DNA of 39,949 nucleotides from Alphaproteobacteria bacterium (GTDB lineage: Bacteria > Pseudomonadota > Alphaproteobacteria > UBA6615), in assembly GCA_018666195.1 (NCBI GenBank), contig JABJAG010000042.1, positions 1 through 39,949 of the forward strand, read 5' to 3'. Under the pieces are notes generated by a model. That model was not told the origin of the DNA. It searched no databases and saw nothing but the letters and a program-made list of their open reading frames with translations. Position 1 is the stretch's first letter. The number at the start of each line of letters is the position of its first letter. The translations under genes and the position numbers were made by a program. Below, one piece after another: positions 1-39,949 of this stretch.

Positions 1-317
1 TGACGGCGGAGCAGCTGCACAACGAGGCCGGTGGCCACGGGGTTAAAGTGTCCCTGGCGACAGTCTACAACACCCTCAATCAGTTCACCGAGGCCGGCCT
101 GCTGCGCGAAGTCGTGGTGGCCCCGGGGCGGTCCTATTTCGACACCAATGTCGAGGATCACCACCATTTCTTCTATGAAGATGATGGGTCCCTGAAGGAT
201 ATCCCCCGCGACGCCATCGCCCTGGCAGCGATGCCCGAAGCCCCCGCGGACGCAGAAGTGGCCCGGGTGGACGTGATCGTGCGGCTCCGTCGTACAACTG
301 AGAATAATTCTCATTAA
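1..317 (+). CDS. irr: Iron response regulator Irr (Fur family), 3' part
   Basis: The gene enters from outside the window, and about 104 C-terminal residues are visible in the frame starting at base 3. The motif SLATVYNTLNQFTEAGLLREV is the end of the Fur-family winged helix. It is followed by YFDTN and a His cluster (DHHHFFYEDDG) of the Irr type rather than the HHDH type of true Fur. In alphaproteobacteria Irr is a haem-responsive regulator that acts when iron is low and binds ICE boxes. The last codons overlap a palindrome (299-313), and a better ICE-like box lies at 347-363 before the rubrerythrin gene, so Irr may control its neighbour. The Irr assignment over Fur, Mur or PerR rests on the His cluster and the adjacent rubrerythrin. 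The N-terminal haem motif cannot be checked. Confidence 0.88.
   Translation, partial: TAEQLHNEAGGHGVKVSLATVYNTLNQFTEAGLLREVVVAPGRSYFDTNVEDHHHFFYEDDGSLKDIPRDAIALAAMPEAPADAEVARVDVIVRLRRTTENNSH
299..313. promoter_or_regulatory. Palindrome at the 3' end of irr, possible Fur-family site
   Basis: TGAGAATAATTCTCA is a perfect 7-bp inverted repeat with a one-base centre. It lies in the last codons of irr and shares the AGAATAATTCT core with the ICE/Irr consensus and with Fur boxes. Its centre is about 49 bp upstream of the centre of the second palindrome at 347-363. Binding by Irr or another Fur-family protein is inferred. Confidence 0.45.
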
Positions 318-346
318 CCTGTTAACAACAATTGCATATTTTGTTG

Positions 347-363
347 TTTGGAATAGTTCTAGA
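347..363. promoter_or_regulatory. Candidate Irr box (ICE) before rubrerythrin
   Basis: TTTGGAATAGTTCTAGA matches the remembered ICE consensus TTTAGAA-N3-TTCTAAA at 12 of 14 arm positions. It lies just upstream of a TTGACA -35 element (367-372), a position that would allow control of the rubrerythrin promoter. The irr gene ends about 30 bp upstream. Confidence 0.55.
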
Positions 364-366
364 CTG

Positions 367-395
367 TTGACATGCGCCTGTTGGCAGCCCATAGT
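367..395 (+). promoter_or_regulatory. Candidate promoter of rubrerythrin
   Basis: TTGACA (367-372) and CATAGT (390-395) are separated by 17 bp. This predicts a transcript start near base 402 and a leader of about 100 nt. The -35 box is perfect and the -10 matches 4 of 6. Confidence 0.5.
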
Positions 396-501
396 GGCTT
401 TATCGCAAATTCCGACGCGGCCCCTTCTGGCGCCGCCGCCGAATATTCGAACCTGAAACTGACCAAAGGCCGAAAACGGCCACCATTAGAGGAGATGTGT
501 G

Positions 502-918
502 ATGGCTCTTAAAGGAACCAAAACCGAAGACAATCTGAAAGACGCGTTTGCCGGCGAAAGCCAGGCCAACCGTCGCTACCTCTATTTCGCTCAGAAGGCT
601 GATGTGGAAGGCTACAACGACGTTGCCTCCGTGTTCCGCTCGACCGCCGAAGGTGAGACCGGCCATGCGCACGGGCATCTCGAATTCCTCGAGGAAAGCG
701 GTGATCCGGCCACGGGTCTGCCGATCGGCGCCACCTCGGCCAATCTGGCTGCGGCCGTTGCCGGTGAAACCCACGAATACACGGATATGTATCCGGGCAT
801 GGCGCGCACCGCGCGCGATGAAGGCTTCGATGAGATCGCCGACTGGTTCGAGACTCTCGCCAAAGCCGAGAAGAGCCATGCGGGTCGCTTCCAGAAAGCG
901 CTCGACGAGCTCGATTGA
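502..918 (+). CDS. Rubrerythrin-type diiron protein without rubredoxin domain
   Basis: This is a 138-residue four-helix ferritin-like protein. Diiron ligands in the rubrerythrin pattern are visible: E19 (GESQANRRY), E52 and H55 ([10 protein letters not shown]), E89 and E92 (GETHEY), and E123 and H126 (AEKSH). There is no C-terminal CxxC rubredoxin module, so it is the short erythrin/sulerythrin type. Rubrerythrins reduce hydrogen peroxide, and here electrons must come from another protein. The start at 502 follows a GAGGAGA ribosome site at about 489-495; the GTG directly before it is less likely. It lies between irr and a two-cluster Fe-S protein plus a DUF3501 protein, a trio I recall from other proteobacteria. 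The Irr-like box upstream suggests iron or peroxide control. Confidence 0.9.
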
Positions 919-925
919 TTTTGTT

Positions 926-956
926 CGGGGCTGTCAGCGTCATGCCGGCGGCCCCG
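926..956 (+). terminator. Weak terminator-like hairpin after rubrerythrin
   Basis: CGGGGC (926-931) pairs with GCCCCG (951-956). Inner pairs can extend the stem, and TTCTTTC follows. The loop is long and the U-tract poor, so this may be an attenuator or simply a stable hairpin that lets some transcripts continue into the Fe-S gene. Confidence 0.35.
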
Positions 957-984
957 TTCTTTCAACAATTTGCACGATTCTCAG

Positions 985-1011
985 AACCGCGCGCGAACCA
1001 TCTGCGCGGTT
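985..1011 (+). other. Hairpin upstream of the Fe-S protein gene
   Basis: AACCGCGC (985-992) and GCGCGGTT (1004-1011) form a perfect 8-bp stem with an 11-base loop, about 46 bases before the start at 1058. No U-run follows, so it is not a standard terminator. It may stabilise or tune the downstream message. Confidence 0.5.
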
Positions 1012-1057
1012 AACGCTAGAGATATGACACAGTTTTGTTGCAAGGCTGGAGGGCATC

Positions 1058-2446
1058 ATGAGTGACACGAATGGAACCGCGCCGCGCGAGGGAAGTCTCG
1101 ACGCGCCGACCCGCCATCCGATCGAATGGCGCGAGACCGACTTTTTTGATGAAGCCCAGCTGGATGAAGAGTTGCGACGGGTCTTTGATATCTGTCACGG
1201 CTGTCGTCGCTGCTTCAATCTGTGTGATTCCTTCCCCAAACTCTTTGACCTGATTGATGAGTCTGAAAGCGGCGAGCTCGATACGGTCGAGAGCGCGGAC
1301 TTCAAACCTGTCGTGGATGCCTGCACGCTCTGCGACATGTGTTTCATGACGAAGTGCCCTTATGTGCCGCCCCATGAATTCAATCTCGATTTCCCACATC
1401 TGATGCTTCGCTACCGGGCGGTGGAATCCCGGAAAGACGGCGTGCCGTGGAATGAAAAGCAGCTCATCCAGACTGATCGCAACGGGCGACTGGCCGGCAA
1501 AATGTCGGGCATGGCGAACTGGGCTTCGGACCGTGGCAACAAGCTGACCCGCCCGGTGATGGAAAAGGTCGCAGGCATTCACCGCGAAGCCGATTTGCCG
1601 AAATACGTGCCGACCTCGGAAACATTTGTCGCGCAGGCGACAAACCGCCCGCCGGAAATCAACACGAACGCGCCGGCCCATGGCCGCGAAGCCGTGCTCT
1701 ATGCCACATGCTTTGTGAACTACAACAAGCCTGACACCGGTGTGCTGGCGCAGCGCATTCTGGCCAAAAATGGTGTCACGACCACAGCCCTCCATCCCCA
1801 TTGCTGCGGTATGCCGCAGCTGGAGCAGGGCATGATGGAAGAGGTCGCCGACTACGCGAAGATTGTGGCGAAAGCCTTTCGGCCCCAGGTCGATGCGGGC
1901 CGGGATATTATTGCCCTGACCCCGTCTTGTGCCCTGATGATGAAATTTGAGTGGCCGCTGATCGTGCCCGATGATGAAGACGTGGCCGCGCTGGCCGGTG
2001 CCACCCGGGATATCACGGAATACATCGTTGATATCGCGAAGAAGGAAGGGCTTGTGGACGGCTTGTCAGCCTTGCCCGAGCCGGTGGCGTTGCATCTGGC
2101 CTGCCATGCGCGAGCTCAGAACATGGGCCAGAAAGCCGCGGAAATGCTGCGTTTGATCCCGGACGCCGATCTCAAGGTCATTGAGCGCTGCTCGGGCCAT
2201 GGTGGCTCGTGGGGTGTGATGGAAGAGTATTTCGAAACCGCTATCAAGGTGGGCCGCCCGGTGGCGCGTCAGGCGAAGGATCTGGGGTCGCGTTTTGTGG
2301 CTTCGGAATGTCCGCTGGCGGCAGACCACATTCTTCAGGGTATTGAACGACAGCTTGGTGAGGGCGAGGCCGCACCGGCCCGCAGTTATCACCCGGTGGA
2401 ACTCTTCGCGATGGCTTATGGTCTCGCGCCCGAAATTTCAGCCTGA
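1058..2446 (+). CDS. Two-[4Fe-4S] CCG-domain oxidoreductase (GlpC/HdrD-like)
   Basis: The protein has 462 residues. The N-terminal part carries two [4Fe-4S] motifs: CHGCRRCFNLC (C46, C49, C52, C56) and CTLCDMCFMTKCP (C89, C92, C95, C100). The C-terminal part has two CCG-type segments: HPHCCGMPQ (C249-C250) and a degenerate second copy with CHARAQ (C349) and CSGHGG (C378). This resembles GlpC and HdrD, which pass electrons from a flavoprotein to a membrane carrier or disulfide. No GlpA/GlpB or Hdr partner lies nearby. The neighbours are rubrerythrin and DUF3501, so an inferred role is electron supply in peroxide or thiol stress. The start has a GGAGGG-like site at 1047-1052. The exact electron donor and acceptor are unknown. 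Confidence 0.85.
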   Translation: MSDTNGTAPREGSLDAPTRHPIEWRETDFFDEAQLDEELRRVFDICHGCRRCFNLCDSFPKLFDLIDESESGELDTVESADFKPVVDACTLCDMCFMTKCPYVPPHEFNLDFPHLMLRYRAVESRKDGVPWNEKQLIQTDRNGRLAGKMSGMANWASDRGNKLTRPVMEKVAGIHREADLPKYVPTSETFVAQATNRPPEINTNAPAHGREAVLYATCFVNYNKPDTGVLAQRILAKNGVTTTALHPHCCGMPQLEQGMMEEVADYAKIVAKAFRPQVDAGRDIIALTPSCALMMKFEWPLIVPDDEDVAALAGATRDITEYIVDIAKKEGLVDGLSALPEPVALHLACHARAQNMGQKAAEMLRLIPDADLKVIERCSGHGGSWGVMEEYFETAIKVGRPVARQAKDLGSRFVASECPLAADHILQGIERQLGEGEAAPARSYHPVELFAMAYGLAPEISA

Positions 2447-2480
2447 ACGTATTCTCAACCCAGAAATGGAGCAGGACACC

Positions 2481-3071
2481 ATGTCCGCCAAGCACGAAAT
2501 TAACCGTGACGACATTCTCGACATGGACACCTATGCCGCCAATCGCAAGGAACGCCGGGCCGAACTCGTCGCCCGGAAGAAAGATCGGCGCGTCGATGTT
2601 GGCCCCCATGCGACCGCCTATTTTGAATCCTATGACACCATGTGGCATCAGATTCACGAGATGCTGTTCATCGAACGCGGCGGGGAAGCACAGATTCCCG
2701 ATGAACTGAGCGCCTATAACCCGCTGATTCCCAATGGCCGTGAGCTGGTCACAACCATCATGTTCGAGATCGATGACCCGGTCCGGCGCAAGATGGTGTT
2801 GTCAAAGATCGGTGGGATCGAGGAAACCGTGTTCCTGAAGTTCGCTGGGGAGACCGTGACCGGTGTGCCGGAAGCCGATCTTGACCGGACGACGGCGGAC
2901 GGCAAAGCCAGCTCGGTCCAGTTCGTGCATTTTCCGTTCACCGACGAACAGGTCGCCAGATTTAGGGCCGCGGGCACCGAAGTGACCTTCGGGTTCGGCC
3001 ATCCGGAATATGGGCATATGAGCATGTTGCCGGAAAATGTCCGGGCCGAACTCGCCGGGGATTTCGACTAG
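2481..3071 (+). CDS. DUF3501 family protein
   Basis: This is a soluble 196-residue protein starting MSAKHEINRDDILDMDTY. Features I associate with DUF3501 are an ERRAELVARKKDRRV segment, a central YDTMWHQIHEMLFIERGG stretch, and a C-terminal VQFVHFPFT...FGFGHPEYGH segment. No catalytic motif can be named. The start at 2481 is preceded by GGAG and AGGA purine runs (2468-2476); the open frame upstream lies inside the preceding gene. It begins 34 bp after the Fe-S gene and is almost certainly co-transcribed. Its stop shares a CTAG with the stop of the convergent gene. The function is unknown; the context ties it to the rubrerythrin/Fe-S pair. Confidence 0.82.
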   Translation: MSAKHEINRDDILDMDTYAANRKERRAELVARKKDRRVDVGPHATAYFESYDTMWHQIHEMLFIERGGEAQIPDELSAYNPLIPNGRELVTTIMFEIDDPVRRKMVLSKIGGIEETVFLKFAGETVTGVPEADLDRTTADGKASSVQFVHFPFTDEQVARFRAAGTEVTFGFGHPEYGHMSMLPENVRAELAGDFD

Positions 3072-3592
3072 CGTTCGATCTTTTCGCCGGGGTGCAGGCC
3101 CCACAGGGCTTCCCGGGGAATCCAGCCTTCGACCCCATGGCTGGCGATGGCAACCCGGCACCACTGCGGATCGCAGCCATCCAGTGAGACCACCACGCCT
3201 TCTTCGACAAAGGCGGCGACGGGGGCGCCGGAATCCGGTTTCTGCATCACCCGCGCACGGGCCACAGCTACGCTCGCCATACGATTGCCCGACAGCATCG
3301 ATTTGTGGACCCAGCCGATGGTGTCGTCATGGGCGCGGACCTTGCGCCAGTTTTCGAACTCGCCGACGACTTCGACGGGCAGATTGCGGAATTGCAGCAC
3401 CCAGTCGATCGGGTAGCGGGCGCCGGGGCCGGTGCGCATGTTCACTTCTCCAGCTCGAATGCTGACCCAGCGTGGAATGGGCAAACCCGAAGGATTGGCG
3501 GTGCGGAGGTCCTGGGTGGCCGATTGTGCTGTGAGCGGTGTCGCTGGCATGAGGAGCGTGAAACCGAGCAGAAACAGATATATGGCGCGCAT
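3068..3592 (-). CDS. Secreted bacterial SH3-domain protein
   Basis: The protein has about 174 residues. MRAIYLFLLGFTLLMPATPLTAQSA is a clear Sec signal peptide in which cleavage after TAQSA is likely. Two SH3b-like segments follow, one around VNMRTGPGARYPIDWVL with WRKVRAHDDTIGWVH, and one around ARVMQKPDSGAPVAAFVEEG with WCRVAIASHGVEGWIP. This matches the COG3807-type SH3-like proteins of alphaproteobacteria. The start at 3592 is preferred over Met codons at 3598 and 3607 because GAGGA then sits at good spacing. It probably acts in the periplasm, perhaps on peptidoglycan or a partner protein; the ligand is unknown. It overlaps the convergent DUF3501 gene by 4 bp. Confidence 0.82.
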   Translation of the reverse strand: MRAIYLFLLGFTLLMPATPLTAQSATQDLRTANPSGLPIPRWVSIRAGEVNMRTGPGARYPIDWVLQFRNLPVEVVGEFENWRKVRAHDDTIGWVHKSMLSGNRMASVAVARARVMQKPDSGAPVAAFVEEGVVVSLDGCDPQWCRVAIASHGVEGWIPREALWGLHPGEKIER

Positions 3593-3736
3593 GAACATGA
3601 TCCTCATGTATCTAACAGATGTGACTGTTTCAAGCACGTGACTGCACGCTTGCGCAGAGCGGGTCATCCGGGATAATCGAACATACGCACGGCGCACCGC
3701 TGTGCGGCGCCGTCATTTGCAGGATATCCGGGCGAT

Positions 3737-4723
3737 ATGAACAGCAACAAACCTGTCGTGATTGTCACACGCAAACTTCCTGAGGCCACAGAGGCCCGGA
3801 TGATGGAGTTGTTCGACACGCGTTTGAATGTTGACGATACGCCGATGGACAGCGCGACTCTGATTGCCGCGATGCAGGAAGCTGATGTTCTGGTTCCCAC
3901 CGTGACCGACAACATCAATGCCGATCTGATTGCGCAGGCTGGTGACCAGCTCAAGTTGATCGCGAATTACGGCAATGGCGTCGACAATGTTGATCTGCCC
4001 GCTGCCCGTGAACGAGGCATCACCGTCACCAACACCCCGGGTGTTCTGACCGAGGATACGGCCGACATGACCATGGCACTGCTGCTGGCGGTGCCGCGTC
4101 GTCTGTCTGAGGGCGCGCGCTTGCTGCGCTCGGGCGCATGGATGGGGTGGTCGCCGACATTGCTGACGGGCCGCCGTATCTGGGGCAAGCAGCTGGGCAT
4201 TGTCGGTATGGGCCGGATCGGAACGGCGCTGGCCCGCCGTGCGCGCGGGTTTGGGCTGGAAATCCACTATCACAACCGCCGCCCGGTGCACCCTGATATT
4301 GAGGATGAGCTTGATGCCACCCATTGGGAATCTCTCGACCAGATGCTGGCCCGCATGGATATTATCTCGGTCAACTGCCCGCACACACCGGCGACGTTTC
4401 ACCTGCTCTCGCGTCGCCGCCTGGAGTTAATTCAGCCCCATGCCTATCTGGTGAACACGTCCCGTGGCGAAGTGATCGACGAACGCGCATTGGGCGAATT
4501 GATTGAGGCCGGAAAGATCGCGGGTGCGGGTCTCGACGTCTACGAGCATGAACCCGCTGTCGATCCACGCTTGTTGGCATCCGACAATGTCTTGCTGCTG
4601 CCCCATTTGAGCTCGGCGACCGTCGAAGGCCGCCAGGAAATGGGCGAGAAGGTCCTTGTCAACATCCGCGCTTTTGCGGACGGCCACACCCCGCCCGACC
4701 GGGTGCTGGAAATGATGTTCTAG
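3737..4723 (+). CDS. D-2-hydroxyacid dehydrogenase (glyoxylate/hydroxypyruvate reductase type)
   Basis: This cytoplasmic oxidoreductase has 328 residues, the usual family length. The Rossmann motif GMGRIG is at 157-162, followed by HYHNRR at the end of the second strand. Arginines there usually favour NADPH. The catalytic triad is R243 (NTSRGEVID), E272 (EHEP) and H290 (LPHLSSAT). The substrate loop NYGNGVDNVD is at about 77-86. The family reduces glyoxylate, hydroxypyruvate or related 2-oxoacids. The exact substrate cannot be read from sequence. It stands alone, divergent from the SH3 gene and followed by a palindromic repeat region. Confidence 0.88.
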   Translation: MNSNKPVVIVTRKLPEATEARMMELFDTRLNVDDTPMDSATLIAAMQEADVLVPTVTDNINADLIAQAGDQLKLIANYGNGVDNVDLPAARERGITVTNTPGVLTEDTADMTMALLLAVPRRLSEGARLLRSGAWMGWSPTLLTGRRIWGKQLGIVGMGRIGTALARRARGFGLEIHYHNRRPVHPDIEDELDATHWESLDQMLARMDIISVNCPHTPATFHLLSRRRLELIQPHAYLVNTSRGEVIDERALGELIEAGKIAGAGLDVYEHEPAVDPRLLASDNVLLLPHLSSATVEGRQEMGEKVLVNIRAFADGHTPPDRVLEMMF

Positions 4724-4765
4724 GACTGCGTGACGGATGTACCGGATTCTCGGCCTCGCATCGTC

Positions 4766-4785
4766 ATGCCCGCGAAGGCGGGCAT
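4766..4785. repeat. REP-like palindrome 1
   Basis: ATGCCCGC (4766-4773) and GCGGGCAT (4778-4785) form a perfect 8-bp stem with the loop GAAG, within CGTCATGCCCGCGAAGGCGG. This looks like the widespread GTCATGCCCGCG...GGGCAT intergenic palindrome of GC-rich proteobacteria. It lies between two convergent genes. Confidence 0.65.
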
Positions 4786-4829
4786 CTGTAAACGCCGAAG
4801 CGTGACCAGATAGCCGCATGAGTTAATGG

Positions 4830-4849
4830 GTTCCCACCGTCGTGGGAAC
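4830..4849. repeat. REP-like palindrome 2
   Basis: GTTCCCAC (4830-4837) and GTGGGAAC (4842-4849) form a perfect 8-bp stem around CGTC. It is the second unit of the three-hairpin intergenic mosaic and could also act as a bidirectional transcript end. Confidence 0.6.
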
Positions 4850-4868
4850 GACGATATGAGAGTGCGCT

Positions 4869-4895
4869 CTCATACTTCGACAAACTCAGCATGAG
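4869..4895. repeat. REP-like palindrome 3 (TTCGACAAACTCAG core)
   Basis: CTCAT (4869-4873) and ATGAG (4891-4895) bracket ACTTCGACAAACTCAGC. On the other strand this reads CTCATGCTGAGTTTGTCG, which resembles a very common dispersed palindrome of alphaproteobacteria. The third unit of the mosaic ends about 40 bp before the stop of the minus-strand E1 gene. Confidence 0.6.
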
Positions 4896-4936
4896 CGTTT
4901 CAGCCGGCGAGATATCCGGCTTCCGTTCCTGTGTGA

Positions 4937-5710
4937 TCAGACGATCGTCGGACTGTCTCCACACAATGCACAGTTCTTATCGCGGGGTAGTTTGATCGTG
5001 TGGAAGTCGGTCGCCAGCGCGTCATAGATCACCATGCGCCCGGCAAGGCTTTCGCCCAGGCCCAACAATTCCTTTAGCACTTCGGTTGTTTGCAGCGACC
5101 CCATCACGCCCGCCAGCGCGCCGAGAATGCCTGCTTCCTCGCAACGCGGGACCATTTCGGGGGGCGGCGCCTCGGGGAAAATGCAGCGGTAACAGGCGGT
5201 CGGCGTTTCGTCGTTGCGCCGAAAGGTGAAGAGCTGGCCTTCGAAGCGCAGCATGGCGGCAGCAATCAGTGGGATTCCAATGCGATAGCAGTGATCGTTG
5301 AGAAGGTAGCGCGTTTCGAAATTGTCCGATCCGTCGGCGACAAGGTCATAGCCCCCGATGATCTCTTCGGCATTTTCGGCTGTGAGTCGAACATCATGGG
5401 TGACGACATTGATGCCTGGGTTCAGGGAAGCCAGCGTAGCCTTTGCAGAGTCAGTCTTTTTCTGGCCCACTGCATCCGTTACATGAACAACCTGACGCTG
5501 CAGGTTTGTCAGATCGACGACATCATCATCAACGACCCCCAGCGTGCCGACACCCGCCGCAGCGAGATACATCAGCAGCGGTGCACCGAGGCCGCCGGCA
5601 CCGACCACCAGCACCTTTGAGGCGAGCAATTTCTCCTGCCCCTCGTCACCCACCTCGTCGAGGATCAGGTGGCGGGCGTAGCGGTGAAACTGTTCCTCGG
5701 TGAGTTCCAT
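4937..5710 (-). CDS. moeB: MoeB/ThiF/HesA-family adenylyltransferase (probable MoeB)
   Basis: This E1-like enzyme has 257 residues. The ATP-binding motif GAGGLG is at 37-42, followed by the acidic strand VVDDDVVDLTNLQRQ. DGSDNFETRYLLND is at 126-139. Zinc ligands are C173 and C176 (CYRC) with C247 and C250 (CALC), and a conserved cysteine (C190) sits in PRCEEAGILG. MoeB adenylates the C-terminal glycine of MoaD so that sulfur can be loaded for molybdopterin synthesis. ThiF does the same for ThiS. No rhodanese domain is present and no moaD or thiS lies nearby, so MoeB is the default by length and similarity. It starts 21 bp after cysK on the same strand. Confidence 0.85.
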   Translation of the reverse strand: MELTEEQFHRYARHLILDEVGDEGQEKLLASKVLVVGAGGLGAPLLMYLAAAGVGTLGVVDDDVVDLTNLQRQVVHVTDAVGQKKTDSAKATLASLNPGINVVTHDVRLTAENAEEIIGGYDLVADGSDNFETRYLLNDHCYRIGIPLIAAAMLRFEGQLFTFRRNDETPTACYRCIFPEAPPPEMVPRCEEAGILGALAGVMGSLQTTEVLKELLGLGESLAGRMVIYDALATDFHTIKLPRDKNCALCGDSPTIV

Positions 5711-5731
5711 GGGTGAGTCCGGCGACCGCGC

Positions 5732-6703
5732 CTAGATGCCCTCGAACAATGCCGTGGAGAGATAGCGCTCGGCGAAGGACGGCAGAACGACGACCATCAG
5801 CTTGCCGGCCATCTCGTCCCGTGCGCCGACTTCCAGCGCGGCGGCGACAGCTGCCCCCGATGAAATCCCCACCGGGATGCCTTCGATGCGGGCGAGCTTG
5901 CGGGCCGTTTCGAGCGCTGTTTCATTGGCGATGCCCAGCACTTCGTCATAGACCGAGGTGTTCAGAGTCTCCGGGATAAAGCCGGCGCCGATGCCCTGCA
6001 GCATATGCGGCCCGGCCGGTCCACCGGCCAGCACGGCGCTGTCTTCGGGTTCGACGGCGATGATCTGAATGCTGGGTTTGCGGGCCTTCAGAACCTCACC
6101 GACGCCGGTGATGGTGCCGCCGGTGCCGACTCCGGCGATCAGGCAATCCACCGCGCCGTTGGTATCGTTCCAGATTTCTTCTGCGGTGGTGTTGCGATGA
6201 ACTTCCGGGTTCGCGGGGTTCTGGAATTGCTGCAGCATGATCGCGTTCTCGGTCGAATCCACGATGGATTGGGCCTTGGCAATGGAGCCCGGCATCCGCT
6301 CGGCGGCGGGTGTCAGTACCAGCTCTGCCCCCAGAAGCCCCAGCATCTTGCGCCGTTCCTGAGACATGGAATCGGGCATCACCAGAATGCAGCGATAGCC
6401 ACGCGCGGCGCAGACAAAGGCCAGCGCGATCCCGGTGTTGCCCGAAGTGGGTTCAACAATCACCGAACCGGGGCCAATCTTGCCGTCAGCCTCGGCAGCA
6501 GAAATCATCGCATTGCCGATCCGGTCCTTAACCGAAGCCAGCGGATTGAAGAATTCGAGCTTGGCCACCAGATCGGCTTTACAGCCCTCGGCTTCGGCGA
6601 TCCGGCCGATCCGCACCAACGGTGTCGCACCAATCGTATCAACCACGGAATCATAGATTTTTCCGCGGAACTCGGGCGTTGCGTTGTTTTCAGTTGAGGA
6701 CAT
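5732..6703 (-). CDS. cysK: Cysteine synthase A (O-acetylserine sulfhydrylase)
   Basis: This PLP enzyme makes cysteine from O-acetylserine and sulfide. It has 323 residues, the usual length. The PLP lysine is K59 ([11 protein letters not shown]), the substrate loop PTSGNTG is at 85-91, the phosphate cup GVGTGGT is at 191-197, and the pyridine-ring serine lies in GISSGAA (279-285). The start at 6703 ([10 protein letters not shown]) gives normal length; the longer upstream frame runs back into the rrf2 gene and is not protein-like. The gene follows an Rrf2 regulator, so cysteine or sulfide control is likely. The C-terminus ends ALFEGI, so the terminal isoleucine needed for docking of SAT-like partners is present. 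Confidence 0.93.
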
Positions 6704-6801
6704 ATTCGTGGTTCCGTGAAGTTTGCGATTGTTCAGACGAACGATAGTGAACCCGACCGCTTTTGGAAACGTCCGGTCGGACATTCCAGATTGCGGCCAC
6801 C

Positions 6802-7257
6802 CTAAATCGTGTAGTCGTGGCGGACGGAATCTTCGCTTTCCACACCGGCTTCGCGGGCCTGGTTGCACAGGTCCTGGATGCTGGTTTCGGCCAGTTGGGT
6901 CATGCAGTCTTCGGAAAGCTGTCGCCACAACGGGCGAACCACTTCGGTGCCGAGCGGCGAACCGTCATCTTCCTCGATCGGATCAGCGCGGGATTCCATT
7001 TCGTGGATCACCTGCACGATATCGGCCAGGGTGATCCGGCGGCGTTCCCGGGCCAGACGGTAGCCGCCACGGGGGCCGCGCACGCCCGTCAGGACGCCGG
7101 CGCGAACAAGATTTTGCAGCACCTGTTCCAGATAACGGCGGGGAATTCCCTGGCGGCGGGTGATCTCACGGCTTTGCACCGGATGGGCGCTGGCGTGATA
7201 GGCAATGTCGAGCACCGCTTCGATGGCAAAGAGGGTTTTGCGAGACAGGCGGAACAC
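6802..7257 (-). CDS. Rrf2-family transcriptional regulator (not IscR-like)
   Basis: The protein has 151 residues with an N-terminal winged helix ([20 protein letters not shown]) and the Rrf2 signature [26 protein letters not shown] (59-84). Only two cysteines are present, C118 and C131, and the three-cysteine cluster of IscR (C-x5-C-x5-C) is absent, so a classic [2Fe-2S] cluster is unlikely. The start is GTG at 7257, five bases after the dut stop. The gene lies 98 bp before cysK. In Firmicutes the Rrf2 protein CymR controls cysteine metabolism and binds CysK, and this arrangement invites the same idea. That link is inferred. Confidence 0.88.
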
Positions 7258-7262
7258 GTCAA

Positions 7263-7724
7263 TCAGGCTCCGGTCTTCGTGGTGCCCGTTGAGCCGAAAC
7301 CGCCGGTGCCGCGCGCTGTTTCGGGTAGCGTGTCGACTTCATCCCAGACGGCCTGAATGACCGGTGCAACAACCATTTGCGCAATCCGCATGCCGCGGGT
7401 CACGATGAAGTCCTGATCGCCGTGATTGATCACAATCACACCGACCTCGCCACGGTAATCCGCATCGATCGTGCCGGGGCTGTTGACCAGTGATATGCCG
7501 TTCTTCAGGGCCAGCCCTGATCGCGGGCGAATTTGCGCTTCGTATCCGGACGGCAGCGCGATGGCGAGACCGGTCGGGATCAGGGTACGCGCACCCGGTG
7601 CAATCACGACATCTGCATCCACGGCGGCGTGCAGATCCATGCCCGCCGCGTCGGCGGTTTCATATGATGGGAGTTCAAAATTTGCCCCATGGGGCAGGCG
7701 GGTGACCGAAACCAACACACTCAT
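7263..7724 (-). CDS. dut: dUTP diphosphatase
   Basis: This enzyme hydrolyses dUTP to dUMP, keeping uracil out of DNA. It has 153 residues and all five trimeric dUTPase motifs in order: AGMDLHA (27-33), RPRSGLA (66-72), GTIDADYRG (84-92), RIAQMVV (113-119) and the C-terminal lid [10 protein letters not shown] (138-147). The ATG at 7724 overlaps the coaBC stop (ATGA), so the two are translationally coupled. The coaBC-dut pairing is common in proteobacteria. Confidence 0.96.
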
Positions 7725-8926
7725 TCGGCAGCTCCAAGTTGTTCGATGATCCGCTCGGCGAGACGGTCTGCCACGTCAATTTTCGACATGGTGGGCCAGT
7801 CTTCGACGCCAGCTGCGCTCACAAGGTGGATGGTGTTGTCTGCGCCGCCAAATGTGCCGGTTTCGGGCGACACGTCATTGGCGAGGATCCAGTCACAGCC
7901 CTTGCGTTCGCGTTTGGACTGCGCATGAGCGACCACATCCTCGGTTTCTGCGGCAAAGCCGATCACCAGATCGGGACGGGTGTTTGCGGTGGCCGACAAT
8001 GTGGCCAGAATATCCGGGTTCTCCGCCATTTCGAGGGCGGGAACACCGCTGCCGTTTTTCTTCAGTTTCTCGCTGGCTTGGGTGGCAACACGCCAGTCGG
8101 CAACGGCGGCGGCGCAGACAGCGATATCAGCGGGCAGGGCGGATTCACAGGCAGCCAGCATCTCGCGGGCGCTTTCCACGTGGATCATTTGTACACCCGC
8201 CGGGTCAGGCAGGTTGGTCGGGCCGGAGACAAGGGTTGTCAGCGCGCCGCGCCGGGCGAGCGCTGCGGCAATCGCGTGGCCCTGACGGCCTGACGAGCGA
8301 TTGGCGATGTAGCGCACCGGATCGATCGGTTCATGGGTCGGGCCGGACGTGACCAGCGCGCGGCGGCCCGAGAGCGGCGCGCTGTCTTCAAAAAAATCCG
8401 ATACCGCGTCAGCGATCTCGTCGGGTTCAGCCATCCGGCCCGGGCCGAACTCGCCACAGGCCATGTCGCCTTCATTCGGTCCGATAAAGTGCACGCCGCG
8501 TTCGCGAAGTGTCGCCAGATTGGCCTGGGTCGCGGCGTGGGTCCACATGCGGACATTCATGGCAGGTGCGACGAGGACGTCCTTGTCGGTTGCCAGCAGG
8601 GCTGTGGTGGCGAGATCGTCGGCCTGCCCCTGCGCCATCTTGGCCAGAATATCGGCTGTGGCCGGTGCCACCACGACCAGATCAGCATCACGGGAAAGCT
8701 GGATGTGCCCCATCTCGGCTTCGTCGGTGAGCGAAAACAGATCGGTGTAGACCTTGTCTTCGCTCAGCGCTGAAAGTGACAAGGGGGTGACGAATTGAGC
8801 GCCCCCGCGCGTGAGAACGCAGCGCACGGATGCCCCGCGTTTGCGTAGCAGGCGCACCAGCTCCTGACTTTTGTATGCAGCAATTCCGCCACTGACGATC
8901 AGCAGAACTCTTTTGCCATGCAACAT
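7721..8926 (-). CDS. coaBC: Bifunctional phosphopantothenoylcysteine synthetase/decarboxylase
   Basis: This two-domain enzyme of coenzyme A synthesis joins cysteine to phosphopantothenate and decarboxylates the product. The N-terminal FMN-binding CoaC domain has H74 ([11 protein letters not shown]), PAMNVRMW (121-128) and C157 ([10 protein letters not shown]). The CoaB domain begins near residue 186 with [19 protein letters not shown] (195-213). The start at 8926 ([10 protein letters not shown], 401 residues) is chosen over ATG 8941 because GGAGG lies 8 bases upstream of it, inside the longer frame. A promoter candidate is at 8986-9014. It is the first gene of the coaBC-dut-rrf2-cysK-moeB group. 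Confidence 0.95.
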
Positions 8927-8985
8927 TGCGTATGCCTCCATGCCCGGACAGTCGGGGCGGGTGAGCGCGTAAACTACGGAAAACT

Positions 8986-9014
8986 ATTGTAATTAAATAG
9001 GGTCATGTCCACAA
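8986..9014 (-). promoter_or_regulatory. Candidate promoter of coaBC-dut-rrf2-cysK-moeB
   Basis: Read on the minus strand, TTGTGG (9014-9009) and TACAAT (8991-8986) are 17 bp apart. The -10 matches 5 of 6, the -35 only 3 of 6. The local sequence is AT-rich compared with its surroundings. A transcript would start near 8979, about 50 nt before coaBC. Confidence 0.45.
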
Positions 9015-9023
9015 CCCGACAAG

Positions 9024-9045
9024 CCCGGATTTCTGCACGTCCGGG
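9024..9045 (-). terminator. Hairpin after ubiB, possible weak terminator
   Basis: CCCGGA (9024-9029) pairs with TCCGGG (9040-9045) around a 10-base loop, about 50 bp past the ubiB stop. There is no strong U-run, so termination here is uncertain. Confidence 0.3.
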
Positions 9046-9092
9046 ATTTGGCAGGTTCATGTATCGGTGCGTGATGCGGGTGGCTGTGGCGG

Positions 9093-10670
9093 CTAGTTGA
9101 GCAGCGCAACGACCGATATAGCGGCGGTGACCGCAATGGCCAGCCACAGGGGCCATTTGGGAGACCCGGCCGTTTTCAGATCGAGAGACAGCCGTCCTTC
9201 GCTGATGGTGGTTGCGGCACGTTCGACGGCTTGTACCGCATCGGGCAGGCGCTGGACGGCGAGAATGGTACTGGCGGCGACTTCGGCCAGACGGGCTTCC
9301 GGACCGCGATGTTCGCGCATCCAGTCCTCGATCAAGGGCAGCGCGAGTTGCCACATATTGAGTTCGGGTGCCAGGCGGCGGCCCACGCCTTCAGCGATCA
9401 ACATGGTTTTCTGCAGCATCAACAGCTGCGGTTGCGCTTCCATATCGAAGCGCTCCGAGACCAGAAACAACTGGGCGAGCAGGCGCGCAATCGAGATCTC
9501 GTTGGGTGGGCGGTCGAAGATCGGCTCGCCGATGGCCCGAATGGCTTGCTGGAACACCTCCCGGTCCGTTTCGGGGGGGATGTATCCGGCCTGAAAATGG
9601 ACGTCCGAGACGCGGGGATAGTCGCGGGTGATGAACCCGAGCAGCATATCGGCGAGGAAATACCGGGTCGGGCGGTCGATCCGGCCCATGATTCCGAAAT
9701 CGACCACGCAAAGCGCACCATCGGCCCGCACGAACGCGTTCCCGGGGTGCATATCGGCGTGGAAGAAGCCGTCGCGGAAAACCTGAAGGAAGAAGGATTC
9801 AGACGCCTTGCGGACGACGGCCTCAAGGTCATGTCCGGCGGCGACCAGATCATCCACGTCATGAATCGGGATGCCGTCTATCCATTCGGTGGTGAGGATG
9901 CGCTGGCCTGTACGTTCCCAGTCAACACTCGGAACAACGTACAAAGGATCGTCCTCGAAATTGCCGCGCAGTTCGGATGCAGCCGCGCCTTCCATGCGCA
10001 AATCCATCTCCCAGCGAAGGCTGGTGGCGAAGGTCTCAACCGCGGCAATGGGTTTCAGGCGGCGCAACCGTGGCTGGGCCCTTTCGGCGGTTTCGGCAAT
10101 CCAGCGGAAAAGCTCCAGGTCACGTTCAATGGCGCGTTCAATGCCCGGGCGCAATACCTTGACCGCGACGGTGCGGAGTTCATCCTCGGGTGCGTTTTCC
10201 TGCGGAATATCGGAGGTTTCGTTGTGTACGCGTACCTTGGCGATGTGCACCTGCGCAATGGACGCAGCAGCAACCGGGGTGTCGTCGAAGTCCTCGAACA
10301 GGTTGTCGACCGAAGTTTCGAACTCGGCTTCGATCGCGGCGCGGGCTTCGGCACTGCTGAAGGCGGGCAATTGGTCCTGCAGGGTCGACAGGTCGGCCGC
10401 GATGGTCTCGCCGACCAGATCGGCTCTGGTGCTGAGCATCTGGCCGAATTTGATGAAACTCGGTCCGAGCGCCTGGAGCGCACGGGCAAGCCGTTCCCCG
10501 TCGCGCAGGTCGCGGATGTCGGGCGCGGTGCGAAAACCCGACAGCAACCGGGCCATGAACACCAGGCCGCCGGTTGCGGGCAGCCATTCAGCCGGGAACA
10601 GAGCGTCGTACCGGGCGAGCGTGCGGGCAATCCCGAGCAAGCGGAGAACATTGCGCAAGGGCCGGAACAT
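9093..10670 (-). CDS. ubiB: UbiB, atypical ABC1/ADCK-family kinase-like protein
   Basis: The protein has 525 residues. It carries the family KxGQ motif (K74-F-G-Q77 in FIKFGQMLSTRADL), the alanine-rich loop AAAS (134-137) that replaces the glycine loop of ordinary kinases, the lysine in VKVLRPG (K171), the catalytic-loop counterpart HADMHPGN (304-311) and DFG (324-326). A hydrophobic C-terminal anchor (WPLWLAIAVTAAISVVALLN) would hold it in the inner membrane. UbiB has ATPase activity and supports ubiquinone synthesis, probably by helping lipid intermediates leave the membrane. The start is five bases past the ubiE stop, so the two form an operon. Confidence 0.94.
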   Translation of the reverse strand: MFRPLRNVLRLLGIARTLARYDALFPAEWLPATGGLVFMARLLSGFRTAPDIRDLRDGERLARALQALGPSFIKFGQMLSTRADLVGETIAADLSTLQDQLPAFSSAEARAAIEAEFETSVDNLFEDFDDTPVAAASIAQVHIAKVRVHNETSDIPQENAPEDELRTVAVKVLRPGIERAIERDLELFRWIAETAERAQPRLRRLKPIAAVETFATSLRWEMDLRMEGAAASELRGNFEDDPLYVVPSVDWERTGQRILTTEWIDGIPIHDVDDLVAAGHDLEAVVRKASESFFLQVFRDGFFHADMHPGNAFVRADGALCVVDFGIMGRIDRPTRYFLADMLLGFITRDYPRVSDVHFQAGYIPPETDREVFQQAIRAIGEPIFDRPPNEISIARLLAQLFLVSERFDMEAQPQLLMLQKTMLIAEGVGRRLAPELNMWQLALPLIEDWMREHRGPEARLAEVAASTILAVQRLPDAVQAVERAATTISEGRLSLDLKTAGSPKWPLWLAIAVTAAISVVALLN

Positions 10671-10675
10671 CGGTG

Positions 10676-11452
10676 CTAGATCCGCCGTGCGGTGTGGATG
10701 GCCGCGATTCCGCCCGACAGGTTCTGCACCTTGACCTGCTCCAGCCCGGCTTCACCCATCATGCTGGCCAGTCTGTCCTGATTGGGAAATTTGCGAATAC
10801 TTTCAGCTAGATAGCGGTAGGCCGCCTCATCGCGGGCAACAAAACGTCCCAGTTGCGGCAGGACCGAGAACGAATAACGATCATAAATCTCATCCAGCAC
10901 GGGTAGGACGACGTGGCTGAACTCGAGGCAAAGAAACTGGCCGCCGGGCCGCAGAACGCGCCGCGCGTCAGCCAGTGCGGCGGGGATGTTGGTCACGTTC
11001 CGGAGTCCGAACGCGATCGTATAGACATCATAGGTGGAATCCGGTGCGGGAATGGCCTCCGCATCCCCGCAGACCCAGCTGATACCGGCATCGGGCCCCA
11101 GAATGCCGCGGTCAAGCGCGCGCGCCTTGCCGACCTGCAGCATCTCGGCATTGATGTCACAGACCGTGATCGCTGCGCGGTCTCGGGCTTTCTTGCGGAT
11201 CCGAAAGGCGATGTCGCCGGTGCCGCCCGCGACGTCGAGGACTTTCATATCCGGGCGCATGGCGATGCGATTGACGAACGCTGCTTTCCACGCCCGGTGG
11301 ACGCCCAGGCTCATAAGGTCGTTCATCAGGTCGTAATTGCGCGCGACCGAAGAGAAGACGTCGCGCACACGCGCGCTTTTCTCCGAGACGGGAACGTCTT
11401 CGAAACCGAAATGGGTGGTGTCTTGTGCCGATATGGGGCCAGGTTCGGACAT
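10676..11452 (-). CDS. ubiE: UbiE, ubiquinone/menaquinone C-methyltransferase
   Basis: This SAM-dependent methyltransferase has 258 residues. The YDLMNDLMS signature is at 40-48, the SAM motif VLDVAGGTGD at 71-80, and the later GLRNV motif is present. It methylates the benzoquinol (or demethylmenaquinol) ring in quinone synthesis. It is the first gene of ubiE-ubiB and is divergent from mutM. The N-terminal 25 residues are longer than in E. coli UbiE. The start at 11452 has no obvious ribosome site. Confidence 0.95.
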   Translation of the reverse strand: MSEPGPISAQDTTHFGFEDVPVSEKSARVRDVFSSVARNYDLMNDLMSLGVHRAWKAAFVNRIAMRPDMKVLDVAGGTGDIAFRIRKKARDRAAITVCDINAEMLQVGKARALDRGILGPDAGISWVCGDAEAIPAPDSTYDVYTIAFGLRNVTNIPAALADARRVLRPGGQFLCLEFSHVVLPVLDEIYDRYSFSVLPQLGRFVARDEAAYRYLAESIRKFPNQDRLASMMGEAGLEQVKVQNLSGGIAAIHTARRI

Positions 11453-11575
11453 AGCGGGGGGACCATATCGGAGTAAGGGTCAGGGCGGCAAAAGAAAAGC
11501 CGCGCCCGCTTCAGCGCTTATCGTCGCAGCCGGATGCGCCTATACAGGTCCCACCCGTCTCTTAAAAGGTCCGTG

Positions 11576-12454
11576 ATGCCAGAACTGCCTGAAGTTGAAA
11601 CCGTGGTCCGTGGATTGCGCCCTGCGCTCGAAGGCAAACGCATCGCGCGTGTCGAAGCCCGACGCACCGATCTTCGTTTCCCGTTGCCGGATCGATTTGC
11701 CGACCGGCTGACCGGACGGACAGTCACCGAGGTGGTCCGGCGGGCGAAGTACATTCTGACCCGTCTCGACAGCGGGGAAACCTGGCTGGCGCATCTGGGC
11801 ATGTCGGGACGGTTCACCGTTTCCCCGGGTGCCACGGCCACATCCGGGCAGGCGGGACACAATTCCGGCTGGGCGCTGCCCGAGAAGCACGACCACGTCA
11901 TCGTCGAGATGGCTGACGGCGGGCGGGTTGTTTTCAATGACACGCGCCGGTTTGGCTATATGGACCTGATCCCGCCGGGTGGCGAGGCAGACAGTTCGCA
12001 TTTGTGTGCCATTGGTCCTGAACCATTGTCCCGGGACTTCAACCCTGCGTATCTGGCGAGCGTATTGCGGGGGCGCAAAACCCCGATCAAGTCGGCTTTG
12101 CTCGACCAGAAGACGGTCGCTGGGATCGGCAATATCTATGCCTGCGAAGCGCTGTGGCGTGCCGGGATCAGCCCGCGGCGCAGTGCCCATACGATGACCG
12201 GTCAGCGGGCCGCGCGGCTTGTGGATGCCGTTCAGTCCGTCCTTGAGGAGGCCATAGAAGCTGGCGGCTCCTCGTTGCGCGATTATGTTCAGACCGATGG
12301 GGAGCTGGGCTATTTTCAACACAATTGGGCGGTATACGGACGCGAGGGTGAGGCCTGCCCGAAATGCGGAGATGATGATGCAAAGCCCTGCCGTATACGT
12401 CGTATCGTTCAGTCCGGTCGTTCGACTTTCTATTGCTCTCAACAGCAACGCTGA
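11576..12454 (+). CDS. mutM: Formamidopyrimidine-DNA glycosylase (Fpg)
   Basis: This base-excision repair enzyme removes 8-oxoguanine and formamidopyrimidines. It has 292 residues. The mature N-terminus PELPEVE supplies the proline nucleophile and the catalytic glutamate; K58 ([11 protein letters not shown]) is the conserved lysine. The start at 11576 is fixed by the need for Met-Pro at the N-terminus. The C-terminal zinc finger has CPKC (C261, C264), an extra C272, the DNA-contacting GRST (R282) and C287, but the usual fourth cysteine (YCxxC) is a glutamine (Q290 in YCSQQQR). C272 might replace it. It is divergent from ubiE. Confidence 0.94.
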
Positions 12455-12457
12455 GTT

Positions 12458-12841
12458 ATGAGCGCCCCAATGTTGCTACGCACAAAACTGAACGCGACGG
12501 TGATCGCTGGGGCTTTGCTGGTCTGGTCTTCGGTATCCGGGGCACAGTCGGCATATCTCGCTGATGTTGATGATTTGCCTTTGGCGCCGGGCCTGGTTGA
12601 GGATTCCGCGGCGCGGGTAGCGTTCGACAAACCCGCCGGTCGGATTGTCGAGGCTGCCGCGGGTGGTTCGACAACAGCTGCTGCAGTGCGTGACTTCTAT
12701 CGTCAGACACTCCCGGCCCTTGGTTGGCAAGCTGTTGCCCAAAACAGTTGGGCGCGCGGCGAGGAAAGCTTGAAAATTCAGGTCGATCGTGACGGACCCC
12801 CGGTGATCGTCAGGTATTCGCTGTCGCCCCGGGACCGCTGA
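12458..12841 (+). CDS. Small exported protein of unknown function
   Basis: The protein has 127 residues. The N-terminus has a hydrophobic signal ([21 protein letters not shown]) with likely cleavage after SGAQSA, so the mature part is periplasmic and about 95 residues long. Visible blocks are [23 protein letters not shown] and [15 protein letters not shown], followed by [15 protein letters not shown] and [10 protein letters not shown] have the impression that similar small proteins sit between mutM and an enoyl-CoA hydratase in other alphaproteobacteria, but I cannot name a family. An ATG at 12470 is an alternative start. It begins 3 bp after mutM. Confidence 0.7.
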
Positions 12842-12884
12842 GCCAAAATTTACTCCAACACAATTGAACACGCAGGAGGCCGCC

Positions 12885-13661
12885 ATGGCCTATGAAAATA
12901 TAGAAGTCGAATCCCAGGGCCATGTTGGCATTGTTCGGCTCAACCGCCCCAAAGCATTGAATGCTTTGTGTGACGCCCTGATCGAAGAACTTGGGCGCGC
13001 GCTGGACGATTTTGAGGCCGATGACAATATAGGTGCGATTGTGCTGACCGGCTCGGAAAAGGCCTTTGCGGCTGGCGCAGATATCAAGGAGATGGCGGGC
13101 AAGTCCTATATGGATGCCTATCTCGAAGATTTCATCACCGATGGCTGGGAGCGGGTCACAGTCTGCCGCAAACCGGTTATTGCCGCCGTCGCTGGATACG
13201 CGCTGGGTGGGGGCTGCGAGCTTGCCATGATGTGTGACTTTATCATTGCGGCAGACACGGCGAAGTTCGGTCAACCGGAGATCACCATCGGGACCATCCC
13301 GGGAGCGGGCGGCACCCAGCGTCTGACGCGCTTTGTCGGCAAATCAAAGGCCATGGAGATGGTTTTGACCGGGCGCATGATGGGGGCCGAGGAGGCCGAA
13401 CGTGCCGGGTTGGTGAGCCGTATCGTGCCGGCAGACGATTTGATGGATGATGCCATCAAGACAGCCGATGCGATCTGCGATCTATCTCGCCCGATCGTCA
13501 TGTTGGCAAAAGAGGCAGTAAACCGGGCGTATGAGACGACGCTCGCCGAAGGCGTGCGGTTTGAGCGTCGGGTCTTCCATTCCACTTTTGCTACCGAAGA
13601 CCAGAAAGAGGGTATGGCCGCTTTCGCTGAAAAGCGGCAAGCGAACTTTAAACACCGCTAG
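12885..13661 (+). CDS. Enoyl-CoA hydratase (crotonase family)
   Basis: This crotonase has 258 residues and hydrates trans-2-enoyl-CoA in fatty acid breakdown. The oxyanion-hole segment [10 protein letters not shown] is at 61-70 and [11 protein letters not shown] at 106-116. Both catalytic glutamates are present: E112 (GGGCEL) and E132 ([19 protein letters not shown]). The start at 12885 follows AGGAGG (12874-12879) at a spacing of five; the TTG start 21 bases earlier is less likely. The organism's main beta-oxidation enzyme cannot be identified from this alone, since the family has many paralogues. Confidence 0.93.
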
Positions 13662-13711
13662 TCCAACTTGCCGGGGGCGCAAAACTCGGCGGAAATCCAG
13701 ATGGTTGCGCC

Positions 13712-13740
13712 TTGACGGCCCTGTGAGGCAGGTCTATATG
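13712..13740 (+). promoter_or_regulatory. Promoter of rpsT
   Basis: TTGACG (13712-13717) and TATATG (13735-13740) are exactly 17 bp apart, one of the best promoter matches in the window. The predicted start near 13747 gives a short leader of about 28 nt before rpsT. Confidence 0.7.
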
Positions 13741-13774
13741 CTGCGGCCAAACGCAAACGAATTCGAGATTAGAC

Positions 13775-14038
13775 ATGGCCAATCATCATTCCGCAAAAGT
13801 GCGCATCCGCAGAGCTGAACGTCGCACAGCGATTAACGGCGACCGTCTTGGGCGCGTGCGCACACATGTGAAGATGGTGGAGAGCGCCATCGCATCCGGC
13901 GACAAATCTGCTGCCGAGGTTGCCCTTCGGGCCGCCCAGCCAGAGCTGCAACGCGGTGCGCAAAAAGGTGTGCTGCATGCCAACACAGCGTCGAGAAAAA
14001 TCTCTCGCCTGTCTGCGCGCATCAAGGCGATGGCCTAA
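13775..14038 (+). CDS. rpsT: 30S ribosomal protein S20
   Basis: The 87-residue basic protein begins [23 protein letters not shown]... in the S20 pattern, with the C-terminal [17 protein letters not shown] helix. It binds 16S rRNA during small-subunit assembly. It has its own promoter and a strong terminator. Placement directly before dnaA is common in alphaproteobacteria. Confidence 0.96.
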
Positions 14039-14066
14039 CCCACCACCACCTTTGAGTTTTTTCGAG

Positions 14067-14090
14067 CCGCGCCCTTTGGGCGCGGTTTTC
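14067..14090 (+). terminator. Rho-independent terminator of rpsT
   Basis: CCGCGCCC (14067-14074) and GGGCGCGG (14078-14085) form a perfect 8-bp GC stem with a TTT loop, followed by TTTTC. It lies 28 bp past the rpsT stop and separates it from the dnaA region. Confidence 0.9.
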
Positions 14091-14661
14091 GTTTGGGTGA
14101 TTGGTCAGGTCATCCGACGAAATTTTCGTGTTTTTTTATCGATTCGACCTTTTGACCAGTTGCGGGCTTGGCCCTGTCACGCTATCTTCAACTCGCCTTT
14201 CGGGATCGAGAAATAGTAAAACAAAATACTCGGTCGGACGAATTAACATTCAATACGAGAGAAAATTTAACGAGACTGGGAAAATTTAATAAAACCAAGT
14301 ACTTGCGGAGATGTGTGCGGCCAAACGAAGTAAAAACCCGTTAATACCAAGAAATAAAAAGTAATACTTGGTGTAAGAATACGGAATGATGTTGGGGGTT
14401 GGTTGTCACGTTTCTGTCTTCGAGGTTTCATCGGAGTGTTTTCGTTTTGAGTGTTTCTCCGATTTCTCCAAGGGCAGGGGTGGACAGTGGGATGTCCTTC
14501 GGACGTTTTGCCGACGACATTGTGTGTTGTCCAAATGAATTGATTGACGGTGGTCGCGTTGCGCGGTCTCGGTCACACGAATGGTCATGGCGCGTATTAG
14601 GGTTCTTGGCGGAATCACGTGTTGAAAAATAACGAGTTGTGTTTACGGAGTGTTTCGCCAG
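14091..14661. other. AT-rich non-coding region upstream of dnaA
   Basis: These 571 bp hold no credible gene. The stretch 14205-14395 is far richer in A and T than its surroundings. It contains GAAAATTTAA twice (14261-14270, 14280-14289), the 10-bp palindrome CAAGTACTTG (14296-14305), the inverted pair ACCAAG/CTTGGT (14346-14351, 14367-14372), five AATAC words on one strand (14225, 14252, 14343, 14363, 14378), and ACGAAATTTTCGT (14117-14129) before a T-run. GANTC sites lie at 14141 and 14612. No good match to TTATCCACA was found by eye. It may be a long dnaA control region or an origin-like segment; neither is shown. Confidence 0.6.
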
Positions 14662-16101
14662 ATGGGTGAGCAGTGGGGCCAGGCCGACGGATCTTTGACG
14701 GAGCAGTGGACACGGGTGCGCGCACGCTTGCGGTCCGATGTCGGAGATGCTGCATATAACAGTTGGCTCAAGCCGCTGACTCTTGGCGATTTCAACGCCG
14801 GACGTTTGCGCGTGGCTGTCCCGACCCGTTTCATGCGCGACTGGATCGAACAGAATTATGGTCCCCGCCTCGGTGAATTGTGGGCCGATGAGAATGATGG
14901 GGTTAAATCCGTCGAGATCATCGTGGAGCCGACCCAGACAATTATTCAGCCAGCCGGAGCGCCGCCGCGCCAGCCGCTGGCGCAGCGCATCGAGTCAGAG
15001 GCCGCGCCTCGAGGGGCGAATGGCGGCGGTGTGGCTGCCACGAGAGCTGGCGAGGGTGGTGATCCGTCGCTGGAAGATGTGCGTGCCATTATTGATGAGC
15101 GTTTCAAGTTTTCCAACTTTGTCGTCGGGCGCTCGAATGAGCTGGCCCACGCTGCCGCGCGTCGCGTCGGTGAATCCAAGAGTGTCCCGTTCAACCCGCT
15201 GTTCCTGTATGGCGGTGTCGGGCTGGGCAAGACCCATTTGATGCATGCGATTGCATGGCACATCACGGAGCGTGAACCTCAGCGGCGCGTTCTCTATATG
15301 TCAGCCGAAAAATTCATGTATCAGTTCATCCGTGCCCTGCGGTATCGCACCATCATGGACTTCAAGGAGCAGTTCCGCTCAGTAGATGTTCTGATGATCG
15401 ATGACATTCAGTTCATCGCGGGCAAGGATTCGACTCAGGAAGAATTTTTCCACACTTTCAATGCCTTGGTGGACCAAAACCGCCAAATCATCGTGTCCGC
15501 GGACAAGTCTCCGTCTGATCTGGAAGGCATGGAAGAGCGCCTGAAGTCGCGCCTCGGCTGTGGCTTGGTTGCCGATATCCATCCGACGGATTACGAATTG
15601 CGGCTTGGCATTCTGCTGGCGAAGGCTGAGCACGTCGGTGCGGATATTCCCGACAAGGTTCTGGAGTTTCTTGCCCACAAGATCACGTCGAATGTGCGTG
15701 AGCTCGAGGGTGCACTGAATCGGATTGTGGCCCATGCAACGCTTGTGGGCCGTGCGGTCACTTTGGAGACAACACAGGATGTGTTGCACGACCTGCTGCG
15801 CGCCAATGATCGCCGGGTGACCATTGAGGAAATTCAGAAACGCGTGGCTGAGCATTTCAACATTCGTCTCGCCGATATGCATTCGGCGCGTCGGGCTCGT
15901 GCTGTGGCTCGTCCGCGACAGGTCGCGATGTATCTGGCCAAGCAACTGACATCGCGATCGCTGCCGGAAATCGGCCGCAAATTTGGCGGACGCGATCACA
16001 CCACGGTCATGCACGCGGTCAAGAAGGTCGAGGAATTGCGCTCGGCAGATGCGGGATTCAACGAAGATGTTGAGCTGTTGCGCCGCATGTTGGAGATTTG
16101 A
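14662..16101 (+). CDS. dnaA: Chromosomal replication initiator protein DnaA
   Basis: The protein has 479 residues. Domain I is at about 1-90, a Pro/Gly-rich linker at 95-140, then the AAA+ domain with Walker A GGVGLGKT (184-191) and Walker B MIDDIQFI (D247-D248). The C-terminal helix-turn-helix ends with the DnaA signature around SLPEIGRKFGGRDHTTVMHAV. DnaA melts the origin and loads helicase. The ATG at 14662 is preferred, with GGAG 11 bases upstream (14647-14650); a GTG at 14650 overlaps that site. A GANTC site lies about 46 bp before the start. Confidence 0.97.
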   Translation: MGEQWGQADGSLTEQWTRVRARLRSDVGDAAYNSWLKPLTLGDFNAGRLRVAVPTRFMRDWIEQNYGPRLGELWADENDGVKSVEIIVEPTQTIIQPAGAPPRQPLAQRIESEAAPRGANGGGVAATRAGEGGDPSLEDVRAIIDERFKFSNFVVGRSNELAHAAARRVGESKSVPFNPLFLYGGVGLGKTHLMHAIAWHITEREPQRRVLYMSAEKFMYQFIRALRYRTIMDFKEQFRSVDVLMIDDIQFIAGKDSTQEEFFHTFNALVDQNRQIIVSADKSPSDLEGMEERLKSRLGCGLVADIHPTDYELRLGILLAKAEHVGADIPDKVLEFLAHKITSNVRELEGALNRIVAHATLVGRAVTLETTQDVLHDLLRANDRRVTIEEIQKRVAEHFNIRLADMHSARRARAVARPRQVAMYLAKQLTSRSLPEIGRKFGGRDHTTVMHAVKKVEELRSADAGFNEDVELLRRMLEI

Positions 16102-16146
16102 TCCACCGATCGCGTGCTGGTGCCGCGTAAGGCATTGTAATTCAAT

Positions 16147-16158
16147 AGATAATTATCT
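16147..16158. promoter_or_regulatory. 12-bp perfect palindrome downstream of dnaA
   Basis: AGATAATTATCT is a perfect, uninterrupted palindrome in the dnaA-dnaN gap, in an AT-rich patch. It could be a protein site, but no regulator is known to me for it. Confidence 0.35.
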
Positions 16159-16176
16159 CGTTCTCCTGGCGGCGCG

Positions 16177-16192
16177 CAGGCCGAAAGGCCTG
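16177..16192 (+). other. GAAA-loop hairpin in the dnaA-dnaN gap
   Basis: CAGGCC and GGCCTG pair around the stable tetraloop GAAA. There is no U-run, so it is not a typical terminator. It overlaps the -35 region of the candidate dnaN promoter. Confidence 0.45.
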
Positions 16193-16218
16193 ACGAATCA
16201 CCCTGATTCTGCTATAGT
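16190..16218 (+). promoter_or_regulatory. Candidate dnaN promoter
   Basis: CTGACG (16190-16195) and TATAGT (16213-16218) are 17 bp apart (4 of 6 and 5 of 6 matches). Two GANTC sites lie within the spacer and at its edge (16195-16199, 16205-16209). The leader to dnaN would be about 120 nt. Confidence 0.45.
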
Positions 16219-16256
16219 CAATCACTGTCAGAATTTTCACGGATTCAGCGGGATTC
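16195..16256. promoter_or_regulatory. Cluster of four GANTC methylation sites before dnaN
   Basis: GAATC-ACCCT-GATTC (16195-16209) and GATTC-AGCGG-GATTC (16242-16256) are two GANTC-N5-GANTC pairs whose starts are 47 bp apart. GANTC is the target of the cell-cycle methylase CcrM in alphaproteobacteria, and such sites near promoters can give GcrA- or methylation-dependent timing. The function here is inferred. Confidence 0.55.
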
Positions 16257-16345
16257 CGGCGATTTCCTGAAGAGTCTTCCGGGTTGCTCCGGGATATTCA
16301 AAATCTCCGCCGAACACCGCTCCGGGATGAAGAGGAACAAGAAGA

Positions 16346-17464
16346 ATGAAGCTGACGATCGAGCGCGCGACCCTTCTCAAGGCATTGGCCCATGTGCAAA
16401 GCGTGGTGGAGCGTCGGAATACAATTCCGATCCTTGCGAATGTTTTGCTCGATGGGCAGGACGGCGCATTGACACTTACGGCCACCGATATGGATCTGGC
16501 GATCACAGAGACGGTGACAGCAGAAATTGGCCAGGCGGGTGCGACAACGGCACCGGCGCACACGCTGTATGACATTGTGCGCAAGCTTCCTGACGGCGCA
16601 CAGGTGGAAATTGAAACGGACGCATCTGCAGATCAGTTGCTGATCCGGGCGGGTCGTTCAAAGTTTAATCTGGCCACCTTGCCGGTCGAAGATTTTCCAA
16701 CCATGAGTGGCGGCGATTTGCCGAATACATTTTCGCTTGAAGCTGAAGAGTTGCGCACCCTTGTGGATCGCACCCGGTTCGCGGTTTCAACCGAGGAAAC
16801 CCGCTATTATCTGAACGGTATTTATCTGCATGCTGCTGAGGACGAGGGCGGGGTGATGTTGCGCGCTGTAGCAACGGACGGGCATCGATTGGCCCGGGTG
16901 CAGTTGCCCATGCCATCAGGTGGCGCAGACATTCCTGGCGTTATCGTACCGCGCAAAGCCATAGGCGAATTACGAAAGCTGATTGATGAGACCACGGACC
17001 CGGTTGAAATTTCACTTTCGGACACCCGTATTCGCATGAATTTCGACAATGCCGTGCTGACGTCAAAACTGATCGACGGGACATTCCCAGATTACGAGCG
17101 CGTCATTCCCACAGGGAACGACAAGGTTTTGTCGGTGGACCGTGGAACGTTCGCTCAGGCCGTGGATCGCGTTTCGACTATTTCGTCGGAAAAAAGCCGC
17201 GCCATTAAACTTGCCGTCGGCAACGGTCTGCTGACCCTTTCGGCCACCAGTGCTGAAAATGGTAGCGCGACTGAGGAACTCGAAGTGGGTTTCGAACACG
17301 ATACGATCGAGATCGGATTCAACTCGCGTTATCTTTTGGATATCACCGCGCAGATCGAGAATGACAACGCCGAGTTTGTGTTTGCGGACGCGTCATCTCC
17401 GACCATCGTGCGCGATGGCGGCGATATGAGCGCGCTTTACGTGCTTATGCCGATGCGCGTTTAG
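16346..17464 (+). CDS. dnaN: DNA polymerase III sliding clamp (beta subunit)
   Basis: The protein has 372 residues, the normal length, with three clamp domains. It starts MKLTIERATLLKALAHVQSVVERRNTIPIL and ends ALYVLMPMRV, both hallmarks of DnaN. It forms the ring that keeps replicative polymerase on DNA. It lies 244 bp after dnaA and 6 bp before recF, so dnaN-recF are likely co-transcribed. Confidence 0.97.
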   Translation: MKLTIERATLLKALAHVQSVVERRNTIPILANVLLDGQDGALTLTATDMDLAITETVTAEIGQAGATTAPAHTLYDIVRKLPDGAQVEIETDASADQLLIRAGRSKFNLATLPVEDFPTMSGGDLPNTFSLEAEELRTLVDRTRFAVSTEETRYYLNGIYLHAAEDEGGVMLRAVATDGHRLARVQLPMPSGGADIPGVIVPRKAIGELRKLIDETTDPVEISLSDTRIRMNFDNAVLTSKLIDGTFPDYERVIPTGNDKVLSVDRGTFAQAVDRVSTISSEKSRAIKLAVGNGLLTLSATSAENGSATEELEVGFEHDTIEIGFNSRYLLDITAQIENDNAEFVFADASSPTIVRDGGDMSALYVLMPMRV

Positions 17465-17470
17465 GCGCGC

Positions 17471-18685
17471 ATGGCCCGGACTACCACCTCACCGGTTCTC
17501 GATAACGGATCCGTCCTGCCTGGATATGGCGCGCGCGCGCTAACTTCTCATGTCTCCCGCCTCGACCTGACTGGATTTCGCAACTACGCGGCTTTGCGTC
17601 TGGATGTTGCTGCAAGCCCGGTCGTTTTGACGGGTGCGAATGGTGCGGGCAAAACCAATTTGCTTGAAGCTTTATCATTCTTTGCGCCAGGTCGTGGGAT
17701 CCGGAAGGCTCCATTGCCCGAGGTTGCTCGATTGTCCGGTGGTGTCTCGGACGGCGGCTGGGCGGTTGCTGCACAAATTGACGGCCCGGATGGTCTGGTG
17801 TCTTTGGGCACCGGACTTGAGGCGCGTGCCGAAGGTGGTGCTGCGCGACGGTCTGTACGCATCGACGGTGAGCCAGCGCGTGGCCAGGCGGCCTTTGCCG
17901 AATATCTTTGCGTTGTCTGGCTGACTCCGGACATGGATCGTTTGTTCATGGAGGGCGGTTCTGCGCGGCGTCAGTTTGTGGATCGAATGGTTTATGGCTT
18001 TGACGCCGAGCATGCCCGGCGTCTGGCGACTTATGAACAAGCTATGCGCGGACGTCAGCGATTGTTGCGGGACAATGTTGGAGATTCAGCTTGGTTGTCG
18101 GCTGAAGAGGAGACAATGGCCGCAACCGGAGTTGCTCTTGCAGCAGCCAGGCGTGAGGTCGTTGCACGACTGGATGCTGCCATTGCTGAAGAAGAAGATT
18201 TGCGCGAAGCGTCATTTCCGCGGGCAAGTTTGACCTTCAAAGGTGAAGTTGAAGCATGGCTGGATACTGGCCCGGCACTGGAAGCTGAAGATCGTCTTCG
18301 AGCGACTCTTGCAGCAGGTCGAGCACGCGACAGTGAGGCAGGCCGCGCATTGCACGGCCCCCATCGAAGTGACCTTGTTGTGCATCATCGCGGTAAGGAG
18401 ATGGCCGCATCCTTATGCTCGACAGGTGAGCAAAAAGCTTTGCTGATTGCTATCGTTCTGGCCCATGCGCGCCTCTTGGGACTGGCGCGTGGTGCAGCCC
18501 CGGTGATCTTGCTTGACGAGGTTGCGGCCCATCTCGATGAAGGCAGGCGGTTCGCGCTCGCCGAACGTATTCTGGCACTTGGTGCGCAGGCCTGGTTGAC
18601 CGGCACCGATACCCGCCTGTTCGAAGCTTTCGACGGGCAGGCTCAAACATTTGAAGTTTCATCCGGCAGCGTGCGTCAAATCTGA
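17471..18685 (+). CDS. recF: DNA replication and repair protein RecF
   Basis: This SMC-like ATPase has 404 residues. Walker A is GANGAGKT (55-62), the ABC signature is in STGEQKALLIAIVLAHA and Walker B is VILLDEVAAHLDEGRR. With RecO and RecR it loads RecA at gaps. The N-terminus has about 28 residues before the usual SRLDLTGFRNYA start, so translation might begin later, but no better start with a ribosome site is evident. Confidence 0.95.
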   Translation: MARTTTSPVLDNGSVLPGYGARALTSHVSRLDLTGFRNYAALRLDVAASPVVLTGANGAGKTNLLEALSFFAPGRGIRKAPLPEVARLSGGVSDGGWAVAAQIDGPDGLVSLGTGLEARAEGGAARRSVRIDGEPARGQAAFAEYLCVVWLTPDMDRLFMEGGSARRQFVDRMVYGFDAEHARRLATYEQAMRGRQRLLRDNVGDSAWLSAEEETMAATGVALAAARREVVARLDAAIAEEEDLREASFPRASLTFKGEVEAWLDTGPALEAEDRLRATLAAGRARDSEAGRALHGPHRSDLVVHHRGKEMAASLCSTGEQKALLIAIVLAHARLLGLARGAAPVILLDEVAAHLDEGRRFALAERILALGAQAWLTGTDTRLFEAFDGQAQTFEVSSGSVRQI

Positions 18686-21175
<2,490 letters not shown>

Positions 21176-21232
21176 CGTGCACCGGGCTTTTCGCCACAAT
21201 TCCGCCAAGCCTGTACAGCAGTCTCCGCGCCC

Positions 21233-23233
21233 ATGAGCAAACCCAAGGCAAAGTCCGGGACGAAATCGCGCGGCAAGGCGTCCAAACCCGCCCCGCGTAA
21301 AAAGCGAACCGCTTCCGCCGGCGAGGTAACGCCTGCAGGCCGATCCAGCCTGCTGTGGCGTCTGACCAAATGGTCGCTGGTGCTGGCTATATGGGGCGGA
21401 CTCGTTCTTGGTGCGGTCCTGGTTTGGTTCGCATGGGATTTGCCATCCATCAATGATTTGGGGCCGGCGGCAGATAAAACGCGACGACCGGGCGTCACCA
21501 TTCTTGCGGGTGATGGTTCTCTGATTGCTGGCTATGGTGATCTGTATGGGCGCCGCCTGACGGTAAACGAGTTGCCCCCCGAATTGGTGCAGGCTGTGAT
21601 CGCGATTGAGGACCGGCGCTTCTTTGAGCATCCCGGCGTTGATCTTCGTGGCCTTGTGCGGGCCATGGTGACGAATCTGCGCGCAGGGGGGATCGTACAG
21701 GGCGGCTCAACACTGACCCAGCAGCTTGCGAAAAACTTGTTTTTGACCCCTGAGCGGTCCTACACACGCAAAATCAAAGAATTGTTGCTGGCACTCGCTC
21801 TGGAGCAGAAATTTCAGAAAGATGAACTGCTGACGATCTATTTGAACCGGGTCTATCTGGGCGCGGGCACCTACGGGGTTGAGGCTGCTGCGCAGCGATA
21901 TTTCGGAACTTCGGCTCGGGATGTCGACACCTATCAGGCGGCAGTACTTGCTGGATTGCTGCGCGCGCCATCGCGACTTAATCCAGACAACAGCACCAAA
22001 GCGGCTCATGAGCGTGCCAGTACTGTTCTCTCGGCGATGGTGGCCGCCGGTTACCTGCAACCGGAAGAGGCAACAAAAATTACAAAAACGCGCCGCCCAG
22101 GCAGGGGAAATGCTGCAACCCCGCGGAGCCGTGTGAAGGGTCAGACGCGCCGATATTTTTCTGATTGGGTACTTGAGAGGGCTGCGGGATACGCCGGCAG
22201 CACCACCACCGATCTCGCCGTTGAGACCACCCTCGACCCGCGCCTGCAAAGTCTGGCCGAGGCGGCTGTGGCCAAAGTTGACGCCAAAGGCGCACAGGTC
22301 GCGCTGGTTACCATGCGTGATGATGGCGCTGTATTGGCAATGGTTGGAGGCAAGAGTTATGGCGTCAGTCAGTTCAACCGGGTCACTCGTGCGCTGCGCC
22401 AGCCGGGATCCGCGTTCAAGCCGATTGTGTATCTGCCTGCGCTTGAGGCCGGGATGTCCCCCGATAGTGTGGTCCGGGATGCGCCGATCACAATTGATGG
22501 CTGGACCCCCCGGAACTTCTCCGGCAAATATCAGGGAGACGTAACATTGCGAGAGGCCGTTGCGCGTTCTCTCAACACTGTGGCTGTTCGGGTCTCCGAA
22601 GATGTTGGGCGTGAACGTGTTGTGCAGGCCGCGCGCCGACTTGGCATCACCTCGCCGTTGAAACCCCACCCCTCGATTGCTCTTGGCGCGGGTGAAGTTT
22701 CTCAGTTGGAACTCGCGGCGGCCTATGCCGTTTTTGCCAATGGCGGTTTTGCGGTCGCACCCTATGGGATTTCGGAAGTTCGGCAGGGTGGAGATGTTCT
22801 CTTCAGACGCGCCGGAGCGACCACACGCCGGGTTGTGTCAGAGAAAGCGGCAGCTCAAACCACAGATATGCTGCGCGCCGTGATCGACTGGGGAACCGGA
22901 AAATCCGCCGGATTTGGTATCCCGGCTGCGGGCAAGAGTGGCACCAGTCAGGATTTCCGCGATGCGTGGTTTGTTGGGTATGTCGGAAACCTCGTGACCG
23001 CCGTCTGGGCCGGGAATGACAACAACAGCCCGATGGACGGGGTGACGGGGTCCACAATACCTGCAGCGATCTGGCGGGCCTTCATGGCACCAGCGACAAA
23101 TGTGGGGGTTGCCGATGTGGAACGAACGACACCCTCACGCAACGCCTCGGGTGTTCGCTCACCCCCGCGTCGGATCCCGGAACGGGTTCCAGAACGTCTG
23201 GATTCCGAGTTTATTCTGGATCAGCTGGACTGA
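21233..23233 (+). CDS. Bifunctional class A penicillin-binding protein
   Basis: The protein has 666 residues and builds peptidoglycan. A basic cytoplasmic tail (1-38) and one membrane helix (about 45-70) precede the GT51 glycosyltransferase domain with catalytic E126 (EDRRFFEHPG) and GGSTLTQQLAKN (158-169). The transpeptidase domain has SAFK (393-396), SLN (446-448) and KSGT (568-571). Length and order fit the compact PBP1A/1B type of alphaproteobacteria rather than PBP1C. It follows gyrB by 57 bp and ends 3 bp from a convergent transporter gene. Confidence 0.94.
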   Translation: MSKPKAKSGTKSRGKASKPAPRKKRTASAGEVTPAGRSSLLWRLTKWSLVLAIWGGLVLGAVLVWFAWDLPSINDLGPAADKTRRPGVTILAGDGSLIAGYGDLYGRRLTVNELPPELVQAVIAIEDRRFFEHPGVDLRGLVRAMVTNLRAGGIVQGGSTLTQQLAKNLFLTPERSYTRKIKELLLALALEQKFQKDELLTIYLNRVYLGAGTYGVEAAAQRYFGTSARDVDTYQAAVLAGLLRAPSRLNPDNSTKAAHERASTVLSAMVAAGYLQPEEATKITKTRRPGRGNAATPRSRVKGQTRRYFSDWVLERAAGYAGSTTTDLAVETTLDPRLQSLAEAAVAKVDAKGAQVALVTMRDDGAVLAMVGGKSYGVSQFNRVTRALRQPGSAFKPIVYLPALEAGMSPDSVVRDAPITIDGWTPRNFSGKYQGDVTLREAVARSLNTVAVRVSEDVGRERVVQAARRLGITSPLKPHPSIALGAGEVSQLELAAAYAVFANGGFAVAPYGISEVRQGGDVLFRRAGATTRRVVSEKAAAQTTDMLRAVIDWGTGKSAGFGIPAAGKSGTSQDFRDAWFVGYVGNLVTAVWAGNDNNSPMDGVTGSTIPAAIWRAFMAPATNVGVADVERTTPSRNASGVRSPPRRIPERVPERLDSEFILDQLD

Positions 23234-23236
23234 TGG

Positions 23237-24448
23237 TCATCGCCGCATTGGCAGCCAGATCATGGCTGTGAAGATGACGAATGCGAAAATGCCCGCGCCA
23301 CCCATAACGCTTGCCAGCAGCAATGTTGGGTCGAACGCAAAAAACCCAATCACAATCGAAAAGATGCCAGCGGAAATATACTGGGCAAGGCCCAGCAGGG
23401 ATGCAGCGGCACCAGCCATTTGTGGGAACGGCGAGATCGCACCAGCCTGAATATTCGGTTGGGACAGGCCCATACCAAAGAAATAGATCACGGTCGGGAT
23501 CATGACCGATGCCGCGGTGACCACGCCGCCCCAGATCAGACCCAGAATCAGGATACCTGCCATGGCTGTGAAAGCAGTCCCGATCAGGCACATACGCTCA
23601 ATGCCGAGACGACGGACAATGCGACTGCCAAGAAAGGCACCTCCCATAAAGCCGATAGAGGCCCCGCTGAAGGAAAGTCCGAATTCCAGTTCTGTCATGC
23701 CCAACTCGCCCACCAGGACGAATGATGCGCCGATCAAATAGGCAAACAGCCCCCCGAACGTCCCCATCACCGTCAGCAGATAGCCAAGATAGGCGCGATT
23801 GCGCAGCATGGTGGCGAAATTGATGATCATCCGGCCGAACCGGGTCGCCGATGGGTCGGGGACGCGATTGGTTTCGGGCAAAAGGAAAATCACCAGCAGC
23901 ATCGCCGTTGAGCCAAATCCGGTCAGCACCCAGAAATTCGCACGCCAACCGAGCCAGACCACGATCACGCCGCCAAGGAGGGGCGCCACCACGGGAGCGA
24001 TGGCTGTCACAGTTGTGACAACCGCATAGGTTTTGGCTGCCTCCTCACGGGTAAACATGTCTCGCACAACAGCGCGCGCCACCACCGGGGCAGCGGCAGC
24101 CCCGATCGATTGGAACAACCGGAACACAATCAATTGCTCGACACTTGTAGCCAACGCGCAGGCGACACTGGCGATAAGGTAGATTGATGTCCCGATCAGG
24201 ATCGTCGGCTTTCGGCCAAACCGGTCAGAGATAGGGCCAAAGAATGTCTGCGCCAGTGCGAAACCGACCATGTAGACGCTCAGCGTGAGCTGCATGGATT
24301 CGGCATTGGTCATCAAATCCTCTGTCATGACCGGGAGTGCCGGCAGATAGAGGTCGATGGTCATCGGCGCAAAGGAAACCAGCAGACCCAAAAGCAATGT
24401 CAGGGTCAGGCGGTCCGGATTTGCATTCAACGAGCTGACCCGGGTCAA
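23237..24448 (-). CDS. MFS multidrug exporter, Bcr/CflA type
   Basis: This major-facilitator protein has 403 residues and about 12 membrane helices. The Bcr/CflA pattern is clear: PMTIDLYLPALPVMTEDL at the end of helix 1, the motif-A loop GPISDRFGRKPTIL, and RLFQSIGAAAAPVVARAVVRDMF. Members export bicyclomycin, chloramphenicol and related compounds by proton antiport; the substrate here is unknown. The start is TTG, overlapping the stop of the ATPase gene as TTGA, so the two are translationally coupled. Confidence 0.9.
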   Translation of the reverse strand: MTRVSSLNANPDRLTLTLLLGLLVSFAPMTIDLYLPALPVMTEDLMTNAESMQLTLSVYMVGFALAQTFFGPISDRFGRKPTILIGTSIYLIASVACALATSVEQLIVFRLFQSIGAAAAPVVARAVVRDMFTREEAAKTYAVVTTVTAIAPVVAPLLGGVIVVWLGWRANFWVLTGFGSTAMLLVIFLLPETNRVPDPSATRFGRMIINFATMLRNRAYLGYLLTVMGTFGGLFAYLIGASFVLVGELGMTELEFGLSFSGASIGFMGGAFLGSRIVRRLGIERMCLIGTAFTAMAGILILGLIWGGVVTAASVMIPTVIYFFGMGLSQPNIQAGAISPFPQMAGAAASLLGLAQYISAGIFSIVIGFFAFDPTLLLASVMGGAGIFAFVIFTAMIWLPMRR

Positions 24449-25095
24449 ATCAGTTCCACCACGGTTCCGCCGGCCGCCTTGGCATCGGCGGGGTCATGGG
24501 TCACCAGCAAGGTGGGGATAGCATTGGCACGGGCATGGGCGAATACGAATTCACGCACCCGGGCGCGAAGATCTGCGTCGAGTTTGGAGAAAGGTTCATC
24601 CAGTAACAAGGCGCGCGGGCCTGACAGCAGTGTGCGCATCAATGCCACGCGGGCGCGTTGGCCGCCGGAAAGCGTTGCTGGATCTCGTTCTGACATGCCT
24701 GCCAGGTCAGCATCAGACAACGCGCCCTCAATCAGCTTCTGGCGTTGATCACGGCCTCGAACTTCAGGGGGGAGCCCGAACGCAAGATTGTCTCCGACCG
24801 AGAGATGGGGGAACAGGAGGTCATCCTGAAACAGGATGCCGATATGACGTCGTTCGGGGGGGAGTGGATTTAGATCATCTCCCGACAATCGGACATCTCC
24901 GCGGGTTTCGAAGACGGGTTCCAGGGTTCCGCAGATATAAGCCAGCAGCGATGATTTTCCGCATCCACTGGGTCCCATGAAGGTCGTCGCATGACCCGGG
25001 TGAACGGCGATGGAGAGTGGCGAAAAGAGTGGCGCACCTTCAATGGATAGCGACACATCGAGAAGTTCAAGCACGCCATCGTCTTGATTGGGCAT
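24445..25095 (-). CDS. YnjD-like ABC transporter ATP-binding protein, without its permease
   Basis: This ATPase has 216 residues. Walker A is GPSGCGKSS, the Q-loop region ILFQDDLLFPHLSVGDNLAFGLP, the signature LSGGQRARVAL, Walker B ALLLDEPFSKLDADLR and the switch histidine TLLVTHD. The pattern recalls YnjD/COG4136, which normally works with a permease (YnjC) and a binding protein (YnjB). Neither is in the window; the next gene is an MFS exporter. The start at 25095 (MPNQDDGVLEL) is chosen because the 64 upstream residues are not ABC-like. The partner and substrate are unknown. Confidence 0.85.
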   Translation of the reverse strand: MPNQDDGVLELLDVSLSIEGAPLFSPLSIAVHPGHATTFMGPSGCGKSSLLAYICGTLEPVFETRGDVRLSGDDLNPLPPERRHIGILFQDDLLFPHLSVGDNLAFGLPPEVRGRDQRQKLIEGALSDADLAGMSERDPATLSGGQRARVALMRTLLSGPRALLLDEPFSKLDADLRARVREFVFAHARANAIPTLLVTHDPADAKAAGGTVVELI

Positions 25096-25154
25096 ATGCG
25101 GAAGAGTCCGGATAGGGCGAAAGCAGAGGCACCACAATACCGGCCCATGCCAAA

Positions 25155-25214
25155 CCGTAAAGAGATGATCTGCGTGTAGTTGGAATGGCTGTCTTGCGCG
25201 TCGTGGCTTTACGG
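25155..25214. promoter_or_regulatory. Inverted repeat with back-to-back candidate promoters
   Basis: CCGTAAAG (25155-25162) and CTTTACGG (25207-25214) are perfect 8-bp arms 44 bp apart. Each arm holds a TTTACG that reads outward as a -35 element. The right one is followed after 16 bp by GATAAG (25230-25235) toward the EamA genes. The left one is followed after 16 bp by TATTGT toward the ATPase gene. It may be a shared control point; the promoter matches are moderate. Confidence 0.35.
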
Positions 25215-25289
25215 ACGACAGGTTCACCGGATAAGACTGTTGCGCACCGCAGCTTCCTGAGTTTCGGGCTTTAGGGGATGGAGACAATC

Positions 25290-26207
25290 ATGCGTGAGGG
25301 AGTGGAAACCCGATCAGGTATCCGTTGGGTACCATTGGTTATGCTGCTCGTGCTTGGTGCTGTCTGGGGAGGTAACCCGGCATTTTCCAAAGCATTGGTC
25401 ACGGACGGTCTTTCACCGGCTGCGGTGGTGTTCTGGCAGACCTTTATTGCTGGTTTGTTTCTGAGTGTTGTTTGCGTGGTGAAGGGGATCCGAATTCCAC
25501 TCAGCCGCCGCGCCATCATCTATTACTGTGTGATCGGTTTGGTGGGCATTGATGTTGCCTATATGACGCTGGTCTTTGTGGTGCGCCATGTTCCGGCAGG
25601 ATATGCATCCGTCGTGGTGCTGCTATCGCCGGTCCTGACATACATATTTGCCATTCTCATGCGTCTGGAGGGGGTCAACCCCGTGCGCGCCATCGGGATC
25701 GTGATCGGCTTTATTGGGGCCGGACTGCTGGTCTTCCCGCAGGGCAGTCTGCCATCACCCGAACTCCTGCCGATTGCCTTGATCGCATTCATAACCCCGG
25801 CAGGCTATGCGCTGGCCAATGTGTATTCTGAATGGGGCCGCCCTGAAGGTGCGGACAATGTGGCACTGGCCACCGCGACGATGTTTGCGGCCGCAGCTGG
25901 TGCCGCGATTGTTGGGGTGCTGGATGACACGTTTCACCCGATCTGGGCCGAACCCGGCTCGCGCGAACTTATTCTTGTTGCCTATGCGGTGGCCACCGGG
26001 ACAGCGTTTCTGCTGTTCTATCAAATCGTTACCCGTGCGGGGTCGGTGTATCTCGGACAGGTTGGCTATCTCGTGACTTTGTTTGGTGTTGGCTGGGGGG
26101 TGTTGTTCTTCGACGAAACCACGACAATCTGGTTGTGGGTTGCAATTCTGGTCGTTGGGGCAGGTGTTGCGATGGTCAATCTGGGCAAACGCAAAAGCGC
26201 AACATGA
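25290..26207 (+). CDS. EamA-family (DMT) transporter 1
   Basis: This inner-membrane protein has about 305 residues, ten hydrophobic helices and two EamA repeats. Typical features are the first helix VPLVMLLVLGAVWGGNPAFSKAL, VVFWQTFIAGLF, and the second-repeat end GWGVLFFDETTTIWLWVAILVVGAGVAMV. The family exports amino acids, purines or other metabolites. The start at 25290 has GGAG six bases upstream; the ATG at 25278 is an alternative. The next gene is a paralogue coupled by ATGA. Confidence 0.88.
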   Translation: MREGVETRSGIRWVPLVMLLVLGAVWGGNPAFSKALVTDGLSPAAVVFWQTFIAGLFLSVVCVVKGIRIPLSRRAIIYYCVIGLVGIDVAYMTLVFVVRHVPAGYASVVVLLSPVLTYIFAILMRLEGVNPVRAIGIVIGFIGAGLLVFPQGSLPSPELLPIALIAFITPAGYALANVYSEWGRPEGADNVALATATMFAAAAGAAIVGVLDDTFHPIWAEPGSRELILVAYAVATGTAFLLFYQIVTRAGSVYLGQVGYLVTLFGVGWGVLFFDETTTIWLWVAILVVGAGVAMVNLGKRKSAT

Positions 26208-27139
26208 ACGAATTTTCCGCCAAGACTCCGAGCAAGGTGACACATCGGCTGTTGCCCATTTTCCTGCTGTTGGTGCTCGGTGGGTTGTGGAGCCTTGGAC
26301 CCTCGGCCACAAAGTTCGGTGCGACACATGGCGTCCCGCCGATTGGACTGGTGTTCTGGCAGACCTTTATCGCCGCCAATCTTTTGCTGTTGATTTGCCT
26401 GGTCTGGAAAATTCCGATCGGGTTTGATCGTCGCCATCTCCGCTACTACGCGGTGATGGGAACAATTGGGGTCGCGTTTCCGAATTCGAACATGGTCTTT
26501 GTGATGCGGGACCTGCCCGCGGGGCTGATGTCGGTGCTTATCGTTACCGCACCGCTGATTACCTATTTGATTGCACTGTCAGTTCGGTTGGAAAAATTTC
26601 GCCCGATGCGTGCCGGTGGTGTTCTCCTCGGCCTTGCAGGAGTGGCAGTACTGGTGTTGCCCAAAGGGAGTTTACCGTCCCCTGAACTGCTTCCGTTGGC
26701 ATTGCTGGCGATTGTGACCCCGGCGCTTTGGGCCGCTTCCAATGTATTCGCCGAAACCGGACGACCGGCGAAGGGCAACAATATCTCGCTGGCCATGGGT
26801 ACGATGTATGTGGCTGCGGCAACCAGCCTTGTGATGGCTTTGTCGACGGGGACTTTTCACGACATCTGGATCGACTTCGACGCACCAGACTTTGTGATCG
26901 TCGGCTACGGCATGGTGACGGTCGCCACCTTCGTCCTGTTCTATACGATCGTCTCGCTGGCCGGTGCTGTCTATCTCGCACAGGTCGGATATATCGTGGT
27001 TCTGTCCGGGGTCGGGTGGGGCGCCTGGTTCTTCGGTGAGCGCCCCTCGGTCTGGCTCTGGGTTGCCGTGGCTCTGGTGTTTGCTGGTGTGGCCTTGGTG
27101 AACTTCAGCCGCGACAAGTCACCCAAATCGGCGGACTAA
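26204..27139 (+). CDS. EamA-family (DMT) transporter 2
   Basis: This 311-residue paralogue of the preceding gene shares WQTFIA, SLPSPELLP and a Y/W-A-x-x-N-V segment at matching places, which points to tandem duplication. It has ten predicted helices and two EamA repeats, ending GVGWGAWFFGERPSVWLWVAVALVFAGVALV. The start overlaps the upstream stop (ATGA). Its stop codon overlaps the stop of the convergent aldolase gene. The substrate is unknown. Confidence 0.88.
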   Translation: MNEFSAKTPSKVTHRLLPIFLLLVLGGLWSLGPSATKFGATHGVPPIGLVFWQTFIAANLLLLICLVWKIPIGFDRRHLRYYAVMGTIGVAFPNSNMVFVMRDLPAGLMSVLIVTAPLITYLIALSVRLEKFRPMRAGGVLLGLAGVAVLVLPKGSLPSPELLPLALLAIVTPALWAASNVFAETGRPAKGNNISLAMGTMYVAAATSLVMALSTGTFHDIWIDFDAPDFVIVGYGMVTVATFVLFYTIVSLAGAVYLAQVGYIVVLSGVGWGAWFFGERPSVWLWVAVALVFAGVALVNFSRDKSPKSAD

Positions 27140-28041
27140 TCAGCCAGTTTGAACCTGGCTGCCTCCAGTCGTCCACTTGCTGTGGCGAGCTCGCCGGCGG
27201 TTGCGGGCAGGAATGGCGGGCGGACATGCACCATCGCCGGGTCACGATGTTCCTGAGCGAGATATCCTTTCATCACCGGGATCGCAGGCAGTTCCTTGAA
27301 TCCCATGCGTAACTCGGTGAGGTGGGCTTGCAATGCATCAGCCTCGTCGGTCTGCCAATTGGCATAAACAGCCTGTGCTTGCGGCGCGTTGATGTTGACG
27401 GTTGCGGAAATACACCCAACGCTGCCCAGGCGAAGTCCCGCGAGTAAGAATTCCTCAGATCCCGGAAACAGTCGGAAACCCGGGAATTCTTTTAGTGTGC
27501 GTTCCATCCTTGGCCAGTCGCCGGACGAATCTTTCGAACCCACCACGGTGTCTGGATAGGCTTCGATCAGACGCCCGATCAGGCTCAGGGGTAGCTCAAA
27601 TCCAACCTGCTGTGGAAAATTGTAGAGATAAATCTGCAATGCGGAATCACCGACCCGCTCGATCACCTCGGCATAGGCGGCAAACAGTCCGTCTTCGGTT
27701 GGTGCCTTGTAGTAGAAGGGTGGAAGCATCAAGACGCCACCGGCGCCATTGGCCAGTGCCTTTTTCGTGAGCGTGACGGTATCGGGTATTGCCGTGCAAC
27801 CCACTCCGGCGATCAGTTGCGCACCCGTGATGCCTGCATCGGCCAGGGAGTCGAGCAGCGCGAGGCGTTCATCGAAACCAAGCGAGTTTGCTTCACCCGT
27901 GGTGCCCAGCGGGGCAACCCCGTCACAGCCATTCGCCAGCAGCCATTGATTGTGCGCCACAGCACGCGGCACATCGATTTCCAGATCTGCGGTCATGGGC
28001 GTCAGGGACGCAGCGAAAACGCCGGTGGGCTGGTTGGTCAT
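27136..28041 (-). CDS. DHDPS/NAL-family class I aldolase
   Basis: This TIM-barrel protein of the dihydrodipicolinate synthase family has 301 residues. The GTTGE motif is at 46-50 (GTTGEANSL), the catalytic tyrosine is Y140 (YLYNFP) and the Schiff-base lysine is K170 (VVGSKDSSGD). It is unlikely to be the housekeeping DapA, since the residues around GVAPLGTTGEAN and QVGFELP resemble the broader group that cleaves or makes 2-oxo acids. It lies 54 bp after the YcgN-type gene on the same strand and may belong to that transcript. Confidence 0.85.
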   Translation of the reverse strand: MTNQPTGVFAASLTPMTADLEIDVPRAVAHNQWLLANGCDGVAPLGTTGEANSLGFDERLALLDSLADAGITGAQLIAGVGCTAIPDTVTLTKKALANGAGGVLMLPPFYYKAPTEDGLFAAYAEVIERVGDSALQIYLYNFPQQVGFELPLSLIGRLIEAYPDTVVGSKDSSGDWPRMERTLKEFPGFRLFPGSEEFLLAGLRLGSVGCISATVNINAPQAQAVYANWQTDEADALQAHLTELRMGFKELPAIPVMKGYLAQEHRDPAMVHVRPPFLPATAGELATASGRLEAARFKLAD

Positions 28042-28095
28042 TCTAATTCTCCTGTAAAGACGCCATCGTTCTACATGGTCGCGTGATCGCGCGCA

Positions 28096-28596
28096 CTACT
28101 TGCGGTCAGGTCGGGTTGCGGGGTTTGGCAAGGGCGGTATGCCGTCACGCAGTTTGCGGTTCAGTTCTTCAATCACGTGATCTTCAAGATCGTCGACCAT
28201 ATCCTCGTTGATGGCCTTGCCACGCACGGACGCCCCGGAGGTGTGCACGGATTCGGGGTCACCGGACACAAGTGGGTGCCAGGGAAAGAGCGGCTTGCCT
28301 TCTGCGAGCAATCGGTAGGCGCAGGTCTCCGGCATCCAGCGCAGCTCTGCGATGTTGGTAGCGGTCACCTTGACGCAATCGGGAACGTTGCGTTGACGAT
28401 TGACATAGTCGCTGCATTGGCAGCTGTCATGATCGAGAAAACGGCACGCCACATCGGTGAGGGCGTATTCACCCGTGTCTGCGTCTTCCAGTTTAAACAG
28501 ACAGCATTGACCACAACTGTCGCAGAGAGATTCCCATTCCGAGTCCGACATTTCTGTAAGCTGTTTTGTTTCCCAGAAGGGTTTTTGATCTGTCAT
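28096..28596 (-). CDS. YcgN/UPF0260 cysteine-cluster protein
   Basis: The protein has 166 residues and nine cysteines: C25, C28, C31, C32, C51, C59, C61, C74 and C92. They are arranged as CDSCGQCC, then VACRFLD with CQC, then DCVKV and ETCAYR, the UPF0260 pattern. The C-terminal FPWHPLVSGDPESVHTSGASVRGKA block is also typical. The cysteines suggest a metal or Fe-S site; the function is unknown. The ATG overlaps the cobB stop by four bases, so it is made with cobalamin enzymes in this genome. Confidence 0.88.
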   Translation of the reverse strand: MTDQKPFWETKQLTEMSDSEWESLCDSCGQCCLFKLEDADTGEYALTDVACRFLDHDSCQCSDYVNRQRNVPDCVKVTATNIAELRWMPETCAYRLLAEGKPLFPWHPLVSGDPESVHTSGASVRGKAINEDMVDDLEDHVIEELNRKLRDGIPPLPNPATRPDRK

Positions 28597-29933
28597 GCCG
28601 TATCCTGGTCGATCAGGTGAATGAATGAACCCGCGACCGATCCGATCGCTGTCCCAACGGTCCCGAGATCATCTCCGCGTGTGTTCGTCGCCGCAAATAG
28701 GGGGGATGTGTTGTCTTCGGAGACAATCGAGGCGTAGTGGAACTCATGACCACGAAAGACCGAAGCCTTGACCCCGAGGGGTGACGCGGTTGTGGTGGTG
28801 ACCTTTCGATAACCCAGATGTAGCTTGCGGCGGGCAAAACTTGTTTCAACAGGCAGGAGTCCGGTCATTTCGTGGCGGTTTCCGTCTGCATCCTCAAGTC
28901 CCCGGCCGAGGACCATGTAGCCGCCACATTCACCGAAGATCTGGGCGCCACGGCTGGCAGCTGCGCGCAGGCCGGCTTTGAAGTTCTTTGCGTCTGCCAG
29001 TTGCGCAGCATGCAGCTCGGGATAGCCACCCGGTAGATACACGGCATCCACTTCGTGTGTGGGGAGCTCGTCTGCCAGCGGTGAGAAGAACGCAAGTTCA
29101 GCCCCGGCTTGCTGCCATCCAGCCAGTACGGAGGGATAGGTGAAAGCAAAGGCTTCGTCGTGCGCGATCGCAATACGCTGCCCGAACGGGTTTAGCTGTG
29201 CTGGAAGACCGGGTTCTTTCGGAAGGAGCTTGCAGGGGCGTGCGGCCGAAACAAGCATATCCAGATCAATCACATCTGACATGACGCGCGCCGCGGTCTT
29301 GATGAATGTTTCGAGCTGCGCATGCTCGTACGCCGGGACGAGACCCAGATGGCGTTCCGGCAGGGCAAGTTCCGGGTTGCGGGGGATTGTCCCCATCACC
29401 GGAATGTCCGGGCATGTCGCAGCCAGGGCATCATGCAGGACCTGCGTGTGGGCGGCGCTTCCGACTCGATTTAGGATGACCCCGCTAATGTGGACATCAG
29501 TACGATGGTTTGCAAAACCGGCGACCAGGGCGGCGACACTGGCAGCCTGTCGGGCCGCGTCCACCACCAGGATCACGGGCCAGCCGGTCATGGCCGCCAG
29601 ATCGGCGGTGGAACCGGCATCCGGGCGACCCGGCAAGTTGGCACCGTCGAACAACCCCATGACGCCTTCTGCGATCAGTATCTCGCCGCCGTGGTTATCG
29701 GCTTGAACAAGTCGCGTGATGGTTCCTTGGCGCATCGCCCAGGGGTCAAGGTTGTTCGCCGGCTTCCCGCTGGCGACAGCGTGGAACATCGGATCAATGT
29801 AATCCGGCCCGGCCTTGGCGCCGATGATGTCGTGGCCACGATTTCGTAGTGCCCGGAGCAGGCCGAGGGTGACAACGGTCTTGCCGCTACCCGAACCGGG
29901 GGCGGCGATAATCAGGCCCGGGCTTTGCATCAT
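28593..29933 (-). CDS. cobB: Cobyrinate/hydrogenobyrinate a,c-diamide synthase
   Basis: This ATP- and glutamine-dependent amidotransferase has 446 residues and amidates side chains a and c of the corrin ring. The P-loop PGSGSGKT is at 12-19, GAKAGPDYIDPMFH follows, and EGVMGLFDG is at 89-97. The C-terminal glutaminase domain has nucleophile C336 (FGECGGYM) and FRGHEFHYAS. Sequence alone does not separate CobB (cobalt-late) from CbiA (cobalt-early); the neighbours favour the latter. The start overlaps the upstream membrane-protein stop as ATGA. Confidence 0.93.
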   Translation of the reverse strand: MMQSPGLIIAAPGSGSGKTVVTLGLLRALRNRGHDIIGAKAGPDYIDPMFHAVASGKPANNLDPWAMRQGTITRLVQADNHGGEILIAEGVMGLFDGANLPGRPDAGSTADLAAMTGWPVILVVDAARQAASVAALVAGFANHRTDVHISGVILNRVGSAAHTQVLHDALAATCPDIPVMGTIPRNPELALPERHLGLVPAYEHAQLETFIKTAARVMSDVIDLDMLVSAARPCKLLPKEPGLPAQLNPFGQRIAIAHDEAFAFTYPSVLAGWQQAGAELAFFSPLADELPTHEVDAVYLPGGYPELHAAQLADAKNFKAGLRAAASRGAQIFGECGGYMVLGRGLEDADGNRHEMTGLLPVETSFARRKLHLGYRKVTTTTASPLGVKASVFRGHEFHYASIVSEDNTSPLFAATNTRGDDLGTVGTAIGSVAGSFIHLIDQDTA

Positions 29934-30232
29934 GAGGTGATCAGGGTTGCGATGCCCGCGATCATCACGGGCCAGGCCACAACGGGACTGGCGAATGCGC
30001 GCATGTGGCGGCCTTGCGGTACCACGCCAAACAGATGAAACAGACCCGCCAGAATGCCCAGAACAATCACTCCTGCATTGAGCTTTTCGGGCATGGCCAT
30101 CGCGTGGCCTGTGATGAAGGAAAAACCAAACACCGCGATGATCGAGGCGACAATCAGTACAGCCGAGATGATTCGAGGAATCATTGTCGGAGAATCGGGG
30201 TTTCCCAGCGGGGAGGCAGGTTCAGCCGGCAT
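29930..30232 (-). CDS. Three-helix membrane protein in the cobalamin operon, unknown
   Basis: The protein has about 100 residues. Three hydrophobic helices are visible: IISAVLIVASIIAVFGFSFI, NAGVIVLGILAGLFHLFGVV and VVAWPVMIAGIATLI. Between the last two is a conserved-looking loop VPQGRHMRAFASP. Histidines at GHAM, FHLF and GRHM could contact a metal, but this is speculation. It overlaps cobA by 11 bp and cobB by 4, so it is firmly inside the operon. It does not look like CbtB, CbiN or CobD. The start at 30232 has no strong ribosome site; an ATG at 30184 is possible. Confidence 0.7.
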   Translation of the reverse strand: MPAEPASPLGNPDSPTMIPRIISAVLIVASIIAVFGFSFITGHAMAMPEKLNAGVIVLGILAGLFHLFGVVPQGRHMRAFASPVVAWPVMIAGIATLITS

Positions 30233-31055
30233 CGCGAATGTCACCGTGATCCAGTGGGTCGTGATCGAGCACTTTGCCTGACAATGCTCCGAGCCAGTCG
30301 AGCCCGTTGCGCAGACGAACCACCTCTCCCACCACGAACAGGGCCGGGGGTGAAATACCGGCTGCGGCTTTCGGTGCACCAACAAGGCTCGTTTCCACAA
30401 TGTGCTGACGATCGGTCGTGGCATCGGCGATCAGTGCTGCAGGTGTTTCGGGTCGACAACCTGCCGTCAGAAGGCGCGCGACAATCTCGTCAATATGCTT
30501 GAGCGCCATATAGAAGATGAGCACCTGGGCCCCGTTCGCGAGAGCCGCCCAGTCGAGGTCATCGGGAACCTTTCCTGACAGATTGTGTCCGGTCACGAAA
30601 GTGACCGCGGTTGCGGTCGCCCGGTGGGTCATTGGAATACCGGCATAGGCCAGACCGCCAACCGCCGCTGTGATCCCCGGGATTACCCGGAAGGGAATTT
30701 CTGCGGCAACCAGGGCCAGCGCTTCTTCGCCACCACGTCCGAACAGGAACGGGTCTCCGCCTTTGAGGCGCAGCACTTTGTGTCCCTCACGGGCTAGCGC
30801 GACGAGACGCGCAGAGATGTCAGGCTGCTTTGGGGATGGTTTGCCCCCGCGTTTTCCAGCGTAGATCAATTCAGAACCCGGATCAGCCAATGCCAGAATA
30901 CGGTCATCCACCAATGCGTCATGCACCACGATATCGGCGCTGCGCAGAGCATGCAGCGCGCCCACGGTCAGCAAGGCCGGGTCGCCGGGGCCGGCGCCGA
31001 CAAGCCAGACCCAGCCGGGTTCGAATTTTGGCAATGAAAGTTCGTTTAAATCCAT
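30222..31055 (-). CDS. cobA: Uroporphyrinogen-III C-methyltransferase (SUMT)
   Basis: This SAM-dependent enzyme has 277 residues and methylates uroporphyrinogen III at C2 and C7 to precorrin-2, the branch point to cobalamin and sirohaem. GAGPGDP is at 20-26, followed by VVHDALVDD, GKRGGKPSPKQ, and LRLKGGDPFLFGRGGEE. No fused CysG dehydrogenase/chelatase domain is present. It leads the minus-strand set cobA-membrane protein-cobB-ycgN and is divergent from cbiD. Confidence 0.95.
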   Translation of the reverse strand: MDLNELSLPKFEPGWVWLVGAGPGDPALLTVGALHALRSADIVVHDALVDDRILALADPGSELIYAGKRGGKPSPKQPDISARLVALAREGHKVLRLKGGDPFLFGRGGEEALALVAAEIPFRVIPGITAAVGGLAYAGIPMTHRATATAVTFVTGHNLSGKVPDDLDWAALANGAQVLIFYMALKHIDEIVARLLTAGCRPETPAALIADATTDRQHIVETSLVGAPKAAAGISPPALFVVGEVVRLRNGLDWLGALSGKVLDHDPLDHGDIRDAG

Positions 31056-31115
31056 TGTCAGAAGCTAACGCCGGACCGCTGGCCGGGCAACCACTTGGAG
31101 GGCTACGATAGGTGG

Positions 31116-32240
31116 ATGGAAGACACGAGTCCCAATGATGATCAGGATACCGGACGCCTCAATGGCGCGGGGTTGCGGCGTGGCTGGACGACCGGGGCCT
31201 GCGCGACTGCGGCTGCTAAGGGAGCCTATGAGGCGTTGTTGAGCGGGGCATTTCGCAATCCGGTCGCGATTCGACTGCCCCGGGGTCAGCGCGCTGAATT
31301 TCATTTGACGAAAACCGCACTGGATGCGAATTCGGCCATGGCCACCGTGATCAAGGATGCGGGTGATGACCCGGATGTCACCCATGGTGCGGAAATTTCC
31401 AGTACTGTGACCCAGCTTGAGGCTGGGGCGGGGGTACAATTCGCAGCAGGGGTGGGCGTGGGAACCGTCACACTTCCCGGCCTGCCGATCCCGCCGGGCG
31501 AGCCCGCGATCAACCCCAAACCCCGTGAGATGATTTCGGGTGCTCTGGCAGAGGTCGCCGGTGATTACGGAGTGGAAGCAGATGTTCTGGTGACAGTGTC
31601 GATCCTGGATGGTGAGGTACTGGCGCAAAAGACAGCCAACCCGCGCCTTGGAATTGTTGGTGGCTTGAGCGTGCTCGGAACGACAGGAGTGGTCATTCCC
31701 TACTCCTGTGCGTCATGGATTCATTCGATCCACAGGGCTGTCGACGTGGCCCGCGCGACAGGGATTGATCATGTGGCCGGCGCCACCGGCCGCACATCGG
31801 AGACGGCCGTACAATCCTGCCATATGCTGGATGAGCGCGCGGTAATTGATATGGGTGATTTTGCTGGCGCACTTCTCAAGTATGTTCGTGCGCATCCCCT
31901 GCCGCGTCTGACAATTGCCGGCGGGTTTGGGAAATTGTCGAAGCTTGCCGAGGGTCATATGGATCTTCACTCCAGCCGGTCATCTGTTGATGTTGGGTCG
32001 CTGGCTGAAAAGCTCGGGCATGTCGGCGCGTCGCCGGAGATTGTCGCTGAAGCACGCATGGCGGTATCGGCAGGTGGTGTCCTGGCGATTGCTCAGGAGG
32101 CGGGACTGGGAGACGCTTTGTGTACGCACGTTGCGCGCGGTTCGCGCGAAGTGTGTCGGGCGGCATTGGCCGGTGCGGCGGATATCGATGTGCTTGTGGT
32201 CGCACGTGATGGGACTGTTTTGTCGTATGTCGGCCCTTGA
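31116..32240 (+). CDS. cbiD: CbiD, cobalt-precorrin-5B C1-methyltransferase
   Basis: The protein has 374 residues. The CbiD start LRRGWTTGACATAAAKGAYEAL and the central PREMISGALAEVAGDYG and GVVIPYSCASW blocks identify it. CbiD adds the C1 methyl in the cobalt-early route, a step done by the unrelated CobF in the aerobic route. The ATG at 31116 is chosen over an upstream TTG; GGAGGG lies 13 bases before it. The cobK start overlaps its end by 14 bp. Confidence 0.93.
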   Translation: MEDTSPNDDQDTGRLNGAGLRRGWTTGACATAAAKGAYEALLSGAFRNPVAIRLPRGQRAEFHLTKTALDANSAMATVIKDAGDDPDVTHGAEISSTVTQLEAGAGVQFAAGVGVGTVTLPGLPIPPGEPAINPKPREMISGALAEVAGDYGVEADVLVTVSILDGEVLAQKTANPRLGIVGGLSVLGTTGVVIPYSCASWIHSIHRAVDVARATGIDHVAGATGRTSETAVQSCHMLDERAVIDMGDFAGALLKYVRAHPLPRLTIAGGFGKLSKLAEGHMDLHSSRSSVDVGSLAEKLGHVGASPEIVAEARMAVSAGGVLAIAQEAGLGDALCTHVARGSREVCRAALAGAADIDVLVVARDGTVLSYVGP

Positions 32241-32991
32241 ACCACCGAAAATTCTGATCCTTGGCGGAACTGCGGAAGCCGCTGCAATTGCGCAAGCGAT
32301 TGTTTCCCGGTGGGGCGAAGATGTTCAGGTCACAACCTCGCTGGCAGGCCGGACTCTCGCGCCACCCGCCTTCCCGGGGGCTGTGCGTGTCGGTGGTTTT
32401 GGCGGGGTAAATGCGATGGCGGACTATCTACGCGATGAAAGAATCGCTGTTGTGATTGATGCGACCCATCCTTTTGCAGCGCAGATTTCCGAAAATGCTC
32501 AGGCAGCCTGCGTCAGCGCGAGTGTACCACGTTTGCTGTTTGATCGACCACCCTGGGAGCAAGGTGATGAAGATCGATGGCACATGGTGGAGAGCGCCAC
32601 GCAGGCCGCAACAGCACTGCCACAATTCGGCCAGCGGGCCTTCCTGACGATCGGGCGTGGCGAACTCGCCGCGTTTGCGACATGCCGGGACACATGGTTT
32701 CTTGTTCGGATGGTGGACATGCCTGCGGATTCGCTTCCGTTGGCAGCATATGAAGTGATTGCCGCACGTGGGCCATTCACTGCGGAAGCCGAACAATCCC
32801 TGATGGAACGTCACAAAATTGACGTACTTGTTTGCAAGGCTTCAGGCGGTGACATGACACGAGCCAAGCTTTTGGCGGCCCGTGCAATAGGGTGTCCTGT
32901 TTTGATGATCTCCCGACCGGAACTTTCGGATGGTCCTTACGCACGGTCTGTCGATGCAGTGGTGCAATGGCTTTCTGAAGTCCTGACTTGA
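32227..32991 (+). CDS. cobK: Precorrin-6A/cobalt-precorrin-6A reductase (CobK/CbiJ)
   Basis: The protein has 254 residues. The start KILILGGTAEAAAIA, then VVIDATHPFAAQISENA, and the end KASGGDMTRAKLLAARAIGCPVLMISRP are typical of CobK/CbiJ. It reduces the macrocycle with NADPH before the C5/C15 methylations. It overlaps cbiD and is followed by the exported ankyrin gene 34 bp later. Confidence 0.93.
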   Translation: MSALEPPKILILGGTAEAAAIAQAIVSRWGEDVQVTTSLAGRTLAPPAFPGAVRVGGFGGVNAMADYLRDERIAVVIDATHPFAAQISENAQAACVSASVPRLLFDRPPWEQGDEDRWHMVESATQAATALPQFGQRAFLTIGRGELAAFATCRDTWFLVRMVDMPADSLPLAAYEVIAARGPFTAEAEQSLMERHKIDVLVCKASGGDMTRAKLLAARAIGCPVLMISRPELSDGPYARSVDAVVQWLSEVLT

Positions 32992-33025
32992 CGAATTCCG
33001 GCCATAGCGCGAAACAGGGATTGCT

Positions 33026-33589
33026 ATGACATTCCACAAATCGATCTTCGTCCCGGCTCTGCTTGCCAGCTTTCTGTTTTCGACCTTCGGTGCGGCGCAG
33101 ACAAATCTTTTTGCCGAAGATCCGTTGATCGTTGCCGTCTATGAGAACCGCACCGACAAGGTGCGCGAACTGATTATACGTCAGCACCCTATGGCGCGAA
33201 CGGACACTGAGGGGCGTACGGCCATGATCTGGGGTGCGATTCAGGGCAGCTACGAAGCCCTGGAGATGATCCTGGAGGCCGATGCGCAAACCAATCTTAT
33301 CGATGAGATCGATAATAGCGCACTCTACTACGCGGCGAACAACGGACATGATGAGGTCGTACAGCTTTTGCTGTCCTACAAGGCGAACATAAATCGTGAA
33401 AATCGCGATGGCCGTACACCCCTGATGGCAGCGGCCAACCAGGGTCATGCCCGCGTGGTGGCCGCGTTGATTGCAGGGGGTGCGGATGTCGGGGTTTCAG
33501 ACTTTACCGGCCGGACGGCGCTGGACCTGGCGCGTGAAGGTCGTTCCCGCAAGGTTGTTCAGCTGCTGGAACAGGCTGGCGGGCGTTAG
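33026..33589 (+). CDS. Exported ankyrin-repeat protein
   Basis: The protein has 187 residues. The signal peptide MTFHKSIFVPALLASFLFSTFGAAQ is followed by about four ankyrin repeats between residues 30 and 185: DPLIVAVYENRTDKVRELI, GRTAMIWGAIQGSYEALEMILEADAQTN, NSALYYAANNGHDEVVQLLL and GRTPLMAAANQGHARVVAALIAGGADV, with a final GRTALDLAREGRSRKVVQLL. The product should be periplasmic and bind a protein. Placement between cobK and cobM is odd. Its TAG overlaps the cobM stop. Confidence 0.88.
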   Translation: MTFHKSIFVPALLASFLFSTFGAAQTNLFAEDPLIVAVYENRTDKVRELIIRQHPMARTDTEGRTAMIWGAIQGSYEALEMILEADAQTNLIDEIDNSALYYAANNGHDEVVQLLLSYKANINRENRDGRTPLMAAANQGHARVVAALIAGGADVGVSDFTGRTALDLAREGRSRKVVQLLEQAGGR

Positions 33590-34368
33590 GCCTTTTTGTT
33601 GACGTGCGGACGCAACACATGGTGATGGCTGGCGCTGTAAAGCTGGCTGTCTGTGAACGCCCCTTCTGACAGATCTTCAGCAAGGACTGGTCCGACCAGA
33701 ATAAGCGCTGTCCGAGTGATTCCGGAGCCTTTGACCAGATCGCGAATGGTTCCGAGTGTGCCGCGGATGAACTTTTCGTCTGGCCAACTCACCCGATAGG
33801 CCACCACGACAGGGCAGTTTTCGCCGTAATGTGGCATCAGATCGCGAACAACATTGGCCAGATTGTTGATCGACAGATGTACAGCCATCGTCGCGTGCGA
33901 TTTCGCGAGCTCGGAGAGTTCTTCACCCTTTGGCATGTCGGAAGCCCGCACTGAGGTGCGTGTCAGAATCACTGTCTGGCTGACATCGGGCAATGTGAAT
34001 TCCCGGCACAATGCGGCAGAAGCCGCTGCGAATGCCGGAACTCCCGGCACAACCTCGTAAGGAATTTCCAGAACGTCCAGACGGCGCATTTGCTCACCGA
34101 TGGCGCCGTAAAGCGACGGGTCACCGGAATGAACGCGCGCCACATCCTGGCCGGTGGCGTGGGCTGCCACCATATGGGCAATGATCTGGTCAAGATGCAG
34201 GGGGGCTGTGTCGATGATCGTGGCGTCATCAGGGGCATGGGCCAGGATTTCGACAGGCACCAGCGAACCTGCATACAGGCAAACAGGGGCCTGTGCGATC
34301 AGGTCACGGCCGCGCAATGTGATGAGGTCAGGTGCGCCAGGACCGGCACCGATAAAGAAAACAGTCAT
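33586..34368 (-). CDS. cobM: Precorrin-4/cobalt-precorrin-4 C11-methyltransferase
   Basis: This SAM-dependent methyltransferase has 260 residues. The N-terminus MTVFFIGAGPGAPDLITLRGRDLI, followed by CLYAGSLVP, VHSGDPSLYGAIGEQ and VVPGVPAFAAASAAL, is the CobM/CbiF pattern. It methylates C11 of the ring. It is alone on the minus strand, convergent with the ankyrin gene and divergent from the lipoprotein gene. Confidence 0.95.
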   Translation of the reverse strand: MTVFFIGAGPGAPDLITLRGRDLIAQAPVCLYAGSLVPVEILAHAPDDATIIDTAPLHLDQIIAHMVAAHATGQDVARVHSGDPSLYGAIGEQMRRLDVLEIPYEVVPGVPAFAAASAALCREFTLPDVSQTVILTRTSVRASDMPKGEELSELAKSHATMAVHLSINNLANVVRDLMPHYGENCPVVVAYRVSWPDEKFIRGTLGTIRDLVKGSGITRTALILVGPVLAEDLSEGAFTDSQLYSASHHHVLRPHVNKKA

Positions 34369-34397
34369 GCATATGTCTTACATCCCGGCGCGCAACT

Positions 34398-34425
34398 TTG
34401 ACTAGGCCGGAGTGCGGACTATGAT
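34398..34425 (+). promoter_or_regulatory. Candidate promoter of the lipoprotein gene
   Basis: TTGACT (34398-34403) and TATGAT (34420-34425) are 16 bp apart, each 5 of 6 to consensus. The predicted start near 34432 leaves a leader of about 20 nt. Confidence 0.55.
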
Positions 34426-34451
34426 CACCAACGAGCAATTTGAGGCGACAG

Positions 34452-35051
34452 ATGCGGAAATTTCATTTTCTGACGGTTGTCGGTGGCTTGGTGTTGGCGG
34501 CTTGCGCACCGGGGACAGAGTTTCAGACGGTGGGTGGGTCGAAAGCTTATCTTTCTGATCCTGTCGCGGTCGATGTGGTCGAAGCCGATTTCAACATTCC
34601 GTTCCTTTTGCCGCAGATCGATAGCGTTCAGAGAAGTTTGCGGGACAACGGTTCGGTGGTTCACGAGGCCTATTTCGCCGGTGAGTCGCGCGTGGCGATG
34701 GTCGAACATGTGTATGATTCCTGGTTCAATCATGTCTCGATCGACAGCGCGCGGGATGAATTCGCTTTTCGGATGTTTCTTTCGCAAACTCCCATGCAAA
34801 CGCGAGATCCTGTCATTCTGGAGGCCGCAGGTCAGGGCACTTTCGGGTTCCTTGCGAAGGATGGCCCTTGCTTTGCATTTCGTTTCGTCAAGCGGATCAA
34901 GGGATCAACCGGATATGATTCCGACAATCAGGATCCCGATACGTTTGTGGCCGGATATACGTGTGATGCCGATGGGGAAAAGTTTGTCCGGCTGTTTGGC
35001 TTTATGAGTGCCGGTGACAAGGCACGGGTCGACCGGCGCAACAGCATCTGA
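34452..35051 (+). CDS. Lipoprotein of unknown function
   Basis: The protein has 199 residues. MRKFHFLTVVGGLVLAACAPG has a good lipobox (LAAC, lipidated C18), so the product should be membrane-anchored. The rest is soluble with no motif I recognise; two cysteines (PCFAF and YTCDADG) could form a disulfide. The start at 34452 has GAGG about six bases upstream. It has its own promoter and ends 5 bp from the stop of the convergent CbiG-CobJ gene. Its place in the cobalamin cluster may be accidental. Confidence 0.8.
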   Translation: MRKFHFLTVVGGLVLAACAPGTEFQTVGGSKAYLSDPVAVDVVEADFNIPFLLPQIDSVQRSLRDNGSVVHEAYFAGESRVAMVEHVYDSWFNHVSIDSARDEFAFRMFLSQTPMQTRDPVILEAAGQGTFGFLAKDGPCFAFRFVKRIKGSTGYDSDNQDPDTFVAGYTCDADGEKFVRLFGFMSAGDKARVDRRNSI

Positions 35052-35055
35052 CCGT

Positions 35056-36870
35056 TTAGTTGCCCGTTTCTTTGGTGTGCTTGTGAGCGTAGCCGCGCGG
35101 CGTATAAGCCCAACTCCGTCCCCCCATGGCCATTTGTCTCGATTGTGAGTTTCCAATAATCACAACTGTCAGCATGTCGATGGATTCAACCTGCAGTTCA
35201 GCCAGCGACACAATTTCCACACTCTCCCCTTTCCGCGCCAGATTCCTGGCAACGATCACGGGCGTATCCGCTGGACGGTGGGCCAGGAAAACATCGCGGG
35301 CGGTCTCGATCTGATGGTGCCGTTTCCGGCTGCGCGGGTTGTAGAACGCAACCACGAAGTCAGCTTCGGCTGCGGCTTTTAACCGGCCTTGAATTGTTGG
35401 CCATGGAGTCAGAAGGTCAGACAGGGAGATCGCGCAGAAATCATGTCCCAGCGGAGCCCCGGCCCGGGCTGCCGCAAGCTGCATGGCCGATACACCCGGG
35501 TGGACATCAATAGATATGCGTTGCCAGTCCGGGCGTGCCTCCTGATCCAGCAATTCAAAAACCAGTGTTGCCATGGCAAAGACACCGGGGTCACCGCTGG
35601 ACACGAGGGCAACATCACGCCCCTGCCCAGCGAGGTTGAGTGCGTGCCGGCAGCGATCGATTTCTGCGCCGAGATCAAAGTCATGGCGTGTCTTGCCTGC
35701 AATTGATGGGCCGAGCAGGTCGAGATAAGGGCCGTAGCCGACCAGGTCCTGAGCTTTGGCGACGGCTGTATCGGTTGCGGGAATACGGTGTGATTTGTCG
35801 CCTGGGCCAGTGCCGACAATTGCCAGATGGCCTCGCCCGCGACCGACGCGGGAGGCATCAATGCTGGTGCCACGCGCAACGGCGCATGTGGCACGGCGGG
35901 ATTTTGTTTTGGCGACAACGAGTTGGCCTGCGGGTCCGGCGGCTGCCAGTGCGGCGGCTTCTGATACACCATGTGCCCCGACTTCACGGAAGACGATGTC
36001 CGATGGGTTTTCAAGTCGGGGGGTTTCGGCCTCCAACTGCGCAGCATCGAAGAAGCGCGCTGGAACACCTAGATGTTGGGCAATGGCGTGGACGGCCGGT
36101 TCATCGGCCTTTACATCAATGGATACAATGGCCGCGACAGATTGGGGTGCCAATCCGGAGTTTGTGAGGGTTTGCGTCACCAATTCACCAAGTTCACCCG
36201 GCGTGCAATCACGTTCGCAGCCCACTCCGACAACAAGGGTGGGTGGGTGTATCAGGAGTTCATTTGGATTGGGGGTAATGGCGCGATCCGAAATACGGAT
36301 CATCCAGGCGCCGTCATGATCAAGCGGTAGAGATTCGAGCCAGTCCGGCTCACCGGCTTCGATCACCATGCTGGGTTTGCCGCCAGACAGAATGTCAGCC
36401 ATGACGTCTTTTGCGCGTGTCGGATTTGCAATCGTCCAGCCAGTTGGGGGTTCATCGAAGGCGATCCCGTGGATCGATTCCCCGGCGGTCGTCAGTGCCG
36501 CGTTGCCACCCGTGAGCCTGGCGATGTCCCGCGCCAGACGATTTGCGCCGTGGTGCCCGCCGAGAAGGGGAACAATGCTCGATCCGTCCGGAGAAATTGC
36601 AATCACCGGTGGTTCGGTGTGCTTGTCGGAAAGGCTTGTGCTGAGGGTTCGGATCAGGATGCCAGCGGCACAGATACCAATGATCGGATGGCCGTCGCGA
36701 AACAGGGCTTGGAGGGTGGCACCGGTGTCGGTAAATGCGATGTCGCAGTCGTCGACACGCCCAGACAGACCGTGAACCAGCGCCCCGGGCAAACCACATT
36801 GGATATGTCGTGCCAGTTCGCCCCCCGGGGCGGTGAGGGAAATCAGTGCGATCGGAGGGGTCACGCCCAT
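35056..36870 (-). CDS. cobJ: CbiG-CobJ fusion (precorrin-3B C17-methyltransferase)
   Basis: The protein has 604 residues. Residues 1-335 are a full-length CbiG with the N-terminal hallmark PLLGGHHGANRLARDIA (101-117) and the CobE/CbiG C-terminal domain (VVGVGCERDCTPGELGELV, 213-231, to VAKTKSRRATCAVA). From about 348 the CobJ/CbiH methyltransferase follows: LAIVGTGPGD, VGYGPYLDLL, ALVSSGDPGVFAMA, FYNPRSRKR. CobJ contracts the ring while methylating C17, and CbiG removes the acetaldehyde fragment in the cobalt-early route. The start overlaps the cobI stop by 10 bp. Confidence 0.92.
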   Translation of the reverse strand: MGVTPPIALISLTAPGGELARHIQCGLPGALVHGLSGRVDDCDIAFTDTGATLQALFRDGHPIIGICAAGILIRTLSTSLSDKHTEPPVIAISPDGSSIVPLLGGHHGANRLARDIARLTGGNAALTTAGESIHGIAFDEPPTGWTIANPTRAKDVMADILSGGKPSMVIEAGEPDWLESLPLDHDGAWMIRISDRAITPNPNELLIHPPTLVVGVGCERDCTPGELGELVTQTLTNSGLAPQSVAAIVSIDVKADEPAVHAIAQHLGVPARFFDAAQLEAETPRLENPSDIVFREVGAHGVSEAAALAAAGPAGQLVVAKTKSRRATCAVARGTSIDASRVGRGRGHLAIVGTGPGDKSHRIPATDTAVAKAQDLVGYGPYLDLLGPSIAGKTRHDFDLGAEIDRCRHALNLAGQGRDVALVSSGDPGVFAMATLVFELLDQEARPDWQRISIDVHPGVSAMQLAAARAGAPLGHDFCAISLSDLLTPWPTIQGRLKAAAEADFVVAFYNPRSRKRHHQIETARDVFLAHRPADTPVIVARNLARKGESVEIVSLAELQVESIDMLTVVIIGNSQSRQMAMGGRSWAYTPRGYAHKHTKETGN

Positions 36871-37565
36871 GCGGCACCTCTGCGATGGACCAAAATCATC
36901 GAAAAATACGGCGCTTTCGCATCCTCCAGTTCCGTGAGCGGGCTGTGGTTCTCATCGGCCATGGTGGCGTGTTCGATATACTCCGCGCTGTCGGCCAGCC
37001 CCATGTTGTCAAGCACAGCACGGATTCGCGGTAAGTGTCGGCCCACCTTGATGATTGCTGCCGCATCGGTGGCGGCCAGTCTCTCGCGCAACACGTCGTC
37101 GGGCAGGGTGGCGGGAATAACAGTCAGGACATCGTTCAGCGCGGCAAGTGGCTTGCGCGAGACGGCAGCGCAGGCTGTGAGCGAGGATACGCCGGGTACC
37201 ACCTCGACAGGCCATTGCTCGGATAGTCGGGCAAACAGATACATGAACGAACCATAGAAGAATGGGTCACCCTCGCAGAGGATTGCGACGTCACGGCCAG
37301 CACCAAGATGGAGGCCGATCTCTTCCGCTGCACGGTCGTACACAGCTTCTACGGGAAACCGGTTGGACGAGAGCGGCATCCGGATGGCGATTTCGGTTGT
37401 GTCCTTTGGGAGATGAGCAGCAGCAATGCGGCGCGCGAGGCTGTCACCAGTCTCTGGCGCCGGATAGGCTACAATTGGGACACTGGCGAGAATTCGCGCA
37501 CCTTTGAGTGTCATGAGTTCGGGGTCACCGGGCCCGACGCCGATACCGATTGCAGTTCCGGTCAT
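36861..37565 (-). CDS. cobI: Precorrin-2/cobalt-factor II C20-methyltransferase
   Basis: The protein has 234 residues. The start MTGTAIGIGVGPGDPELMTLKGARIL, then VAILCEGDPFFYGSFMYLF and VVPGVSSLTACAA, identify CobI/CbiL, which methylates C20. The ATG at 37565 overlaps the cobL stop (ATGA); an ATG 18 bases upstream lies inside cobL. It is followed by the CbiG-CobJ fusion with overlap, so the two consecutive ring steps are coupled. Confidence 0.94.
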   Translation of the reverse strand: MTGTAIGIGVGPGDPELMTLKGARILASVPIVAYPAPETGDSLARRIAAAHLPKDTTEIAIRMPLSSNRFPVEAVYDRAAEEIGLHLGAGRDVAILCEGDPFFYGSFMYLFARLSEQWPVEVVPGVSSLTACAAVSRKPLAALNDVLTVIPATLPDDVLRERLAATDAAAIIKVGRHLPRIRAVLDNMGLADSAEYIEHATMADENHSPLTELEDAKAPYFSMILVHRRGAAWA

Positions 37566-38782
37566 GGTTTGACGACCGACCATTGGGTGACCGGCATTGC
37601 CGGTCGCCAGCCGGTCAGGCCGCCGACAGGGTCAGCATGACTGATGGCAATTCGTACGAGATCACCACCCAGCTTTGCATGGGCGTTCAGCACCGCGCGC
37701 TCGCCTTCGAGTGTGACCACATTGGCCACAAGGCGCCCGCCGGTTCCAAGTCGCTCCCAGACAGTTTTGATCAACCCGCTCCCGGAAATGCCTCCGCCGA
37801 GGAAGACCGCATCCGGATCATCGAGTTCGGGCAGGGCGCTTTCGATCTCTGCTGTGACGATATTGAGAAAAGGGGCGCCCAGCCGACACGCATTCTGAGC
37901 CATAATTGCGCTGCGTGATGGCGTGTGTTCGACCGCGCTCGCCCGGGCACCCTGACCCTGTACATCTTGCACAGTCCGCAGCCATTCGATGGCTACGGAA
38001 CCGCAACCAGCGCCCAGATCCCAGAGATGCTGGCCCGGCAACGGGGCCAATGCCGCGATTGTTGCGGCGCGGACAATGCGTTTGGTGAGCTGACCGTCAT
38101 GCAGAAACGCGTCATCCGGGAGGCCCGTCGCGGGTGAGTAATAGCGTGCGTCCGGCCCGGCCTTACATTCCACAGCAATCGTGTTCAGGTTTTCAATATT
38201 GGTTGCGTCCCAGGCATCTGCTCTGCATGTACGGACGGCTGCGTTCTCTGCCCCCATGTTTTCGAACACTGTCAGCTGACTGGGGCCGAATCCGGCATGG
38301 CACAAGGTTGTGGCGACCTGCCCGGGAGTCGTGCCGTCATGGCTGAGAATTAGCAAGCGCCGATTGGGCAGTAGATGATGGTTCAGCAGCTCGAGAGGAC
38401 GACCGTGAAGCGTGAGGCAGGTGCAACCGTGCAGCGGCCATGCCATGCGCGCCGCCGCCAGACTGAATGCCCCGGGTGCCGGGACAATCGCCATATCGGT
38501 TGGCGCAAAATGCCGGGCCAGTGTGGACCCAATGCCGAAAGACATGGGGTCACCCGTTGCCAGAACCACCACGCGCTGGTCTCGGGCTGCATTGATCTCA
38601 CGCACAATTCCGTCGAGCGGGAATTTCCAGGCAAGTTTGCGGGCGTCGTCATTGGCGACCATCGCGAGATGACGTTCGCCACCGACCAGTAGTTCAGCAC
38701 TCGCAATCAGTGTGCGGGCGGGACCCGATAGATCATCCAGACCACCGGCGCCAATTCCGACGATTTTCAGCCAGGCACTCAT
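37562..38782 (-). CDS. cobL: Precorrin-6Y C5,15-methyltransferase, decarboxylating (CbiE-CbiT fusion)
   Basis: The protein has 406 residues. The N-terminal CbiE-type methyltransferase (about 1-205) starts WLKIVGIGAGGLDDLSGPAR and has VLATGDPMSFGIGSTL. The C-terminal CbiT-type domain (about 215-406) has DDAFLHDGQLTKRIVRAATI and the SAM motif LWDLGAGCGSVAIEW. It methylates C5 and C15 and decarboxylates the C12 side chain. The start overlaps the cobH stop by four bases. Confidence 0.95.
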   Translation of the reverse strand: MSAWLKIVGIGAGGLDDLSGPARTLIASAELLVGGERHLAMVANDDARKLAWKFPLDGIVREINAARDQRVVVLATGDPMSFGIGSTLARHFAPTDMAIVPAPGAFSLAAARMAWPLHGCTCLTLHGRPLELLNHHLLPNRRLLILSHDGTTPGQVATTLCHAGFGPSQLTVFENMGAENAAVRTCRADAWDATNIENLNTIAVECKAGPDARYYSPATGLPDDAFLHDGQLTKRIVRAATIAALAPLPGQHLWDLGAGCGSVAIEWLRTVQDVQGQGARASAVEHTPSRSAIMAQNACRLGAPFLNIVTAEIESALPELDDPDAVFLGGGISGSGLIKTVWERLGTGGRLVANVVTLEGERAVLNAHAKLGGDLVRIAISHADPVGGLTGWRPAMPVTQWSVVKP

Positions 38783-39423
38783 CGGGGGCTTCCGGCTTTG
38801 CGCGCCAATGCATTGATTGTTGCGGCTGCGACGGCGCTGCCACCACGGCGTCCCTGCAGCGCGATGAAGGGTGTGGGTGCTGCTGCGACCAGTGCGGATT
38901 TTGATTCTGCGGCGCCGATATAACCAACCGGCATGCCGATGATCACAGCGGGTTTGGGGCCGCCTGCCGCGAGATTTTCCAGCAGGCGGTACAATGCGGT
39001 TGGGGCATTGCCGATGACAACAACGGCGCCCTCGAGGAAACTTTCCCAGAGATCAACGGCGGCAGCCGATCGTGTGGTCTGACCGCGTGCTGCATTTCCA
39101 GCGACGCTGCCCAGTCCCAGGGTACATATCACCCGATTTCGGGCGGGGAGGGCGTTGCGGATGACGCCGTCGGCAAGCATGCGGGCGTCGGCGATCACGG
39201 GTGCACCTGCAGACAGGGCATCACAACAGGCGGTTCCCGCTCCGTCAGACCAGACCAGATCATCAATGGCCCCGGCATCACCGATGGCGTGTGCCACTCG
39301 CAGCGCGACGTCCTGCAGGTCGTCGGGGATGTGCGACAGGTCTGATTCGTCGCGGATTGCGGCGAATGATGCGGCATAGATCGCGTCAGGGTCGCGAATA
39401 TGGTCGTAGCTGACTTCGGTCAT
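38779..39423 (-). CDS. cobH: Precorrin-8X methylmutase
   Basis: The protein has 214 residues. The pattern DPDAIYAASFAAIRDESDL, the catalytic histidine H45 (LRVAHAIGDAG), VIADARMLADGVI and the C-terminal PAVIIGMPVGYIGAAESKSAL and FIALQGRRGGSAVAAATINAL are typical. It moves a methyl group from C11 to C12, giving hydrogenobyrinate or cobyrinate. It starts 21 bp after the cbiX stop. Confidence 0.95.
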   Translation of the reverse strand: MTEVSYDHIRDPDAIYAASFAAIRDESDLSHIPDDLQDVALRVAHAIGDAGAIDDLVWSDGAGTACCDALSAGAPVIADARMLADGVIRNALPARNRVICTLGLGSVAGNAARGQTTRSAAAVDLWESFLEGAVVVIGNAPTALYRLLENLAAGGPKPAVIIGMPVGYIGAAESKSALVAAAPTPFIALQGRRGGSAVAAATINALARKAGSPR

Positions 39424-39444
39424 GGCTTGCGCGTTCGATCCCTG

Positions 39445-39949
39445 TCAGTCGCCCTCGGCCGGGAGGGTCTTGGGGCCGTGCGGGTGATCGGCATGGGGGT
39501 AGGGGTGATGACCATGATCGTGGCTGTGGTCATGATCATGGGTGTGATCGTGCGTATGACAGTGCCCGTGATCATGCGCATGACCATCGTCGCTGCCTGT
39601 GCCGATACCTTCGACATGGTGATGATGGCTTTCCTGCGCCAGTCCGACTTCGGCTTCGAAACCAAGGACCTGTTCGCGATACTTGCACATCTGGCAATTC
39701 ATCAGATTGGTACCTTCACCGATCTCGATCACTCTGTCTGCGAAGGTTTCAAGCACCTGTGGATGATCGTTGAGATATGGCGCTTTCACGAACTGGAATT
39801 CGGGATGGGCTGCCGCGACCAGATCGGTGTGATCATAGATGCGTTTGATCAGGATGCCGGTGAACAGAAAATACGGGAACACCACAATACGTTTGTAGCC
39901 CAGCTTGACGGCGTGCTCGAGGGCTGGCTGGACCAACGGGAAAGTCACA
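39445..39949 (-). CDS. cbiX: CbiX-type sirohydrochlorin cobaltochelatase, C-terminal part
   Basis: The gene runs off the right edge; 167 C-terminal residues are visible. VTFPLVQPALEHAVKLGYKRIVVFPYFLFTGILIKRIYD is the second chelatase repeat. MNCQMCKYR (83-91 of the visible part) is the MxCxxC motif tied to an Fe-S cluster in long CbiX. The tail holds about 21 histidines in 50 residues, in HDH and HTH runs, a feature also known for long CbiX and thought to hold or deliver cobalt. CbiX inserts cobalt into sirohydrochlorin, the entry step of the cobalt-early route. It leads the cbiX-cobH-cobL-cobI-cobJ set. Confidence 0.92.
   Translation of the reverse strand, partial: VTFPLVQPALEHAVKLGYKRIVVFPYFLFTGILIKRIYDHTDLVAAAHPEFQFVKAPYLNDHPQVLETFADRVIEIGEGTNLMNCQMCKYREQVLGFEAEVGLAQESHHHHVEGIGTGSDDGHAHDHGHCHTHDHTHDHDHSHDHGHHPYPHADHPHGPKTLPAEGD

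Follow-up and report, generated by a model that had tools for sequence, protein, structure and literature searches.

The dnaN promoter and its GANTC sites

Does a dense cluster of GANTC sites in front of dnaN place replication genes under methylation control, and which of its sites matter? In the 39,949-bp stretch of DNA analysed here (the window; its source genome is a draft of 285 contigs), four GANTC sites were found within 62 bp, at 16195, 16205, 16242 and 16252, as the preliminary description had reported. They form two GANTC-N5-GANTC pairs of equal 5-bp spacing, and a TATAGT -10 element (16213–16218), preceded by the TG of an extended -10, was indeed located between the pairs. GANTC is depleted in the window (98 sites vs a dinucleotide-shuffle mean of 185.6), and its real background is one per 408 bp, not the one per 256 bp previously taken as the chance rate. 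A Poisson estimate of 0.04 such clusters per window marks this density as unusual. In 400 kb from the congener G004, one four-in-62-bp cluster and four N5 pairs were detected, the latter in line with neighbouring spacings, and the spacing histogram of this DNA gave no genome-wide preference for N5. A whole-genome pair search returned 517 GANTC pairs within 30 bp. Elsewhere in the window, four GANTC were grouped in 106 bp (2625–2730) and three in 27 bp (30170–30196), both groups within mechanically listed ORFs.

The cluster is in the 244-bp dnaA-dnaN intergenic region (16102–16345, plus strand, from the ORF list), comprising a promoter and a leader. On the same strand, dnaA (14650–16101, 483 aa) is the upstream neighbour, and dnaN, for the DNA polymerase III beta clamp (16346–17464, 372 aa), is followed by recF (17471–18685, 404 aa) and gyrB (18713–21175, 820 aa). 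The short gaps, 6 bp between dnaN and recF and 27 bp between recF and gyrB, make a dnaN-recF-gyrB operon likely.

Scanning of 16080–16400 gave a sole sigma-70-like promoter, with the -35 hexamer CTGACG (16190–16195), a 17-bp spacer and the -10 element TATAGT. The hexamer is a weak match to TTGACA and reads NTGNCG in 20 of the 22 family members described below; the extended -10, TG C TATAGT (16210–16218), is kept as TGnTA in 22/22 and as TGnTAnAnT in 19/22. The first GANTC (GAATC, 16195–16199) lies in the -35 to -10 region of this promoter, predicted by consensus match, and has one base, its own first, in common with the -35 hexamer; the second (GATTC, 16205–16209) occupies the latter part of the spacer. 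Pair 1 thus sits on the -35 and spacer, and pair 2 (GATTC-N5-GATTC, 16242–16256) and a fifth GANTC (GAGTC, 16272–16276) are downstream of the -10, in the leader.

One GANTC site is conserved in the family

The search covered sixty genomes, of which 24 belong to the family of the window (its own genome included). All but two of these 24 gave a dnaN match; G010 and G016 had none and were set aside, and L064–L067 were left out as duplicates of L033, L035, L038 and L042; the 22 loci cover eight of ten genera. One GANTC, that at 16195, is conserved across all 22 family genomes examined. In each of them a GANTC stood exactly 10 bp before TG-N-TA upstream of dnaN, where dinucleotide-shuffled versions of these 300-bp regions gave an expectation of 0.09 in 22 for GANTC-N10-TGNTA, and 1.1 in 22 for GANTC-N13-TA without the TG anchor. 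Alignment of the rows used GANTC-N13-TA as its anchor; all 22 satisfied that pattern, so that none was dropped.

On the dnaN tree, some inner nodes of which are weakly supported, the four fixed GANTC columns showed no change at all, whereas 107 flanking columns changed 6.9 times on average and at least 2 times each. The N column changed twice, from A to C, with GANTC retained, and only A or C was found there in the 22 loci. The TG and TA columns of the -10 were as fixed as those of GANTC. On the minus strand, CGAATCA at 16195 matches YGAKTCK, the extended motif of GcrA (PMC7987155). A fit to this motif was seen at the conserved position in 20/22 members (exceptions L052 and L058), which are related and so do not amount to 22 independent cases, and in 17 of all 98 GANTC in the window.

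CcrM and GcrA homologs and a model for the promoter

The absence of ccrM from the genome had been named beforehand as grounds for giving up methylation control; a CcrM homolog is present. Its ORF encodes 368 aa with N6_N4_Mtase and RAMA domains, and the best NCBIfam match was CcrM at 642 bits, below the equivalog cut-off of 830; from their sequences, the neighbouring genes look like rnhB and mutY. A gcrA homolog scored 128 bits with Pfam GcrA (cut-off 26.9) and 115 bits with NCBIfam GcrA, below the equivalog cut-off of 280. The two NCBIfam cut-offs may be tuned to Caulobacter relatives. A ccrM match was obtained in 22/24 family genomes (fragmented or incomplete in G001, G002, G005 and G017; none in G020 and G021), as was a gcrA match (absent from G008 and G016); the four genomes lacking one or the other are 61–87% complete.

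We consider it probable that PdnaN is a sigma-70 promoter with a CcrM methylation site at the -35/spacer junction, assisted by GcrA and probably serving dnaN-recF-gyrB. Since ccrM is present, methylation of the conserved GANTC is very likely; action of GcrA there is likely. In the cell, CcrM would methylate GAATC at 16195–16199; GcrA, docked on sigma, would bind the methylated site and would help RNA polymerase to open a promoter with a good extended -10 and a poor -35, the presumed outcome being activation rather than repression. If recF and gyrB are cotranscribed with dnaN, the amounts of clamp and gyrase would track the methylation state and the GcrA level through the cell cycle, and a cell-cycle timed dnaN-recF-gyrB operon is plausible. 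As the site was kept in 22/22 loci, production of the clamp, perhaps also of gyrase, is probably tied to a methylation-based cell-cycle clock. Of the control by methylation and GcrA proposed in the preliminary description, the part that stood comprises the ccrM and gcrA homologs, the promoter site and a conserved GANTC; the twin pairs did not stand, and the timing by hemimethylation suggested there is a hypothesis.

GcrA has been reported to form complexes with sigma-RNAP and to raise RNAP affinity and opening rate at methylated promoters (PMC7403470); its binding preference is for full over hemi- over no methylation, and on ctrA P1 it covers the -35 region (PMC3667746). In Caulobacter, start sites with a GANTC between -10 and -35 are activated at 40–60 min (PMC4287350), and dnaN and gyrB, silent in swarmer cells, are transcribed as replication starts (PMC1175088). 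Loss of CcrM misregulates a set of genes in which those with a conserved GANTC are enriched (PMC3973325), and conserved GcrA targets include gyrB in Caulobacterales and ccrM in many orders (PMC7987155). Points counted against a GcrA/CcrM reading of PdnaN include the following: a GANTC occurs up to 50 bp upstream in only 31% of GcrA-enriched cell-cycle start sites of Caulobacter (PMC4287350); Brevundimonas GcrA has no extended-motif preference except a slight one for C before GANTC, and replication genes are not universal GcrA targets outside Caulobacterales (both PMC7987155); and the NCBIfam scores of both homologs are below cut-off.

CcrM methylation might instead act directly on binding of RNA polymerase or sigma at the -35 junction, GcrA not being needed, so that methylation or hemimethylation alone changed promoter strength. 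The one-base overlap with the -35 hexamer would suit such an effect, and in Agrobacterium methylation lowers activity of the gcrA promoter, an effect that persists in engineered E. coli lacking the regulators of alphaproteobacteria (PMC11514494). However, an N base that is only A or C in 22/22 and flanks that fit the GcrA motif in 20/22 are more than methylation requires, and we hold this explanation to be unlikely.

dnaN promoters outside the family

Among 84 non-family dnaN loci, 57 had one extended -10 by the rule used and the other 27 were left out. In these 57, the extended -10 TGnTATAnT was accompanied by a GAAA-N3-CTT-like box over the -35, ~27 bp before TG (A in 77% at -26 and in 82% at -25, T in 93% at -19 from TG, frequencies inflated by the close relationship of many of the 57 loci to each other). 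The window has this arrangement at 16183–16218. As the box and the extended -10 are common to non-family loci, the dnaN promoter seems, by this comparison, to be older than its GANTC.

The exact GANTC-N10-TGNTA geometry was present in 3/84 loci (L051, L054 and L115) vs 0.1 expected, and the geometry without TG in 5/84 vs 2.2 expected. Of the nine dnaN loci recorded as Reyranella, eight had no GANTC in the dnaA-dnaN gap, and all nine genomes had a strong ccrM match; outside the family as a whole, such a match was found in 45/50 genomes. The dnaN-promoter site is fixed in the family and sporadic elsewhere. A link of the site with ccrM presence was also sought, but almost every genome compared has ccrM, which makes the comparison uninformative.

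Recurrence of the extended -10 and box far beyond the family, mostly without GANTC, indicates that other constraints act on the dnaN promoter. The CGAATC block could accordingly have been kept for another transcription factor or a sigma requirement, methylation being incidental. Three observations make this distinctly improbable. In the 57 non-family loci, the four positions after the first G have consensus frequencies of only 0.35–0.58; six of the 40 GANTC near these promoters are at -16 to -13 from TG, a range chosen after the data had been seen, where ~1 was expected (three are at exactly -15); and within the family the N base changes and GANTC stays.

The remaining GANTC sites

The preliminary description had singled out the twin pairs, with spacing in relatives as a check. 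When compared in relatives, the pairs were found to be lost. The second site of pair 1 (16205) was present in 5/22 loci (L032, L033, L034, L045 and L046) and pair 2 at its exact N5 spacing in 2/22 (L032 and L037). The first site of pair 2 was at the same offset in 6/22 (L032, L033, L035, L036, L037 and L042), and in L035 the second followed at N4. The YGAKTCK motif was fitted by 16195 and by 16205 (TGATTCT, plus strand), and not by 16242, 16252 or 16272. Over the 22 genomes, 17 leader GANTC were observed vs a shuffle mean of 17.4 (572 of 1000 shuffles reached the observed number). The genome of the window has three vs 1.5 expected, and its genus 11 vs 6.9, a number reached by 70 of 1000 shuffles; this genus-level excess is not convincing.

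These counts bear on the idea that the pairs, their sites one helical turn apart, form a cooperative unit around the start site. The only two N5 pairs of the window are both in the dnaN promoter and leader, pair 1 is an inverted repeat with a motif fit at both sites and recurs as a spacer pair in genus g7 (L045 and L046), and within the window's genus the first site of pair 2 is retained by five of six members. Poor conservation of the pairs and leader counts at shuffle level nevertheless led us to reject the pairs as a unit, pair 2 also being without a GcrA motif fit, and we give a cooperative unit very little credence. The four GANTC sites other than 16195 are mostly incidental, accessory at most, and the first site of pair 2 may have a minor role at the genus level. 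That the whole cluster is a chance accumulation without function is the least credible reading of all: pair 2 and 16272 do behave as chance over the family, and looser clusters lie inside ORFs (e.g. the four GANTC at 2625–2730), but the 22 of 22 at 16195 far exceed the shuffle expectations with or without the TG anchor, and chance is disfavoured for that site.

GANTC at other genes of the family

Within the family, dnaN and ccrM show GANTC conservation, and dnaA and gcrA do not. Upstream of ccrM, a GANTC was found at -29 in all 11 readable stretches (L231, L214–L222 and L226) and at -76/-77 in ten of the 11, with varying N base; seven of 18 stretches had been left out since the first 30 residues gave no match. 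The conserved GANTC at -29 therefore places GANTC under selection in the family. The GANTC-N13-TA geometry was seen in none of the 11 readable ccrM upstream regions, which implies a different architecture for any ccrM promoter there.

The upstream regions of dnaA and gcrA were considered as further conserved sites, and conservation was absent from the 21 loci of each (G007 was left out for dnaA and G012 for gcrA). Some GANTC occurred within 260 bp upstream of dnaA in 6/21 family loci, and within 300 bp upstream of gcrA in 6/21, at scattered places. A GANTC at 14612–14616 in the window, 38 bp before the dnaA start, is common to only 2/21 family loci; a methylation site at dnaA is thus not conserved in the family.

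A genome-wide promoter class with the TG-anchored geometry was not supported, GANTC-N10-TGNTANNNT giving two matches vs seven for a reversed control. The pattern TGNCGANTC-N13-TANNNT was found at dnaN in 18/24 family genomes. Its single match in the genome of the window was at dnaN; the reversed control also had one, so the rarity of the pattern is no enrichment. Without TG, GANTC-N13-TA arises by chance too, for example 5' of dnaA in the window.

Relation to known systems and evolutionary meaning

The mechanism proposed for PdnaN is already known; as far as the literature search went, its dnaN target in this lineage is new. The promoter resembles the GcrA/CcrM sigma-70 promoters of Caulobacter crescentus (ctrA P1 and mipZ, among others) in having a GANTC at or next to the -35, a YGAKTCK fit, ccrM and gcrA homologs and a replication or cell-cycle target gene. 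It differs from them in that the target is dnaN, with recF-gyrB behind, in an uncultured family, in that the GANTC keeps a constant distance of 10 bp to an extended -10 throughout eight genera, and in that dependence on methylation and GcrA is a prediction. The gyrB target of Caulobacterales (PMC7987155) belongs to the same replication module; here gyrB comes after dnaN and recF. The interval considered in that work ran from -200 to +100 around each start codon, whereas the present site heads a dnaN-recF-gyrB run, and the word dnaN is absent from the main text of the paper. The Caulobacter dnaN and gyrB promoters of PMC1175088 likewise belong to replication genes, which in Caulobacter are under cell-cycle transcription; there, a core promoter sequence with a 13-mer between -10 and -35 is described, and GANTC, CcrM and GcrA are absent from the text. 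A description of a GANTC-controlled dnaN promoter was not found in the literature, which is weak evidence of absence, as most subscription papers were outside the search.

One account of its origin is that the family put a pre-existing, widespread dnaN promoter (extended -10 and GAAA/CTT box) under the methylation clock by fixing a GANTC at the -35. The supply of clamp, RecF and GyrB would then be licensed by methylation, and that of dnaA and gcrA would not, and a few further lineages would have taken, or retained, this step with the GANTC at almost the same place. We regard the case for and against this account as evenly balanced. If it is true, the wiring is unlike that of Caulobacter, where transcription of dnaA and ctrA responds to methylation (PMC4287350), the genes compared within the family being dnaN, ccrM, dnaA and gcrA. 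With ccrM in 45 of the 50 non-family genomes, yet the dnaN-promoter site fixed only in the family, the locus exemplifies regulon rewiring. Candidate targets of GcrA/CcrM now include dnaN, together with recF-gyrB, in a lineage for which no cell-cycle data were found. An eye-catching cluster has been reduced to one base-precise site, conservation indicating which site counts.

Other features of the dnaA-dnaN region

An origin of replication in the dnaA-dnaN gap was unsupported, DnaA boxes being few or absent: TTATNCACA with at most one mismatch was absent from the 340 bp preceding this genome's dnaN, and 3/22 family members had one copy each. No Rfam match reached the gathering threshold in the window, and no LexA-type repeat GTTC-N7-GTTC, mentioned in PMC7987155, was seen in its sequence on inspection by eye. 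A simple scan gave no intrinsic terminator between dnaA and the promoter. A perfect hairpin, CAGGCC-GAAA-GGCCTG (16177–16192), overlaps the -35 and is not followed by a T tract; it is largely kept in the window's genus. In L058, a GC-rich hairpin and a T run 5' of the promoter resemble a dnaA terminator. An A-rich, TTGAAATA-like stretch (16135–16155) lies 40–60 bp 5' of the conserved GANTC; it is moderately conserved in the family and is possibly an UP element.
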